From the NCBI RefSeq assembly GCF_003286915.1, contig NZ_QMFY01000014.1:1-64000 (forward strand): a stretch of 64,000 bases of DNA, written 5' to 3'. Within the stretch, counting starts at the first letter, position 1, and every line of letters starts with the position of its first letter. The notes beneath the pieces were generated by a model. The model saw only the letters and a program-made list of their open reading frames with translations. It was not told where the DNA came from and made no database searches. The position numbers were made by a program, and so were the translations under genes. Of the stretch, positions 1 through 64,000 are shown one piece after another. The DNA is from Pseudochryseolinea flava. GTDB lineage: Bacteria; Bacteroidota; Bacteroidia; Cytophagales; Cyclobacteriaceae.

Positions 1-80
1 CATCATCACTTGGTTGGGCGTGTAGTTCTTAAAGACTACTTTTGTTTTAGTACACACAAGCAAGATAACGACTTGCAACT

Positions 81-112
81 AGAAGAGGACTCACGTTCTC
101 TTCTTTTTTTTT
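81..112 (+). terminator. Intrinsic terminator
   Basis: A 7-bp perfect stem (AGAAGAG at 81-87 with CTCTTCT at 98-104) is followed directly by a run of T. It probably ends a transcript that enters from the left of the window; the gene it serves is not visible. Confidence 0.6.
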
Positions 113-127
113 ATCCATATACAAAAG

Positions 128-165
128 AAGAGGCTGCCCTTTTGAGACAGCCTCTTTTTATTTTT
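128..165 (+). terminator. Intrinsic terminator, second of a pair
   Basis: The stem AAGAGGCTG / CAGCCTCTT (128-136 with 148-156) is followed by a T-rich tract. It lies just after the first terminator, so transcription from the left is probably well insulated from the tra operon that starts at 268. Confidence 0.7.
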
Positions 166-267
166 CTTATGTTTCTTTTTTTAAGGAAATGTTTCACAAC
201 GTGGGCCGACGTTGTGAATACGCGTTAGTCCTGAATTGCACATTTGCTTTCACAAACGCTAACACTT

Positions 268-756
268 ATGCAATTCATTACCTGGACTTATTTTCTTTCC
301 ATAGTAGGAATCATGGTAGCCGTCTACTATGCCGTCGCTGTTTTAATATTGTATTGGCACAAATTAAAACAACTCGGTTCTCCCCGCATATCTTCTTCAA
401 GCAATGCTCTGGGTGAGGTTGATGTACTTGGTGAACCGCTTGCCGATCCAGAGATCTTTCACGAGTCAGTGTCGGCGGAGAAAGTCATGTTTTCGGATGC
501 CACACCAGATGTGCCTGACGAGGCTGCGGATGCTACGCAAGTTAAATTCACCGAGTTTCTCGCCGACGTCGCGCTATTGCACCGGATCAGTAAAGAACAT
601 GCTGATCAGGATCCCACTTCATTGTTACAATCGCTCGTTCTTCGCTATGATTTATTTGCAGGATCGGTTTATCAGATCATGGCGACGCAATTTTTGTGCG
701 ACCAATTCGGCATTGATCACAGCATTGTCTCGCGTTGGTGGCCAGCACACAACTAA
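268..756 (+). CDS. Small membrane protein heading the tra operon
   Basis: A 162-aa protein I do not recognise by family. One hydrophobic segment lies near the N-terminus (about residues 8-32), followed by an acidic, probably soluble tail. The ATG at 268 is preferred over an in-frame TTG at 244. It sits directly before traE and is probably co-transcribed with it. Bacteroidetes elements often carry poorly conserved small membrane proteins here, so a role in the conjugation apparatus is inferred from position only. Confidence 0.6.
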   Translation: MQFITWTYFLSIVGIMVAVYYAVAVLILYWHKLKQLGSPRISSSSNALGEVDVLGEPLADPEIFHESVSAEKVMFSDATPDVPDEAADATQVKFTEFLADVALLHRISKEHADQDPTSLLQSLVLRYDLFAGSVYQIMATQFLCDQFGIDHSIVSRWWPAHN

Positions 757-782
757 ACATCAATCAAACATTTATTTTTTTT

Positions 783-1136
783 ATGAAACACACACTCACA
801 CTTTCAAATTCTCCTTTCCGAGGGAAGGGGCGAATGCCTTTTCATTACATCCTGTTATTCATGCTGCTTTTAATCATCACGCATCATCAAACGCATGCGC
901 AGGATGGAAATGCCGGTATCAATGAAGCCACCACGCTTGTTCGTGGTTACTTTGAAACAGGAACCGATTTGATGTACGCCATTGGCGCCGTGCTTGGTCT
1001 GATCGGTGCTGTAAAAGTTTATCAGAAATGGAACGGTGGTGATCAAGACACCGGCCGCGTTGCAGCAGCATGGTTTGGTAGCTGCATCTTCCTTGTCGTG
1101 GTAGCAACAGTACTTCGTTCATTTTTCGGCATTTAG
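783..1136 (+). CDS. traE: TraE, DUF4134 conjugation protein
   Basis: A 117-aa protein with the DUF4134 pattern of Bacteroidetes TraE: a signal peptide ending near THAQ, a mature start rich in Gly and Asn, then two membrane helices around the conserved IGAVLGLIGAVKVY and a second segment ending VVATVLRSFF. TraE proteins are small VirB2/VirB3-sized inner-membrane or pilin-like components of the type IV secretion system. The start at 783 gives a positively charged n-region before the signal core; an ATG at 834 with a purine-rich stretch upstream is a possible alternative. The stop overlaps the GTG just before the traF ATG. Confidence 0.9.
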   Translation: MKHTLTLSNSPFRGKGRMPFHYILLFMLLLIITHHQTHAQDGNAGINEATTLVRGYFETGTDLMYAIGAVLGLIGAVKVYQKWNGGDQDTGRVAAAWFGSCIFLVVVATVLRSFFGI

Positions 1137-1138
1137 TG

Positions 1139-1468
1139 ATGGCTACCACCGTGTATACAATCAACAAGGGGATCAATCGACCCGTTGTGTTTAAAGGACT
1201 TAAGGCGCAATACATCGTTTATGTCGCTATTGGTGTGTTAAGTCTTCTCGTACTTTTTGCTGTGCTCTATATCATAGGTACGAACATGTTCCTGTGCATC
1301 GCCATTGTCGCCATCCTTGGGGTGCTGCTGTTTGTAATGGTGTATCGCATCAGCGATAAATACGGGCAATATGGTCTGATGAAGCGAAGAGCCTATGGAC
1401 GCATACCACACACCGTTCGATTGCCTTCAAGATGGGTATTCCTTTCACTTGGAAAAACAAAACAATAA
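1139..1468 (+). CDS. traF: TraF, DUF4133 conjugation protein
   Basis: A 109-aa protein matching DUF4133 (TraF): a short N-terminus with NKGINRPVVFKGLKAQYI, two adjacent membrane helices (about residues 28-50 and 52-74) and a basic tail. It is the VirB3-like partner that normally precedes the TraG ATPase, as here. The ATG at 1139 is chosen; a GTG one codon upstream overlaps the traE stop. The order traE-traF-traG is the standard Bacteroidetes order. Confidence 0.9.
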   Translation: MATTVYTINKGINRPVVFKGLKAQYIVYVAIGVLSLLVLFAVLYIIGTNMFLCIAIVAILGVLLFVMVYRISDKYGQYGLMKRRAYGRIPHTVRLPSRWVFLSLGKTKQ

Positions 1469-1478
1469 GTAATAAAAT

Positions 1479-3950
1479 ATGCACACTCACACGCATGCCC
1501 ATACATTTCCGATTTACAAGGTGGAGAATGATTGCATTCTGTCGAAGCGCGGTGACATTTCCATTGCTTTCAAATCCACCTTGCCGGAAATTTTTACCCT
1601 GTCTGACAAGGAGTACGAATCTTTTCATCAGATTCTAGTAAAGGCTATTAAAGTCCTCCCGTCAAATACAATCTTTCACAAGCAAGACTGGTTTGTCAGT
1701 AAACGCAATGTCGCGGACTTTCAATACGAGCTTCCTTTTTTGTCGCATTGCTCGGAGCGCTTCTTTAATGAAAGACCTTTTCTCGACCATCATTGTAATA
1801 TCATCTTAACACGCAAGGCGTCAACGACGGCGGTCAATTCTTACGCGTCAAGTTTGCTGCGCGGTGACCTGGTGGTGAAAGATGTACTTAGTCCAATTTG
1901 GTTGCAAGAATTTTTAGATGCCACTTCTCAGTTCCAGCAAATTCTGTCCGACAGCGGGTTTATGAAACTATCGCGACTCTCAGGTGAAGACCTGATAGGA
2001 ACAACACGCAACGTTGGCCTTATCGAAAAGTATTGGTCCCTTAATGATTCGGATTTACCCATCGTACGCGACATTCAATTCAAGGATGAGCTTACGGTTG
2101 GTGATCAACGCTGCCAAATTTTTGCCCTTTCTGATGTCGAGGACCTGCCGTCGCTCTGCGGCGCACGCATTAACTATGATAGATTCTCAACAGACAGAAC
2201 AAAGTTTAGCGTTGGTTTTGCCTCACCGCTGGGACACCTGCTCTCCTGTAATCACATCTTCAATCAGTACATATTTGTCGAGGATGCGCAAAAGACGATC
2301 AAAGCATTAGAAAGCAAACGTCTCCGCTTGCAGTCACTCTCTACCTATTCGCGGGAGAATGCAATCGCGCGTGATGCGACAAACGAATTCTTGAACGAAG
2401 CGATTTCTGCACAACGACTGCCGGTGAAAGCACATTTTAACGTGTTAGTATGGACTACAGATAAGCAGGAACTTAAAGAAGTCAGAACGAAGGTTTCCTC
2501 GGCGATGGCACAAATGGATGCCGTCGCAAGGCAAGAGATCCATGGTGCGCCGCAGCTCTTCTGGTCAGCTATCCCCGGAAACGAATCAGATTTTCCAATC
2601 AACGATGCATTCGACACATTTCTGGAGCAGGCGACTTGCTTCTTAAATCTTGAAGGAGCATACCAGTCTTCATTAAGTCCCATCGGCATTAGGCTTGGTG
2701 ATCGTCTTACCGGAAAACCAATACACGTTGATATTTCTGATGAACCTATGCACCGAGGGATTTGTACCAACCGCAATAAAATCATCATCGGTCCATCGGG
2801 CTCAGGGAAATCGTTCTTCACCAACCATATGGTTAGGTCATACTACGAACAAGGGACGCATATTGTCCTTGTTGACGTAGGGCATTCTTACAAAGGCTTA
2901 TGTTCCGCCGTAAACGGCTACTACTTCACCTATTCCGAAAGTCATCCAATTCGATTTAATCCTTTTTTCATAAGCGAGGGTGACACGCTGGATACTGAGA
3001 AGAAGGAGAGTATCAAAACCTTGCTTTTGGCACTTTGGAAAAAAGGCGACGAGTCTTTTAATCGCTCCGAGTACGTAGCACTGTCCATCTCTCTTCAAGG
3101 ATACTACGCACACCTTCAGCAGTCGAAGGATATTATCCCATGCTTTAATACATATTATGAGTATCTGCGGGATGTCTTCATTGATGTACTTAAAGCAGAC
3201 AAGGTTAAAGACAAAGATTTCGATGTCGAAAACTTTCTTTACGTGCTGCGTCCCTACTACCGCGGCGGTGAATTTGACTATCTATTAAACGCCACAGAAA
3301 ACCTGGATCTGCTTCGCGAACGGTTTATCGTTTTTGAACTGGACAACATCAAGGATCATCCTATACTCTTTCCTGTCGTGACCATCATCATTATGGAAGT
3401 CTTTATATCCAAGATGCGCAAGCTAAAGGGCGTTAGAAAAATGATTTTGATCGAAGAAGCCTGGAAAGCCATTGCGCGGGAAGGTATGGCGGAATATATC
3501 AAGTATCTGTTTAAAACAGTGCGCAAGTTTTTTGGTGAAGCCATCGTGGTGACACAAGAAGTGGAAGATATCATTAGCTCCACTGTTGTAAAGCAAGCAA
3601 TCATTAACAACTCGGATTGCAAAATCTTGCTCGATCAAAGCAAGTATCAAAATAAGTTCGATGCCATTCAGGAACTGCTAGGACTTAGTGACAAGGAGAA
3701 AGCAATGATCCTTTCCATGAATAAGAGCAACGATCCGTCTCGAAAGTATAAGGAAGTATTCATCAGTCTTGGCGGGATGCTCTCGCGCGTATATGCAACC
3801 GAAGTTTCACTCGAAGAATATTTGATCTATACCACCGAAGAATCGGAGAAAGTGAAAGTGGAACAATATGCAGCGCGATATGGGAGTATCCAGAAAGGAA
3901 TTCAAGCGTTGGCAAATGAGATTCGAAACGCTAAACCCTCAAAGGCATGA
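1479..3950 (+). CDS. traG: TraG conjugation ATPase (VirB4 family)
   Basis: An 823-aa cytoplasmic ATPase powering the type IV secretion system. Walker A is GPSGSGKS at about residues 438-445, and the Walker B region MILIEEAW begins at about residue 655 with tandem acidic residues. The first half is the variable N-terminal domain of TraG/VirB4 proteins. Length and motif spacing suit the TraG family of conjugative transposons, which is distinct from the F-plasmid TraG. The N-terminus has an alternating His/Thr start (MHTHTHAH) before the family-like IYKVENDCILSKRGD. The stop overlaps the next start (ATGA), so translation is probably coupled. Confidence 0.95.
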   Translation: MHTHTHAHTFPIYKVENDCILSKRGDISIAFKSTLPEIFTLSDKEYESFHQILVKAIKVLPSNTIFHKQDWFVSKRNVADFQYELPFLSHCSERFFNERPFLDHHCNIILTRKASTTAVNSYASSLLRGDLVVKDVLSPIWLQEFLDATSQFQQILSDSGFMKLSRLSGEDLIGTTRNVGLIEKYWSLNDSDLPIVRDIQFKDELTVGDQRCQIFALSDVEDLPSLCGARINYDRFSTDRTKFSVGFASPLGHLLSCNHIFNQYIFVEDAQKTIKALESKRLRLQSLSTYSRENAIARDATNEFLNEAISAQRLPVKAHFNVLVWTTDKQELKEVRTKVSSAMAQMDAVARQEIHGAPQLFWSAIPGNESDFPINDAFDTFLEQATCFLNLEGAYQSSLSPIGIRLGDRLTGKPIHVDISDEPMHRGICTNRNKIIIGPSGSGKSFFTNHMVRSYYEQGTHIVLVDVGHSYKGLCSAVNGYYFTYSESHPIRFNPFFISEGDTLDTEKKESIKTLLLALWKKGDESFNRSEYVALSISLQGYYAHLQQSKDIIPCFNTYYEYLRDVFIDVLKADKVKDKDFDVENFLYVLRPYYRGGEFDYLLNATENLDLLRERFIVFELDNIKDHPILFPVVTIIIMEVFISKMRKLKGVRKMILIEEAWKAIAREGMAEYIKYLFKTVRKFFGEAIVVTQEVEDIISSTVVKQAIINNSDCKILLDQSKYQNKFDAIQELLGLSDKEKAMILSMNKSNDPSRKYKEVFISLGGMLSRVYATEVSLEEYLIYTTEESEKVKVEQYAARYGSIQKGIQALANEIRNAKPSKA

Positions 3951-4630
3951 GATATTTGCGAATCCAATTGATTGTCATTTTCTCCCTGGTCGGCTTGTTT
4001 ACCGCATGGCCCGTCGCAGAAGCTGCTGCCGCAGGATGGATCCAGGAGATCATCAAGAAAATACTCAAGGCGCTAGACTTGATGGTTCAGCGGTTGCAGA
4101 ATAAAACCATTGCGTTGCAGAATACACAAAAGGCTCTAGAGAATGCACTTTCGAAGTTAAAGCTTCGTGAGATTGCGGAATGGACCGAGAAACATCGGAA
4201 GCTTTACGCGGACTACTACAATGAATTGTGGAAAGTAAAAAATCTTCTCTCAACCATTGAGCAAACACGTGCGATCGTAAAGCGTCAAGAGCGTCTGGTC
4301 AATGAATACAAAAAGACCTGGAATATCATAAAATCGGATTCCCATTTTTCCGGGTGGGAAATAGATTATATGTACCGCGTCTATACCCGCATCCTGGAGC
4401 GGAGCCTCACCAACTTAGAACAACTGTCGATGGTGATCAACTCCTTCCAAACACAGATGACAGACGAGAGCAGGATGGCCATTATTGCGCAAGCTTCCGA
4501 TCAATCCATTAAAAATTTGAATGACCTACGCCAGTTTAACGAGCATAATATGCTCTTAAGCATCAGCCGTGCAAAAGACAAGCACGAGATCGAGTCTACA
4601 AGAAAGTTATATGACCTTACAAATGATTAA
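3947..4630 (+). CDS. TraI-like conjugation protein
   Basis: A 227-aa protein with an N-terminal hydrophobic export signal (about residues 5-27) and a long alpha-helical body likely to form coiled coil (repeated ALQNTQKALENAL-type heptads). Position between TraG and TraJ and the layout match the conjugal transfer protein TraI of Bacteroidetes elements. Its C-terminal half (YMYRVYTRILERSLTNLEQL) resembles the protein at 5289-5927 (YMKSVFDRLIKGSLDNLEEL), so the two look like distant paralogues. Translation is coupled to TraG by a 4-nt overlap. The exact role is unknown; VirB5-like periplasmic function is a guess. Confidence 0.75.
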   Translation: MRYLRIQLIVIFSLVGLFTAWPVAEAAAAGWIQEIIKKILKALDLMVQRLQNKTIALQNTQKALENALSKLKLREIAEWTEKHRKLYADYYNELWKVKNLLSTIEQTRAIVKRQERLVNEYKKTWNIIKSDSHFSGWEIDYMYRVYTRILERSLTNLEQLSMVINSFQTQMTDESRMAIIAQASDQSIKNLNDLRQFNEHNMLLSISRAKDKHEIESTRKLYDLTND

Positions 4631-4632
4631 GT

Positions 4633-5292
4633 ATGAAGATAGTTTTGATTTCGATTGTCGTGCTGAGCATGACGTCTGCTACCTGTCAGGCTCAATTTGA
4701 GGAGAAGCCTAATCAGGATGAATTGACCAAACAGAATCAAACGCAGATCAAGTATTTGTTTCAGCAGATCGCGCAGCTGCAATTATACCACAGCTATGTC
4801 AAACAAGGTATGACCATTGTCCGCGGTGGACTACGCGTAATCCATACCATCAAGAATGGAAAGTTTGAGTTGGATGAAAACGTGTTGGCAGCACTGGGAC
4901 ATACGAAGGCCGTAATCAATTCTGATCCACGTGCCAAGGCCGTAGCAGCATCGTCGCGCGCGATTGCACAAAGCGGTGGCAATGTGCAAACCATCTGCAG
5001 TAGCGGGCTTCTAAATCTTGGCGAAAGTCAATATGCGCGCGCTGTAATGGCCTCTCTGCTGAAGAGTGCCAGGGAAAATGAGGCGCATTTCGTTGAAATT
5101 AATCGTGATAGGCATTTTGAAATGACCGACGATGAGCGGTTACAGCAATTGCAAATGGCATTTGATCACGCACAGCGCTTGGTTGGATTCGCGAGAGTTT
5201 TCGAAGGCAATTTGCGTCTCGTTGTCAATCAACGACACCTCGAGTCCGATGAGATCAAGCGATTGAACAGACTTAACCAGGAACATCTATGA
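4633..5292 (+). CDS. Periplasmic helical tra protein, TerB-annotated group
   Basis: A 219-aa protein with a clear Sec signal peptide ending near TCQAQ and a helical mature region. In related tra clusters, proteins in this slot are often labelled TerB family tellurite resistance proteins, though nothing here points to tellurite. It contains QLQLYHSYVKQGMTIVRGGL and a later stretch MTDDERLQQLQMAFDHAQ that parallels the MSDQERLRAIDRI of its downstream neighbour. The stop overlaps the next start by ATGA. Probably an accessory component of the secretion channel. Confidence 0.7.
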   Translation: MKIVLISIVVLSMTSATCQAQFEEKPNQDELTKQNQTQIKYLFQQIAQLQLYHSYVKQGMTIVRGGLRVIHTIKNGKFELDENVLAALGHTKAVINSDPRAKAVAASSRAIAQSGGNVQTICSSGLLNLGESQYARAVMASLLKSARENEAHFVEINRDRHFEMTDDERLQQLQMAFDHAQRLVGFARVFEGNLRLVVNQRHLESDEIKRLNRLNQEHL

Positions 5293-5927
5293 AAACCTTG
5301 AGAATAGTTTCAATGAGTGTTCTCTGTCTACTCGCGTCTACTTGGTATTGCCAGGCCCAACAGCAGGAAGCAACGCAGCTTGCTTTGAATTTAGAAAAGC
5401 TAAGGCAGTTTAAGGCGATTCTTCAAAGTATGTATAAAACCTACCAAATACTCCAAGACGGATATGACAACATCAAAAACATCGCTGAAGGAAACTTCAA
5501 TTTGCATGATGCTTTTCTCGATCGCCTACTCAAGGTCAATCCCGCTGTAAAAAAATATCATAAAGTAGCGCGCATTGTCAGACATCAACAGCTTTTGGTG
5601 GAGGGATGTCGTCGATCGATTCAGCGCATTCGAGCAGATAATAATTTTTCCTCCGAGGATGTGCAATACATGAAATCGGTATTTGATCGACTCATCAAGG
5701 GAAGCCTTGATAACCTGGAAGAACTTCTCATGGTGATCACCGCTGCTAAGCTTCGCATGAGTGACCAGGAGCGGCTGCGTGCCATTGATCGCATTTCCGC
5801 AACACTCGAAACGAAGCTTCATGTCTTTAGACGCTTTGACAATGATTGCAAGATGCTTTCGAACCATCGGGCAAAAGCAAACAGTGAAATCAATACAACA
5901 AAACAATTACACCAAATCGAAATGTGA
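5289..5927 (+). CDS. TerB-annotated tra protein
   Basis: A 212-aa exported protein with a signal peptide ending near WYCQAQ. The mature part carries the hallmarks of the group usually annotated TerB in Bacteroidetes elements: LEKLRQFKAILQSM, YQILQDGYDNIKNIAEGNF, and RMSDQERLRAIDRI near the C-terminus. The body is helical. It is the best match to the family among the three consecutive related genes. Its stop overlaps the start of traJ by one base (TGATG). A function in conjugation is inferred from this conserved position. Confidence 0.75.
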   Translation: MKTLRIVSMSVLCLLASTWYCQAQQQEATQLALNLEKLRQFKAILQSMYKTYQILQDGYDNIKNIAEGNFNLHDAFLDRLLKVNPAVKKYHKVARIVRHQQLLVEGCRRSIQRIRADNNFSSEDVQYMKSVFDRLIKGSLDNLEELLMVITAAKLRMSDQERLRAIDRISATLETKLHVFRRFDNDCKMLSNHRAKANSEINTTKQLHQIEM

Positions 5928-7075
5928 TGTGCATTAGAGCTTTATTTATCAGTTGCATAATCCTCATGCCGATCGTTGTTCATGCACAGCCCAGCGATAT
6001 GCTAGGATTTCAGGAAGTGCTCGATAACCTCTATGATGAGATGCTGCCCTTGTGCAGTCAACTCATTGCCGTTGGTAGGGGAATTGCTGGATTTGCAGCC
6101 TTGTGGTATATCAGTGTCCGCGTGTGGCGACATATTGCCAATGCGGAATCCATAGACTTTTATCCACTCCTTCGTCCATTCGTACTAGGATTTTGCATCG
6201 TGAGCTTTCCCTCGGTGATCGCATTGATCAACGGTGTGCTAAAACCTACTGTCGCTGGAACTTCAGCAATGGTTGAGGGCTCTCGCTCATCCATCGCATT
6301 CTTACTGAAAAAGAAGGAAGAGGCCATTATGAAAAGTCCGATGTGGCAAATCTATGTCGGCAGCGATGGGGGAGGCAGTTTTGAAAAATGGTACGAATAC
6401 ACCTATGGCGAAGAAGACAATGCACTACCCAATGGGCTTGGCGATCACATGCGCTTTGCCATGGAGAAAGCATCGTATAGTTTTCGAAATACGATTAAAC
6501 AATGGATGTCCGAAGTGCTCCACATTCTCTACGAAGCCGCGTCCCTATGCATCAATACCATACGGACCTTCTATTTGATCGTGCTTGCCATCGTCGGACC
6601 ACTTGTATTCGGATTTGCAGTCTTCGACGGATTTCATAACTCTTTGACCATGTGGCTTGCGCGCTACATCAACATTTTCTTGTGGCTCCCGGTTGCCAAC
6701 ATCTTTGGAAGCATCATCGGAAAAATTCAGGAGAACATGCTCAAGATAGACGTCGCGCAAATAGAACGCTACGGCGATACGTTCTTTAGTACTGCGGATA
6801 CAGCCTATTTAGTATTTCTTGTCATCGGTATTGTTGGCTATTTCACTGTGCCCTCCATCGCGAGCTACATTGTGCATGCCGGGTCAGGCGGAAATTACTT
6901 AACCTACAAGTTGTCTAACCTTAGCTATAGCACCGCCCGCACTACATTTTCTTCAGCGAGCACCGTTGCCAGCACAGTTTCGGGCGCATTGACCGCACGC
7001 GGTCCAGAAGAAACTAAAAGCGACAATCCAAATGAAAAATCGGGCTACATGAAAGAAAAGATTTCGGGGCAATAA
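5927..7075 (+). CDS. traJ: TraJ inner-membrane channel protein (VirB6/TrbL-like)
   Basis: A 382-aa polytopic membrane protein. A signal-like segment ends near VVHAQ; further hydrophobic segments lie around residues 45-65, 85-108, 205-235 and 285-320, and the tail is hydrophilic and Ser/Thr-rich. The size, topology and the place before traK match conjugative transposon TraJ, the VirB6-like inner-membrane channel. The ATG at 5927 is preferred to a GTG one codon earlier. Confidence 0.9.
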   Translation: MCIRALFISCIILMPIVVHAQPSDMLGFQEVLDNLYDEMLPLCSQLIAVGRGIAGFAALWYISVRVWRHIANAESIDFYPLLRPFVLGFCIVSFPSVIALINGVLKPTVAGTSAMVEGSRSSIAFLLKKKEEAIMKSPMWQIYVGSDGGGSFEKWYEYTYGEEDNALPNGLGDHMRFAMEKASYSFRNTIKQWMSEVLHILYEAASLCINTIRTFYLIVLAIVGPLVFGFAVFDGFHNSLTMWLARYINIFLWLPVANIFGSIIGKIQENMLKIDVAQIERYGDTFFSTADTAYLVFLVIGIVGYFTVPSIASYIVHAGSGGNYLTYKLSNLSYSTARTTFSSASTVASTVSGALTARGPEETKSDNPNEKSGYMKEKISGQ

Positions 7076-7093
7076 TCATCAAACGAAAATAAA

Positions 7094-7711
7094 ATGTTTC
7101 AACAACTCAAAAATATTGACTCTGCCTTTCGCTACGTCAGAAGTTTTTCAATCATCACCTTCATCGGAAGCCTTTTGCTTTGCTGCTGTGTAATATTTAA
7201 AAGCTATCAAATCGTGCAGGATACACAAGAACGAATTTATATCCTGGCCAATGATAAGGCACTTGAAGCATTTGCTGCAGAGCGCAAGGACAACATTCCT
7301 GTAGAAGCACGTGATCATGTAAAAATGTTTCATCTGTTTTTTTTTACGCTGCACCCTGACGATCGTTTTATTCAGGATAACATTAGCAGGGCGTTATACT
7401 TGGCTGACGGTACGGCGAAAAAACAATATGATAACCTGCGTGAGAATAGCTATTACGCTAACATCATTTCTGGAAACATCAGTCAAGAAGTGGAGGTAAC
7501 GGAAATTCAAATTGATGTATCAAGTTATCCGTACCGGTTTCGATGCGAAGCGATACAAACGATCATCAGAACGACTTCGATCGCGACACGCTCCCTCATT
7601 ACGGAAGGGTACCTGCGCAACGTCGCGCGCTCAGATAATAATCCACACGGCTTTTTAATCGAACGGTGGAAGACGCTAGAAAACAAGGATCTCAAAACGC
7701 AGAATCGATAG
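7094..7711 (+). CDS. traK: TraK, VirB8-like conjugation protein
   Basis: A 205-aa bitopic inner-membrane protein: short cytoplasmic N-terminus, one membrane helix (about residues 17-37), then a periplasmic domain including FFFTLHPDDRFIQDNISRALYLAD and the terminal FLIERWKTLENKDL. These match TraK of Bacteroidetes conjugative transposons, the VirB8-like scaffold. The gene follows traJ after a short gap and precedes a TraL-position gene, preserving the canonical order. Confidence 0.92.
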   Translation: MFQQLKNIDSAFRYVRSFSIITFIGSLLLCCCVIFKSYQIVQDTQERIYILANDKALEAFAAERKDNIPVEARDHVKMFHLFFFTLHPDDRFIQDNISRALYLADGTAKKQYDNLRENSYYANIISGNISQEVEVTEIQIDVSSYPYRFRCEAIQTIIRTTSIATRSLITEGYLRNVARSDNNPHGFLIERWKTLENKDLKTQNR

Positions 7712-7715
7712 CCCT

Positions 7716-8090
7716 ATGAATAAACAAGAATATAAACCATCCGCGTCAAAGCTTTTGTCAGCATTTACAGCGAAGGTTGATTCTCGCTGGAAAGTCGCCT
7801 CACAATGGCTAACACAAAAATCAGATGCTTGGTCACGTACCACTAAGGCGATCATCTTATGGGTGGGTATCGCACTAGCATCTGCAGTTTTGTTGCATGT
7901 GATGTTTACCCCTGCAAACCTACATGTGCTCCGTAACATTTTAAAGCCGTCGATTCCAGAATTTTTTCTGCCGGATACATGCTTTGAGCGAATAGCACCA
8001 ATACAGCACTATAAAAGCCTAGATAGTTTGCTCAATGATCAATACCGTCACTTTGATTCATTGGTGAGGCATTATGTACCACGCAAATAA
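7716..8090 (+). CDS. Small membrane protein in the TraL position
   Basis: A 124-aa protein with a basic N-terminal cytoplasmic stretch, one membrane helix (about residues 45-67) and a short periplasmic tail. Position between traK and traM and size suit TraL, but I see no motif strong enough to assign the symbol. It begins 4 nt after the traK stop. Likely a minor subunit of the inner-membrane complex. Confidence 0.7.
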   Translation: MNKQEYKPSASKLLSAFTAKVDSRWKVASQWLTQKSDAWSRTTKAIILWVGIALASAVLLHVMFTPANLHVLRNILKPSIPEFFLPDTCFERIAPIQHYKSLDSLLNDQYRHFDSLVRHYVPRK

Positions 8091-8138
8091 ACAACACGTA
8101 ATCGTCATTCATAAACACTTTAAACACACAACACACAT

Positions 8139-9380
8139 ATGACACCACACACTGAAAACTATTTACGTCAGCGGAGATTCTACATGATTCTTCCTGCTTT
8201 AGTTCTTCCATTCTTAATCATGATCTTTTGGGCCTTGGGCGGAGGACAAGGAACGCCGGCGCAAGCCATGGAAAACACACCGGGTCTGAATCCTGAACTC
8301 CCCCAAGCTCAATTGCCAGACGATGACAAGGAATGGAACAAGCTAACCCTCTATGATCAAGCAAAGCGGGACTCGCTCAAATTCGAAGAGGCTAGGCGAA
8401 GCGATCCGTATTTTAAATTCACACATCTGACAACATCAATCGACACTGGCGCCACACGTTTTGTAAACAGCTCACTCGGAGAGAAGAACCCTGCCGATCA
8501 CACTACGTCCACAAGTGTCGAAAATAAGCTCAAACAGCTTTATGCAGAGATTGACGCAGCAACAAATTCCAACGACGAACTGTCTTCCAATGACATCCCT
8601 GCCGATGCCGTTTTTCCGACGGACATCGCAGCATTGCAAACGCAGATGGCTTCCTTGACCGCAAGTGAGGATCCAGAGCTTGCTAAAATTGACAATATCC
8701 TCGATAAGCTGATACGCATACAACACCCGGAGCTAGTTGTTTCCGCAGATTCAATACACGAGGATGTGCACGCCCTTCGCGCACGCGGCGATGATCTTGG
8801 TATCACAAATCTAAGTGATAGTACCGAGGGAGAGCTTTCAGTTGTCCACGATGACGCGCTTGTGATAAATCGGTTTTATGGACTTGATGATGTTTCTATC
8901 GATGAGAATCCGTTACCACTTGAAGCGGAAATTTCTCAGACGCAAACCATAACCTCAGGTTCCACAGTAGCACTTCGGATCTTACATGATGCCGTCGTTT
9001 CCGGAAAATCTTTGAAGGCCGGAAGCTTAATCTTCGGTGTTTGTAATCTTAGTGGTGAGCGGTTGTTGATATCGATCAAGTCTGTGATTTCTGATCGCAC
9101 AGTATATCCTGTCGCCATCAGTGTATACGACCTTGACGGAATGGAAGGCATACACGTACCAGGGACATTAGAAGGAGACATCATTCGTCAAAGTTCAAAT
9201 CAATCTATACAGGATCTTGATCTGCTTTCTATAAATCCGACCATGCAAGCGCAACTCGCCGACACGGGATTGAAGGCGGCCAAGACTTTTTTTAATCGCA
9301 AGGCGAAGCTTATCAAGGTTACAGTAAGCGCGGGACACAGAGTATTGCTGGTTGATAAAGGAAGCCGCCATGGGATATAA
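8139..9380 (+). CDS. traM: TraM, VirB10-like conjugation protein
   Basis: A 413-aa protein with an N-terminal cytoplasmic segment, one membrane helix (about residues 12-36) and a long Pro/Asp-rich linker. The C-terminal domain (about residues 260-410) shows the TraM pattern: SGSTVALRILHDAVVSG, AGSLIFGVCNLSGERLLI and a helix with LADTGLKAAKTFF. TraM is the VirB10-like protein bridging inner and outer membranes. The last 11 bases overlap traN. Confidence 0.93.
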   Translation: MTPHTENYLRQRRFYMILPALVLPFLIMIFWALGGGQGTPAQAMENTPGLNPELPQAQLPDDDKEWNKLTLYDQAKRDSLKFEEARRSDPYFKFTHLTTSIDTGATRFVNSSLGEKNPADHTTSTSVENKLKQLYAEIDAATNSNDELSSNDIPADAVFPTDIAALQTQMASLTASEDPELAKIDNILDKLIRIQHPELVVSADSIHEDVHALRARGDDLGITNLSDSTEGELSVVHDDALVINRFYGLDDVSIDENPLPLEAEISQTQTITSGSTVALRILHDAVVSGKSLKAGSLIFGVCNLSGERLLISIKSVISDRTVYPVAISVYDLDGMEGIHVPGTLEGDIIRQSSNQSIQDLDLLSINPTMQAQLADTGLKAAKTFFNRKAKLIKVTVSAGHRVLLVDKGSRHGI

Positions 9381-10212
9381 CTTGATCTTCCTCCGGTTAA
9401 TCAACCTCTCGACGTTGGTTGCTATCCTCACCGCGACATACAGCGCATGTCTTGCACAAGTTTTCCAGGACTCCGTTTCCGGTCATGACTATCGCATTGA
9501 AGTGACCTTCAACAAAACAACGAACTTGATTTTCAATAGTGCCATTGTCAGTGTTGATCGGGGCAGCCGCGATGTCTTAGCACAGCATGCCAGTAAAGCC
9601 GAAAATGTTCTCCAGGTGAAGGCAGGTAGAAAGGGGTTTGAAGAGACGAATCTATCGGTCATCACCGCCGCAGGAAATCTTTACAACATTATCGTTGAGT
9701 ACAAAGACAATCCAATGTTTCTGAATTGGCTCATTGGGTATCATTATAATCCTACGGTTAGTTTTTCAGATGAGCAGAATGCATGGGGACCATATGTCAA
9801 TCTCGCTACTGGGGCGGAACAAAATATAGCATCGTTGAAAACGAATGCTTATGGTATCACCCTTTCGGTGACCGGGATTTATACGGATGGAGAACGGGTA
9901 ATTGCCAGGATGAAATTGACTAATCGCAGCCCAATAGATTACCATGCTAAAGCTGTCAATTTTTTTGTGCGTGACATTCATGCCACTAAAAGAACTGCCT
10001 TTCAGCAACTCACTATTATGCCCTTGCACTTGCGTCCATCAGGTCCCATTGAAGTTGAGCACGGGCGTAGCATCGTGATCGTTGCTGTACTTCCGAAGTT
10101 TCCCATGGCCAAGGTGAGAAAACTTTGGATTGAATTCATTGAAGAAAAGGGAGGACGCTTGTTACGATTGGCCGTTCCGTATCGCGTCATCATGCGCGCC
10201 AATAGATTCTAG
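9370..10212 (+). CDS. traN: TraN, VirB9-like conjugation protein
   Basis: A 280-aa exported protein with a signal peptide ending near ATYSACLAQ and a beta-rich body including the TraN-like stretch KTTNLIFNSAIVSVDRGSRD near the mature N-terminus. TraN is the outer-membrane-associated VirB9-like partner of TraM. The ATG at 9370 is preferred to an in-frame TTG at 9352 because AAAGGA lies about 7 bases upstream, and the signal peptide then starts normally. It ends the recognisable core of the transfer apparatus in this window; TraO, TraP and TraQ homologues are not seen after it. Confidence 0.92.
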   Translation: MGYNLIFLRLINLSTLVAILTATYSACLAQVFQDSVSGHDYRIEVTFNKTTNLIFNSAIVSVDRGSRDVLAQHASKAENVLQVKAGRKGFEETNLSVITAAGNLYNIIVEYKDNPMFLNWLIGYHYNPTVSFSDEQNAWGPYVNLATGAEQNIASLKTNAYGITLSVTGIYTDGERVIARMKLTNRSPIDYHAKAVNFFVRDIHATKRTAFQQLTIMPLHLRPSGPIEVEHGRSIVIVAVLPKFPMAKVRKLWIEFIEEKGGRLLRLAVPYRVIMRANRF

Positions 10213-10242
10213 TAATCACACTCACACTTAAATAATAAATTT

Positions 10243-11016
10243 ATGGACAAAGAGAATCTCGAGTATTTAAAAAACAGTTTGCAGCGTTTTGGTTTTGGAC
10301 AAAAGCTAGACGCGGACCTTGAAAAAGCCATTGCTAGTCAACCTGAAAAATTCACCTTAACACACGCGGGGGAATTTAACAATGCAAAGGATCCGTCACG
10401 TGTTGACTTCGCGTTGGAGTTTAGTAAGTCGTCTCAGAATGACCGTTATTACTTTAACAATTACAAGGCTTCGGTCGTTTCTGATGATGCCAGCTTGCAG
10501 AAGCAACAAACTTTTTACATCGATAAAAATGCCGGTGTTACTGCAAAAGAAGCTTTCAATCTGCTCAATGGCAGGGCCGTGTTCAAAGATTTTGTCAACA
10601 AGGATAAGGAGATGTATTCAGCATGGATCCAGCTCAACTTTGAGGAAACAAGCAATGGCAACTTTAAGATCAAACATTTTACTAGCAATTATGGCTATGA
10701 CTTGGAAAAGGTATTGTCTGCATATCCAATTAAGCAACTCGATAATCCGCAGGATAAAGAGAATATGATTGCTTCCTTAAAGAAAGGAAATTTAACGCTC
10801 GTTTCGGAAAGGGAGGGCAATAAAAAAATGTTCATCGAAGCTGTACCTCAATACAAATCAGTTAATGTTTACGATCAAGATATGATCAAACAATTCAATG
10901 GCATTTTAAAGGTGCCAGAAGCCAAGGAAGAACAGCGTGAAAAAAAAGAGAAAGCAATTCGAAATGAAGACGACGGGGAACAGAAAAAATCATCTAAGAA
11001 AGGAATGCGACTCTAA
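10243..11016 (+). CDS. DUF3945-like accessory protein of mobile elements
   Basis: A 257-aa soluble protein without export signal. It contains the recurrent modules of proteins common in Bacteroidetes conjugative elements: LKNSLQRFGFG at the start, FYIDKNAGVTAKEAFNLLNGRAV in the middle, ASLKKGNLTLV and a C-terminal highly charged Lys/Glu tail. These resemble the DUF3945/DUF4099 domains also found fused to topoisomerases in such elements. The function is unknown. It follows traN in the same orientation and is probably part of the element. Confidence 0.75.
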   Translation: MDKENLEYLKNSLQRFGFGQKLDADLEKAIASQPEKFTLTHAGEFNNAKDPSRVDFALEFSKSSQNDRYYFNNYKASVVSDDASLQKQQTFYIDKNAGVTAKEAFNLLNGRAVFKDFVNKDKEMYSAWIQLNFEETSNGNFKIKHFTSNYGYDLEKVLSAYPIKQLDNPQDKENMIASLKKGNLTLVSEREGNKKMFIEAVPQYKSVNVYDQDMIKQFNGILKVPEAKEEQREKKEKAIRNEDDGEQKKSSKKGMRL

Positions 11017-11055
11017 CGTCTCTTGATGCAATCTTTTCAGTAACGACAAGATCTC

Positions 11056-11108
11056 GCGGAGGTTTTTCGCCGCGCCCTGATCTGTGAGGCGCAACAAAAA
11101 ACCTCCGC
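11056..11108. promoter_or_regulatory. Long two-tier hairpin before the DUF6943 gene
   Basis: A perfect 12-bp inverted repeat (GCGGAGGTTTTT at 11056-11067, AAAAACCTCCGC at 11097-11108) encloses an inner 5-bp stem (GCGCC at 11072-11076, GGCGC at 11088-11092). The right arm ends 2 bases before the ATG at 11111, so in mRNA it would fold against the start site. No T-run follows, so it is not a standard terminator. It could control translation or be a recombination or transfer site. Confidence 0.5.
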
Positions 11109-11110
11109 TT

Positions 11111-11545
11111 ATGAACTTTAGCATTACATGTTACTCGTCTGAAAAAAGCTTCTCGCCAGATATGCCGCATTTTTTTATACTATCCCATGGCTACAATGCT
11201 GGAAAACCATTGAAGAAATGTTGTCCAAATTGTTTTGTTTTACAAACATCTTCGGAGTCTGCTAAGAAGATTCTTTTCTGGATAGTGTATTGCCATTGGA
11301 AAGCCGGACATTTTATACCATTGCAAGTCGGATCCGTTGTTCCGGTTTTGCACGTAAATGATGTCAGGAATTTAATCAATACTGCAGGGGCCGGTAGCGA
11401 GAATAAGAAATTCGCATGCGCCGTTTCCCGACTTGGCGACTTGTCAAAGCTTGAACGTCTTTTGCAACTCCAGCTTAGATTCATAGCAAGAACAAAAACG
11501 GCAATCGCGAAAAAGGCAATTGCCGATATGCTTCGAAAAAGTTAA
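11111..11545 (+). CDS. DUF6943 family protein
   Basis: A 144-aa soluble protein matching, from memory, the DUF6943 family of Bacteroidetes mobile elements: an N-terminal PHFFILSHGYNAGKPL, a CPNCF motif shortly after, an aromatic stretch (ILFWIVYCHWKAGHF), VGSVVPVLHVNDVRNLI and a helical Lys/Ala-rich C-terminus. The function is unknown. The ATG at 11111 is chosen because an earlier GTG lies inside a long hairpin. Confidence 0.65.
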   Translation: MNFSITCYSSEKSFSPDMPHFFILSHGYNAGKPLKKCCPNCFVLQTSSESAKKILFWIVYCHWKAGHFIPLQVGSVVPVLHVNDVRNLINTAGAGSENKKFACAVSRLGDLSKLERLLQLQLRFIARTKTAIAKKAIADMLRKS

Positions 11546-11586
11546 ACACGATTTTTTAGTAAAACTAAATCGTATATCCTGCTAAG

Positions 11587-11658
11587 GTGCTGTTCTTTAT
11601 TTTCCTTGTTGGGTTTGTTTTAGTCCTCGTGGCAGGCAAAAGCATATTCAAGAATTGA
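11587..11658 (+). CDS. Possible 23-aa single-helix membrane peptide
   Basis: A short frame starting GTG encodes MLFFIFLVGFVLVLVAG followed by KSIFKN and a stop: one membrane helix with a basic end. It lies 41 bases after the DUF6943 stop, with a weak purine stretch (AAGG) overlapping the start. The composition is what a small membrane peptide or toxin would show, but chance is possible for such a short frame. Confidence 0.22.
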   Translation: MLFFIFLVGFVLVLVAGKSIFKN

Positions 11659-11693
11659 TGTTAATGCTCACTAACGAAGTCTCGATGTTGAGT

Positions 11694-12824
11694 TTATTCC
11701 GAGACTTCGTTTCTGAGATTTTTATTATTTCTAGAGAAGGTGTTCAAGATTTTTCCAGCGACTTTGCGAACGCCGCGCGAAAGCGGCGTTTCAATGAAGA
11801 CGTCATCCCACGTGGGTGTTAGCGCCTTGACAAAAGCATTTCTGAATAAACCTGAAATCGCTGCCTTTACATTGAAAGCAGGATCATCAAGATCACCATC
11901 GATGGGAACTGTCGTTGCGAGCTTGCCGTCGCGCTTATTCAGGAGAAGGTGAACTCCGCCGGCCACTATCCTTTCCCAAACTTTGTTCATCAGGGTATCT
12001 GTTTTGTCCTGCACGCTTATGAAATCCAAATTGTATAACACAGGATTGATATGACCGTGAATTAAATTATCGTGCACGGATAACTGTCCGAATAAATCCA
12101 TTTGGCCGCTGTTGAGATCCAGCTTTCCATACTTCTTGATAGCCTGATTAAAAGCGGTGAGATCAATTGTTTTGACTTCGAAAATGGCGTGACATGATAA
12201 TTTAAATTCCATCGGGTGTAGCTTGCATGCAAGTGCAATGGTGCCTTGATCTAAAAATGCACTGGCTTTTATTTCGCAAGGCTCAGACTGGTTCGCGTAG
12301 TTGCTAAATTCTGCTATGCTAACGGTAATGTTGTTCAGGCTTATGTCAAATGGAATCGATGTTTTTTGATATCGAACTGTTCCATTTTCGATTTCAATGT
12401 TAATCTTAAAGGGAATGAAATTAACGAGATGGTCATGTATGTTGATCTCGCCACTGTTACTGCTCACCTCTGTTGCGTCGGATGAACTGTTATCTTGTAT
12501 TATCAGTGTCGGAGCACTCAAAGTAATCCTGATCTCCATCTTTTTTCTTAAGAGCGATCCAAGGTTATACGAGCCATATATGCACGGGATATGAATCTCC
12601 GTAATGGTTTGGTCTTTTGCTTGTGGCCGGAGAGAAAAGTCAAGACCGATTAATGTAAAGTTGCTCGAAAATATGTTGAGTTTTATATCATCGACAACGC
12701 CATCGTAATTTTCTATTTTGTGAAGTTTGGCTTTAATGATTGCTTTCGCAATGAATGGTAATGTCAGTAGCATTAATATGAGTAACGATACGCTGATAAT
12801 AACCGCGAGTAGTGTCCCATCCAT
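11694..12824 (-). CDS. AsmA/DUF748-like membrane-anchored protein
   Basis: A 376-aa protein with one N-terminal membrane helix (about residues 5-27) and a long beta-rich periplasmic region. The patterns IKLNIFSSNFTLIGLDFSL and SGQMDLFGQLSVHDNLIHGH are typical of DUF748/AsmA-like proteins, which form elongated lipid-groove structures associated with envelope lipid transport or homeostasis. It lies on the opposite strand from the tra operon and probably marks return to the ordinary chromosome. The assignment is by fold-level resemblance. Confidence 0.65.
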   Translation of the reverse strand: MDGTLLAVIISVSLLILMLLTLPFIAKAIIKAKLHKIENYDGVVDDIKLNIFSSNFTLIGLDFSLRPQAKDQTITEIHIPCIYGSYNLGSLLRKKMEIRITLSAPTLIIQDNSSSDATEVSSNSGEINIHDHLVNFIPFKINIEIENGTVRYQKTSIPFDISLNNITVSIAEFSNYANQSEPCEIKASAFLDQGTIALACKLHPMEFKLSCHAIFEVKTIDLTAFNQAIKKYGKLDLNSGQMDLFGQLSVHDNLIHGHINPVLYNLDFISVQDKTDTLMNKVWERIVAGGVHLLLNKRDGKLATTVPIDGDLDDPAFNVKAAISGLFRNAFVKALTPTWDDVFIETPLSRGVRKVAGKILNTFSRNNKNLRNEVSE

Positions 12825-12869
12825 ATGATTAATAATTTAGTTAACGCTTGACAGACCGCTCCTGGGAAG

Positions 12870-12891
12870 AAAAGAGGCCCGGTAGGGCCTC
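12870..12891 (-). terminator. Terminator after the 99-aa membrane protein gene
   Basis: The perfect stem GAGGCCC/GGGCCTC (12874-12880 with 12885-12891) has a 4-base loop. Read on the minus strand, the hairpin is followed by a T-rich tract (TCTTTTCTT), so it ends transcription of the minus-strand gene at 12899-13198. Confidence 0.65.
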
Positions 12892-12898
12892 GATTATA

Positions 12899-13198
12899 TC
12901 AAGAGTTTGTAGTGTAACTGTTTTGGGTAGCCTTATCGTGGCCACTTACCTTGACGATCTTGTTGTAGATTCCGAGTAGAAGGAACGACGGTACCCATTG
13001 TCCCATAAATAGGGCCAGGTGGTCCTTGCGTGCAATTTTGAAAAGCAACGACGTTCCAATCGCTCCTGCGGCGGCCCACAGAAACAAATCGGAAGGTAAT
13101 TTCGCCGTTTGTTCTTCGATTGCTTTTGCCACTTCGCCTTCACGTTTGTCAGGATTTATGCTAGCAGCTTTGGATTTAAGTTTTTCTATTACAGCCAT
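12899..13198 (-). CDS. Small membrane protein, conserved in Bacteroidota
   Basis: A 99-aa protein with a charged N-terminal helix (about residues 1-35) followed by two hydrophobic segments (about 38-55 and 63-82) and a short polar tail. It resembles small uncharacterised membrane proteins common in Bacteroidetes, but I cannot name a function. A strong terminator lies just downstream on its strand. The next minus-strand gene is another small protein, so the pair may respond to the same condition. Confidence 0.6.
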   Translation of the reverse strand: MAVIEKLKSKAASINPDKREGEVAKAIEEQTAKLPSDLFLWAAAGAIGTSLLFKIARKDHLALFMGQWVPSFLLLGIYNKIVKVSGHDKATQNSYTTNS

Positions 13199-13254
13199 AG
13201 TTTATTGATTAGTGGTTCGTTTCTGATGTTCGTTAAAATTCGTTAGTCGCCGGG

Positions 13255-13461
13255 TCAGCTCTGTTTTCCGCCCCCTGTTTTCTTTAGTGATACATCTGTG
13301 GTATGATCGCGTAGTTCAGGGTTGTTAGCATTATCACCGTGTATTTTATTGCTGTTTGTCTCAGACTTAATACGCTCATTCTTAGCTTTATCAACAGCAC
13401 TTTGAAGTTCATTAAAAGACGATCCGGTTTGATCTGATTTGTTCTTATCGTTATTTTCCAT
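13255..13461 (-). CDS. Small hydrophilic protein
   Basis: A 68-aa, very polar, probably disordered protein rich in Asn, Lys, Asp and Ser, ending in a Gly/Lys tail. No cysteines, no hydrophobic core. Such proteins in Bacteroidota are often stress-linked, but this one cannot be assigned. A -7-type promoter box lies 30 bases upstream, which supports it as a real gene. Confidence 0.5.
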   Translation of the reverse strand: MENNDKNKSDQTGSSFNELQSAVDKAKNERIKSETNSNKIHGDNANNPELRDHTTDVSLKKTGGGKQS

Positions 13462-13491
13462 AGTTAGAGAGCTTTAACATTTCAAGTTATG

Positions 13492-13499
13492 CAAAAGTA
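13492..13499 (-). promoter_or_regulatory. -7 promoter box for the 68-aa gene
   Basis: On the minus strand the sequence reads TACTTTTG, an exact match to the Bacteroidetes primary sigma -7 consensus TAnnTTTG, 30 bases before the ATG. No clear -33 TTG is seen. Confidence 0.45.
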
Positions 13500-14049
13500 T
13501 ATACCGTAATAATGGTCCAGCTTTCACCAGCGATAGTATCATTGCGAGCAAAGTTTGTCGCAGCAGGCCAACTGTATCGCTACGTGTTGGAATATTAATT
13601 CCACAGTGAGCTGATGTGGTTTGCTTCTCAGCTTGGTAAGGACCTGAAGTATGTAGTGAAGTGAATTGGGGCTAGCGCAATGTCTTTGTGCTCACGTCTG
13701 AGGATACAGGGGTTCTTCCAAGTAGTAACAGTCTGTAAACGATTTTCCCTCGAGCTTTTTATATTCTTTTTTCAACGACGCCATATCCATTCGCATTTCT
13801 TTTTGCGGTTGCGTTTGCGAACAGAAAGTTAACGTCATGTGAATTCGGTTGTGTTTGAGCACCCGTACCAAATTAATATCCATTTCCCTGCCGCCCACTT
13901 ACCCTCCTGACCAACAGTTCGCGTCACTCTGAATGTTGTTGTGCGGAGCGTCTGCAGACCAAAATACCATTCAACATGTTTCGACTTAGTCAATGACCGA
14001 CTTTAAACTGCATTACACAAACAAAAACCTTTCATTCGTAAATACGCTA

Positions 14050-14079
14050 TTTGTCCGTAGGTATGTTTCTTCATCTTTG
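14050..14079 (+). promoter_or_regulatory. Probable promoter of the lipoprotein gene
   Basis: TTTG (14050-14053), an 18-base spacer, then CATCTTTG (14072-14079), one mismatch from TAnnTTTG. The spacing suits the Bacteroidetes -33/-7 layout, and the expected transcription start lies about 15 bases before the ATG. Confidence 0.4.
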
Positions 14080-14099
14080 GGAAATCAACATTACACACT

Positions 14100-14894
14100 A
14101 TGAAAAATCTATTGACCATTCCGCTCGTTTTAGTGATAAGCATGACAATCAGTTCATGCAATAACGATGATCACAGAATAGAAAGATTATGTCCGCTAAC
14201 GGGCTTTTCTTTGCACTATGCAAACGAGTTCTCAACGCGGTATGAAAATATTATTCAAGATGGGGAAATAATAACGACTAACATTTATACGAAGCATGGC
14301 GTATTAGAATCCTTGTATGTCACCTCTGACATATCATACGACCAGAAAGGAAGGATAACGTTGATTAGCAGCAAGAAAACAACTGGTGAACCGTTTGATT
14401 CCTATTCATTAGAATTTGAGTATGAGGAGGGCAAACTAAACCGTCAAATACTGGCTGGCAGTGAATCTAACATAACCTTTGAATATGATAACGCTGGTCA
14501 AGTGACACAACTTACATATTTAAATGATCTCGCGGGAACAGATACCCTGTCGTACATTGTCAATATATTTGATCACCACGGAAATGTGATTGCTCAGGAG
14601 CACTTTATTCCAATGGAAGGAAGCAAGTATCTGGTCAAAGATGTGACTTTTCAGTATGGCTACGATGACCATGTCAATCCGTTGAAAGGAATCCATTTAT
14701 ACTATGAAATAGATCCGATAGCATTCTTTTCATCGAATAACGTCTTGTGGAAGAAGGAAATATCTTCTCGTGGCGAAACAACAAGCACAACTTTTTCAAC
14801 CTATGAATACGGGGTATCTGGTGCTCCAATAAATAAGGTAACATTAGGTGATGGAAATAAAGTTGAAATGAAATTTAACTATGAGTGCCCGTAA
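14100..14894 (+). CDS. Lipoprotein with DUF4595/YD-like repeats
   Basis: A 264-aa protein with a lipoprotein signal peptide (lipobox near ISSC, Cys at residue 20). The mature region has repeated short beta motifs of the type SYDQKGRI, EYDNAGQVTQL and DHHGNVI, resembling RHS/YD repeats and the DUF4595 group of Bacteroidetes lipoproteins. No catalytic motif is visible. Probably an outer-membrane-anchored surface or periplasmic protein; the substrate is unknown. A possible promoter lies just upstream. Confidence 0.7.
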   Translation: MKNLLTIPLVLVISMTISSCNNDDHRIERLCPLTGFSLHYANEFSTRYENIIQDGEIITTNIYTKHGVLESLYVTSDISYDQKGRITLISSKKTTGEPFDSYSLEFEYEEGKLNRQILAGSESNITFEYDNAGQVTQLTYLNDLAGTDTLSYIVNIFDHHGNVIAQEHFIPMEGSKYLVKDVTFQYGYDDHVNPLKGIHLYYEIDPIAFFSSNNVLWKKEISSRGETTSTTFSTYEYGVSGAPINKVTLGDGNKVEMKFNYECP

Positions 14895-14960
14895 TGTCAA
14901 TGTCGGCAGTTAGCGATATAACCTAATCTACTATGCTAAGCTAGCTTACTTCGCAATCAG

Positions 14961-14999
14961 GTTGAGATCGGATGGGCTTCAATAGCCTGTCCGGTCTCG
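14961..14999 (+). terminator. Interrupted hairpin, possible terminator
   Basis: Paired blocks GAGA/TCTC, CGGA/TCCG and GGCT/AGCC form an interrupted stem (14964-14998). The tract after it is only weakly T-rich, so termination is uncertain. Confidence 0.35.
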
Positions 15000-15020
15000 T
15001 TATATTTAACTGACTTCAAT

Positions 15021-15028
15021 TATCTTTG
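15021..15028 (+). promoter_or_regulatory. -7 promoter box of the LytTR operon
   Basis: TATCTTTG is an exact match to TAnnTTTG and lies 31 bases before the response-regulator ATG. A -33 TTG at normal spacing is not obvious. Confidence 0.45.
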
Positions 15029-15059
15029 CTTTCCTGCAGGAAAAAGATTTAGACCTAAA

Positions 15060-15761
15060 ATGAAAATAACGGCCCTTGTAGTCGACGATGAAGCGCTGGA
15101 TCGCGAGTTGCTGACAAGGTTGATAGCACAATATTGTGGTTCGATCATCGTCGTCGCAGAAGCCAGCAATATCCAGGAGGCTATTCGAGAAATTAACATT
15201 CATCAGCCCGAGGTAGTTTTTCTAGATATTAATATGCCGCAGTCTGGAGGTTTTTCTCTCGTGCAAAATTTTCCGAACCGCAATTTCCAGATCATATTTA
15301 CCACGGGCTCAGAAGAACATGGTATACGGGCGATCAAAGCAGAAGCTACCGACTATTTAGTAAAGCCGATTGATGTAGATGAATTAATCGCTTCGGAGCA
15401 AAAACTTTTAAAGCATCGTCGGCTTCCTGAGAGGTTTCCGAGCCTCCTCCGTGTTTTTCATAATGGCGAACATATCATGGTAAATGCAAGAGATATTATA
15501 TGTATGGAAGCTGAGGGTAGTTATGTTAAAATATACCTGACCGGCCAGCAAACGCTCTTGCTTTCAAAAAATTTGAAGCAGATAACAATGGAAGTGAGTC
15601 ACCCTGATTTAAAGAGAGTCCATAGATCTTATGTAGTCAACATCCAGCACATTCGACGTTATCAAGTTACAGGCAACGAACTCAAAATCTTTTTAAGCAA
15701 TGACGTCGTTGCCCGCGCGTCGCGTAAATATAAAGCGCAGCTGAAAGGGACAGTACTATGA
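15060..15761 (+). CDS. LytTR-family response regulator
   Basis: A 233-aa two-component response regulator. The receiver domain (about residues 1-125) has the acidic pair D9-D10, the phosphoacceptor D56 in VFLDINMP, and K102 in YLVKPID. The C-terminal LytTR DNA-binding domain (about 130-230) includes ICMEAEGSYVKIYL and KRVHRSYVVN. The stop overlaps the start of the sensor kinase (ATGA), so the two form a cognate pair. Targets cannot be read from the sequence. Confidence 0.95.
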   Translation: MKITALVVDDEALDRELLTRLIAQYCGSIIVVAEASNIQEAIREINIHQPEVVFLDINMPQSGGFSLVQNFPNRNFQIIFTTGSEEHGIRAIKAEATDYLVKPIDVDELIASEQKLLKHRRLPERFPSLLRVFHNGEHIMVNARDIICMEAEGSYVKIYLTGQQTLLLSKNLKQITMEVSHPDLKRVHRSYVVNIQHIRRYQVTGNELKIFLSNDVVARASRKYKAQLKGTVL

Positions 15762-18661
15762 ACTTAAATAAGTGCCTGTTTACTTTTTGCGTGCTTGTAA
15801 TTTGGGCTGGGAACTCGACGTTGGGGCAGGAGCGGCCAATGATAAAATTTACACCCAGTGACGGCCTTGGGCACGCGGTTGTTTATCGGATAACACAAGA
15901 TCGAGATGGAATTATATGGTTTTCGACCGATAATGGATTGACGCGTTATGATGGGGAAACTTTTGAAAACTTTACTGCGAGCGATGGCCTAGGCTCGAAT
16001 TTTATTTTTAGCCTGCATCAAAACGACACTTCGCTGCTTGTTGCAGCGTACGGCCAAGGAATTGCTGCATATCACGCAGATGAAAATCGTTTCAACGCTC
16101 TCCCCCAAACGCATGCTGTCAAACATCCGATAGATTTTATGTCTGCAGCAAACAAATTATTTGTGGTAGATCGCGACAAGCAAATGTACGCGTTAACACA
16201 AAACGGTATAAAACCTATCCCAGTTAAAATCCGCGATGTAAGTGAGCTCCTGGGTGTTTACCAAATCATGACCCTGCCCTTGATAGGCGTGACGATAGCG
16301 TATAGTCATGGACTGGCCCAATTCGATGTTTATCAAAACAAATTTGAAGCGATTCCCCTCAGGGGATTTCCCCCTTTGTCAGGCGCTTATTCTATGGTTC
16401 GCGTTGATGATGAGCGTGTGCTGGTGGCAGCTGACGACGGTATCTATGAGGTTAACATCACTAGACGTAACGCAAAGCTGTTCATGAAAGGTAGTTTCAA
16501 AAATCACAGTCGAGCGCTATTCAAAGATCGTCAGGGCAATTTTTGGATCACATCCTTGAACGGAGAGCTTTGGTTTTGTTCTGGTGATCTTGCAAAACAA
16601 GAACGCTTGCACCAAGGGGTTATCATCAATCAAATATTTCAAGATGCAGCGGATAATGTTTGGCTTGCTACCTACGGTGAAGGTGTCTTCTGTTTTCCAG
16701 CAATGTACATCAGAAGCTATCATTCACCGCGCGGCATGTTAGTCACAGATTTACAAATTTATCCTGATCTCGGACAGCCATTGATCTTGAGCAGCAATTT
16801 TTTTGCAACACTGATTCCTCAGAACAGTGCACTAACAATAACCGACACAAAATCAGAATTTCCGGCCGTTCTAAAAAAGAAAGTCGTGGTAGCCTTGCTC
16901 GACACTACTTATGACGAAGTATTTGCGGCGGGGACATACATTTATCGTCAACAAAGTTCAAGGATTGACAGTATAAAAAGTATTGCGGCGGTATCCTGCC
17001 TGCAGCGTACAACGAAAGGTGATCTGTTAGTCGGTACCGGTCGTGGACTGCTTAAAATAGACTCGTCATTTAGAAACAGTGTTGTGATTGATGAATTACG
17101 CCAGCGTAAAGTCCGCGCCCTTGGGCAAGATGCTAACGGCGTGCTTTTAGTGGGTACTGATGATGGCCTGTTTATTGGTAACAATAATCGCTGGACTCGA
17201 CTGAGTATGGATGAAGGCCTACCCAACAATCATATTAATACTTTGCATTCAGATAGGTGGAATACTGGATTTTGGATTGGTACTAATGAAGGCCTCGCTT
17301 TTCTGGATCAAAAGCATCGTGTAACAACTTTTAAGCATCCATTTGCGCGTCAGCGTTGCAATGCTATTGTCACTGATAATAACGGAACGGTATGGGTTGC
17401 AACAAATCAAGGACTGGTCGCGATTAACAAGGGTAGGTTTGAGTTGTATACCAATGTAGATGGCTTCCCTTCTGATATAATTAAACTTGTTTATGATCAT
17501 GATTTGCAGCGCCTCTATGCCTTATCTTGGAACAATCTCACAGCTATCGACTTAAAATATTTTTGGCACGCTCACCGTGATACCGGCTCCGCAAACTTAT
17601 TGTTTAAAGAAATCAACTTTGAAGGCCAGGTGTTTCGAAATACGGATAAGGTTAATCTCGAGACATCTGCAAACTATGCTACGCTAGAATACTCAGTTCC
17701 ATATTATCAAAATCGAAAACAGTGGCGTATTCGATATCGGGTGAACGCCGAGAGGCCGCAAGTGTTTGATAGTAAAACTACTGTTGCAATGTATGAAATC
17801 CCTTATGGCGAAAGCAAAATTGTTTTCCAAATAATTGATTTCAATAATCAGGTTCTAGCAGCCCGCACTTTGACTGTCTACAATCCTATTCCATTAGTTC
17901 GTGAAGCTTGGTTTCTCATTTTCATGACGATCGCTTTTGTCGCAGCGGTCGTTTGGGTTACGCGATATTTCGTTCGAAGGAAAAATTTACAGAAGGAGAT
18001 GGTGCTGTTAGCTATTCAACAACAAATGGACTTGGAGCATAAGGCATTGAATAATATGCTTAGTCCGCACTTTCTCAACAATGCCATTAATTCCATTCAG
18101 ACTTTTGTCACAAGAAACGACCAACGCAGTACATTAAGCTACCTATCGAAATTCGCAAAGCTGATGCGGGCAAATCTTGAGCTGCTCGAAAATAGTGTGG
18201 TGCCTTTAAAAAAAGAGATTCGTAATCTCGAATTGTATCTTACTTTTGAAACGCTTCGTTTTGAAGGACGACTTTCGTATGAGATAACGCAAGACGAAAA
18301 AATAGATGCTGATAGTGTAAGCCTGCCGTCGCTGATCCTTCAGCCCTTTGTCGAGAATGCTATCTGGCACGGCATACTACCGAAAGAGGAAAAGGGCCAG
18401 TTATGGATTTGTATTTCGAACATAGATGACAAGTTGTACATAACAATTGACGATAATGGTATAGGTATTCTTGCGTCTATGGCGATGAGAAAAACGACTA
18501 CCGATGATAAACCTTCCCGCGGCCTTGCGATTGTAGAAAAAAGATTTGCGGTCATGAACAGAATTCGTACGGGTCATTCGTTTAAAATAATCGATCGGAG
18601 TAAGCTTGATATGCGTCTATCCGGTACGCGCGTCGAAATATGGTTACCCATGTTGTCATAA
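15758..18661 (+). CDS. Propeller-containing LytS-type sensor histidine kinase
   Basis: A 967-aa sensor with a Sec signal peptide (to about GNSTLGQ), a periplasmic two-component-regulator beta-propeller with repeats such as ITQDRDGIIWFSTDNGLTRYDG, a Y_Y_Y-like domain (about 620-705), one membrane helix (about 717-740) and a LytS-type His_kinase domain with phosphoacceptor H771 in LSPHFLNNAIN. The ATPase region follows with LQPFVENAIWHG (N box) and IDDNGIGI (G1 box). It is translationally coupled to the LytTR regulator. The ligand is unknown; related Bacteroidetes sensors detect sugars or envelope signals. Confidence 0.93.
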   Translation: MNLNKCLFTFCVLVIWAGNSTLGQERPMIKFTPSDGLGHAVVYRITQDRDGIIWFSTDNGLTRYDGETFENFTASDGLGSNFIFSLHQNDTSLLVAAYGQGIAAYHADENRFNALPQTHAVKHPIDFMSAANKLFVVDRDKQMYALTQNGIKPIPVKIRDVSELLGVYQIMTLPLIGVTIAYSHGLAQFDVYQNKFEAIPLRGFPPLSGAYSMVRVDDERVLVAADDGIYEVNITRRNAKLFMKGSFKNHSRALFKDRQGNFWITSLNGELWFCSGDLAKQERLHQGVIINQIFQDAADNVWLATYGEGVFCFPAMYIRSYHSPRGMLVTDLQIYPDLGQPLILSSNFFATLIPQNSALTITDTKSEFPAVLKKKVVVALLDTTYDEVFAAGTYIYRQQSSRIDSIKSIAAVSCLQRTTKGDLLVGTGRGLLKIDSSFRNSVVIDELRQRKVRALGQDANGVLLVGTDDGLFIGNNNRWTRLSMDEGLPNNHINTLHSDRWNTGFWIGTNEGLAFLDQKHRVTTFKHPFARQRCNAIVTDNNGTVWVATNQGLVAINKGRFELYTNVDGFPSDIIKLVYDHDLQRLYALSWNNLTAIDLKYFWHAHRDTGSANLLFKEINFEGQVFRNTDKVNLETSANYATLEYSVPYYQNRKQWRIRYRVNAERPQVFDSKTTVAMYEIPYGESKIVFQIIDFNNQVLAARTLTVYNPIPLVREAWFLIFMTIAFVAAVVWVTRYFVRRKNLQKEMVLLAIQQQMDLEHKALNNMLSPHFLNNAINSIQTFVTRNDQRSTLSYLSKFAKLMRANLELLENSVVPLKKEIRNLELYLTFETLRFEGRLSYEITQDEKIDADSVSLPSLILQPFVENAIWHGILPKEEKGQLWICISNIDDKLYITIDDNGIGILASMAMRKTTTDDKPSRGLAIVEKRFAVMNRIRTGHSFKIIDRSKLDMRLSGTRVEIWLPMLS

Positions 18662-18684
18662 ATTGTTTACACACCAAACAATAA

Positions 18685-19188
18685 CTAAGGTTCATCTATC
18701 GATGCAGTAGAGGCGATCGATGATTGTGAAAGTAGATGGCGGCACCCTTTAGAAATTCTTGCGGCAATTGCCTCTATGCTGATGCCGACAATTTCCGAGA
18801 TATCTTCCATTGCAACCGAGTCCAAATATAGGCACATGAGCATGCGATTGATATAATTCATTTGCTTCAGCCTTGCAAGAAGGATTTGGTAAGCCGTCTG
18901 GTGATCCTTCGACCGGTCCATATCTTTTAATTGTGTAGTAAAAGATTTTTTTGACGAGCTAGGATAAGTTAAAGCTGCTATAAAACACGTTTTGTATATC
19001 AACAGCTTGATCTTTGATTGATGATCACGTGTTGACCTGCTATAAGCATTCCAACCTTGAATAACTATTTCCTGATAAAGGAAAATCTTGTCTTCAGGTG
19101 TGTTTGCGTATAATTCAATTACTTGGCAAATAATTCGGCTATGCGAGGAGATGATCTTAAGATAAGTTGAATGTTTTATAGACAACAT
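18685..19188 (-). CDS. Sigma-70/ECF-like sigma factor
   Basis: A 167-aa protein resembling small Bacteroidetes sigma factors. The N-terminal part includes an ECF region-2-like stretch (DKIFLYQEIVIQGWNAYSR). The C-terminal part is a helix-turn-helix of the sigma region 4 type (CLYLDSVAMEDISEIVGISIEAIAARISKG). It is convergent with the kinase gene and lies downstream of the EreA-like gene on the same strand. No anti-sigma gene is adjacent, which is unusual for Bacteroidetes ECF sigma factors. Confidence 0.7.
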   Translation of the reverse strand: MLSIKHSTYLKIISSHSRIICQVIELYANTPEDKIFLYQEIVIQGWNAYSRSTRDHQSKIKLLIYKTCFIAALTYPSSSKKSFTTQLKDMDRSKDHQTAYQILLARLKQMNYINRMLMCLYLDSVAMEDISEIVGISIEAIAARISKGCRHLLSQSSIASTASIDEP

Positions 19189-19238
19189 GATGGATTAATG
19201 GGATGGACGACTCATCTGACATGCAAATGGCCGTGAGT

Positions 19239-20513
19239 TTACTGTCGATGGTGTGTCTTCGTTAAGTCTGATTCTAATTCTTCTATTGGTATCTGTGCTG
19301 GGGAATTTTTTATAAGCACTGCATAGTCGATAAAATCGGTAGTAGCTTTATTGATCCAGTATCGATGGTTAGATTTTTTCATAAACATTTTTACCTTAAT
19401 GAGATCGATGCGGCAGCGATAAGGGGATATCATGTTATTTAATTTAAATAAAGTAATATCTGCGCATGCCGTTTTTTTTAAATGGTGGATACCTTTAAAG
19501 TATTCTTTCCAATAGTCCCCGATTCCAAATCCGTATTCTATCGTGAAGCCTTGATAACGCTTTTGCTGATCGTATTTTTTATCCCACAGTACTTCACTTT
19601 TTGTCAGGTATCCCATTACAGTGATAATTTCATTGCGCTTGCAGTGTCCGGATTCAATTAGCTTTGAAAAGAATGATGAACTATTGCCTTCTCGGGCTTT
19701 CAATATATGGCTAAATCCATATTTCAGAAATTGGTTTTTGGAATCAAACTCGTAATGCGGTGACAATGTGATGTAATTACGATAGATAATTTCTTCACGG
19801 CGGAGGTTCGAATTAAATACGTAGTCGAGGTTTTTTAACAGGTGATAATAGGTTAATGAATCACTAACTATAGATTGATATTTTTTGGGATGCATTTGAT
19901 TGTCTATAAGAAAGGACTTTAAGGTGGTGCCTATGTAGCTTTTCGGGCGGCGTCGATAATCGGATGTGTCGGCTTTCAATATTTCCTTTAACAGTACCAC
20001 ACTCTCTATTTTATCACCACGATGCAATAGATGAGTGATTAGTTTAATCGGGTACTTATATTCATTGATGATGTCTAACCCTACAACCTTGAACTGACCC
20101 GAGGGCGGAAGTTCGTCGTTTAAATTTTTAATTCTTTTCCAATGTTGATAGGTGTCAATCGTTCCTTCTTGCCCTACGATTGTCTGAAATTGCGCGACTA
20201 GATCTTTTAATAGAATTGTGTCTCCGAATTCCATGTAATGGTTAAAGAACCAGGCTTGAGCGAAGTTAGTTTCAGGTATATAATACTTTACACGACCTTG
20301 TTTGGTTAACGATGAGAGCAACGCATATTCTGCCCAGTAAGTTTTTGCACTGCCATGATATGCCCCAAACCCTAATATTCGGAAGGTGTCTGGATGAAAT
20401 TGAAAGTCTGACGCAACCATGTTCTCCCGATTTTTTAAGAGATACTTCTTTATGGTTTGCGCCTGGATGCACGTCGTGATTGTCAACAGTACGCATGTTA
20501 AAATGCGGTGCAT
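19239..20513 (-). CDS. Exported erythromycin-esterase-like protein
   Basis: A 424-aa protein with a signal peptide ending near CIQAQ. The mature start (RILGFGAYHGSAKTYWAEY) and the following YYIPETNFAQAWFFNHYMEFGD resemble the EreA/ChaN-like fold, with H53 and E81 at the positions of the conserved His and Glu. The usual GEA motif is altered to GFGAYHG, so macrolide esterase activity should not be assumed. A secreted hydrolase or binding protein of this fold is the best guess. Confidence 0.5.
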   Translation of the reverse strand: MHRILTCVLLTITTCIQAQTIKKYLLKNRENMVASDFQFHPDTFRILGFGAYHGSAKTYWAEYALLSSLTKQGRVKYYIPETNFAQAWFFNHYMEFGDTILLKDLVAQFQTIVGQEGTIDTYQHWKRIKNLNDELPPSGQFKVVGLDIINEYKYPIKLITHLLHRGDKIESVVLLKEILKADTSDYRRRPKSYIGTTLKSFLIDNQMHPKKYQSIVSDSLTYYHLLKNLDYVFNSNLRREEIIYRNYITLSPHYEFDSKNQFLKYGFSHILKAREGNSSSFFSKLIESGHCKRNEIITVMGYLTKSEVLWDKKYDQQKRYQGFTIEYGFGIGDYWKEYFKGIHHLKKTACADITLFKLNNMISPYRCRIDLIKVKMFMKKSNHRYWINKATTDFIDYAVLIKNSPAQIPIEELESDLTKTHHRQ

Positions 20514-20814
20514 AGTATTGCAGGGGAATTAATTTTTAGTGTTAGGATTGTGAAGTTACAGGAAGAATTGTGCGTGAACGCAGTGACTTTACGAGTGACA
20601 GGATTCCTTTTATAAACAGAAATTCCAAGTGGACGTCAACTTGTTAAAAGAAGACAATCTGTATTTTCAATCGGTGTGAATGCGTGCGTACATATATTCT
20701 CCTAAAAATAAATTGACCAGTTTTGCTGGCTGTAATATTTGGCTAGGTCGAGCGACATATGACGTACGTAGTGGTAAACTTATTACCTGTGCGCAATAGA
20801 CGGTAAATAATTCG
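20514..20814. other. Divergent intergenic region
   Basis: Separates the EreA-like gene from the C-N hydrolase gene. It must hold promoters for both, but no strong consensus boxes or repeats are seen. Confidence 0.5.
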
Positions 20815-21645
20815 ATGATGAATAGAGTGTTTTTTGTATTTGTAATATGTTGTTTGCTCACGGCGGATCTGAAAGCATGTTCAGTTGTATACTACCGAGA
20901 CGCTGTAGGTAAAATATATGTGGCTAACAACGAAGATTATTGGTATGATACGAACGCGAAACTCTATGTGATTCCCGGAACAAACAAGAAAAATGCGCGA
21001 TTATGGTACGGGTGGGATGGCTTTGCTCAAGGTGGGGTTAATGCTCAGGGACTATTTTTTGATGGAGCCGTTACCCCGGATGGGGGAATACCGTCGGGTT
21101 ATGGCGCACCTAAAGGTAACCTAGGCGACGATATTCTTGCGACATGTGCTTCGGTTGATGAAGCAGTTACATTTCTGGAGACGAAGAAAATTGCACTGCG
21201 CAATGGTCACATGATGTTTGGAGATCGACATGGCAATGCCGTCGTTGTTGAATGGGTTGATAGTCGAAGGGTGTTAAATTACATAGCTGGAAATAAACTT
21301 ATTATGACGAACTTTTTATTGGCCGATCCAACAAGGGGCAATTACCCTTGCATGCGGTACTACGCTATTCATGAGAAATTGAGCATGCTAGATAAGGATA
21401 CGACAGCGATTGGGCTTGGAAGGTTCGGTAACGCGATAAGTCCCGCAGTTCAACAACCACAGACAGACGCAAGCGGTAGAGTAGGGGGTACTTTGTATTC
21501 CACATTTATTAACATTACAGACATGGAGTTCGTAATCGTTTACAAACTAGAGGGCAAGCAAGTTCTAAAACTCAACTTAAATGAGCAATTCCGACAGCGA
21601 AAGCGATTTACACTTTCACTTAAAAATCTCGAATTAAATCGTTAA
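20815..21645 (+). CDS. Linear amide C-N hydrolase (Ntn, choloylglycine-hydrolase-like)
   Basis: A 276-aa protein with a signal peptide cleaved to expose Cys22 (LKA then CSVVYYRDA). This N-terminal Cys, with the following YVANNEDYWYD (an Asn-Asp pair typical of the family), marks the Ntn-hydrolase group of linear amide C-N hydrolases, which cleave bile-salt amides, penicillin V, acyl-homoserine lactones or related amides. Here it would act outside the cytoplasm. A second in-frame ATG immediately follows the first. The specific substrate cannot be predicted. Confidence 0.8.
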   Translation: MMNRVFFVFVICCLLTADLKACSVVYYRDAVGKIYVANNEDYWYDTNAKLYVIPGTNKKNARLWYGWDGFAQGGVNAQGLFFDGAVTPDGGIPSGYGAPKGNLGDDILATCASVDEAVTFLETKKIALRNGHMMFGDRHGNAVVVEWVDSRRVLNYIAGNKLIMTNFLLADPTRGNYPCMRYYAIHEKLSMLDKDTTAIGLGRFGNAISPAVQQPQTDASGRVGGTLYSTFINITDMEFVIVYKLEGKQVLKLNLNEQFRQRKRFTLSLKNLELNR

Positions 21646-22135
21646 ACATTTTAAGTTCGCAAAAAAAGTAATGTTCAAGCTGTTCGTGTAGGCATGGTTA
21701 AAATGGTTTCTGATCCTTCAATTAATTAATTTAAGTAGTCGATCCAATCATCCAATAGAAAAGCACCAGGTGCAGCTAATGAATACATATTGTAAGTTGG
21801 TATTGATACTGTTTTTCGAACGTTCTCAGACGTTTAAATGAATTGGTCAAAATAATTAGTCACAAGCGCACATCATTTACTTGCACGCTCGCTTCTTAGA
21901 GTTGCTATTACTCAAGTAAATAAAAGTTTACATTGTTGTATCTATTCTAATTTCATGTAGCATCTTTGTGCTGTATTAGTCCTGTTGTCGGAAGGTTTTG
22001 GAGGACAATACAGCATGCTTCGCATCGAAAGTTTGGGTTAGTGTTTTGAAATTCTTGGCCAGGTAATTCCCAATCGCGCTTTATTACGGCTGTCATGTAG
22101 TAATCACTGTTTCTATATTTTAATCTTTTAATCCT
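21646..22135. other. Intergenic region
   Basis: AT-rich and without a credible frame. A weak promoter candidate is present: TTG at 21936-21938, a 22-base spacer and CATCTTTG at 21961-21968, which would give a leader of about 165 bases for the surface protein gene at 22136. Confidence 0.4.
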
Positions 22136-25100
22136 ATGAAAAATTTAAAACCCTTTCGTCATGTCGCGGACAAACTATACCGTGGCCTGAAAATTCTTGG
22201 TATTGCGCTTGTGTTATCATCGATCGTCAACACAACGATTGGTCAAACCATTTACACCACACTTTCACGCGGTGGCTCGGATAACATGGGGGCCATTGGT
22301 CATTTTGATGAACTTACTTCGACTTGGACTAAAGATTTCGAGTTTACTACACCATATCCCGGTGGTGCAATCCAAAACAATCATCTTGTTGAAGCCAATG
22401 GAAAATTCTACGGACTTTCGCCGATTGGTGGAGAAAATAATTTCGGTCTTCTTTTCTCTTGGGATCCGATCACGAATGAGTACAATGTTCTTTTCGAGTT
22501 CGGTCAGAATAATTTACAAGGTACAAATGGATTTAATCCTTCCGGGTCAATGGTTCATCGTGATGGAAAACTATATGGTGCGATTGCAACAGGTGGGATA
22601 TATAGTGGCGGTGTCATTTTTGAGTTCGATCTGTCCACCGGCGTATTTACTAAACGATATGACTTCGAACAGATTTCGGGGCGTTCACCCATTGGCGAAT
22701 TGCAATATCATAACTTAAAATTCTATGGCGTTACAGTCGACGGAGGCTCCAACGGAAACGGTGTCATTTTCGAATGGGATCCCGTGAGTAATATTTACAA
22801 CGCTAAAATAGAATTCACTACAGCACGCGGGCTCGAGGCAGCGGGATCAATGACACTATACAACGGCAAGTTTTATGGACAGACTACGTATGGCGGACCT
22901 CATGACAATGGAACGCTGTATGAGTGGGATCCTCTTACTAACATTTTTACTGTTCGTGCAGCACTAGCGGCGACTACAAATGGTAATAGCACACGAGGCC
23001 CATTGATATTAAGCAATGGGAAGTTTTATGGCATAGCCCGAAGTGGATCCAGCGACGGAATTTTATTCGAATGGGATCCTTCTACATTCGCATTTACGAA
23101 AACATTATCGATGTTTTGCTCCAATAACAATTTGTGCCAGCCTTTTGGATCACTCGCCGCATTCAATGGAAAGCTTTATGGATTTACTGCAGGAGTTCCT
23201 GATGGGAAAATCTTCGAATGGGATCCACTGTCAAACACAGTGCAAACGAAAGTGAATTTCAACACTAAAGGTGCTGCATTCCCTGCGGGAAAATTAGTAT
23301 TTAAAGAAGGTAAATTTTTTGCGATGACGAATTCAGGGGGCCTTGGCGGATGGGGTGTCATCTTCGAATGGAATCCAGGAACAAATTCGTATAAGAACAA
23401 AATCAACTTCAATACGGCACCAGACGGAAGTACACCACTCGGTGATCTGATTGCTGTCGATGGAAAATTTTATGGTATGACTTCATCAGGAGGAAACAAT
23501 GGGAGTGGGGTACTTTTCCGATGGGATCCCGCAATAAATGTATTCACGAAGCTGTTTGATTTTAGTGTAACGCAAGGCCGCAATCCTCAAGGTATTTTAG
23601 TTCATCGTGACGGCAAGCTTTACGGGATGACCGTTGCCGGGGGAATTCATCATGATGGCGTTATATTCAGTTACGATTTGTTGACCAATGTTTATTCGAA
23701 GAAAGTTGACTTTGATTGCGGCACAACGGGGTGCCTACCGCAAGGGTCTTTGACCTGGGAAAACGGAAAATTTTATGCAACGACACAACGAGGCGGTGCC
23801 ACAAATGGAGGGACAATTTTCGAATGGGAACCGATTACCAACGTTTTTACAAAACGATATGATTTTCAGCGAACAACAGGCTATCGCCCTACCAGCACGC
23901 TTACTTTTCAAAATGGTAAATTTTATGGAACGACAAACGATGGTGGACCTGATCCAACATTTCAAGCCGGTGGTGTTTTTCAATGGGATCCTTTAACCAA
24001 TAACTATACGCTTCTTAAAAGTTTCACGAGTGCGGTAGCAACTTCCGCGCATGGAGAACTTACATATGTCAATGGAAAGTTTTATGGTTTGGCTTCTAAC
24101 GGAGGACTCGACGGAGTAGGTACCATATATTCATTAGATCTGTCGTCGAATGAGTTTAAGGCTGAATATTCTTTCATGTTCAATGCGAGCGGAATCGCTC
24201 CAAAAGGGGCCTTGACGCTTAGCGATGGTAAGCTGTACGGAACAGCAGAACGTGATGGTCCAAGTGCTGGTGGTGGATATCTCTTTTGGTACGAACCGTC
24301 TCAAGGCATCTATAAATCTCTATACAACTTCACGATGTCCTCGGGCTTCAATCCTTCTTTTACAAAGCCTGTTGTTATACCGTCGCCTCTTCCTATTCCT
24401 AATGTGTTCATTACTTCTCCCGCCGACGGTTCTGTGGGGCAAAAGATCAAACTGAATCTTACATCAAAGAAATTGACAGGCGCGTCTATCTATACCATTC
24501 AAGTAAGCCCGACGTCGCTCTTTGGAGAGGGAACTAAAACGAACTCGGGTGGTATCTCTCAAAGTTTCGATTCACTTGCCTTTAATACAACTTATTATAC
24601 GCGCGTCAAAACGGATCTTTCTCCTGCCTGGGGAAAAATCACAACCTTTAAAACAGTTGGCGCCTCTTTCTATTCGTTTGTAAAAACGCCATCGCATCAG
24701 GCCACTAATATTTTATTATCTCAGAAGATAATAGCCAACACAGTTGCAGGAGCAACATCTTATACGGTTGAATTAAGCGAAGATTCAACGTTCAATCCTG
24801 GGACTGTCATGACCCGCACGCAACCTTATACAATATTTGATTTTGGTCGCCTAACGCCCGGTACCACCTATTACAGTCGCGTCCGAACGAACCTCGATGA
24901 GGCTTGGGGTGAACTACGTTCATTTACCACACAAACTGCTTTATCTGCTACGTATGTCACGCAACCAATTCAAGGTGCGACTAACGTCAATGCTGAAGTA
25001 GTTTATGTGCATGCGAATAACATAGGAGCAGAAACCTATACATTTCAATTAAGCACGCACGCAGATTTTTCTACTATTGATTTTGAACAGACGACAAACT

Positions 25101-26068
25101 ATCCATCAGCTACGTTTTCGGATCTTTCCTACAACACGAAGTACTACAATCGCGTCAAAACCGACCTGACATCAGCGTTCGGTGAAATACGACACTTTAC
25201 AACCCGAGATGCATCGGCATATGCTTATGTTGAATCGCCAATGACAGGGGCGAATAACTTGGCTTACGTGCTTGATGTTAAATCCAATAATGTTCGTGGT
25301 GCGAGCCTTTATACTATCGAGCTCAATACTGAAATAGATTTTTCAGGAACATCAATTGTACAATCAGCAAGTACCAACAAAATCCAATTTGAATTGGACT
25401 ATGACCAACTGTATTTTGTGAGGGTAAAAACAGATCTTTCCACGGCGTGGGGTAAGACGACTTATTTTACGACCGGAAATCCTGTAAGTCGCGCAACCAT
25501 CATCGATGAAGAAGTATATGGCTGGCCGACATCGACAACAGTATCGGTCGGGCTACGCGCAAATCTTATACACAACGCAACGCTCTACGGTATCGAGGTA
25601 AGTCCGAATCCAGATTTTTCAGGACCTATGATTAGTCTGGATGGCCCGTATCGTAATAAGGTTTTCACGTTACAAACCAGCATGACATATTATGCCCGCG
25701 TTTGGACCGACCTCGCTTTTGGGGAACGCGGACCAGTATATCAGTTTTATACACAGTCGCCGCCGCCTAACCAACCGATTGGTAGAGTAACAACACCTGT
25801 CGAGGATGAACTTCTCTATCAGGAACATAACGTCAGCAGTTTTCCTAATCCATTCATGAATGAACTTGTCGTCAATGTTCACACGTCAAGAATGGAGGAC
25901 GTAGCGATAACAATGTTCGATTTAACGGGTAGAGAGGTTCATGCTGCGATAATTTCTTCGAATAATGATCACGTGCTGCACACTAATCTGCTAAACGGTG
26001 TATACCTCTTGAAGGTAAAGACATCATCTTACGTGGAAACCATTAAAGTAATTAGAGAACAGAAATAA
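22136..26068 (+). CDS. T9SS-exported surface protein with GloVer repeats
   Basis: A 1310-aa protein with a signal peptide (to about TTIGQ). The N-terminal 750 residues hold 14 copies of a propeller-like unit (pattern NGKFYG-x-T-x2-GG-x4-GV-I-FEWDP-x-TN), the GloVer tandem repeat type. Residues about 760-1210 hold five related fibronectin-like units, each with YT-x-E/Q-L/V-S and Y-x-RVKTDL-x2-AWG. The last 80 residues are a type A T9SS sorting domain beginning SFPNPFMNELVV and including FDLTGREV and LLNGVYLLKV. It is therefore probably secreted by the type IX system and surface-attached. The ligand is unknown. Confidence 0.88.
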   Translation: MKNLKPFRHVADKLYRGLKILGIALVLSSIVNTTIGQTIYTTLSRGGSDNMGAIGHFDELTSTWTKDFEFTTPYPGGAIQNNHLVEANGKFYGLSPIGGENNFGLLFSWDPITNEYNVLFEFGQNNLQGTNGFNPSGSMVHRDGKLYGAIATGGIYSGGVIFEFDLSTGVFTKRYDFEQISGRSPIGELQYHNLKFYGVTVDGGSNGNGVIFEWDPVSNIYNAKIEFTTARGLEAAGSMTLYNGKFYGQTTYGGPHDNGTLYEWDPLTNIFTVRAALAATTNGNSTRGPLILSNGKFYGIARSGSSDGILFEWDPSTFAFTKTLSMFCSNNNLCQPFGSLAAFNGKLYGFTAGVPDGKIFEWDPLSNTVQTKVNFNTKGAAFPAGKLVFKEGKFFAMTNSGGLGGWGVIFEWNPGTNSYKNKINFNTAPDGSTPLGDLIAVDGKFYGMTSSGGNNGSGVLFRWDPAINVFTKLFDFSVTQGRNPQGILVHRDGKLYGMTVAGGIHHDGVIFSYDLLTNVYSKKVDFDCGTTGCLPQGSLTWENGKFYATTQRGGATNGGTIFEWEPITNVFTKRYDFQRTTGYRPTSTLTFQNGKFYGTTNDGGPDPTFQAGGVFQWDPLTNNYTLLKSFTSAVATSAHGELTYVNGKFYGLASNGGLDGVGTIYSLDLSSNEFKAEYSFMFNASGIAPKGALTLSDGKLYGTAERDGPSAGGGYLFWYEPSQGIYKSLYNFTMSSGFNPSFTKPVVIPSPLPIPNVFITSPADGSVGQKIKLNLTSKKLTGASIYTIQVSPTSLFGEGTKTNSGGISQSFDSLAFNTTYYTRVKTDLSPAWGKITTFKTVGASFYSFVKTPSHQATNILLSQKIIANTVAGATSYTVELSEDSTFNPGTVMTRTQPYTIFDFGRLTPGTTYYSRVRTNLDEAWGELRSFTTQTALSATYVTQPIQGATNVNAEVVYVHANNIGAETYTFQLSTHADFSTIDFEQTTNYPSATFSDLSYNTKYYNRVKTDLTSAFGEIRHFTTRDASAYAYVESPMTGANNLAYVLDVKSNNVRGASLYTIELNTEIDFSGTSIVQSASTNKIQFELDYDQLYFVRVKTDLSTAWGKTTYFTTGNPVSRATIIDEEVYGWPTSTTVSVGLRANLIHNATLYGIEVSPNPDFSGPMISLDGPYRNKVFTLQTSMTYYARVWTDLAFGERGPVYQFYTQSPPPNQPIGRVTTPVEDELLYQEHNVSSFPNPFMNELVVNVHTSRMEDVAITMFDLTGREVHAAIISSNNDHVLHTNLLNGVYLLKVKTSSYVETIKVIREQK

Positions 26069-26076
26069 TCTCTTCT

Positions 26077-26110
26077 AAGATAGAATTGCCTTCTTAGGCA
26101 ATTCTATCTT
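26077..26110. terminator. Bidirectional terminator
   Basis: A perfect 14-bp stem (AAGATAGAATTGCC at 26077-26090, its complement at 26097-26110) with a 6-base loop that contains the stop codon of the minus-strand oxidase gene. It separates two convergent genes and can serve both directions. Confidence 0.8.
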
Positions 26111-28349
26111 TAAGTAATTCGTCGAAATGGATTGGCAGTTTGTAGATGCGTTTCCCAGTAGCGTGAAATATGGCGTTAGTGATCGCCGCGGGCATTGCGA
26201 TGAGCCCGATCTCGCCCACACCTTTTACGCCAAGCTCATTGATGAGTTCGTCCTTCTCTTCAACAAATACTACATCAAAATCATGAACGTCGGCATGCAC
26301 GGGGATGTGATATTCGGCAAGGTTAGGGTTCATATATTTTCCTAGCGTACTATCAAGAATAGTTTCCTCTCTTAGCGCTTTACTCAGGCTCCAAACCATT
26401 GAGCCAAGTATTTGACTGCGGGCTGTCTTGGGATTGATAATTTTTCCTGCGGCAACGGCTGTGACAGCACGGGTGACATTGATTGTTTTTAATTCTCGAT
26501 CAATTTCAACTTCTACAAATGCTGCGCTGTGTGTTGCCTTACTATACTTTCTGAGTTTCAAAAGGTGCGGCTTGCCCATGTTGGTTGTTTTGATTGCGCG
26601 CCCTTTATTGGCCACAATAATTTCTTCCAAAGAAATCGAAACCGACGGTTCGTGCTTGACCATCATCTTTCCGCCCCGAAATACAATGGCGTCATCTTGG
26701 AAAACGTGAAATGGTGAATTAGCGAGTGCCTTCACTTTCTTGATCAGCTTTTTTTTAAGTGCTTTGGCTGCTACCACGATGGCCACGCCTGTAGAAGCGG
26801 TGATTGCTGAACCCCCTTGGAACATAGAAAAAGGTTGCTTACTGTCTCCATAAACAAAACTGACGTCCTGAATCGACAAACCAAATTCGTCGGCAGCGAT
26901 TTGTGTCATGACGGTGAGCGTACCTGTACCGATGTCGGTTGTTGCGTTACTGATAAGGAGTTTCCCTTGACTTGAGATGCTTGCTTCAACACGGGCAGGA
27001 AATTGATAGGCGTCCCAGATTCCAGACGCCATGCCATAACCAATAAGTTTGTTGCCCTTGCTCATGCTACCGGGAATCGGATTTCTCTGATGCCAGCCAA
27101 ATTTTTCAGCACCTTTGATGTAGCACTCGCGCAGCGCTTTACTTGTAAAAGGCTTTTCTGATTCAGGATCCATTTCGGCGTAGTTTCTCAGCCTGAACTC
27201 CAACGGGTCGACGTTCAGTTTGAAAGCAAGTTCATCCATCGTACACTCAATGGCATGCATACCTGTTGAGCCGCCAGGTGCGCGCATGTCAATAGGTGAG
27301 TGAAGACATAATGGTACAAGCTTGTATTCGAAATGCGTATTTTCCGCTGGGTATAGTCGATTACTCCACGATGAGACAATTTCTATATTGTCCTCATACA
27401 AGGACGTTTCTCCAATGGCTGCATGAGACAACCCAGTTACCATGCCTTCTTTATCTGCACTGAACTTTAATATCTGATGCGCTTGCGGTCGATGACTAAA
27501 CGAGAACATTTGTTTTCTTTCAAGGGTCAACCGAACATTTCGTTTGAGTTCCAGTGCAGCCATAGCGCAAAGAAATAGTTGATACTGCGGACGCAGCCCT
27601 GAGCCGAAGGCGCCACCTACATACGGAGCCAATACGCGCACATCTTTATAATGAAGGCCGAACACGTTAGCCACATAAACTTGGTTGTTAACTGTTCCTT
27701 GAGTTTTGTCGTAAATCGTCAGTTTACCGTCGCCTTCATAGACAACGGTAGTAGCAAATAACTCGATGGGATTGTGATGCTCAGTGCCGTGAATAAATTC
27801 AGTTGAAACTTTAAATGGCGATTGCTCATACGCTTTTTCAAAATCGCCTTTAGGTTTTGGCGGTGGTGGTTTAAGCGCTGTGGCTAAACCTTTTTTTGGT
27901 TCCCGAGCTCGACCAAGATTTTTTTCAAGATCAGTTTCGAACGGTTGTTCTTCATATTTTATTTTAACGAGCGTTGAAGCATATCGTGCCGTTTCAAAAT
28001 CGGTGGCGACGACAAGTGCAATAGGCTGACCATGAAATTTTATGTCACCGTTCTGGAGCGGCTTAAATACTTTTCCGGGTGGGGCATCCATATCGGCGTG
28101 CTTCAGATCCAGTGACGCATAATCAGGGCGATTCTCATGGGTGAAAATTGCAATGACGCCATTGTAACTTTTAGCATCGCTTACATCGATGCTGACGATC
28201 TTGCCTTTTGTGATCGTACTATTGACGACGTAGCCGTAAAGTAAATTAGGAACTTGATAGTCTCCAGCGTACGCCGCTTCACCGGTCACTTTTGCTTTCC
28301 CCTCCAGGCGACTAAGAGGCTTTCCGACCGCGTTATTATCTTGTGTCAT
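26094..28349 (-). CDS. Molybdopterin subunit of a xanthine-dehydrogenase-family oxidoreductase
   Basis: A 751-aa catalytic subunit binding the molybdenum cofactor. Landmarks: GGAFGSGLRPQYQ, DMRAPGGSTGMHAIECTMDELA, DIGTGTLTVMTQIAADEFG, and GVKGVGEIG with the expected active-site Glu at residue 713. It ends a three-gene operon with FAD and 2Fe-2S subunits. The trio resembles the PaoABC aldehyde oxidase: the FAD subunit carries an extra four-Cys cluster loop, seen in PaoB. Substrates are likely aldehydes or aromatic heterocycles. No export signal is present. Confidence 0.93.
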   Translation of the reverse strand: MTQDNNAVGKPLSRLEGKAKVTGEAAYAGDYQVPNLLYGYVVNSTITKGKIVSIDVSDAKSYNGVIAIFTHENRPDYASLDLKHADMDAPPGKVFKPLQNGDIKFHGQPIALVVATDFETARYASTLVKIKYEEQPFETDLEKNLGRAREPKKGLATALKPPPPKPKGDFEKAYEQSPFKVSTEFIHGTEHHNPIELFATTVVYEGDGKLTIYDKTQGTVNNQVYVANVFGLHYKDVRVLAPYVGGAFGSGLRPQYQLFLCAMAALELKRNVRLTLERKQMFSFSHRPQAHQILKFSADKEGMVTGLSHAAIGETSLYEDNIEIVSSWSNRLYPAENTHFEYKLVPLCLHSPIDMRAPGGSTGMHAIECTMDELAFKLNVDPLEFRLRNYAEMDPESEKPFTSKALRECYIKGAEKFGWHQRNPIPGSMSKGNKLIGYGMASGIWDAYQFPARVEASISSQGKLLISNATTDIGTGTLTVMTQIAADEFGLSIQDVSFVYGDSKQPFSMFQGGSAITASTGVAIVVAAKALKKKLIKKVKALANSPFHVFQDDAIVFRGGKMMVKHEPSVSISLEEIIVANKGRAIKTTNMGKPHLLKLRKYSKATHSAAFVEVEIDRELKTINVTRAVTAVAAGKIINPKTARSQILGSMVWSLSKALREETILDSTLGKYMNPNLAEYHIPVHADVHDFDVVFVEEKDELINELGVKGVGEIGLIAMPAAITNAIFHATGKRIYKLPIHFDELLKDRIA

Positions 28350-28378
28350 CGATAAGTTGTTGTTAGGTGATGCTGCTG

Positions 28379-29392
28379 TTATGATGGTTGCGCGCCAGGT
28401 TTTTGTATGCTGGGATTCAATGCCATTGCTGCATTACGTACAATTGCACGCTTTGCCAATTCGATTTTAAATTTGTTGAATTTAAAACCTTGTGCGCCAC
28501 TTAGAATAATCGCTGCGGCGCTTTCAAAAGTCTTTTCAGTGGCTTGTTTTTCACGTAAGAAGTCTTCTGCCTCACGGATGCGCCATGGCTTATGCGCGAC
28601 ACCGCCCAAGGCTATTCGAGCATCTTTGATTATTGACCCTTCAAGCTCAAGACCAGTTGCCACCGACACAAGAGCAAAAGCATAAGAATTTCTATCCCTG
28701 ATTTTTAAGTAGGAGTAATTTGAGGCGAATCCTTTATGCGGGAGATCAATGGATGTAATGATTTCTCCGTGACCTAGCGTATTGTCGAGTTCAGGTGTAT
28801 CCTCAGGCAAACGATGAAAATCAGTAAACGGTACGCAGCGACTGCTTTTCTGTCCAGCGATGTTCACGCGCGCGTCGAGTGCAGCAAGTGCTACACACAT
28901 GTCCGAAGGAAATACAGCGATACAATGCTTACTCGTGCCGAGGATTGCATGCATGCGATTGTAGCCATCAATTGCGGGACACCCAGAACCAGGGTTTCGC
29001 TTGTTACAAGGGGAATCGGGGTCGTAAAAATAATAGCAACGTGTTCGCTGTAGTAAGTTGCCTCCATTAGTTGCCATGTTTCTAATTTGCCCGGACGCGC
29101 CCGCTAGAATTGCTTTGGCGAGAAGCGGATAACGGTTTTCAATGAGCGGGTGATAAGCTGTTGATGCATTCGTCGCAAATGCACTAAGCCGGACACCGCT
29201 ATCAATTTCCTGAACTGTTATGTTGTTGCCGGTGTGGTTGAGATCTATTAGGGCGGATGGGTTGGTAAGGTTATATTTCCAAAGATCAATAAGATTAGTG
29301 CCACCGGCTACAAAAGCAGCATTAGGAATGGATACGATAAGCTCACGTGCCGCTTCGATTCCTTTTGGTTTGAAATAATCAAAGTTATTCAT
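28379..29392 (-). CDS. FAD/4Fe-4S subunit of the molybdenum hydroxylase
   Basis: A 337-aa flavin subunit, counted from the ATG at 29392 (MNNFDYF), which overlaps the 2Fe-2S stop by 8 bases; a longer frame to 29425 exists. The FAD-binding motifs are FVAGGTNLIDLWKY and GASGQIRNMATNGGNLLQRT. Cys119, Cys129, Cys138 and Cys157 frame an inserted loop with CNKRNPGSGC, which in PaoB-type subunits holds a 4Fe-4S cluster absent from ordinary xanthine dehydrogenases. It passes electrons between FAD and the partner subunits. Confidence 0.93.
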   Translation of the reverse strand: MNNFDYFKPKGIEAARELIVSIPNAAFVAGGTNLIDLWKYNLTNPSALIDLNHTGNNITVQEIDSGVRLSAFATNASTAYHPLIENRYPLLAKAILAGASGQIRNMATNGGNLLQRTRCYYFYDPDSPCNKRNPGSGCPAIDGYNRMHAILGTSKHCIAVFPSDMCVALAALDARVNIAGQKSSRCVPFTDFHRLPEDTPELDNTLGHGEIITSIDLPHKGFASNYSYLKIRDRNSYAFALVSVATGLELEGSIIKDARIALGGVAHKPWRIREAEDFLREKQATEKTFESAAAIILSGAQGFKFNKFKIELAKRAIVRNAAMALNPSIQKPGAQPS

Positions 29393-29897
29393 GTGATAAT
29401 CCTCCGTGTATTTCCATGATTGCATCGATTATCCCAATGTTGGCGCCACATCGGCAAAGGTTTCCGCTCATAAGATCTTTGACTTCTTCACGTGTCTTCG
29501 CCTTACCTTCTGCTAACATGCCGATAGCACTACAGATTTGGCCAGGCGTACAGTAGCCGCATTGAAAAGCATCATGATCAATGAATGCTTGCTGAAGAGG
29601 GTGTAACTTTTGGCCCTCGGAAACACCCTCAATAGTCACGACTTCGGCTCCGTTTTTCATTATTGCTAATGTCATGCAACTTAGTATCCTTTTGCCGTCA
29701 CACAGTATTGTACAAGCACCACATTGTCCATGATCACATCCTTTCTTTGTTCCCGTGAGATTCAGACGATCTCTTAGTGCATCGAGTAGCGATACCCATG
29801 GCGATATTTCGAGTTCATACATTCGCTTGTTGACATTGAGCTGAATTCTTGGCATACGCTTAATTGATATCGCTTTAGTCTTTAAAGATGATGCCAC
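29385..29897 (-). CDS. 2Fe-2S subunit of the molybdenum hydroxylase
   Basis: A 170-aa protein with two 2Fe-2S sites. The ferredoxin-like domain has C54, C59, C62 and C74 (CDHGQCGAC), and the helical domain has C113, C116, C148 and C150 (CGYC and CRC). Unlike the E. coli periplasmic counterpart PaoA, no twin-arginine signal is visible, so the complex is probably cytoplasmic. An internal ATG at 29855 (MPRIQLNV) is a possible start. First gene of the operon. Confidence 0.92.
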   Translation of the reverse strand: MASSLKTKAISIKRMPRIQLNVNKRMYELEISPWVSLLDALRDRLNLTGTKKGCDHGQCGACTILCDGKRILSCMTLAIMKNGAEVVTIEGVSEGQKLHPLQQAFIDHDAFQCGYCTPGQICSAIGMLAEGKAKTREEVKDLMSGNLCRCGANIGIIDAIMEIHGGLSHE

Positions 29898-30353
29898 CCT
29901 GTCTGGTCGAGTTCTCCATCAGCGTATTCTATATAAGGGACGGGAATATTGATCGGTTTCAGCGGGAATGATTCGTTACCGAACGAGCAGTTAACGGAAT
30001 TGGAGTGCTTATTCGATATGCACTGTGGAGAGGATTAGTAATAAATATTTGACTGAAACGATTCCATCATTTCTTTTTGTTGCGTAGCCCGACCACACAA
30101 CAAGAACGGTTTAAACGCGCTGATAATTGGTGGTCAACTGCGTAAGGCCCGATCTAAATTTCTGTTCTCGTTTTCCCATCAGAAATAATTCTGTCACTAG
30201 TTACTTCGGTCGTCGAATGCGTGGCCTTGTCAAAAGACTACGGCATAAATTTCTTTGTGCCTTCGGCTCAATGTCTTGTTCAAATTTATTCCGTTTCCTT
30301 TTGACAAGGCTGACGACCTTTGTGTGGATGCGCCATAATTAATTCTTACAATT
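29898..30353. other. Intergenic region between divergent units
   Basis: Contains the promoter region of the oxidase operon (minus strand) and of the RadC-like gene (plus strand). No strong promoter match, repeat or credible frame is seen; a 71-codon frame at 30127-30342 looks accidental. It marks the left edge of the accessory cassette. Confidence 0.5.
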
Positions 30354-30821
30354 ATGGAAAACACGAACGTCAACCCATTACTTCAAATCTCGGAAATCAC
30401 CTTACAGTATTATCCAAAGGTAAAGGCTTCATCCAGGCCTCGCATCACGAGCTCCGCAGACGCAGCGAATTTGTTTCGGCAATCCTGGGACGACGGAAAT
30501 ATTGAATTGCTCGAACAGTTTAAAGTCATGTTTCTTAATCGTGCCAACAAGGTTATCGGTATCCTCAAAATATCACAAGGTGGTATCGCTGGAACTGTTG
30601 CTGATCCGAAACTGATATTTGCTGCTGCATTAAAATCTGGCGCTTGCGGGTTGATTCTTGCGCATAATCATCCTTCGGGTAACTTGACAGCAAGTCAAGC
30701 TGATATCAACCTCACTCAAAAACTTTGCGACGGCGGTAAGCTCCTGGAAGTTCAGGTACTTGATCACATTATTCTCACACAGGAGTCATACTATTCATTT
30801 GCCGATGAGGGTTTACTATAA
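30354..30821 (+). CDS. RadC-like JAB/MPN domain protein
   Basis: A 155-aa protein consisting of the RadC JAB domain only; the helix-hairpin-helix part of full RadC is absent. The JAMM signature is complete: E54, then H104-N-H106-P-S-G, S114 and D117. Stand-alone RadC/JAB proteins are frequent on Bacteroidetes mobile elements and in variable islands, with unproven roles in DNA metabolism or anti-restriction. It opens the accessory cassette that includes the SRAP gene. Confidence 0.85.
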   Translation: MENTNVNPLLQISEITLQYYPKVKASSRPRITSSADAANLFRQSWDDGNIELLEQFKVMFLNRANKVIGILKISQGGIAGTVADPKLIFAAALKSGACGLILAHNHPSGNLTASQADINLTQKLCDGGKLLEVQVLDHIILTQESYYSFADEGLL

Positions 30822-30993
30822 CCCTCATCCACAATAGCCCTTTCCCTAGGTTCAAAACTCGTTGAGTGCTTTACACCCAATCGCCTTGCGATAAGTTTTT
30901 ATCTCCAAATACGCCGAGTGCTGCGATTTATTTCGCGTCGTGTGGTCGGCGTGTAGCGATTTTTTCACCGCAAATGTGGTAAATTCATTAAAA

Positions 30994-31022
30994 TGTCAAT
31001 ACTATTTTAAATAGTATTGACA
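30994..31022. promoter_or_regulatory. 29-bp perfect palindrome, probable operator
   Basis: Two 14-base arms (TGTCAATACTATTT at 30994-31007, AAATAGTATTGACA at 31009-31022) around a central T. The right arm contains the -33 TTG (31017-31019) of the next promoter, so a bound dimer would block RNA polymerase. No T-run follows, and the next gene starts 28 bases on. The position argues for a repressor operator rather than a terminator. Confidence 0.65.
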
Positions 31023-31047
31023 ACTAATAATATTAGTAATAGTTTTG
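31017..31047 (+). promoter_or_regulatory. Promoter of the SRAP operon, leaderless
   Basis: TTG (31017-31019), a 20-base spacer and TAGTTTTG (31040-31047) exactly match the Bacteroidetes -33/-7 layout. The ATG at 31051 starts 3 bases after the box, so the mRNA probably has almost no leader. A 6-bp inverted repeat (ACTAAT/ATTAGT, 31023-31037) lies in the spacer. Confidence 0.65.
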
Positions 31048-31050
31048 AGC

Positions 31051-31254
31051 ATGGAATTCAATAAGACGATTTTGGCGAGTTGGATTTTATCAGGGTACAG
31101 GCACATCCATTATCAAGCGTTTGGTGATTATGCTGTGGTATCGACAGATTTGTTGCTGTTGTCAACCGATAGTTATCTGATTTCGATATCAGATCTACAA
31201 GCGCTCGAAATGGCACAGGGAATAGATAATTTTAAGATATATGTGTTATCATAA
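31051..31254 (+). CDS. Small protein co-operonic with SRAP
   Basis: A 67-aa protein with a central GDYAVVSTDLLLLSTDSYLISISD pattern (compact mixed alpha/beta). I do not recognise the family. The ATG at 31051 is favoured over an upstream TTG because the promoter box ends at 31047. Its end overlaps the SRAP gene by 14 bases, so the two are co-translated. A role linked to the DNA-damage function of SRAP is inferred from this coupling. Confidence 0.6.
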   Translation: MEFNKTILASWILSGYRHIHYQAFGDYAVVSTDLLLLSTDSYLISISDLQALEMAQGIDNFKIYVLS

Positions 31255-31987
31255 ATCATTAAAAGTAAAACTTGAGAAGCTTGCTGAATATTATCAAGCG
31301 GAGTATGATAAAACCATGAGTGAGCTTTATGGTGATAATCCAATTTCTTATCATGAAAATGGATTCGATTTCAAAGCAACGCCGATTGTTACAGCGGGTG
31401 TTCCAAACGCATTACAGAATTTTAATTGGGGACTGGTTCCCTTTTGGGTGAAGGACGCAGCCGGAGGAACAAAACTTCGTGTGTCGACCCTCAATTGTAT
31501 CAGCGAAGAAATGTATGATAAGCCGTCGTTTAGGGATTCGGCAAAGGAAGGGAAACGTTGCTTGATACCAAGCACGGGTTTTTATGAATGGCGATGGATG
31601 GACGAAAAAGGGAAGACCAAGATTCCTTACCACATCCACTTTAAAGATCAGGAATTGTTTTCGATCGCTGGATTATATGCGAAGAATAAGAATATGGGTA
31701 CATCTGGGGATTACCATTCGTATGCAGTTTTGACGACCCGTGCAAATACGCTTATGACTAAAATTCATAATAGTAAAAAGCGAATGCCTGTGATTATTCC
31801 CAAGCAGTATGAAAAAGATTGGCTGAATCCAGCACTTTCAAAGGATGACGTACTAGCGCTTTGTAATGTCGTACATGAAATTGATTTAGATGCGCACACT
31901 ATTTCCAAACGCATCACCGACAAGAAGGAGAGTAGTGATGTGCCGGAAGTGTTGTTGCCGCACGTGTATGAAGAAGTTAGGGACTAG
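31241..31987 (+). CDS. SRAP family protein (HMCES/YedK-like)
   Basis: A 248-aa SOS-response-associated peptidase family protein, which forms a covalent thiazolidine link with abasic sites in single-stranded DNA. The key residues are present: Cys2 exposed after Met removal, N85 (STLNCISEE), E116 (GFYEW) and H176 (MTKIHNSKKRMPVI). The usual Ala/Arg after the Asn is replaced by Cys. It overlaps the 67-aa gene and shares its palindrome-controlled promoter, suggesting damage-induced expression. Confidence 0.93.
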   Translation: MCYHKSLKVKLEKLAEYYQAEYDKTMSELYGDNPISYHENGFDFKATPIVTAGVPNALQNFNWGLVPFWVKDAAGGTKLRVSTLNCISEEMYDKPSFRDSAKEGKRCLIPSTGFYEWRWMDEKGKTKIPYHIHFKDQELFSIAGLYAKNKNMGTSGDYHSYAVLTTRANTLMTKIHNSKKRMPVIIPKQYEKDWLNPALSKDDVLALCNVVHEIDLDAHTISKRITDKKESSDVPEVLLPHVYEEVRD

Positions 31988-32001
31988 GGGAGGCGTGATG
32001 T

Positions 32002-32394
32002 ATGGAGAATTCGGATGGTCGTTTTAGAGGTGTAAGAGAACTAACGTTGTTGCCGGATGATATAGGAGAAGTCATGACACCGAGTGATTGTGCTAAGGCA
32101 TTCGATTACTTGGAGGGCGTCTTGCATATATCCCGCAATTGGCGAATGGACTTTGAACAGGAATTTTTGGCTCAGCCGCATGCCGTGAGTAAGCAGGAGT
32201 TTTTTATTCGTTTCACAGCAAAACATATCGATCCCCACTTGTGTGTGTTACTTCAGCGAAAGCAATCGCCTGTTCAATCACTGCTTCGCTTTCTTCTCAG
32301 AGATAGGATCGCTCAAAAAAAAACGAAAGGGATAGGGAGGCCGAACGATTATTACCTAAACCTTCTCGAGAAGAGACGAAAAACGCAGCGCTAA
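32002..32394 (+). CDS. Uncharacterised soluble protein
   Basis: A 130-aa basic protein of mostly helical appearance, with LLRFLLRDRIAQKKTKG near the C-terminus and a highly basic tail. No family recognised. A good ribosome site (GGGGAGG at 31987-31993) lies before the ATG and 14 bases separate it from the SRAP stop, so it is probably in the same operon. The basic tail could bind nucleic acid, which is speculative. Confidence 0.6.
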   Translation: MENSDGRFRGVRELTLLPDDIGEVMTPSDCAKAFDYLEGVLHISRNWRMDFEQEFLAQPHAVSKQEFFIRFTAKHIDPHLCVLLQRKQSPVQSLLRFLLRDRIAQKKTKGIGRPNDYYLNLLEKRRKTQR

Positions 32395-32399
32395 AAACT

Positions 32400-32621
32400 T
32401 TGGGCGGTGCTATTTTATACGTCCTGTTAAGGTACCATGAGCGCGAACTGGGCGGAAATGACTGGGAAAGATTCTGTGGCTGGATTGATCATGATCTTCA
32501 TGCGCCTTATTGTATAACATATGATCATAAAGGTTTTGTGTTTAGTAATCAAAAATTGAGTGTGAACTATGTTCATGAATCCGGTAAAGTTCCAAGGACG
32601 ATCCACATACAGGCGCACTGA
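32400..32621 (+). CDS. Possible small protein
   Basis: A 73-codon frame starting with TTG six bases after the preceding stop. The sequence WERFCGWIDHDLHAPYCITYDHKGFVF has a protein-like composition. The opposite strand carries an overlapping 63-codon frame that looks weaker. The start codon is uncertain and no family is recognised. Confidence 0.35.
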   Translation: MGGAILYVLLRYHERELGGNDWERFCGWIDHDLHAPYCITYDHKGFVFSNQKLSVNYVHESGKVPRTIHIQAH

Positions 32622-32668
32622 GATGTTAATATTCAGAATTTTTCAAGCTATTCTAATTATTGTTGATA

Positions 32669-33343
32669 ATGAAAACTGTTGTTACTGCATTTGGTGAAAA
32701 GAAAATAGAGGACTGGGACGCAGCGTTAATCTCTATTCAACTAAGGCAAATATTGCAAGAGGTGCGCGCTGGGTTGATCGATAAGTTGCTGGCGGATAGT
32801 TTACAAAAATATATATCAACAACATTAAGTTTTACCGCCGACGCATCTGCGTTGTTAGAAATTAAAGGACGGTTGCTGTCGTTGCGCAATGCTGGTATCG
32901 ACATGGAGAATTACCGATCGGTTCTAAACGCTGTTTTGGAAAAAGAATGTACGTATATTGACACCGCGTTTGCTTATGCTGAGATTGATCATGTGATCAA
33001 ATTATCGATGCAGCCAGCGTTATATAAACATATGAGTACTTATTCTTTTGATGATATAGATTTGATACAATCAGTCCGACGCGGACTGATTGCTAAAATT
33101 TTGACCGAGCCTGGCATTAAAGATTATGTGCATTCTACGTACAATGCGCGATTAAACGATCATGCTAAGCTACACTATTTGCTCGATGAGCTCCGGAATT
33201 ATTTCTACAATACACCCATTGACTACGCGAAGATGCTTGACAAGTTCAAGCGGCAGAAGTATGAGAAGATTTCTGACGCTTGTCAAGAAATTTTTGAACT
33301 TGAAGTAGACGCGATTCTTGAAAAGCATTTTGTCCACAGTTAA
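32669..33343 (+). CDS. Protein with an internal tandem duplication
   Basis: A 224-aa soluble, mainly helical protein of unknown family. It contains two related units: about residues 32-93 (VRAGLIDKLLADSLQKYIS) and 136-199 (VRRGLIAKILTEPGIKDYV), followed in each by a Leu-rich helix and a conserved ID-x2-(N/A)(Y/K) region. A short spacer separates them. The duplication suggests a two-domain binding protein. It is on the same strand as the SRAP cassette. An earlier in-frame codon at 32660 is less likely than the ATG at 32669. Confidence 0.7.
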   Translation: MKTVVTAFGEKKIEDWDAALISIQLRQILQEVRAGLIDKLLADSLQKYISTTLSFTADASALLEIKGRLLSLRNAGIDMENYRSVLNAVLEKECTYIDTAFAYAEIDHVIKLSMQPALYKHMSTYSFDDIDLIQSVRRGLIAKILTEPGIKDYVHSTYNARLNDHAKLHYLLDELRNYFYNTPIDYAKMLDKFKRQKYEKISDACQEIFELEVDAILEKHFVHS

Positions 33344-33347
33344 TCTC

Positions 33348-33379
33348 TTTTGTAGCAACGGAAATCCCAAAAATCTTTG
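33348..33379 (+). promoter_or_regulatory. Promoter of the GNAT-like gene
   Basis: TTTTG (33348-33352), a 19-base spacer and AATCTTTG (33372-33379, 7 of 8 bases fitting including the T at -7 core) make a good Bacteroidetes promoter, with a leader of about 60 bases. Confidence 0.45.
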
Positions 33380-33445
33380 TCAGGTTTTCCGACGGCCTAT
33401 CTTACCATTTATAAATATCTTGTTGCTGTAAATAACTACACCAAC

Positions 33446-34093
33446 ATGCCCTCCGTCATTCGAAATTCAATTGTCAAGTTGCTGTTTGGGACAATTGTTC
33501 TTGAACTGGAAGACACGAAACGCCAACTCGATCAAGAACGCGCGCAACGCAAGGATCTACAAAATCGCGTGCTCAAGGCATATAGAAGGAATCACGAGCT
33601 GGATGTCCTTATTCAAGAATTCATTAGGAAATCCAAGGATGGTCGTAAGTATTGCAAGATAGTTTCTTCGAAAAAAGATTCGCTCCGAAAATTTGTAATG
33701 ACCATAGATCAATTTCCGAGTAGGGTAGAAGGTGAAATTGAAATCTTCATATTTGATCCGGGACATTATTGCGCTGTAGGTCGCACTTATGCAAGAACGG
33801 TTGATAACCGTTTGGTTATCGAGGAATGTAGTGCATGGCTCGAGAGTGATCACGGTCTTGGAAGTGCGATGATAACAGAACTTGTTGAAGCTGTTAATAT
33901 TTACAATCGTGTTGCCAGTGAACGAGATGGTGTCAAAACCATCCAATCTATCTTCTATCAATTCAAGGAAATGGATTTGGTCCTTACTGGTGCAAATAAG
34001 CTTAGAGGCTTTTTTGAAAAACAGCAATTCACTGTTATGATCAATGAAATCGCTAACACAGGATTTGCGCAAAAAACATTTTCTGTATCCTGA
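33446..34093 (+). CDS. Coiled-coil protein with a GNAT-like C-terminus
   Basis: A 215-aa protein from the ATG at 33446; an upstream frame extension to 33377 overlaps the promoter and is rejected. An N-terminal coiled coil (about residues 12-50, LELEDTKRQLDQERAQRKDLQ) precedes a mixed alpha/beta region. DHGLGSAMITELVEAVN and LRGFFEKQQFTV resemble the acetyl-CoA-binding and following motifs of GNAT acetyltransferases, but the match is weak. A strong terminator follows, closing the cassette. Confidence 0.6.
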   Translation: MPSVIRNSIVKLLFGTIVLELEDTKRQLDQERAQRKDLQNRVLKAYRRNHELDVLIQEFIRKSKDGRKYCKIVSSKKDSLRKFVMTIDQFPSRVEGEIEIFIFDPGHYCAVGRTYARTVDNRLVIEECSAWLESDHGLGSAMITELVEAVNIYNRVASERDGVKTIQSIFYQFKEMDLVLTGANKLRGFFEKQQFTVMINEIANTGFAQKTFSVS

Positions 34094-34103
34094 TGCTGGT
34101 GAA

Positions 34104-34138
34104 AAAATGAGCCGCTCTTGGGCATGGCGGCTCATTTT
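34104..34138. terminator. Bidirectional terminator
   Basis: The 12-bp stem AAAATGAGCCGC/GCGGCTCATTTT (34104-34115 with 34127-34138) lies between the GNAT-like gene and the convergent membrane protein gene. It has A-rich and T-rich flanks for both directions. Confidence 0.75.
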
Positions 34139-34148
34139 GTCGTTTCGT

Positions 34149-34550
34149 TTAAATAACTTCTTTCAGTTTTTTTGCAGACATTGATAAGCACCATACGACT
34201 AACTCAATGGCCGTTATAATAAAGAACACGTGTAAGATGGAAACTCCTCTAAGTTGCAGAAAAATGATGCTCACCAAAACAGGACGAATTATCCACGGCA
34301 AAATGATTATATATGTTCGAAACATGGTCATAAAACTGATCGTAAACCTCCCAAAGTGTTTCGTTTGAATATCCTCGATAGGATAATACATTGCAGCCAC
34401 TAATAAGTGCGCAAGATTTCGGCACTGGGGTTCGATCACACTTCGCCACGAATGCAAGATCACGTGCCAGTCGTTGTGGATAATAATGATGAGTCTTAAT
34501 GTCCTTAATACCCACATGATAACTTGCATCAATTGCTCTAGAAATTCCAT
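34149..34550 (-). CDS. Small membrane protein
   Basis: A 133-aa protein with several hydrophobic stretches (about residues 5-25, 68-98 and 103-122) and a basic C-terminal end. Family not recognised. It is convergent with the GNAT-like gene and shares a terminator with it, which supports it as a transcribed gene. A second frame on the same strand (34249-34515) looks like a shadow. Confidence 0.5.
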   Translation of the reverse strand: MEFLEQLMQVIMWVLRTLRLIIIIHNDWHVILHSWRSVIEPQCRNLAHLLVAAMYYPIEDIQTKHFGRFTISFMTMFRTYIIILPWIIRPVLVSIIFLQLRGVSILHVFFIITAIELVVWCLSMSAKKLKEVI

Positions 34551-35009
34551 AGCGTGATTTTTTCTTTTTTTTTATATGATATTTTTTTGCGGTGCTTGAC
34601 CGGTAGTCAAATGTAGCGTTGAATTTCGCGAACTAATTTCACGCCCTTTTCTTTTTTTTATTTTCTAATGCATTCCAGTCATCAACGGAATCTCAGAATC
34701 TTTATGAGCTGCAACTTCCTGATTTACACTCCGTGACATGTTATTGTTTTTTGTTGAATGGTTGATTCGTTTTTGTTGTCAGTCGTTGACACTCTCTTAA
34801 ATCATCTTTGAATTGTCGGACGGAATTATCAGCAGTGATGATTGCGATCGTAACCATTAATTAACGTCATAAGAAAAGTTAACCGTTATGTGTCATCTGA
34901 TGATCAGTACAAGTGAAAATGTACTTCGTGATAATTATGTCCATTGCAGTAACTCACAAGCGCGACTATTAAAGAGTATTTGAAAAGTAAAACATAAATA
35001 TTAATAACG
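34551..35009. other. Intergenic region
   Basis: AT-rich, with long T and A runs at its left. One short inverted repeat (TTGAC with GTCAA around 34600) is visible. No credible gene or promoter consensus is seen. Confidence 0.5.
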
Positions 35010-38000
35010 ATGTCTATTATTCAACACGCGTTGAGCGCTGCAGTCAGCGGCTCAACATCATGGTCTCCGGTACTTCCTCCTGGCATTAAAGCAGGAATGT
35101 TAATTGTTGTACCACTAGCAAATAAACTTTCAACGCAGGCGCCGACGATGTTGTCAGTAGGTTATGTGAAAGGCGCGGAGTATGTCGGTGGTGCGGGTTC
35201 AAATGGCGCCGATTCCGGCCCTGCGCGTATAACAGTGTGGTACAAAGTTGCTGAAGGAAATGAAAGTGGTCAAACGCTTGAGATTAGCGCAACATCTGCA
35301 AGTGGTAACAATGGTGTTTGTCGTCCAATCGTTTATAAGAAAGACGATAACAAACTTTGGGATCTTCAATTTTCAAAGGGAAAAGATGATACGGGTGCAT
35401 CCACGCTATACCTGGCCACGTCAGAAACAAACTTAGATATGAACGTTGGTGACTATGTATTGTGTCTTACATCTCAAACAGATGGAACGCAATCGTCGAA
35501 TGCCACATCTGGGACAGGTGTAAATGGTCTTGCCAATAACACAAGAGCGACGGGGTTCACGTTCACTGGACTTTCTAAGATTGTCGATAATAGATCTTCT
35601 GGCGGTAATCATAGTTCACTGCTTGTTACCCACGCTTCTGTTTCATCAGGAATCGGCGCAGGTGCCGTGACAAGTCAGTATACTTTTGGTGGGACTCCGG
35701 CGAATGCTGCAGGTGTGTCCGGGGCGACAGTTTTCATTCGAATACGTGAACGTTCAATTCAACCTATTTCTCTTCATGCCGTGAGTAGTCACACCAATGG
35801 TTCTTCAAGCTGGTCTCCAGTATTGCCGAGTGGAATCACGGCTGGCATGTTGATCATTGTTCCACTAGCGAGTAAACTTTCAACGCAGGCACCAACGATG
35901 GTCACTGCAGGCTTTACAAAAGCAGGTGAATATATTGGTGGTGCGGGTGCTAACGGTGTGGATTCAGGGCCGATCAGAATGACGGTGTGGTACAAGATAG
36001 CCGATGGATCAGAAGGAGGTCAAACATTGTCAATCACTGCGCCAGCAGCAACTGGAAACAATGGTTTGTGTAGACCAATGGTCTATGCAAAAGATGTCGA
36101 TCTACATTGGCAACTTGCATTTGCGATTGGGAAAGATGATGCAGGTGGAAGTGTTGCGTACAATGCTCAGGCTGAAAGCGTGCTAAATCTTACCGCGGGT
36201 GATGTGATCTTGTGTTCGACGGCGCATAACGAAAGTACATCAGCTGTGCAAGATAATGTAACGTCTGCGACTGGGATTTCTTTTGGTACGGTTGCAGAAG
36301 TGATTGATAGCAGATCTTCGGGAGGATATCATTCAGGTTTATTAGTAACGGAAAATCCGGTCACAAGTGGAAGTGGTGAAGTTCTGATCACCCATCAATT
36401 TAACTATACGACCGCTCCGGTAGGTGGTGGTGTTTCAGGGGCAACGTTGTTTATACGATTACGTCAGGGACTTCAATCGTTCAAGAAGGTGACCAGAAAA
36501 TTAATTGGTACGCTTGGACAAAATATTGAAGGTACCGCGAAAGCTTTCATTCCAGTACCATCGGGTATCAGTGTTGGTGATATTATGATCATGAACGTTG
36601 TCTCGAAACATGCAGAGTGTCGTCCAAAGACACCGACTGACCTTGGCTTTAGACGCCTTGCAGAGTCTTTGTCGAATCATGATGAAGCAGGGTCAGATGT
36701 AGGTCCGACAGTGTTTAATACTTTTTTCAAGATCGCAGACACAGCGGATACAACGCGTACCTCCGTTGAAATTGATCTTGAACCAGCATCGACGCGAGCA
36801 GATCATATTTCCGGGCAGATCTTAGTCTTCTCACGTGATGAGGCTGCGACAGTATATGTCGATGTTGTAGATGGCGGAAATAATTTTGCAAGCAATACAG
36901 TGGCCATGTCGCTGAATTGGAGCGCGCTTGCGAACAGACATCTTGCACTAAGAAACGATGATCTTGTTATTGCCGCATCTGGTGCGAACACTGACGCTTA
37001 CAGCTGGGGTAGCACACAAAGCCTGACAGGTACTGGCGGCGTAACATTCGCGAAGGTGGAAGATTTATATGAGCAGCCTGCCAACTCAGGAAAAGATAGT
37101 GAGCACTTTGCTTCTTTGTACCGGGTGACTTCACCAGCAGAGACTTTATCTCAATTGACATTGACTGCAACCGCGACAGGGACTGACGCAGTAAGAAGAC
37201 CTGCTGGTCAGACCCATTTTATTCGTATACGTCAGACTGCCGCGGCAGAAGCCTATGTGCCAAGCTGTGCGTTCATTCACCATCCGGCTTTCCAACCTAA
37301 TTCAACAATTGCGGTGAAGGACGGTGTCTCTGATCAGACACTGTGGAACAGAGGTGCTCCTGATTGGGAAAAGGCGATTAATACTTCAAGTGATCCGACT
37401 TACAGTATCGTAACGCGAAACAGTAAAAAGTTTTTTAAGCTTAAGCGAAACTTTACCAACGGTGTGTCACCTGCAAACCTCAACTTAATTGAAAGGAGGG
37501 CTGAGTATTACTTAAAGTGGCAGCCAATGACTCAGCTGGGGACAAAACGAAATATCACGTGGGAAGTTGAGATCGACTCAATGCCAGCGCCGCCATTGCA
37601 ATACATCATACACCAGGATCATCCAGGTAGTGCACCTGGCTATACAACAAATCACCCGATTTTTGCGATTGAGATTGCGAGAGCTGATCAATATGTGCAG
37701 GATAAGGGAGCGGGAACTCCTATCAAAGCTCCCGCAGGTGCGATTATCTTTTGTCACAATGTGCATTCCGCTGGTGGATCAAGTAAATACTGGATGGCAA
37801 CACACAACGGCGTTCCGTATGAAGATGGAGGCACACCAATACTATACACGGGCACCAAGCGTCTCAGATTCGAATTTGCTGTGAAGTATGGCATCGCCAG
37901 TGAGGGTAGCGTTTACCTGCGCGTGAGTGATTTGACCAATGGGCTGACTTATGTTTACAGCAATTCTACAGAACCAACCGTCGCGCTTACCGCTTCGCAG

Positions 38001-38240
38001 CTGGGTAGTGTTGAGCTCGTTGGTGGAGCATTCAAACAAGGTGGCTACTTTCATCAAATAAGTGGTAGCAATGCCACAGATGCAGCGGCTGCGTGTCAAG
38101 AATACATTGATGCCGGAATGTCAACATATGAAGCTCATTACGCGTATTGGGCGTATGCTGAACGTCAACCAACGGATGTTGATTATGATGATGCGTTCGA
38201 TGATGTTGTGTTGAATTATTTGAGAAACCAGGTTGAATAA
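35010..38240 (+). CDS. Phage-tail-like triple-repeat protein
   Basis: A 1076-aa protein with no signal peptide. Residues about 1-250 and 250-490 are two close copies of one domain (SWSPVLP-x-GI-x-AGMLI-x-VPLA, then ADSGP-x-R-x-TVWYK, then VSGAT-x-FIRIR), and about 490-745 is a diverged third copy. Residues 750-1076 form a different beta-rich domain. The repeat resembles domains of caudovirus tail-fibre and virion proteins, which show the same GADSGP-R-Y-x-(I/V)AD order. No other phage gene is nearby. Probably a domesticated phage-like adhesin or a relic. Confidence 0.7.
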   Translation: MSIIQHALSAAVSGSTSWSPVLPPGIKAGMLIVVPLANKLSTQAPTMLSVGYVKGAEYVGGAGSNGADSGPARITVWYKVAEGNESGQTLEISATSASGNNGVCRPIVYKKDDNKLWDLQFSKGKDDTGASTLYLATSETNLDMNVGDYVLCLTSQTDGTQSSNATSGTGVNGLANNTRATGFTFTGLSKIVDNRSSGGNHSSLLVTHASVSSGIGAGAVTSQYTFGGTPANAAGVSGATVFIRIRERSIQPISLHAVSSHTNGSSSWSPVLPSGITAGMLIIVPLASKLSTQAPTMVTAGFTKAGEYIGGAGANGVDSGPIRMTVWYKIADGSEGGQTLSITAPAATGNNGLCRPMVYAKDVDLHWQLAFAIGKDDAGGSVAYNAQAESVLNLTAGDVILCSTAHNESTSAVQDNVTSATGISFGTVAEVIDSRSSGGYHSGLLVTENPVTSGSGEVLITHQFNYTTAPVGGGVSGATLFIRLRQGLQSFKKVTRKLIGTLGQNIEGTAKAFIPVPSGISVGDIMIMNVVSKHAECRPKTPTDLGFRRLAESLSNHDEAGSDVGPTVFNTFFKIADTADTTRTSVEIDLEPASTRADHISGQILVFSRDEAATVYVDVVDGGNNFASNTVAMSLNWSALANRHLALRNDDLVIAASGANTDAYSWGSTQSLTGTGGVTFAKVEDLYEQPANSGKDSEHFASLYRVTSPAETLSQLTLTATATGTDAVRRPAGQTHFIRIRQTAAAEAYVPSCAFIHHPAFQPNSTIAVKDGVSDQTLWNRGAPDWEKAINTSSDPTYSIVTRNSKKFFKLKRNFTNGVSPANLNLIERRAEYYLKWQPMTQLGTKRNITWEVEIDSMPAPPLQYIIHQDHPGSAPGYTTNHPIFAIEIARADQYVQDKGAGTPIKAPAGAIIFCHNVHSAGGSSKYWMATHNGVPYEDGGTPILYTGTKRLRFEFAVKYGIASEGSVYLRVSDLTNGLTYVYSNSTEPTVALTASQLGSVELVGGAFKQGGYFHQISGSNATDAAAACQEYIDAGMSTYEAHYAYWAYAERQPTDVDYDDAFDDVVLNYLRNQVE

Positions 38241-38256
38241 TTTTCGTCATGTTTAG

Positions 38257-38288
38257 AAAGTCAATCCGATCCGGATTGACTTTTTTTT
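38257..38288 (+). terminator. Intrinsic terminator of the tail-like gene
   Basis: The 12-bp stem AAAGTCAATCCG/CGGATTGACTTT with a 3-base loop is followed by T residues. Strong and close to the stop at 38240. Confidence 0.85.
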
Positions 38289-38387
38289 ATTTACACTCAT
38301 TGATCACCCGGTAACGTTTTTAAAAGCGTGTTACTGACTTGAAGATTTGTCTTTAGCATTATTGCAGTTTAAATCTACATTTGCAAG

Positions 38388-38515
38388 AATGGCCTAAATT
38401 AGCCTGAGTGAAATTATTTTGACGGTTTATATAGCGTGTATCATCTGATTTATTATTTTCGTTATGGAAGCCCATCCATCGCTCTTATACAGTGAGAGCT
38501 ATGGATGGGCTTTTT
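38388..38515 (+). ncRNA. Candidate small RNA or leader attenuator
   Basis: TACATTTG (38376-38383) is an exact TAnnTTTG box, with a TTTA at about the -33 place. About 130 bases later a strong terminator ends at 38515. Nothing in between encodes a protein. This could be an independent small RNA, or a leader whose terminator controls the gene at 38547. Confidence 0.3.
38468..38515 (+). terminator. Intrinsic terminator upstream of a small gene
   Basis: An outer stem (AAGCCCATCCAT with ATGGATGGGCTT) and an inner stem (GCTCT/AGAGC) are followed by TTTTT. It lies 31 bases before the ATG at 38547, an attenuator-like place. Confidence 0.75.
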
Positions 38516-38546
38516 AGTTTATTTTAACAGATACGATCAACGTGAT

Positions 38547-38801
38547 ATGAATTTAAATCAAGTTACAGACGGAGTCATTGAGGTTATTGCAATGAACAGC
38601 CGATTTACGAAAGACGAAATTGAACAGAATAAACCGCTAGATAAATATATATCCTCCGATATGAAGGCGCGTCTAGCGCGTGAGGTAAAAGGGAAATTTC
38701 AAAAGGTGAAAACAATAAAGCTTACCAATGAATTGTTTGTGACTATAAAGAAAGTTAAAGATCTAATACAGCATGTATACCAAGTTTATAACGAAGTTTA
38801 A
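38547..38801 (+). CDS. Small acyl-carrier-like helical protein
   Basis: An 84-aa protein of helical pattern that resembles acyl carrier proteins: a first helix VTDGVIEVIAMN, a linker with ENKPLDKYI-type residues, a second helix, and a final helix TIKKVKDLIQHVYQV. The usual DSL motif with the phosphopantetheine serine is not present (it reads SSDM), so carrier function is doubtful. Its last 29 bases overlap the gene for an outer-membrane protein, suggesting co-expression. Confidence 0.45.
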   Translation: MNLNQVTDGVIEVIAMNSRFTKDEIEQNKPLDKYISSDMKARLAREVKGKFQKVKTIKLTNELFVTIKKVKDLIQHVYQVYNEV

Positions 38802-39597
38802 TGTAGGTACTTTCGTGATCTTGTTAACGGTCGCGAGTTCAGCTATTGCACAGGAAAGGATATTCTCAATAGGCTATGGGAAAGCGTTGATAAACAACGA
38901 CTCTTCTACCTACACCATTTCCATTGACTTAAACAGAGTGCCTGGATCAAATGAAAAAGGTAATGGCTACTTTTTTGTTAATGAACGCATCGATAGTACG
39001 CGATGGGGCTATTATGCAAAGCCGACAGCTGATATTAATCTTGGAAGTGGAACGAGTGCCGCACCTAATAACGTATCAGTAGGGCTTGCTTTCGGACTCG
39101 CGTATGATTTTAAAGAATCAAAAATTGGTATTGCGTCGTTTTGTTTGGAAATGTCTCCCGATTTTGTCGGAGACAAAACGTTGAGGAATTCTTTAAAATA
39201 CCTGTCCCTTACGCCTTGTTTTCAGGTAGACAATACTTGGGATGGCATCAGTATCTTCTTAGGTGCGGGATTTTCTTATTCGCTAGGGAAGAGAAGCATA
39301 CTTGACGAGTTGGATCATGCTTATTCGAGGACAAGCGTTCCAGTATCGATGAAGCTCCGCGCATTTAATTTTGCTGAAGGGGAAAAGATGCGATTGCATC
39401 TATCGGCGACGTATAAGTTTAACAAGGTTTTTAATGATATTGAAGTCAATGAGCGTAGTTTTGATTTCTTCAACGTGAAAACAGATTTTTACCTGCTGAA
39501 AAATCTAGCTGTAAATTTTACTTACAACTGCGGATTTGAAGAACCGCTATTCAAGGAAAATAATGCATTCAGCTTTGGTGTAACGTTAGCCAGATGA
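38773..39597 (+). CDS. Outer-membrane beta-barrel protein
   Basis: A 274-aa protein with a signal peptide ending near SSAIAQ and alternating amphipathic strands throughout, ending in a strand with FSFGVTLAR, the type of C-terminus usual for outer-membrane barrels. No specific family recognised. It overlaps the preceding small gene. Confidence 0.7.
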   Translation: MYTKFITKFNVGTFVILLTVASSAIAQERIFSIGYGKALINNDSSTYTISIDLNRVPGSNEKGNGYFFVNERIDSTRWGYYAKPTADINLGSGTSAAPNNVSVGLAFGLAYDFKESKIGIASFCLEMSPDFVGDKTLRNSLKYLSLTPCFQVDNTWDGISIFLGAGFSYSLGKRSILDELDHAYSRTSVPVSMKLRAFNFAEGEKMRLHLSATYKFNKVFNDIEVNERSFDFFNVKTDFYLLKNLAVNFTYNCGFEEPLFKENNAFSFGVTLAR

Positions 39598-39970
39598 AAG
39601 TCACAACGCAACCACCCTTCCGATTCACCGAGAAGAGATGACAGAAGATTCAATGCTTACCCTTCACAGTTAAATAGTACGCATAGAATTTTGAATTGAA
39701 TGTACAGGACTAGATTTATTCCTGAAGGTTTACCCTGGTTCTACCAAGCTTTCTAGAACAGAGTTGCTGTTCCTTTGATCTTAATCGATTCGTCGCTTCT
39801 TACACAAATCAATGATGTGTTAAATGTTGAATATTAACATGTGTACAAAGTGAAATTTTTATTTCAGGGCAGGCCTTGTTGCGCACGTTCTTCCAGTGTA
39901 ACCGCTTATGCGATTGGAACCAGTTTATGCTACAAAATATTTATGCAGGTTATCAACTTGGCAGGGATTA
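39598..39970. other. Intergenic region
   Basis: Between the barrel gene and the convergent membrane protein gene. No terminator, promoter or credible frame stands out. Confidence 0.5.
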
Positions 39971-40480
39971 TCATCGAAGGTCGGCATTTCTTCGCTCACG
40001 AAATGCTCTATTTGTAGATACTGAAATAGATTTAAATATCGTTGACTTGCCTCGTGAAATGAGCTTGAATTCATCTCGATCGCCATCAAAAATCAAGGTG
40101 TCAGATATTCGCACTATATCCTGTTTTTCTGTTGATAGTCTACCGAGGTTGTTGAGAATGGGAATCATTACTCTCGCTTTTCGATCATAGATCCTACAAA
40201 AATACACGGTTGAAGTGTCTGGAGGGTATTGACTTATGTCAGAACTGATAAGATCTAGATCAACAATTGCATATTGATTCCCTCTTTCGTTACGCTTTTC
40301 TTCATATGAAGTGATGATTCCCTTGAACGAATGATTGAAACTTTGACGATACCATTTATTAAATATTCTATCGTCCTCGAGTTCTTGCGGCGCCACAATT
40401 AGAAAATTATAACCGATAATTGTCAATGATACTAGAAAAAAGCATACGAATATTCCTACCTTGATTTTTTGGTTTTTCAT
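39971..40480 (-). CDS. Membrane-anchored protein of unknown function
   Basis: A 169-aa protein with a short basic N-terminus, one membrane helix (about residues 8-30) and a soluble region with beta pattern (FKGIITSYEEKRNERGNQYAIVDLDL). Family not recognised. Lies just upstream of the decayed RHS remnant but on the opposite strand. Confidence 0.6.
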   Translation of the reverse strand: MKNQKIKVGIFVCFFLVSLTIIGYNFLIVAPQELEDDRIFNKWYRQSFNHSFKGIITSYEEKRNERGNQYAIVDLDLISSDISQYPPDTSTVYFCRIYDRKARVMIPILNNLGRLSTEKQDIVRISDTLIFDGDRDEFKLISRGKSTIFKSISVSTNRAFRERRNADLR

Positions 40481-40602
40481 TTGTAAGTCAAGTATTTACA
40501 TTTCATAATTACTTAAAACTTTGTGATTCCGCAAAACACCAATTTCAATTAGAGAATCCCGCTTGGTGTTTTTTAAACTGAGATCAGATTCGAGTTAGTG
40601 TA

Positions 40603-41306
40603 CAATGGCACATCGGCGGTATCAAATGGAGCAACGACGGCGGCGGCGCCAAAGAGAAAGGGTATAAATTCTCTTATGATGCGATGAATCGGTTGACAAG
40701 CGTCGATGTTATTTGCCTCCAAATTTGATCTACCTTACGATCCGTTTAATTCGAAAGGTAAATGGGAATTTGATTTACCAGATACGGATCAAAACTTTAA
40801 TGAGGGATCATCTCGCTATATTGCTACAGGTTCAGGCGGGGGCGTGGAGCAGAGGACCCTGAAAAAAAGAAAAAAGACACTTCTAAGAAAGAAGGGACGT
40901 CAGGTAGTGGAAGTGCGACATCGTTTTCATTTGGATTCGCTTTAGTTTTTGGTATGTCCGGAGAATGGGGAGTGGTAGTGGTTACAGACGCGTCGGGCAA
41001 TTCAAAAAGCTATTGGACGGTATCGGCAAACTTCGGATTTGGTCTCGATATTGGATTAAATAAAAAAGAGATAAAGATTTTAAGGTGGCCGATTACCAAG
41101 GGCGAGGGAAAAACCTAACAGTCGGCGTCGGATTTACAAGTGAAGCAAGAGGAGGTAATACTGGCAGCAATCCAAGTATGGACCCGACAGACTTTGGTGA
41201 TGCATACAAAGAAAGAACTAACTCCTACTCGCCATTCGCCGCCATTCCTGCGCCTACTGACGTCGGGGTGATTTATCAAATTAGTAGGACCAATTTCTAC
41301 AAATGA
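40603..41306 (+). pseudogene. Decayed RHS tip and toxin region
   Basis: Pieces of a former RHS protein lie in different frames. At 40603-40728 the frame reads IGGIKWSNDGGGAKEKGYKF and SYDAMNRLTSVD, a typical RHS repeat also seen in the intact protein (GNISAVKWSKGNGG). From about 40706 another frame reads SKFDLPYDPFNSKGKWEFDL, then a third frame (from about 40840) runs through KDTSKKEGTSGSGSATSF and ANFGFGLDIGLNKKEIK. A further shift at about 41080 leads to ADYQGRGKNLTVGVGF, ending with a TGA overlapping the next start. At least three frameshifts show it cannot be translated intact. Confidence 0.75.
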
Positions 41307-41659
41307 CAAAGAATTCAATGCTCTACTTCATGATCTTGGTTATACTTGGCATGATCGTTATGTTATTGTCAGTAAAACCGAGCAACAGTCTTTGCAAGAA
41401 GCACGAGGATCTTTTCCATTCCGAAATTAAGTCAGGTATGGTAATAGAAAAATTTATCGACACGTTAAACCATGCGACTGAGACTGTTGTCTTTGTGGAT
41501 GGGAATAAGAAATACATATTGCTGTTGATTCCAGATTCGAACAATAAGGATTTTGAAAAGATCAGGGTCCGCGACAAAATCACAAAAGTCCCGAACTCGT
41601 TCCAATTTACATTGAACGATAGTTATAAGTTTACATTCGATATTCAATGCGATTTTTAA
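41303..41659 (+). CDS. Probable immunity protein of the decayed RHS toxin
   Basis: A 118-aa membrane-anchored protein (helix at about residues 6-24) with a soluble domain including ETVVFVDGNKKYILLLIPDS. It begins 4 bases inside the end of the RHS remnant (ATGA), the usual toxin-immunity coupling. Family not recognised. It appears intact although the toxin is broken, which fits retention against sister strains. Confidence 0.6.
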   Translation: MTKNSMLYFMILVILGMIVMLLSVKPSNSLCKKHEDLFHSEIKSGMVIEKFIDTLNHATETVVFVDGNKKYILLLIPDSNNKDFEKIRVRDKITKVPNSFQFTLNDSYKFTFDIQCDF

Positions 41660-41799
41660 TTACGAAAGGAAAACTGTCTGTGTTAAGTGCTGATTACTTA
41701 ACCGTGGTGTTAAATCATTAGTTTAGCAGGAGTGAGTAAGGACGAATGATGAATCAGGGCAGCGAATCGAATCATCACATGAATTGACAAAACTTTGTC

Positions 41800-41807
41800 T
41801 ACCTTTG
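41800..41807 (+). promoter_or_regulatory. -7 box directing a leaderless mRNA
   Basis: TACCTTTG exactly matches TAnnTTTG, and the ATG at 41812 lies 4 bases after it, so the transcript probably begins at or next to the start codon. A TTGAC lies 13 bases upstream, closer than the usual -33 spacing. Confidence 0.5.
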
Positions 41808-41811
41808 CACC

Positions 41812-43299
41812 ATGCGTTGGCTTTTAATCCCCATGGTATTCGTCGTGCTGAGTGCATCTGCTCAGGTGCCTGATTCATTGCGGAATTCAACGCCATCACT
41901 GGATTCGCTCGTCAATCCGAAATCTCAGCAACTCGATTCCATCCAGCAATCTTTCTATGGTCAAGCTGATCATTTAAAAGCGAGCTACAAAACGAAGATG
42001 GACTCGCTCGACGCATCGCGTACAAAAATTACAAGCAAGCTGGATAGCTTACGGTCACTTAATGTGAACACCGACAAAGTCACGCATGAACTCGATAGTA
42101 TCGATACAAAGCGCAAAGCAACAATAGCGGCACTCGATAAAAAAATGACAGCACTCAAAGAGAAGGCCTCGAAAGGTGTTGCCGATCTCGGATTGCCAAA
42201 TGAATTGCAGTCTAAGGGGGTAATTGTTACACAAAAGATGGAGGACTTTCAACTGCCCGTAAAGGATTTAAATATTCCTGAATTGTCGTTGTCAGATAAT
42301 CCACTAAAAAATCTTGATGGATTCAACACAACAGCGTCGTCGCCGGTGGGAGAGATTGGAAACGTTCCTGATTTAAATGGTTTGGGTAAGGTAGGTGAAT
42401 TAGGTGGTGAGCTCGGTAAAGTAGAAGAGCTCGGAAAGCTAACGGAAGGGCTAGGCGATATTAAAGAACTTACGGGGGCAGTGGGTGATGTTAACAATTT
42501 GCCAGGTACGCTTGAAGGCAAAGCGGCAGAGGCTGCAGGATTGCCAGCCACACCCGATGCGAAGTCTTTGATGGGTGATATGGGTGATGTACCGCAGATG
42601 CCAGCAAATGGAACAGAAGCGAAAGAGATGGCGACGCAGCAGGTTCAGCAAGCAGTGAATCACTTCGCAGGCAAAGAGCAAGTGCTACAAGAAGCGATGG
42701 ACAAAATGGCGAAGTTGAAAAAGAAATATTCGAGCTTGAATAGCTTGAGTGATATTCCGAAGCGACGTCCGAACGAAATGCGCGGCAAGGCGCTGATCGA
42801 ACGAATCATTCCTTCACTTACACTACAAGTGCATGGGAGAGGAGAGTATGTTCTCGTGGACTTCAACGCCGCCGCGGGTTATCGCTTCAATGGTAAACTC
42901 ACTGCGGGACTTGGCTGGAATCATCGCGTTGCTTACAGTAAAAAACGCGACGGATTTTCTGCATTGCCGCGCGTATATGGTATCCGTAGTTTCGCGGCGT
43001 ATAAAATTGGCAAAGGATTTTCTCCGCGTGTAGAATTCGAAATGATGAATGCGCCCGTACCGCCAATAATACAAAGAACGAGCGGTGATTATTCTGATCG
43101 CCAATGGGTGGCGGGTGCGTTTGTTGGTATTAAGAAAGACTACCGTTTCTTCGGCAAAGTTCGCGGTACATCGATGGTTATGTTTCGTCTCTTCAATCCC
43201 GATCGAAAAAGTCCATATGCAGATGTGTTGAATATCCGCACTGGATTTGAGTTTCCGATGAAGAAGAAAGTGCGTGCGGCGAGAGGAAACAATTCATAA
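41812..43299 (+). CDS. Outer-membrane protein with coiled-coil and Gly/Leu-rich region
   Basis: A 495-aa protein with a short signal peptide (to SASAQ), a coiled-coil region (about residues 20-115), then a low-complexity stretch (about 165-235) built of GLGKVGELGGELGKVEELGK-like repeats. A further coiled coil (about 275-310) and a C-terminal beta-barrel-like domain (about 330-485) follow. The family is not recognised. It precedes the RHS genes on the same strand and could help present or anchor them, which is inference from position. Confidence 0.65.
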   Translation: MRWLLIPMVFVVLSASAQVPDSLRNSTPSLDSLVNPKSQQLDSIQQSFYGQADHLKASYKTKMDSLDASRTKITSKLDSLRSLNVNTDKVTHELDSIDTKRKATIAALDKKMTALKEKASKGVADLGLPNELQSKGVIVTQKMEDFQLPVKDLNIPELSLSDNPLKNLDGFNTTASSPVGEIGNVPDLNGLGKVGELGGELGKVEELGKLTEGLGDIKELTGAVGDVNNLPGTLEGKAAEAAGLPATPDAKSLMGDMGDVPQMPANGTEAKEMATQQVQQAVNHFAGKEQVLQEAMDKMAKLKKKYSSLNSLSDIPKRRPNEMRGKALIERIIPSLTLQVHGRGEYVLVDFNAAAGYRFNGKLTAGLGWNHRVAYSKKRDGFSALPRVYGIRSFAAYKIGKGFSPRVEFEMMNAPVPPIIQRTSGDYSDRQWVAGAFVGIKKDYRFFGKVRGTSMVMFRLFNPDRKSPYADVLNIRTGFEFPMKKKVRAARGNNS

Positions 43300-43386
43300 A
43301 GTTGTTGACTTGGCGTTTATGGCGTGACAATTCCTGTCACGATTTGTCTGGTTTTCCTGACAACAATTAGAAAACGACGTGATCCA

Positions 43387-43418
43387 TTTTGTAATTTAAA
43401 ATGTCTTTATGACATTTG
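43387..43418 (+). promoter_or_regulatory. Probable promoter of the RHS operon
   Basis: TTTTG (43387-43391), a 19-base spacer and GACATTTG (43411-43418, one mismatch at the first base of TAnnTTTG) fit the Bacteroidetes layout. The leader to the ATG at 43584 would be about 160 bases. Confidence 0.45.
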
Positions 43419-43583
43419 CGAACCTTAGTTCTCCGGTTCCCCAGTTAGCAGGCATTTAGAATTTGTCGCAGAATTGGCATCCCAGATTGTTTAGACATTA
43501 GTCGTACTTCAAGTGCAACAGCATCTTGCGAGTTTGTCGTGAGCTAACCGATCGCGTGAGACTGAGGATAAACATCACGCGGT

Positions 43584-46500
43584 ATGACATTGAATAGTCG
43601 TCTTCAGAATTTTACTCTTGCAGCTGCAGGAAGACAGTTTTTTTTTATTGCTTTTGCACTCGCAATAGTTGAATCTACTTTAGCTCAAACAAACATAATA
43701 TCACAGTATCAACAGAACGTAACGGTAAAGTCGCCAGAGACTGCAGCCTTTGCTAAGTATGTGGAAATACCTGTCAGCCTTTTTAATGGCATTCCAGATA
43801 TTAGCATACCATTGTATGAGATTGTCGATGGCGACATTAGGCTTCCTATAAGTTTAAAATATCACGCCGCTGGAATCCGTGTTAATGAAGAATCATCTAA
43901 TGTAGGACTCGGTTGGTCTCTCGATGCGGGTGGAAATATCAGCGTGGAGGTAAGAAACAGGTATGATTTCGAAATGGCTGCGTTTGCTTCTACGTATCCA
44001 CTACCAAGCCAACATTATTCGATCCCGTTTGACGCTGCGCGATACACCGTTGAGCAACCGCTTAATTGTTCGTATTATCTAGAAGACACTACGAGTGTTA
44101 ACTATGGAACAACCGTGATGGATCTGGATGGCGAGCCGGACATGTACGTTTATAATTTCCCTGGCTATAGCGGTAAATTTCTGTTCAAAAGATACAGTGA
44201 AACTCTTGTGAAAAGTGAGAGTCTCAACGGTGATAATATTTGGTTTAGTCATGATGCCGTGGGCACTATGAAAGCAGTAAGCCCCGACGGATTTCAGTTT
44301 TCTTTCGCTGCAGCAGAGGCATCCCCCGTGAAAACTTATCTCGGTGGAACGCAGCTCATGAACACTTCATTCCAACTTACGAATATTAAGAGTGCGCTTA
44401 ATAGAACTGTCAGTTTACATTATGCTCCTCGTGCGGCGATCGGCGCAGGAACAAGGTCAGTGAGCTTTTCATTTGAAGCACACATAGGATCAAATACGCC
44501 GCAAAATTCGAGTACACAGTCAAATCCTGAAAGCTTAGCGCCGCAGCTTGATTCAATTCGATTTAGTGCAGGAACAATTAAGTTTATAAAAAGCGCTCGG
44601 CAGGATCTTCTGAATGGTCAGAAGATTGATGAGATTCGGGTTGTTAACAATGCTGGCCAAATCATAAAACGATACATATTCAATTATGACTACTTTCAAG
44701 GTGACCTGATGTACGGTGATCGGTATGGTCAATTCGGTGGAACCGTGTTGCCGTCTTACACTTCAAATTTTCGCAAACTGCGTTTGAAACTCGTGTCACT
44801 TGATGAGGTCGGATCAGATGGTGCAGTGCTGCGCCATGAATTCGTCTATAATAACACAAGCCTTCCCTATAAAACTTCGCTTGCCACAGACTATTGGGGT
44901 AATTTCAATGGGGTAAACAACAACACATTACTTCCAACAGGAGCACAGCTCATGAAGTACTATAGAGTTCATGATTGGTTTATGAATTACATCGGTGCAA
45001 ACCGTGAAGCTGATACAGTTAAGATGCAAGCTGGTATTCTTACTGAAATCAGATACCCAACGGGGGGATCAATAAAGTTTACTTACGAATCCAATCGCTT
45101 TAGAAACTCAATTAATGGGTCTCAAGTTCAAAACAGGGGTGCTACAGATTTTAATCCACTTGCCACATCGCAGGATGTTGTATATAATAATCCTGTCTCT
45201 AACGAATTCACAATTCTTGCACAGGTGGTTAAAATAAACTATGCGCTCACCAAAAGTTCTTCAGAGTTAATGAATTGCACCGCAGGCCCGCTGGGTGATT
45301 GCATGTGGGCTTCTATTGAAAAAAAGAACGCGAATGGCACATGGTCAATTTTTGAATCATGGCGCTACCAAGGCACAAACGTGATGAGTAACATATTGAA
45401 CTTATCTCTACCGGCGGGCACATATCGGGTTCAAGCCCATTATCCGGATCAGTTTGTGGGAGACATTCGTAATAATTCGTACGCCACAATTGACGTGCAG
45501 TACTTTGTTTCAACTCAGGATAATGCAACCCTAAAAGGTGGTGGCCTTCGTATAAAGCGTATCGAATTTAATGAGCCTGTTACAAATACTTCGTGGAAAA
45601 AGAAATACACGTATGGGGAGAGTCTAAACTTGAACATGCCAATCATGACATACGAGGATAAGAACGATCAAAAGTTAGTCATGTGTTTTGAAACACGAAC
45701 GCCTACGCAAGCCGCACCAGTGCCATGTTTGGTCGAGCGTCCTGGTAAAATTGTTTCTCTTTATTCTGATACTTTCGTGCGGTACTCTAATTCTGCTAAT
45801 GGATCACCAGTGGGATATCGTTTTGTGACAGAAGAATTCGACGGTGCACAGAGCGGCAAAACGGAATATGTATTCACCCTTCGTGCACCGCGCGATAGCG
45901 TTGAAAGGTTGCCTCCTGGAATTCCTACTGAGAATATTTTGGACAATGGGCTCATGAAGTTTCGAAGGGATTTTAAGTTTGAGAATAATATGTACGTTAA
46001 AGTAAAAGAGGTTGAAAACGAATACTACTTATTCAATAAAAAGCTTTTTTGGGGTTTTAAAACGGTCATCAAATTTCCTCTTGTGTCTTGTCCACTGGAA
46101 CAAGCGCATTTTCAAACAAACTGTAAAACGTGCGGAATGGAGATCTTACACTTCTATCCAATACGAGCGGCTAAGGCAGCGTTAAAAACTAGCTTTGAAC
46201 GTTTTTATGAAAATGGTTTGACCTTCGAGACCCGCAAAGATTTTCAGTACAATAGCATGGGTTATGTGTCCTCCGAATCCATTCAAAATAGCAACAATAT
46301 TTTTTCAACAAAGGAAATAAAATATCCAAATGATTACGTCGCAACAGGCTGGACATGGCTGAATGATTTAAAGTCCAAGAATATGATGAGTTCGCCACTT
46401 GAGACACTTGAAAAAGTAAACGGTAAAGTAATAGGAGGAAGTTTTACAAAGTATAAAACTACTTCCGGCCTGACAACTCCGAATGAGCTTTATGCTATTG

Positions 46501-47198
46501 AAACAACAGCACCAAAAGTAATTGCTTCGACAACCACAGGTACGGTTCCAGCAGAGTTCAAACTCAAGGGAACTATTGAATTCGATGGGTCAGGAAACAT
46601 CAAAAGTATCCAACCCACTAGTAACACAATAACAACCTATGTATGGGGATATAGCAACAATTATCAAACAGCGTCGGTTGTTAATGCACTCTCGACGCAT
46701 ATCGCATATACCAGCTTTGAAACAAGTGAAGGGACTGGTGGATGGTCTGGAGTAAGCGCGTCACGCGCCATTGGCGGTGTATCAGGAGAAAGATCTTATA
46801 CGATAAGTGGCTCGATTACCAAGACGTCACTTCCTGCAGGTAAGATTTATGTCGTTTCTTACTGGTCTAGTGGCGCGGCGGCGAACGTTAATAATGTTGC
46901 GGCACAAGTATTAAAGAGCCGGAATGGCTGGACGCTATACCGTCACGTCATGGCGGCGAATGTAACTTCAATTACGATTTCTGGTTCGGTCACTATAGAT
47001 GAGCTTAGATTGTATCCTCAAGAGGCACAAATGACAACATATGTCTATGAACCTTTGAAAGGATTAAAATCTTCGTGTGATCCGAATGGTGTGTTCACTT
47101 ACTACGAGTATGACAACTTTAACAGATTACTCACCGTGTCTGACGATCAAAAAAAAATTGTTAAGCACTATCAATATCATTACCGTACACAGCAATGA
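43584..47198 (+). CDS. Exported RHS/SpvB-like protein, first RHS partner
   Basis: A 1204-aa protein with a signal peptide (to about STLAQ). The start (PETAAFAKYVEIPVSLFNG and DIRLPISLKYHAAGIRVNE then VGLGWSLDAGG) matches the N-terminal domain of Bacteroidetes RHS/SpvB-like proteins. The C-terminus ends with a YD repeat (YEYDNFNRLLTVSDD) and no toxin. It probably forms part of an RHS shell that works with the separate 1760-aa protein. The stop overlaps the next start by ATGA. Confidence 0.85.
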   Translation: MTLNSRLQNFTLAAAGRQFFFIAFALAIVESTLAQTNIISQYQQNVTVKSPETAAFAKYVEIPVSLFNGIPDISIPLYEIVDGDIRLPISLKYHAAGIRVNEESSNVGLGWSLDAGGNISVEVRNRYDFEMAAFASTYPLPSQHYSIPFDAARYTVEQPLNCSYYLEDTTSVNYGTTVMDLDGEPDMYVYNFPGYSGKFLFKRYSETLVKSESLNGDNIWFSHDAVGTMKAVSPDGFQFSFAAAEASPVKTYLGGTQLMNTSFQLTNIKSALNRTVSLHYAPRAAIGAGTRSVSFSFEAHIGSNTPQNSSTQSNPESLAPQLDSIRFSAGTIKFIKSARQDLLNGQKIDEIRVVNNAGQIIKRYIFNYDYFQGDLMYGDRYGQFGGTVLPSYTSNFRKLRLKLVSLDEVGSDGAVLRHEFVYNNTSLPYKTSLATDYWGNFNGVNNNTLLPTGAQLMKYYRVHDWFMNYIGANREADTVKMQAGILTEIRYPTGGSIKFTYESNRFRNSINGSQVQNRGATDFNPLATSQDVVYNNPVSNEFTILAQVVKINYALTKSSSELMNCTAGPLGDCMWASIEKKNANGTWSIFESWRYQGTNVMSNILNLSLPAGTYRVQAHYPDQFVGDIRNNSYATIDVQYFVSTQDNATLKGGGLRIKRIEFNEPVTNTSWKKKYTYGESLNLNMPIMTYEDKNDQKLVMCFETRTPTQAAPVPCLVERPGKIVSLYSDTFVRYSNSANGSPVGYRFVTEEFDGAQSGKTEYVFTLRAPRDSVERLPPGIPTENILDNGLMKFRRDFKFENNMYVKVKEVENEYYLFNKKLFWGFKTVIKFPLVSCPLEQAHFQTNCKTCGMEILHFYPIRAAKAALKTSFERFYENGLTFETRKDFQYNSMGYVSSESIQNSNNIFSTKEIKYPNDYVATGWTWLNDLKSKNMMSSPLETLEKVNGKVIGGSFTKYKTTSGLTTPNELYAIETTAPKVIASTTTGTVPAEFKLKGTIEFDGSGNIKSIQPTSNTITTYVWGYSNNYQTASVVNALSTHIAYTSFETSEGTGGWSGVSASRAIGGVSGERSYTISGSITKTSLPAGKIYVVSYWSSGAAANVNNVAAQVLKSRNGWTLYRHVMAANVTSITISGSVTIDELRLYPQEAQMTTYVYEPLKGLKSSCDPNGVFTYYEYDNFNRLLTVSDDQKKIVKHYQYHYRTQQ

Positions 47199-47596
47199 TC
47201 AACTACATATTTCTTTTCTGTTTTATCCTCTGTCCTTTTCTCGTTGCAGGACAATCATCATTAGCTGATCAGCATTTGATATGGCATTCCAATCGAAGCA
47301 ATGAATTGCATTCGAATGTTGAAGTTGCCGCCACTTGCCGGTTTGAGACACATGCAAACAATCCAATTCAGCTTGTTTATTCAAGTGAAACGTTTTCATT
47401 CGAAATCGTTTCAGTGGAAGGTACTTGGAATAATATTAACGAAGATGGCTTCCTGACGTACGTTGTTAATTATCAAAATCATCAAGGTCACATTAAGTTC
47501 GAACGAATAAATAATGTGATTGCAGTTGTTGTGGATTTTACACAAGCTGCCGCGACAGCCATGCATCAACGATATATCATCAGTGAAACAGAGTAA
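47195..47596 (+). CDS. Small secreted protein between RHS partners
   Basis: A 133-aa protein with a signal peptide ending near LVAGQ and a beta-rich mature domain (ETFSFEIVSVEGTWNNI). It starts in the stop of the SpvB-like gene and is followed 4 bases later by the RHS gene, so it is translated within the same operon. Family not recognised; a chaperone or linker for the two RHS parts is possible. Confidence 0.65.
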   Translation: MINYIFLFCFILCPFLVAGQSSLADQHLIWHSNRSNELHSNVEVAATCRFETHANNPIQLVYSSETFSFEIVSVEGTWNNINEDGFLTYVVNYQNHQGHIKFERINNVIAVVVDFTQAAATAMHQRYIISETE

Positions 47597-47600
47597 TACC

Positions 47601-50600
47601 ATGCGTGAAAGAATTTTTTTTGTTCTAAGAGTTTCCTTGGTTGCGTGTTTCATGTTGCCAATTCTAGCGGGCCAATCATATGCACAGTTTACTGGAACAT
47701 CAGGACCCATTGTTGTTGGGTCCACCGGTACTTACAAGTACACTGGTGTTGCGGTGATGCCACGTTGGGAACGAAATGGCGCGAGTACAGTCCTAGCTGA
47801 GTGGCAGGATGGATCTACCTACAATATCCAAGTGCAATGGACGACCACGCCACAAAACTCATTTATTGCTTTCTTTGATGGCAGCACGCAGAAGGGGATT
47901 GCAAACGTAATTATCTATGACCCAGTGCCAGCTCCACCAGTAGTGTCGTCGGTGAGCAGTCGATGTAATACGGGAACGTTGACATTGAATGCTTCACAAA
48001 TTTATACCTACCAAGTTGTATTTTGGTATGCAGCGGCATCTGGCGGCAGCCCTCTTAATTCAGGAACCTCCTATACCACACCATCCTTATCTACGACGAC
48101 GACTTTTTACGCAGCTACGATGGTCCCATACAATGGCGCCTACTCTGCTAGGGTACCAGTAACAGCATTCGTTGGTCCACCGGCGGCGCCGACGGCAAAT
48201 AATGTTTCGTTTTGTGCTAGTACATCCACGCAGGTTAATGCAACGCCACCTCCGAACGCGACAACAATAAAGTGGTACAGTGCGGCCTCGGGTGGTAGCC
48301 TTCTTGCGACGAGCAATACATTTACAACGCCTGTATTGACGGCGAATACAACATATTATGCAGCTAGCTTCAATGCATCTACAAATTGCGAGGGCACGCA
48401 ACGAACGCCTGTTGCAGTTTCCATTGAAAACGTTCCAATTGCGACCGCGACCGGTAACGCTCGTTTTGGTAGTGGAACGCTCATTTTAACCGGGACTGGC
48501 GCGCTTACGGGTGGAACATATAAATGGTATAACAGTGCGGGCACTTTACTAGCCACGGCGCCAACTTATGTAACGCCGGTTTTGAGCGCTACCACCAATT
48601 CATACATGCGTGTGAAGGCAGTGAGTGCCGCAGGTTGTGAGAGTCCCTTTTCTTTGATTCACGTCAGTGTGTACGCGAAACCAGTTATTACAGCACCAAC
48701 ATCGTTCATTGTGATGAATAAGTCAGTGACAATGGATGCAGGCGTTGGGTATGACTCGTATCAATGGAAGAATTCGTCCGGCGTAGTAGTCGGAAACGCA
48801 CGTACACTTTCAACTAACATCAAAGGCAGCTACACGGTTACAGTGACAAAAGGGGGGCTATCGGATACGGCCAATCCCTTTGAACTTAAAGGTCAGCTAG
48901 ACGGCCAGAATGTAAATTACATAGTCACTAACACAATTCTAAAAGATAGCGTTATTGATGTGGCTTCGATAGAAGGCCTCACCGTTGATCAACGCTCTCA
49001 GTCCATCCAGTATTTCGATGGTCTCGGAAGACCATTAGAGACTATAATTGCACAAGGGTCACCGTCTAAGAAAGATGTTATTCAACCGGTAGTGTATGAC
49101 GCATTCAACCGGCAGCATCGCGAGTATCTTCCCATAACGTATGGACAAGACGGGCGCTTTAAGACAATCACGTATGACGTTTCCGGCAATTATTCTGGCA
49201 TAGCCGCAAATTTTTACAGTAACAATTCTTCAGGAATGATCGCTCAAGATCAGCGACCATTTTCCGAAACTGTTTTTGAAATATCTCCTTTGAACCGGCC
49301 ATTGAAAAGTTTTGGATCGGGCAAAGATTGGTTTGACAGAAGCAAAGCTGTTGAAACTGGCTATTTGTACAATGTTGATGGGGCTACTGATGGCAAGGAA
49401 AAAATAATTGTGTGGAAAGTTTCTGGAAATATGCCGACTAGGGATACGACGGTTATCTCGGGAAGTGGAAAAGGATATTTTCCTTCATCATCATTAACCG
49501 TAAATGTTGTTAAAGATGAGCAAGGCCATGAAAGTAGAGAGTATAAAGACAAGTTGGGCAGGCTATTGCTTAAGAAGATGTATGTGAAGGGTGTCAAAGC
49601 AAAATTCAATACAGCAGGAAACTGGACGGAGACTTACTATGTGTATGATGATTTTAATCAGTTGCGTTTTGTACTTCAACCAGAGTTATCGAAAAAACTC
49701 TCAGTGAGTGGGAAATTAAATCCGACGGCAACCGACTTGCACGATTTTGCATTCTGTTACCGGTTTGATGCATCACGAAGAATGATCATGAAGAAAGCCC
49801 CCGGGTCAGATTCGGTGTTGATGGTTTATGATAAGCGTGATAGGTTGGTGCTTTCTCAAGATGGTATACAGCGTATGTCAAAACAATGGAGTTTTACGAA
49901 GTACGATGCGTTGAACCGTCCAATTATTACCGGAATCTATACGCATGCTACGATGGTTAGCCAATTTACCATGGCAGGTCAAATTAGTGCAACAAACTTT
50001 TTTGAATCTTACAATGGAACGGCTGCAACGCATGGTTATACGAACGTAGTGTGGCCAACTTCTGGACTAACAGTGTTGACAGTAACATACTATGATAGTT
50101 ATGGATTTAAGACGTTAATCGGAAGTGCCGCTTACAACTACTCAAACTCGGAAATAGAAGGACAACCCGGAAGCGAAAATAATATCGTTGTTGGGAAAAT
50201 GACTGGAACAAAAGTAATCGTCTTGGGCACGACGACATACCTATGGTCAACCAACTATTATGATGATAAGTATAGAATTATCCAGGTTGTATCGGGCCAC
50301 CAAAAAGGAAAAACTGTAACGACTAGTCTCTTTGACTTCAGCGGGCAAGTTATTTCGGCACGAAGGTCTATAACGACTAATAACGTGACGACGTCCATTC
50401 GCGAGACTTTCTCCTATGATCACGCGTCAAGATTAAAATTTGCAACACATTCCGTTGACGGTGATACTGCCGTGGTGCTGCTTGCAAATCAATACAATGA
50501 AATAGGTCAGCTTGTTGACAAGAAGTTACACTGTGTGAACGGATCTGGGAATGATGCAAAGCAGAGTATAGATTATCGTTATAATATTCGTGGTTGGCTG

Positions 50601-52883
50601 ACCAATATTAATGACGCAGATGTTGGCGCGATAGCATCTGGTGATAATAGTGTTGATTACTTTGGAATGAGGCTTGCATACAATGACACAATAAATGGGC
50701 TACCTACGTCGGGAAACTTTAATGGAAATATTTCGGCCGTAAAGTGGAGCAAGGGGAATGGTGGTCCTGTGAAAAAGCATGCTTATGCATATGTCTACGA
50801 TAGTTTAAATAGATTAATGACTGCAAATCACTACGACTTGCAGAAGGACGAAACTGTTTGGGAATGGAAGAGTAATAACAACGGGTTTGGAGAAGAACTT
50901 TCATATGACCTGAATGGAAATATACGCTCACTAGTCCGAAAAGGATTTTCTGGCACTAGCATGGATCAATTGGCCTATGGATATTCAGGGAATCAGCTTA
51001 TGTACGTTAACGATGCAGCTGACGCGACTAAGGGATTTGTAAATGGAAATACTGGTGCGAACGATTACAGCTATGATGTAAATGGCAACTTGACTAGCGA
51101 CAGGAATAAGGGCCTTACGGATGTGGCAGCAATTAAATACAACCATTTGAATTTGCCGGTTGAGGTAATTAAGGGTACTGAAAAAGTGAGGTATACGTAC
51201 GATGCTACTGGCCGAAAATTGGCGCAGGAAGTATTCAACGGTAATAATGTCTTAGTAAAACGGACTGACTACATAGGAGAAATGATTTATGAGAACGATG
51301 TATTGCAGTTTATCCTTCATCCAGAAGGACGCGTTCTACCAAAGGGGTCAGACTGGGAATACCAATATTTTTTAAAGGATCACCTTGGCAACGTACGCAT
51401 CGCGTTTACCGCGAGGCCCAAACAAGCGACCACTGCTTTTGCAAATTTTGAAACTGCTACAAATCCGGAATTTGAGAATTACACTCGGCATGATTTTGAT
51501 TTGGTCGAGCATACTGACGCAGCCAACGTTTCGACTCACACGCAGAAACTCAATGGGTATGGGAACGGCAGAGTCGGGGTCGCACGATCGTACACGGTGA
51601 TGCCTGGAGACGAAATTTCTGTGAAAGCTTGGGCGAAGTACATGAATCTTAGTACGTCAGCAAGCCCAGCGGGATTAATAAATTCGTTGTCAAGTGCGTT
51701 TGGTGTTTCATCTTCTTCAACGGGAGACGAACGTATTCTATATGACGCATTGGAGAGTTACAGTCTAAGCGTAGTTGGCGGGGATCACGAAGACGACGAT
51801 GACACAGCACCTAAGGTATTTGCTACGATTTTGTTTTTCGATAAAGATTATAACTTTCTTGACGCCGCATTTGATCAGATTTCGACGGTTGGTGCGCAAA
51901 CAAGCTCGACTGTGAAGGGACCGCATGATCTAATTGAGATTTCGGCAAAGGCGCCTGAGGCTGGATATGCATATGTGTTTTTAAGTAATGAGCATTACAA
52001 TCACGTAGACGTGTACTTTGACGATGTTACATTCGCAATTAAACCATCGGCTATTGAGAGTGTAAATGACTATTATCCATTCGGGTTGACTTACAACTCT
52101 TATTCTAGAGAGAGCAGCACCAAACAAAACTTTCTGTACAACGGAAAAGAGAAACAAGATGAACTTGATCTTGGATGGTATGATTACGGTGCTAGGATGT
52201 ACATGAGCGATATTGGAAGGTGGGGTGTGGTAGACGCACTTTCTGAAATATCTAGAAGACATAGTCCATATGCCTATGTGTTTAATAACCCAATGCGATT
52301 CATCGATCCGGATGGTAATGCAGCTATGGATCCGGGAGACAAGTTTAAAACGGAAAAAGATGCGGCAACGGACTTTGCCATGCTGTATAATGATAATTCT
52401 ATAGCTGATAATAAGGAATATGCCACTAAAATTTATAAAGTGACCGACAAGGAGAGCGGTGAAACACATTATACATACAATGTGCCTAACAAAGGATTTG
52501 AGGATTTTACGACCTACTATCCAAACGTTATGCAAGACGGTGAAGTTGTGGCACGTGCTCATACTCACGGTGCTGATCCTCCCGTGGCAGCTGTCGATGA
52601 ATTTTCTGATACCGATATAGAAAATGCGAAAGACTTAGGATTGAATTCTTATGTCGCTACTCCAAACGGAAGTCTTTTACAATATGATGTGAGTTCTGAT
52701 AAGATTTCCACTGTTTCGGAAAGCATTCCGAGCGATGAAAATCATCACGCAAAAAATGGACGGAAAAATAATATCAACAGCAAAGACTTGCCAAAAGATG
52801 AACCGGTGCGTGGAGTTGGAAGCTACATTCTGGACAACATAATTTTGCCATTAATGAAAGGCGCGTCAGCCATAAAGAACTAG
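47601..52883 (+). CDS. RHS repeat protein with a JAMM-type DUF4329 toxin tip
   Basis: A 1760-aa Sec-exported protein (signal to about QSYAQ), start ATG at 47601. Three CHU_C-type Ig-like units (about residues 110-365) are followed by a DUF6443-like region (QSIQYFDGLGRPLETI). YD repeats follow, then the RHS core junction NDYYPFGL at about 1489 and DPDG at about 1569. The last 190 residues are a toxin of the DUF4329 type: H1654-x-H1656, S1669 and D1672 form a JAMM metal site (ARAHTHG, then EFSDTD). It is followed by its immunity gene. Secretion is presumably Sec-dependent and not T6SS-loaded. Confidence 0.9.
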   Translation: MRERIFFVLRVSLVACFMLPILAGQSYAQFTGTSGPIVVGSTGTYKYTGVAVMPRWERNGASTVLAEWQDGSTYNIQVQWTTTPQNSFIAFFDGSTQKGIANVIIYDPVPAPPVVSSVSSRCNTGTLTLNASQIYTYQVVFWYAAASGGSPLNSGTSYTTPSLSTTTTFYAATMVPYNGAYSARVPVTAFVGPPAAPTANNVSFCASTSTQVNATPPPNATTIKWYSAASGGSLLATSNTFTTPVLTANTTYYAASFNASTNCEGTQRTPVAVSIENVPIATATGNARFGSGTLILTGTGALTGGTYKWYNSAGTLLATAPTYVTPVLSATTNSYMRVKAVSAAGCESPFSLIHVSVYAKPVITAPTSFIVMNKSVTMDAGVGYDSYQWKNSSGVVVGNARTLSTNIKGSYTVTVTKGGLSDTANPFELKGQLDGQNVNYIVTNTILKDSVIDVASIEGLTVDQRSQSIQYFDGLGRPLETIIAQGSPSKKDVIQPVVYDAFNRQHREYLPITYGQDGRFKTITYDVSGNYSGIAANFYSNNSSGMIAQDQRPFSETVFEISPLNRPLKSFGSGKDWFDRSKAVETGYLYNVDGATDGKEKIIVWKVSGNMPTRDTTVISGSGKGYFPSSSLTVNVVKDEQGHESREYKDKLGRLLLKKMYVKGVKAKFNTAGNWTETYYVYDDFNQLRFVLQPELSKKLSVSGKLNPTATDLHDFAFCYRFDASRRMIMKKAPGSDSVLMVYDKRDRLVLSQDGIQRMSKQWSFTKYDALNRPIITGIYTHATMVSQFTMAGQISATNFFESYNGTAATHGYTNVVWPTSGLTVLTVTYYDSYGFKTLIGSAAYNYSNSEIEGQPGSENNIVVGKMTGTKVIVLGTTTYLWSTNYYDDKYRIIQVVSGHQKGKTVTTSLFDFSGQVISARRSITTNNVTTSIRETFSYDHASRLKFATHSVDGDTAVVLLANQYNEIGQLVDKKLHCVNGSGNDAKQSIDYRYNIRGWLTNINDADVGAIASGDNSVDYFGMRLAYNDTINGLPTSGNFNGNISAVKWSKGNGGPVKKHAYAYVYDSLNRLMTANHYDLQKDETVWEWKSNNNGFGEELSYDLNGNIRSLVRKGFSGTSMDQLAYGYSGNQLMYVNDAADATKGFVNGNTGANDYSYDVNGNLTSDRNKGLTDVAAIKYNHLNLPVEVIKGTEKVRYTYDATGRKLAQEVFNGNNVLVKRTDYIGEMIYENDVLQFILHPEGRVLPKGSDWEYQYFLKDHLGNVRIAFTARPKQATTAFANFETATNPEFENYTRHDFDLVEHTDAANVSTHTQKLNGYGNGRVGVARSYTVMPGDEISVKAWAKYMNLSTSASPAGLINSLSSAFGVSSSSTGDERILYDALESYSLSVVGGDHEDDDDTAPKVFATILFFDKDYNFLDAAFDQISTVGAQTSSTVKGPHDLIEISAKAPEAGYAYVFLSNEHYNHVDVYFDDVTFAIKPSAIESVNDYYPFGLTYNSYSRESSTKQNFLYNGKEKQDELDLGWYDYGARMYMSDIGRWGVVDALSEISRRHSPYAYVFNNPMRFIDPDGNAAMDPGDKFKTEKDAATDFAMLYNDNSIADNKEYATKIYKVTDKESGETHYTYNVPNKGFEDFTTYYPNVMQDGEVVARAHTHGADPPVAAVDEFSDTDIENAKDLGLNSYVATPNGSLLQYDVSSDKISTVSESIPSDENHHAKNGRKNNINSKDLPKDEPVRGVGSYILDNIILPLMKGASAIKN

Positions 52884-52886
52884 ATT

Positions 52887-53261
52887 ATGAAAAATAAAGT
52901 ATCATTTGTTATTTTGATTTGTTTTTGTGCTATTGTGGCTTGTCAAAAGGATCCAAGGTATTTAGGTAAGGAGCGTGCTCAGAAGAGGCTTGAGAAAATT
53001 TTATCAGATACGTCATATGTGTTAATTCGGGGAGACACGCTCATTAAAAATGAAAAATCTGCCATTACGATTGCCGAGGCAGCGCTATTTGAGTTTTATG
53101 GTGAGGACAAAATACGGAGTGAACAACCTTATGAAGCTTATTTGATCAACGGGTATTGGGTAATTAATGGCACCTTGCCCAAAGGTGCAGATGGCGGCAC
53201 TTTTGAAGTTGTCATAAATGCGATGGACGGTAGATTTGTTCAGCTTGGTCATAGCAGGTAG
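52887..53261 (+). CDS. NTF2-fold immunity lipoprotein
   Basis: A 124-aa lipoprotein (lipobox near IVAC, Cys at residue 19). The mature region (ITIAEAALFEFYGEDKIRSEQPY, then INGYWVINGTLPKGADGGTFEVVI) matches the YbbC/YhhH-type NTF2-fold immunity proteins that guard against polymorphic toxins. It begins 3 bases after the RHS stop. An envelope location suits protection against a toxin that acts or is processed in the periplasm. Confidence 0.8.
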   Translation: MKNKVSFVILICFCAIVACQKDPRYLGKERAQKRLEKILSDTSYVLIRGDTLIKNEKSAITIAEAALFEFYGEDKIRSEQPYEAYLINGYWVINGTLPKGADGGTFEVVINAMDGRFVQLGHSR

Positions 53262-53273
53262 AGAGATGCGTTC

Positions 53274-54203
53274 GTGCGTTTGAATGATTATTATCCATTT
53301 GGCTTGCCGTTTAATCAATATACGAGGGAAAACACTAAAGCGCAGGATCTACAGTACAATGGTAAAGAATTGCAAAATGAGATTAGTTTAAACTGGTTTG
53401 ATTATGGCTCTCGCATGTATGACCCCGCGAGTTGTAGATGGATGGTGGTAGATCCGTTGGCTGATCAGATGAGAAGACATAGCGTATATAATTATGCTTA
53501 CTGTAACGCGGTAAGGTTCGTAGACCCCGACGGTAGAAAGCCATTTGGCGACTATTATTCCAGCGAAGGCGATAAAGTTTTTTCTGATGGAAAAAAAGAT
53601 GGCAAAATTCATGTTGTAAATACGAGTACTAAGACTCTCAGCAAGATGTATAAGGGTAATAAAAAAGATGCTACTAAGACTGTAAATGATCTGAAGCAAG
53701 GGCAGGCCAAAGTTATTACCCTACCTACTTTCGAAAACAGACAAAAAATGTACAGTTCAATTGGGAGAATGCGAGCGCCCAGTTCTACGGACCCGGTAGG
53801 TGCTTTGCATGAAGAAGGCGGTGTGGTGGGTGAGGACAGCGACGGAAATGAAGTCGTTGCCAATGCGAAGCCGGGCAAACCAATGAGTTATAAAAATGGA
53901 AAGGTTAATGAAGCGACTTTAGGCCCATATAACTCCGCGGAACCGGACATTAGTGCAAAAATAAAAACAACAATAACAACATTCCATGTGCATCCAACTG
54001 GGGAAATAAACACCAGCCGAGGTACTCTTTTTTCCTACCCTACAGTGTCAGAAGGCGACAAAACTGCAGCAAAACTTCATCCCGATGTAAAAGGGCCACA
54101 TATTTTATTTGATCCTGCAAACAACCTTGTGAGATTTTTTGACAAAACCGGTGAGGTAGCAACCTTTCCATTAAACACTTTTCAATCTGCAACAGCACCA
54201 TGA
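53274..54203 (+). CDS. Orphan RHS tip with a second JAMM-type toxin
   Basis: A 309-aa frame beginning with GTG right after the immunity gene. Its first residues, NDYYPFGLPFNQYTREN, repeat the RHS junction of the upstream protein, followed by the core LNWFDYGSRMYDPASCRW and DPDGRK. The remaining 210 residues differ fully from the first tip and carry another JAMM pattern: HEEGG, H238-V-H240-P, S259 and D262. No signal peptide or good ribosome site is seen, so it is a silent replacement cassette rather than a free gene. It overlaps its candidate immunity gene by ATGA. Confidence 0.8.
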   Translation: MRLNDYYPFGLPFNQYTRENTKAQDLQYNGKELQNEISLNWFDYGSRMYDPASCRWMVVDPLADQMRRHSVYNYAYCNAVRFVDPDGRKPFGDYYSSEGDKVFSDGKKDGKIHVVNTSTKTLSKMYKGNKKDATKTVNDLKQGQAKVITLPTFENRQKMYSSIGRMRAPSSTDPVGALHEEGGVVGEDSDGNEVVANAKPGKPMSYKNGKVNEATLGPYNSAEPDISAKIKTTITTFHVHPTGEINTSRGTLFSYPTVSEGDKTAAKLHPDVKGPHILFDPANNLVRFFDKTGEVATFPLNTFQSATAP

Positions 54204-54691
54204 CCAAAATCTATTATAGATTCTTCCCTGAGATTACAGTATTAACTGTTATGTGTTTCCTATGTTCCACTATTGCTTGCAGTCAGACATGTTTAAACAT
54301 TTCTGTAAAAGTTGAAGAGATCCCAATTAGAAATGAAGACCTAGTAATCAAGTTAATTTCAGAGAATGAGATTTTCTTAGCCAAAATCGATGATCAGAAG
54401 TTCTGTTTTTCGCTTGTAGACACGACAAACATGCCTTTTGAATTGATCATTGAAAATTCTGAAGGGGTCCTTCTTAGCGATATCCTATATCCAAAATTGC
54501 TCAAATTGTTTTACGAGGGAACATCGTGGACCCTTAAGGTCGATCGACGCCCGATTAAAAAGAGTCAATATCCTCGGGTTAAGCGTTGGTATGGAATAGA
54601 CGTGGTTACGACTTTGACCATTAAATCGAATGATAGCGATGACCTCGCAATAATTTATCGCAGAAATAGTAAAGGTGAATATATTCGGTAA
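54200..54691 (+). CDS. Candidate immunity protein of the orphan tip
   Basis: A 163-aa protein with an N-terminal export signal (about residues 10-28, CSTIACS) that may be a lipoprotein signal, and a beta-rich domain (SVKVEEIPIRNEDLVIKLIS). Family not recognised. It starts inside the orphan toxin stop (ATGA), the usual toxin-immunity arrangement. Confidence 0.6.
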   Translation: MTKIYYRFFPEITVLTVMCFLCSTIACSQTCLNISVKVEEIPIRNEDLVIKLISENEIFLAKIDDQKFCFSLVDTTNMPFELIIENSEGVLLSDILYPKLLKLFYEGTSWTLKVDRRPIKKSQYPRVKRWYGIDVVTTLTIKSNDSDDLAIIYRRNSKGEYIR

Positions 54692-55051
54692 TCCGCGCTA
54701 AGAAGCACGTTAATTTTGGCTGGTGAAAGGTTAGGATGTGTTAGACATTATGGTGTTTCGGAATTCGATATATTGATGTCAATCAGTACGGTCTCATGCT
54801 ACGACTACAAGCAATCGCGAACCAAATTTAATTTTTTGACAGAGCGTTTACGCCGAGGCCTACCCTTTGTAATTTTATCGTTATTGTTTTCGCAATAAGC
54901 TGTAAGGGTAAAATGTCAGATCCATATTTCTACCAGCGATTTTTTTATATCTTCGGATTGTCTTTTGAATACGAATTGATCGGTGTAAAATTCGGTGTAG
55001 CTGATTTTGACTGAATAGAACAACGTTGACTACCAACAACTTAAGTTGAAC

Positions 55052-55073
55052 GTTCGAATCCCTGTCTCTCCGC
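55052..55073 (+). repeat. tRNA 3'-end remnant, possible attachment site
   Basis: A 22-base segment starts with the T-loop GTTCGAATC and ends CTCTCCGC, like the 3' end of a tRNA-Ser. The 5' T-stem strand and the acceptor 5' strand are missing, so it is not a working tRNA. A terminator follows at 55096. Such fragments often mark one end of an inserted element. Confidence 0.5.
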
Positions 55074-55095
55074 GATTATACTATCATTAAAGCAA

Positions 55096-55130
55096 AAAGG
55101 CCATTTTTCGTATGAAAATGGTCTTTTTTT
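55096..55130 (+). terminator. Intrinsic terminator after the tRNA remnant
   Basis: The stem AAAGGCCATTTT/AAAATGGTCTTT has one G-U pair and is followed by a T-run. Its place after the tRNA end suggests it came along with the original tRNA gene. Confidence 0.7.
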
Positions 55131-55263
55131 GTTTCCTCGAACAATTCGTGCCAATTCGTCGACAATGTGGGCTCGCTCGCCATGCGGCGCCATGTCATGG
55201 GTGCACCCCTAATTTAAATTCATTGCATTCGATTGAAAATTCGTATAATAGTATATTAAACAC

Positions 55264-55286
55264 TTATTCGATTTATACACGAATAA
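55264..55286. promoter_or_regulatory. Inverted repeat before the HTCS gene
   Basis: TTATTCG (55264-55270) and CGAATAA (55280-55286) form a 7-bp inverted repeat with a 9-base spacer, 30 bases before the HTCS start. It may be an operator or a short leader hairpin. Confidence 0.35.
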
Positions 55287-55315
55287 ACGTGTGCGTACTG
55301 AAGGAGCTAAAATGA

Positions 55316-58300
55316 ATGCAGATGCAGATGATGAAAATGATCACGTTAGGCTATAAACATGTGAAGACTTCATCCAATTGGGCTCTTCGTTTATTAATTT
55401 TTTTTGGATGCATTTTCTCGATGGCGTACCCTTCATTCGCGCAAGAGCAATCGCCAACCTTTCATGCCGTAGCCCCCGATGTATTATCGAATTCATTTGT
55501 TCGCTGCTTTTACAAAGACAGTCGTGGATTTATGTGGATAGCAACGGAAGATGCGCTGATTAGATATGATGGAAATTATACCTATCGCTACACGCATGAC
55601 GTTAGCGACAAGAATTCAATTCCACACAATACAATCAACTGCATGGCTGAAGACGATGAGAAACAGTTGTGGATTGGCACGGCACAAGGTCTCAGTATTT
55701 ATAACCGAGAGCTGGATAACTTTATTACCGTAGATTCCATCAAAGGAAATAGAAATTATCTTAACAACAGATACATAACCGACCTTGAATTTGATGCTAA
55801 GGGCATGTTGTGGATAGGTACACACGAAGGTGGCATCAACGTGTACGATCCTGTAAAGAAAGCGTTCACTTATCTTGTCGATCAGCCTCGCAGTGGAAGG
55901 TTACCGTCATCCAATTTTGTCAACAGTTTGGTTAATATGGATGATAAAATGTGGTGCTCCACAAAGGGTGGCCTGTTGTTATATGACACGCACTCTTTCA
56001 AACGTCTTCCGCTTGGGTCTCTGGAGCAATTTTCGAACGCGCAGATCAGCGCCATTGTACCAGAAAAAAAAGGAAGTCTTCTGGTTAGCACCGTGGGCGG
56101 TGAGATTATGCGCGTGACGCCAGGAAACGGCGACTATGACGTGGATAAAGTATTGTCAGGAACTATGCTGGGCGAAAGCGCAAATAAGATTCTCAGTCTC
56201 TGTGTTGATGCAAATGGAAATATTCTTGCTGGTGGTGAAAACTCTGGCTTTAACATAATCTCGCACGATGGTACTCGCGTGCGGCGATTACTTGCTGAGG
56301 AAGATAATCTAAAGCGTCTACCGTCTAACTACATTCAGTCCATTTATGTAGACAACTCAGGTACTATTTGGATTGGCACATTCAACAACGGCGCATTTTT
56401 GTTGGAAAACAACGCCAAGAAATTTAACACGTCATCAATCAATAATTTTCCGCGATTGGCAAATGAGGTTAGAAGTTTTGCTGAAGATGATCAGGGCAAT
56501 CTTTGGTTAGCGTTGAATGGTATTGGTATTGCGCAGATGAATCCCGTTCAGCAGCGTGTTCAATTGATGGATAAAATCAATCGCAAGATCAGTAACAAGA
56601 ATATTACTTCGATCATTTGTGATCGATTCGGTGCATTGTGGTTAGGCACTGCTGGGAAAGGAATTTTCAAAGTAAATCTAAAAACGTTTGAAGTCACCAA
56701 CTACTCTTTGACGTCAGAGGGCTTTGGAAACGATCAGGTATTTTGTGTGTATGAAAATAGGAAAGGCGTGGTGTGGGCTGGAACATGGGGCAGTGGACTG
56801 TTTTACTTTGATTCGCAGCGGCATCAATTTGTAAGTGCGACAGAATACAAGAAGGTCAATCATATCCCAAACACGGCGTATGTATCAGATATGATGGAAG
56901 ATTCAAAAGGTACATTCTGGGTAGGAACGTTGTATGGGTTGTACGAATTAACACCGGACGTAACCAACTCGTTTTCGTATCGCCTACATCTGCCAGATGC
57001 GACAGATACAACTATTATTGGAGCACAAATTCAGGTTGTTGTCGAGGATAAAAACAAAGACTTGTGGGTTGGTACCACCGAAGCGCTGAATGTACGGAGG
57101 CATGGTACGAGTGACTTTATTCGATATCCACTGCAAAGGAATGGATTGGCAAACACAGTCAGGTCCATTCTTCCAGACAATCACGGGAACGTGTGGCTCG
57201 GTGCTAGTAACGGGTTGTTGAAATTTGATGCGAAGACGAAAACCTTTATTAACTACACGCGTGAAGACGGGCTGAAGTCAACCAATTTTAACAGGAAGGC
57301 GTGTCTTGCAACGCGGGCTGGTAATTTTCTTTTTGGTGGAAACCGCGGTATAGACAGTTTTTTTCCAGACAGCATTCGTACAACACCGACACAAGCAGCA
57401 TTGATGTTGTGTGACCTGAAAATCAATAATCGGTCGATTAAACCTGGCGATATTGATTCACCATTAAAGAAGCACATTAGCTTAACATCGGATGTCACAC
57501 TTGCTTACGACCAGCGATCATTTGTCATCGATTTCGTTGCACTTGATCTCGCGCTGTCGCCGGACTACAACTATTGTTACATGCTAAAAGGTTTTGACAA
57601 AGACTGGAATTGTATTGGATCCAACCACAGTGCAATATACACAAACATCGATCCCGGTACATATGAGTTCATGGTCAAGGCTTCAAATAAAGATGGTGTG
57701 TGGCTGTCTGAATCTTTGCGATTAGAGATCACTATACGTCCCGTGTTTTGGAAAACGTGGTGGGCATTTTCGGTTTATCTTATTGTTCTCACACTATTTG
57801 TATACTTCGTGGCGCGCGTTCGTATCGAAAGATTGAAATTGAAAAACGAAATAAAATTTGAAAAGTTAAAGCGCGAGCAAGAACACGCATTGAGTGAATC
57901 AAAGACTCAATTTTTTACAAACGTGGCGCATGAATTTCGAACACCGTTAAGTTTGATATTAATTCCATTGGAAAGCCTGATGGGTACCAACGACGTGCCT
58001 GGAGTATTACGTGATCGTATTTATACGGCTTTTAAAAATGCATCTCGCATGCGAAGACTTGTTAATGAGTTACTCGATTTTAACAAGTTGGAGGTAGGAA
58101 ACATAAAGCTTAATGTTCAACACGGCGACGTGGTAAAATTCATTGTTGAAACGTCAGCCGCTTTTAACGAAATGGCGGCCAAGAGAGGAATCAGCTTTTC
58201 TTTATCCGCTGATTCGAACGAGGTGCGTGGATGGTTTGATCGGGATAAATTAGAGCGCGTAATATTTAATGTCCTGTCGAATGCATTTAAATTTACTGCC

Positions 58301-59473
58301 GACGGCGGAGCGATCAAATTAACAATTCAGGTTAAGCATGCTGTTATTCCAAATGGTATGCTTTGTCAATGTATCGAATTGGTTATTGAAGACAACGGCA
58401 TTGGTATTTTGCAAGAAGAACTGCCACATATATTTGAGAAGTTCTATCAGGCTAAATCGTCGTTCAAAGCAGCAGATCCAGGAACGGGTATTGGCTTGTC
58501 ATTGGCTAAGGCATTGGTTGAACTTCATCACGGAACGATCAGCGCGGAGAGCGTACCGGATAAGGCTACGGTATTTAAAATTCTTCTTCCCATCGATGGT
58601 AAATTATATCAAGTGAGCGATGACACGCTTGCCCCCGCGGATGTTCAACGCGAGGCGTATCACTTTGATTTCGTCAATGCGCCCAGTAGTATTTCTGAAA
58701 TCGCTCATGATGAATCGACAAAGCCTCGGGTTTTGATCGTGGAAGATAATCTTGAATTAAGAGCATATCTCGCAGCTGAGCTTCGTGTAGCGTTCGCCGT
58801 ACTCGAAGCTAATAATGGCGAGGAGGGTCTAGCAATCACATTGGCAGAAAGTCCAGATCTCATCGTCAGTGATGTTATGATGCCTGTGCGAAATGGAATT
58901 GAATTTTGTCAAGCAGTGAAATCGGACCTGAGCACCTGTCATATACCTTTTGTATTGTTGAGTGCAAAAGCAACAATAGAAGACCAAATCGCAGGCATAA
59001 ATACGGGAGCAGATTTATACATACCGAAGCCATTTAATATTCGTCACCTGATGGCACACGTTTCACAAATGGTCTCGTCGCGTCAGCGATTGTATGCGCG
59101 CTTCAGTCAAGATGTGTATCTGATGCCGGGCAAGGTAGCGACGAATGCCTTGGATCAAGAGTTTTTGCAGAAAGCAATTGATTATATTATCAGCAACCTT
59201 CAAGATTCACAGCTAAGCGTTGATTCAATCGCTTCTCTATTTAATTTAAGTAGGATGCACGTGTATCGCAAAATAAAAGCATTGACAGGAAAGTCGGTTG
59301 TCGAATTTATCCGGATGGTTCGCATGAAACAGGCTATCAAATTGATGGATTCACATAAGTTGACGTTGTCTGAAATTGCTTTTGAGGTCGGATTCAACTC
59401 CGCATCTTATTTTTCTCGAACTTTCAAGGAAGAGTACGGAAGGACGCCGTCCGAATACCTTCAAGAAAAATAG
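55316..59473 (+). CDS. Hybrid two-component regulator (HTCS)
   Basis: A 1385-aa one-protein signalling system: signal anchor and SP (to about YPSFAQ), a periplasmic double beta-propeller of regulator repeats (CFYKDSRGFMWIATEDALI), a Y_Y_Y domain (about 735-800), a membrane helix (about 812-835). Then come HisKA with H872 (VAHEFRTPLSLI), HATPase (IEDNGIGI, GTGIGLSLAKALVELHHG), a receiver with D1186 (IVSDVMMP), and an AraC-type DNA-binding domain (about 1285-1385). The AAGGAG at 55301-55306 supports the ATG at 55316. It lies upstream of susC/susD and probably controls them in response to a glycan. Confidence 0.96.
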   Translation: MQMQMMKMITLGYKHVKTSSNWALRLLIFFGCIFSMAYPSFAQEQSPTFHAVAPDVLSNSFVRCFYKDSRGFMWIATEDALIRYDGNYTYRYTHDVSDKNSIPHNTINCMAEDDEKQLWIGTAQGLSIYNRELDNFITVDSIKGNRNYLNNRYITDLEFDAKGMLWIGTHEGGINVYDPVKKAFTYLVDQPRSGRLPSSNFVNSLVNMDDKMWCSTKGGLLLYDTHSFKRLPLGSLEQFSNAQISAIVPEKKGSLLVSTVGGEIMRVTPGNGDYDVDKVLSGTMLGESANKILSLCVDANGNILAGGENSGFNIISHDGTRVRRLLAEEDNLKRLPSNYIQSIYVDNSGTIWIGTFNNGAFLLENNAKKFNTSSINNFPRLANEVRSFAEDDQGNLWLALNGIGIAQMNPVQQRVQLMDKINRKISNKNITSIICDRFGALWLGTAGKGIFKVNLKTFEVTNYSLTSEGFGNDQVFCVYENRKGVVWAGTWGSGLFYFDSQRHQFVSATEYKKVNHIPNTAYVSDMMEDSKGTFWVGTLYGLYELTPDVTNSFSYRLHLPDATDTTIIGAQIQVVVEDKNKDLWVGTTEALNVRRHGTSDFIRYPLQRNGLANTVRSILPDNHGNVWLGASNGLLKFDAKTKTFINYTREDGLKSTNFNRKACLATRAGNFLFGGNRGIDSFFPDSIRTTPTQAALMLCDLKINNRSIKPGDIDSPLKKHISLTSDVTLAYDQRSFVIDFVALDLALSPDYNYCYMLKGFDKDWNCIGSNHSAIYTNIDPGTYEFMVKASNKDGVWLSESLRLEITIRPVFWKTWWAFSVYLIVLTLFVYFVARVRIERLKLKNEIKFEKLKREQEHALSESKTQFFTNVAHEFRTPLSLILIPLESLMGTNDVPGVLRDRIYTAFKNASRMRRLVNELLDFNKLEVGNIKLNVQHGDVVKFIVETSAAFNEMAAKRGISFSLSADSNEVRGWFDRDKLERVIFNVLSNAFKFTADGGAIKLTIQVKHAVIPNGMLCQCIELVIEDNGIGILQEELPHIFEKFYQAKSSFKAADPGTGIGLSLAKALVELHHGTISAESVPDKATVFKILLPIDGKLYQVSDDTLAPADVQREAYHFDFVNAPSSISEIAHDESTKPRVLIVEDNLELRAYLAAELRVAFAVLEANNGEEGLAITLAESPDLIVSDVMMPVRNGIEFCQAVKSDLSTCHIPFVLLSAKATIEDQIAGINTGADLYIPKPFNIRHLMAHVSQMVSSRQRLYARFSQDVYLMPGKVATNALDQEFLQKAIDYIISNLQDSQLSVDSIASLFNLSRMHVYRKIKALTGKSVVEFIRMVRMKQAIKLMDSHKLTLSEIAFEVGFNSASYFSRTFKEEYGRTPSEYLQEK

Positions 59474-60076
59474 CCATCCCATAACTTAACTCGTCGCAAG
59501 GTTGCAACGATGCCTTGCCTTATTGTGCAATTCTTTGCATTGCGCTAAAAGTTATTATCATCCCAATTCTCGTGATAACACGAACAGGATTTCGTTTCCT
59601 AATCCGATCAATGATCGGACTCATCCATCTTGATTTTTTTTAGAGCGATCGCTGAAAAAAGCGTCAATTCAATTCAAAAACGCCATTGTTTTAAACTTTA
59701 AAGCGAATGTTCTATTCGTGAAAGGCTTTCCATCATTCAAATCCCACATTAGTGAAATCGTTTGCAGTGCGCTTTGGAACGTTTCGCATGCAAGCAATGA
59801 TGTGTTTTTTAGAAAAGCTTGGGTGGTCGCTCGTGGGCTGTAAGAGTGGATAGATGTGGTGCGTGGAGAAGGTTATTACGGCTGCGGTCATGGCAAGCTG
59901 GTCAATGTAAGTACTCAATATTCCAAAATATAAACCCTAACCCAACCAAAGAACAACCCAATGTTTTACAACGAAGCCGAAGCGTACTCACAAACACGCC
60001 CGACTCAAAACGCTCACTGTAATAGTTACTGGGAGCGTAAAAACCAAAACCAATTATTTAACAGTACCCGAAATTT
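59474..60076. other. HTCS-SusC intergenic region
   Basis: A 603-base stretch without a credible frame. It carries a 17-bp palindrome at 59603-59619 and a short AGCGATCGCT palindrome at 59644-59653. It must include the SusC promoter, but no box is convincing. Confidence 0.5.
59603..59619. promoter_or_regulatory. 17-bp palindrome, possible operator
   Basis: TCCGATCA and TGATCGGA surround a single A. It lies between the HTCS gene and susC; it could be a regulator site or a weak terminator stem for the HTCS gene, since a T-run comes 15 bases later. Confidence 0.35.
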
Positions 60077-63000
60077 ATGAGAGAAACTTACTCAACCTTT
60101 AAGCATCAGTGGCGCTTGCCATTGCTCAATTTTAATTTACGATCGCTGTTTTCGCTGCTCCTCATTTCTAGCATTGGTGTAAACGCAATTGCTGGTAATA
60201 CGAAACAATCGTCGGCTGCGATTAATGTGTCTGGTCAAGTTAATGATGAAGCAGGCAAGCCTATGCCTGGCGTGAACATCCTTGTTAAAGGAACGACTAA
60301 TGGTACCACCACAGATGTTAACGGTGGTTATGCCCTTACTGTCGACAACGCCGATGCTGTACTTCTTTTTAGTTTCATTGGATATCAAAGCCAGGAAATT
60401 CAAGTAGGTGCAAAGACGGTAATTGATGTTAGTCTTCAACCAGATCTTGAAACACTTTCAGAGATCGTCGTCGTGGGATACGGCACGCAAAAAAAAGCAT
60501 CTGTTACCGGCGCAATTTCATCCGTATCTGCCAAAGAGATTAATGCGCAACCCGTCGTAAACGTTGGACAGGCCTTGCAGGGTCGCGTTGCAGGTGTGAC
60601 TGTAACCAATAACGGATCTCCAGGTGAAGCACCTCTTGTTCGGATTAGAGGCATTGGTACAATCAATAATGCTAATCCTTTATTCGTTGTCGATGGATTT
60701 CCAACCTCTGACTTAAATAGTTTCAATCCCAAAGACATTCAATCTGTAGAGGTACTCAAGGATGCGAGTGCCGCCGCAATCTATGGATCGAGAGCATCAA
60801 ACGGGGTTGTAATTATCACAACAAAGAGTGGATCCAACAACCAGAAGCTCAGTGTAAACTTCGATAGCTACTATGGTGTTGAACAACCTTGGAGAAAACT
60901 CGACCTGTTGAATACAACCCAGTACATTGATTACGCCACGGAATTAATGACTAATGCAGATATCTATAAGAATGAAACAAATGGCACGGACCCTGACGTG
61001 GTAGTTGGTTCGGGAGTTCCAGACCGCATTGAACTCGGTGGGATGGATCAGCCAATCAATTCTCAGACATCACAGACTTTCAGACAAACCAACACGGATT
61101 GGCAAGATGAAATGTTCCGCACAGGTCGCATTCAACAACATAAAGTTGAATTGTCGGGAGGCTCTGCTTCGTCACGAATGTTTGCATCGCTGGGCTATTT
61201 TGAGCAAGAAGGTATCATGCTTGGCACTGGATACAAACGTGGCGATGCGCGATTTAATTCTGATCACAATGTATCGAAGAGAGTAACTGTCGGACAGAAT
61301 TTTTACGTGGCCTTCGATGAAAGAAAAATAGAACAACAAGCAGGAGGGAGGACGCAACTTCAGCATATGTTCAGAAGTGCACCTTATTTTCCCGTATACA
61401 ACCCTGATAATTTTGGGGATTTTTTTGGAGCACAAGGTGTCGATGGATCAGACCCTGAGAATCCAGTAAGAATTGCAATACAGGATAAGCAAAATCAACA
61501 GCGTCTTAAATTTTTAGGTAACGCCTATGTCGATGTGAAAATCTTTGATTGGTTAAGCTATCGATTAAAAGGTGGCGTTGATTACGTGGACTATACGCAG
61601 CGAAGCCACTCACCAGCGTATAGCACGGGTGGATATGCATCAAGATCTGCAGCGAACGTGAATCAGAATCGTCAGCACTTTACATCCGTTCTGTTGACCA
61701 ATCAATTGACCTTTGACAAAACTTTTGGTAAGCATTCGATCAATGCAATCTTAGTAGCGGAACAGCAAACAAATAATTTCTCGCAAACAACTGGCGGTGG
61801 TGAGAATCCGCTTTCAAATGACATCCTAGAACCGGTAGCGCTGTCGAAGGTAAGCTTCAATGGAAACAAATCGCAATCGACATTGATCTCCTACATCGGT
61901 AGAGTGAACTATGAATTTAATGGCCGGTATTTACTTGGTGCATCGTTTAGACGAGATGGTTCTTCGAGATTTAGCCCTGATAACCGATGGGGAAGTTTTC
62001 CTGCGGTGTCTGCGGGATGGCGTATTAGCGAAGAATCATTTTTGGCGAGTAATGAACTCATCAGCGATTTGAAATTACGCGCGAGTTATGGCGTTACCGG
62101 AAATAATTCCAGCGGCGACTATGGATGGATATCCACCATCTCTGGTAACCAGGTTTATCAGTTCGATAGATCTGGTGGTACAGCGTCTTCAGGTTATACC
62201 ATTCGAGCACTGGCAAATTCGAAGCTCAAGTGGGAAACAACGCACATGGCCAATGTCGGCTTAGATCTAGGTGTTCTTGATAACCAGATTACACTCTCAC
62301 TTGAATACTTTAACAACAAGACCAAAGACATGATTATCCAACGCCCGATTCCGTTATCGTTCGGATACGATGTTGCTCCTTTTGATAATGCAGGCGAAGT
62401 TGAAAATAAAGGTGTTGAAGTTGAAATCAGCTACGCGAAGTCAACAGGAAACTTAACGTTTAATGCATCAGGAAACATATCGATTGTTAAGAACGAGGTA
62501 ATAAGTCTCGGTGGCGAAGGTATTACAATCGCACAAGCGGATTGGTATGGAGACAACCTAACACTTACCAAAGTGGGTGAGCCGATCGGACATTTTTATG
62601 GATATGTTGTCGATGGATTGTTCCAGGAAGGCGACTCAAGAGCACTTCAACCGAAGGCACGTCCTGGCGATATTCGATTCAAGGATGTAACCGGCGACGG
62701 TGTGTTGGACAGTAAAGACAAAGTTAACATTGGTCACTTCCTTCCAGACTTTTCTTATGGCGTAAACTTTTCAGCAAACTGGAAAGGGTTTGATGCGTCA
62801 CTGTTCTTGCAAGGTGTTTCCGGAAATCAGATCTATAGTATAGTTAAGTATGACTTGGAAGGCATGACCAGGTTGTTCAATTCAGGTACTGCCGTGTTAG
62901 ACAGATGGACACCTGAGAATACTAACACAAATGTTCCTAGAGCGATATCTGGTGATCCTAATCAAAACGCGCGAGCTTCTGACCGTTTCGTCGAAGATGG

Positions 63001-63256
63001 TTCATACTTCAGGGTGAAGAACCTCACACTCGGTTACAATTTCACTTCGATATCAAATTTGACTAAGAACGCATTGACAAGACTACGGGTTTATACAACA
63101 ATGCAAAATTTGCTGACGCTTACAAAGTACAAGGGCGGATATGATCCAGAAATTGGTAACCGCAATGCCGGAACAAACGGACTCACGCAAGGGATCGATT
63201 ACGGTCAATTTCCTCAGGCGCGCAGTATTACTGTAGGAGTGCAAGTCGGTTTTTAG
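60077..63256 (+). CDS. SusC/RagA TonB-linked outer-membrane transporter
   Basis: A 1059-aa TonB-dependent receptor of the SusC/RagA class. Signal peptide near the N-terminus, a CarboxypepD_reg-like domain (about residues 50-130, VSGQVNDEAGKPMPGVNILV), the class signature VVGYGTQKKASVTGAIS, then plug (GSRASNGVVIITTKSG) and barrel. It imports glycan fragments bound by the SusD partner, whose gene follows after 26 bases. The HTCS gene upstream is its probable regulator. Confidence 0.97.
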   Translation: MRETYSTFKHQWRLPLLNFNLRSLFSLLLISSIGVNAIAGNTKQSSAAINVSGQVNDEAGKPMPGVNILVKGTTNGTTTDVNGGYALTVDNADAVLLFSFIGYQSQEIQVGAKTVIDVSLQPDLETLSEIVVVGYGTQKKASVTGAISSVSAKEINAQPVVNVGQALQGRVAGVTVTNNGSPGEAPLVRIRGIGTINNANPLFVVDGFPTSDLNSFNPKDIQSVEVLKDASAAAIYGSRASNGVVIITTKSGSNNQKLSVNFDSYYGVEQPWRKLDLLNTTQYIDYATELMTNADIYKNETNGTDPDVVVGSGVPDRIELGGMDQPINSQTSQTFRQTNTDWQDEMFRTGRIQQHKVELSGGSASSRMFASLGYFEQEGIMLGTGYKRGDARFNSDHNVSKRVTVGQNFYVAFDERKIEQQAGGRTQLQHMFRSAPYFPVYNPDNFGDFFGAQGVDGSDPENPVRIAIQDKQNQQRLKFLGNAYVDVKIFDWLSYRLKGGVDYVDYTQRSHSPAYSTGGYASRSAANVNQNRQHFTSVLLTNQLTFDKTFGKHSINAILVAEQQTNNFSQTTGGGENPLSNDILEPVALSKVSFNGNKSQSTLISYIGRVNYEFNGRYLLGASFRRDGSSRFSPDNRWGSFPAVSAGWRISEESFLASNELISDLKLRASYGVTGNNSSGDYGWISTISGNQVYQFDRSGGTASSGYTIRALANSKLKWETTHMANVGLDLGVLDNQITLSLEYFNNKTKDMIIQRPIPLSFGYDVAPFDNAGEVENKGVEVEISYAKSTGNLTFNASGNISIVKNEVISLGGEGITIAQADWYGDNLTLTKVGEPIGHFYGYVVDGLFQEGDSRALQPKARPGDIRFKDVTGDGVLDSKDKVNIGHFLPDFSYGVNFSANWKGFDASLFLQGVSGNQIYSIVKYDLEGMTRLFNSGTAVLDRWTPENTNTNVPRAISGDPNQNARASDRFVEDGSYFRVKNLTLGYNFTSISNLTKNALTRLRVYTTMQNLLTLTKYKGGYDPEIGNRNAGTNGLTQGIDYGQFPQARSITVGVQVGF

Positions 63257-63282
63257 TAGTCGAATCATTAAAAAGTTTTCCA

Positions 63283-64000
63283 ATGAAAAGAAAATTAATA
63301 TTAGCATTGATGGCGACGGTAGTATTCACCGTGTCATGTAACGAGGATCTTCTGGACAGAGATAATCCAAATGAGTTTACACCGGAATCGTTTTATAAAA
63401 ACGGTGATCAAATTGTCGGAGCGGTGAACGCTGCTTATACGAGCATGCAAAGTTTGGATCTCTTTTGTCGCGAGTATTTCTTTCTGCATGATATGAGAGG
63501 TGATGACGTCGTGTCGGGTGGAGGCCAACTTGAAACGCATCGCGACCAATTGTTGACAGGTAACCACGACGCTTCCAATGGTGTAGTGATGCAAGTTTGG
63601 CGTGGATGGTACCGACTGATTCATCAGACAAACCAGGTAATAGAAAATGCACCGAAAGCAACGGAAAACGTGACTGACGAATTGAAAGCACGTGTTATCG
63701 CGGAGGCGAAATTTCTGAGAGCTTTGGCTTACTTCGATCTTGTTACGATATGGGGCGGCGTTCCTTTGATGGAAACCTATGCTAAAAAAATCGGTGAAGA
63801 TTTACCGCGTGCGTCTGAAGATGCTGTTTATGCGTTGATCATATCTGATCTCGAGAACGCTGTTGCAAATCTTCCTGTTAAGGCTTCATACAACGCGAGC
63901 AACATCGCCAGAGCAAATAAAGAGGCAGCGCAAAATCTGTTGGCGCGTGTGTACATGCAGCGCGGAGAGTATAACAAAGCAGAACCACTGCTGGCATCTA
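63283..64000 (+). CDS. SusD/RagB lipoprotein, cut by the window end
   Basis: The first 239 codons of a SusD/RagB family surface lipoprotein. Lipobox near FTVSC (Cys at residue 19), then LDRDNPNEFTPESFYKN, a Trp/Tyr-rich segment (VMQVWRGWYRLIHQTNQVIEN) and AEAKFLRALAYFDLVTIWGGVPL, which is typical of the family. It forms the lid of the SusC transporter and binds glycans. No stop is reached before the window ends. Confidence 0.95.
   Translation, partial: MKRKLILALMATVVFTVSCNEDLLDRDNPNEFTPESFYKNGDQIVGAVNAAYTSMQSLDLFCREYFFLHDMRGDDVVSGGGQLETHRDQLLTGNHDASNGVVMQVWRGWYRLIHQTNQVIENAPKATENVTDELKARVIAEAKFLRALAYFDLVTIWGGVPLMETYAKKIGEDLPRASEDAVYALIISDLENAVANLPVKASYNASNIARANKEAAQNLLARVYMQRGEYNKAEPLLAS

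Follow-up and report, generated by a model that had tools for sequence, protein, structure and literature searches.

A predicted SOS operator beside a 29-bp palindrome upstream of an SRAP operon of Pseudochryseolinea flava

An exact SOS box lies within the predicted promoter

The 64-kb stretch of P. flava DNA analysed here (the window) appears to contain the control region of an SOS-regulated operon of four genes. We propose that a LexA-type repressor binds to an exact Bacteroidetes SOS box in the promoter, that a second dimer binds to the core of an adjacent palindrome, and that RecA triggers induction, a reading to which we assign a probability of roughly 0.78. It builds on the motifs found here, their spacing and rarity, a candidate repressor and the SOS genes preceded by boxes in the same genome.

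The box, CTAA-TAATA-TTAG (31024-31036, no strand; motif match, 23.8 bits), is the sole exact CTAA-N5-TTAG site in the window, and it is located inside the 20-bp spacer between the predicted -33 and -7 elements. CTAA-N5-TTAG is the operator of the non-canonical LexA that runs the SOS response of Bacteroidetes, a repressor described since 2021 and supported in other species by EMSA and mitomycin-C induction data (Sanchez-Osuna et al. 2021, PMC8565304). The genes of the predicted regulon include those of SRAP (COG2135, SOS-associated peptidase) and RadC, and several promoters carry two or more sites (PMC8565304). A literature search with the motif string recovered PMC8565304 alone, and a search combining Chryseolinea with the SOS response found nothing.

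The preliminary description of this DNA had overlooked the box and proposed the palindrome as a damage-response operator for a repressor other than canonical LexA. The damage operator and the non-canonical repressor gain support from the neighbouring exact box, whereas the palindrome as sole operator does not. The damage-response idea was thus probably right, with an operator and a likely regulator that are of a known kind. Judging from the sequence, the damage switch of the SRAP operon is most likely the known SOS box, 22 bases downstream of the palindrome.

The palindrome and promoter themselves were found as described. Inspection for inverted repeats showed a perfect 29-bp palindrome, TGTCAATACTATTT-T-AAATAGTATTGACA (30994-31022, no strand), with 14-nt arms that are 100% complementary around one central base. 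It overlaps the -33 TTG (31017-31019, + strand) of a predicted promoter whose -7 box, TAGTTTTG (31040-31047, + strand), follows after a 20-base gap; both elements were identified from the sequence and a pattern scan. The first ATG of the operon is at 31051, 3 bases past the -7 box. A scripted scan of both strands of the window for TTG-N19-21-TAnnTTTG gave five matches, of which this one alone is followed by an ATG at a distance of 3 bases. With the flavobacterial geometry, in which the box spans -12 to -5, the predicted start falls at ~31052, on the ATG, and leaderless transcription of the operon is plausible; leaderless mRNAs make up 5.5% of the mapped mRNAs of F. psychrophilum (PMC9723704).

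The palindrome lies upstream of this predicted start and should therefore act as DNA rather than as RNA. Another idea is that it serves the upstream RadC-like gene (30354-30821, + strand; PF04002), whose ORF ends on the same strand, as a transcription terminator or RNA hairpin. A stem could form, but the palindrome is rich in A and T and not followed by a T-run on the + strand, its first base is 173 bp beyond the RadC stop codon, it overlaps the -33 element, and another inverted repeat, at 30799-30834, belongs to the RadC-like gene itself. We regard a terminator as highly improbable.

The palindrome core resembles a second SOS box

The centre of the palindrome, CTAT-TTTAA-ATAG (31002-31014, no strand), shares the 4-5-4 layout of the SOS box, with one base changed per arm. 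It carries CTAT/ATAG in place of the exact CTAA/TTAG dyad and is counted here as acting like an SOS box, not as a member of the motif. We scored 63,972 positions of the window with a matrix derived from 95 exact boxes located elsewhere. The exact box (centre 31030, 23.8 bits) ranked first and the palindrome (centre 31008) second with 9.1 bits, the third site scoring 7.1. Among arm-shuffled palindromes, 1,562 of 200,000 scored as high as the palindrome, and with the matrix applied to spacer and flanks alone it ranked 11th.

The spacing of the two sites was compared with that of other SOS promoters. The core and the exact box start 22 bp apart, like the pair of exact boxes that precedes the SplB-like gene of the same genome and like two exact boxes of genome G294 that lie between an SRAP gene and a divergent gene of an unnamed family discussed below. 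In the 75 exact pairs listed from 98 genomes of the bacterial family, start-to-start distances are commonest at 19-22 and 31-34 bp: 37 pairs have a gap of 5-10 and 21 a gap of 18-21, and 10 share the 22-bp spacing. The variant CTAT-N5-ATAG occurs 2-32 bp from an exact box in 18 cases, in 17 of 245 genomes. Ten of these 18 have a gap of 5-10 (binomial p 0.0007; 9/17 and p 0.002 when the window is left out), compared with 2/23 for a control variant whose changed base is C or G (CTAS; Fisher p 0.0015), p-values that are optimistic since this gap class was picked after the histogram of exact pairs and the CTAT list had been seen. Four of the ten in-phase pairs precede SOS genes (SplB-like, DnaE-like, dinB and this SRAP operon), two precede other ORFs and four are inside ORFs, and none of the eight out-of-phase pairs precedes an SOS gene recognisable by eye. 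A reversed-pattern control for the CTAT pairing outnumbers the pattern itself, so that the spacing of these pairs, not their number, supports the pairing. Taken as sequence evidence, this suggests that the palindrome core is probably a diverged second SOS operator paired with the exact box.

Chance offers another account, namely that the CTAA box alone is functional and the palindrome a coincidence or a relic without a regulator. Substitutions in the dyad are reported to abolish repressor binding (PMC8565304), the dyad of the palindrome differs from the required sequence, single-box SOS promoters exist (9/30 loci of the unnamed family), and the palindrome is not conserved in relatives. Nevertheless, its 14-nt arms exceed the longest arms, of 8-12 nt, in all of 60 simulated 64-kb sequences (first-order Markov), and it overlaps the -33 element at a preferred SOS spacing. 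We consider this account quite unlikely. The palindrome is not the longest inverted repeat of the window; one with 15-nt arms and a 4-nt loop (26077-26110) sits between two convergent ORFs and is terminator-like.

The preliminary description would have the palindrome recur upstream of the same genes in relatives, and this was not borne out: with up to 3 mismatches it was found in 1 of 295 genomes of the bacterial family, the window's own, where its 29-bp sequence occurs once. Such rarity might be expected of a horizontally acquired operator. One may ask whether the palindrome serves a different dimeric regulator, borne by a mobile element or corresponding to a second S24 protein of the genome, and adds a second input compatible with SOS control of the operon. 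Its perfect arms extend over 14 nt, as against 7 nt in the window's SOS box, and the second S24 protein passes the NCBI LexA cut-off (L003; see below). Against a separate regulator, the spacing and the matrix score of the palindrome are those of an SOS box, no DNA-binding family was detected in the seven window ORFs scanned between 30354 and 34090, and the five best near-matches of the palindrome arms in the genome are all inside ORFs. This reading seems to us rather unlikely, and we retain a diverged SOS operator as the probable identity of the core.

Two further ideas were rejected. One was that the outer arms, TGTCAATA-N13-TATTGACA, define a regulon of their own; they gave 75 genome matches with up to 3 mismatches (25 for the reversed control), and the best five besides the window are all within ORFs. 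As regards a phage origin, the 21-bp core was found in two viral-contig stretches, inside ORFs in both.

The genome encodes a candidate repressor and a predicted SOS regulon

The genome (6.54 Mb) contains 57 exact CTAA-N5-TTAG sites. The reversed-pattern control yielded 244 matches versus these 57; the composition of this control differs, and spacing and the C/G variant were therefore used as evidence instead. Among the 50 sites listed, 12 sites at eight promoters precede recognised SOS-type or unnamed-family genes, as identified by motif scan and protein families: dinB, recA and an SplB-like radical-SAM gene (two sites each; 'SplB-like' is a label by analogy with PMC8565304), an HhH radical-SAM gene and uvrA (one each), two unnamed-family genes (two and one) and the SRAP operon (one). 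Of the remaining 38 listed sites, 28 fall within ORFs of at least 70 aa. One exact box overlaps the start of the gene for a 223-aa protein without Pfam family (L032 1535-1547, G000:C12).

The candidate cognate repressor is a 266-aa protein with HTH_3 and S24 domains (L004; PF01381, 48.1 bits; PF00717, 40.4 bits). Its gene is divergent from dinB with two exact boxes between them, an arrangement seen again in G361 and G235 (L093, L094). A search of the genome with the S24 profile revealed this one HTH_3-type S24 protein only.

The second S24 protein (L003 1249-1875, G000:C22) scores above the NCBI LexA cut-off (156.3 versus 110.95 bits), and its gene directly precedes a CD-NTase cyclase gene. 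By eye it has Cys-Gly at what we take to be the Ala-Gly site of LexA. It looks, from its sequence and genetic neighbourhood, like a defence-island LexA, given its match at the level of NCBI LexA beside a CD-NTase cyclase gene and the report in PMC8565304 that a search of complete Bacteroidetes genomes gave no homologue of LexA.

The operon and the patchy predicted SOS control of SRAP genes

SRAP proteins (YedK/HMCES) crosslink to abasic sites in single-stranded DNA and cap them. The operon starts, as had been described, with a 67-aa ORF (31051-31254, + strand) that overlaps the SRAP gene by 14 nt. The 67-aa protein, taken from the ORF list, belongs to no known family according to family scans. 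Relatives of it are encoded directly upstream of SRAP in 1 of the 290 other genomes of the order that were searched (G235, L006) and upstream of SRAP in a further locus (L131). The SRAP protein (31241-31987, + strand; 248 aa) matches PF02586 over residues 1-226 with 154.2 bits (cut-off 27.1). Its N-terminus reads MCYHKS, and Cys2, which follows the initiator Met and is presumably the catalytic residue, is invariant in the five aligned proteins. Next come a 130-aa ORF (32002-32394, + strand) and the gene of a two-domain protein of the unnamed family (32669-33343, + strand). By eye, and unscored, the former resembles ORFs of 115 and 110 aa located after SRAP in L116 and L117, respectively; among the relatives of the latter, the stronger ones are immediately preceded by SOS boxes. 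PADLOC detected nothing in five window proteins. Elsewhere in the window, a run of + strand ORFs (1479-10212) is conjugative-transfer-like by eye.

We looked for exact boxes within 700 bp upstream of 109 other SRAP loci, a set that includes some duplicates and excludes the boxed SRAPs of the window, of contig C8 and of G294, and found them in 6. None of the three closest SRAP relatives (66, 64 and 60% identity) has an exact box. One-mismatch boxes occur at 7 of 80 SRAP loci, not clearly commoner than in control stretches (3-6 of 78-80). One such box (15.1 bits) lies directly upstream of the 67-aa/SRAP pair of G235. In the host genome, the SRAP gene of C8 follows a boxed unnamed-family gene, and two more SRAP genes (C30, C7) have no box in the flanking DNA examined. 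With so few boxed loci, SOS control of SRAP, as predicted from boxes, is patchy across relatives, at which the wording 'several species' in PMC8565304 also hints.

An unnamed protein family is preceded by SOS boxes

The two-domain gene (ATG at 32669; protein scanned from 32672) encodes a duplicated domain, which occurs in 23 of 245 genomes of the bacterial family and in 5 of 84 genera. We examined 50 of 57 match rows. An exact SOS box is present no more than 150 bp upstream in all of the first 30 loci, with two boxes at 21 and one at 9; 4 of the 30, known to be boxed, had seeded the alignment, which leaves 26/26 independent of seeding, several of them from close relatives. In the further, mostly weaker rows, 11/20 have a box within 250 bp. 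Some of the single-box promoters of this family have a one-mismatch partner, and these weak partners are not of the CTAT-N5-ATAG kind. The own box-like sites of the two-domain gene in the window are weak (centres 32654 and 32659, 2.3 and 2.1 bits), and the gene thus probably depends on the operon promoter, as far as can be judged from sequence.

Under the thresholds applied, Pfam, NCBIfam and PHROGs gave no match for the window member. For two single-domain members, searches of NCBIfam and PHROGs gave weak matches only, the best being DnaD_Mollicutes (E 0.016, 15.2 bits, cut-off 100). An AlphaFold2 model of the family computed with 5 sequences has a mean pLDDT of 77.9 and a pTM of 0.52, and Foldseek found no match to it in the PDB at E <= 0.001. 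Genes of this family lie beside SRAP in seven distinct loci, including the window, most of which had been fetched for their SRAP.

These proteins may form an undescribed family of SOS effectors (~115 aa, in single- or double-domain form) that is usually preceded by one or two exact boxes and works with SRAP at damaged forks in at least some of these bacteria, and the window promoter may be a tandem operator in the course of divergence, with one box still exact and its partner drifted to CTAT-N5-ATAG. We put this combined view forward tentatively, as a possibility well under even odds, having slightly lowered our estimate because SRAP is found in the 1.5-kb flanks of only 3 of 30 family loci.

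A model for the operon and its relation to known systems

In undamaged cells, the 266-aa non-canonical LexA would sit on 31024-31036, between the -33 and -7 elements, and block RNA polymerase there. The site CTAT-TTTAA-ATAG, two helical turns upstream and over the -33 TTG, would probably be occupied by a second dimer, as suggested by spacing and similarity. Upon damage, active RecA would promote self-cleavage of the repressor and hence expression of the 67-aa protein, SRAP, the 130-aa protein and the two-domain protein, presumably from one shared transcript. In keeping with the function of its family, SRAP would then cap abasic sites in single-stranded DNA. For binding, cleavage and induction, the model follows the system of PMC8565304.

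The analysis assigns the operon of an abasic-site crosslinker, from a lineage of Bacteroidota so far unstudied, to a known SOS regulon and corrects how its operator had been read. This work yields a testable rule for paired SOS boxes, namely that they start near 19-22 or 31-34 bp apart and that CTAT-N5-ATAG is tolerated as a partner. It also draws attention to an SOS-boxed protein family whose window member went unmatched in the family databases.

The promoter shares with the CTAA-N5-TTAG regulon of Bacteroidetes the exact motif and a genome that encodes an HTH and S24 repressor beside dinB, with boxes before recA, dinB, uvrA and radical-SAM genes; SRAP is a predicted target in that regulon, and multiple sites per promoter occur (PMC8565304). 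It differs in that the second site is CTAT-N5-ATAG within a 29-bp palindrome and that the operon adds a 67-aa gene and the unnamed family. The diverged boxes of Weeksellaceae paralogues (TTAC-N5-GTAA in E. anophelis, PMC8565304) offer a parallel for a changed dyad with the 4-5-4 layout kept, and we likewise view the palindrome as a site that has diverged within the repressor family. In contrast, those boxes belong to a paralogue and precede the regulator's own gene, whereas the site described here is paired with a canonical box in a genome where one HTH_3-type S24 protein was found. As in the SRAP/YedK/HMCES operons surveyed by Aravind et al. (2013, PMC3765255), SRAP is in a damage-response context; the neighbours reported there include UmuCD, ImuAB-DnaE2, DinB and Ku/ligase, unlike the small proteins without known family encoded here. 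Finally, the E. coli-type LexA operator CTGT-N8-ACAG, as quoted in PMC8565304, is similarly palindromic and located in promoters of damage genes, but sequence, spacing and DNA-binding domain all differ.
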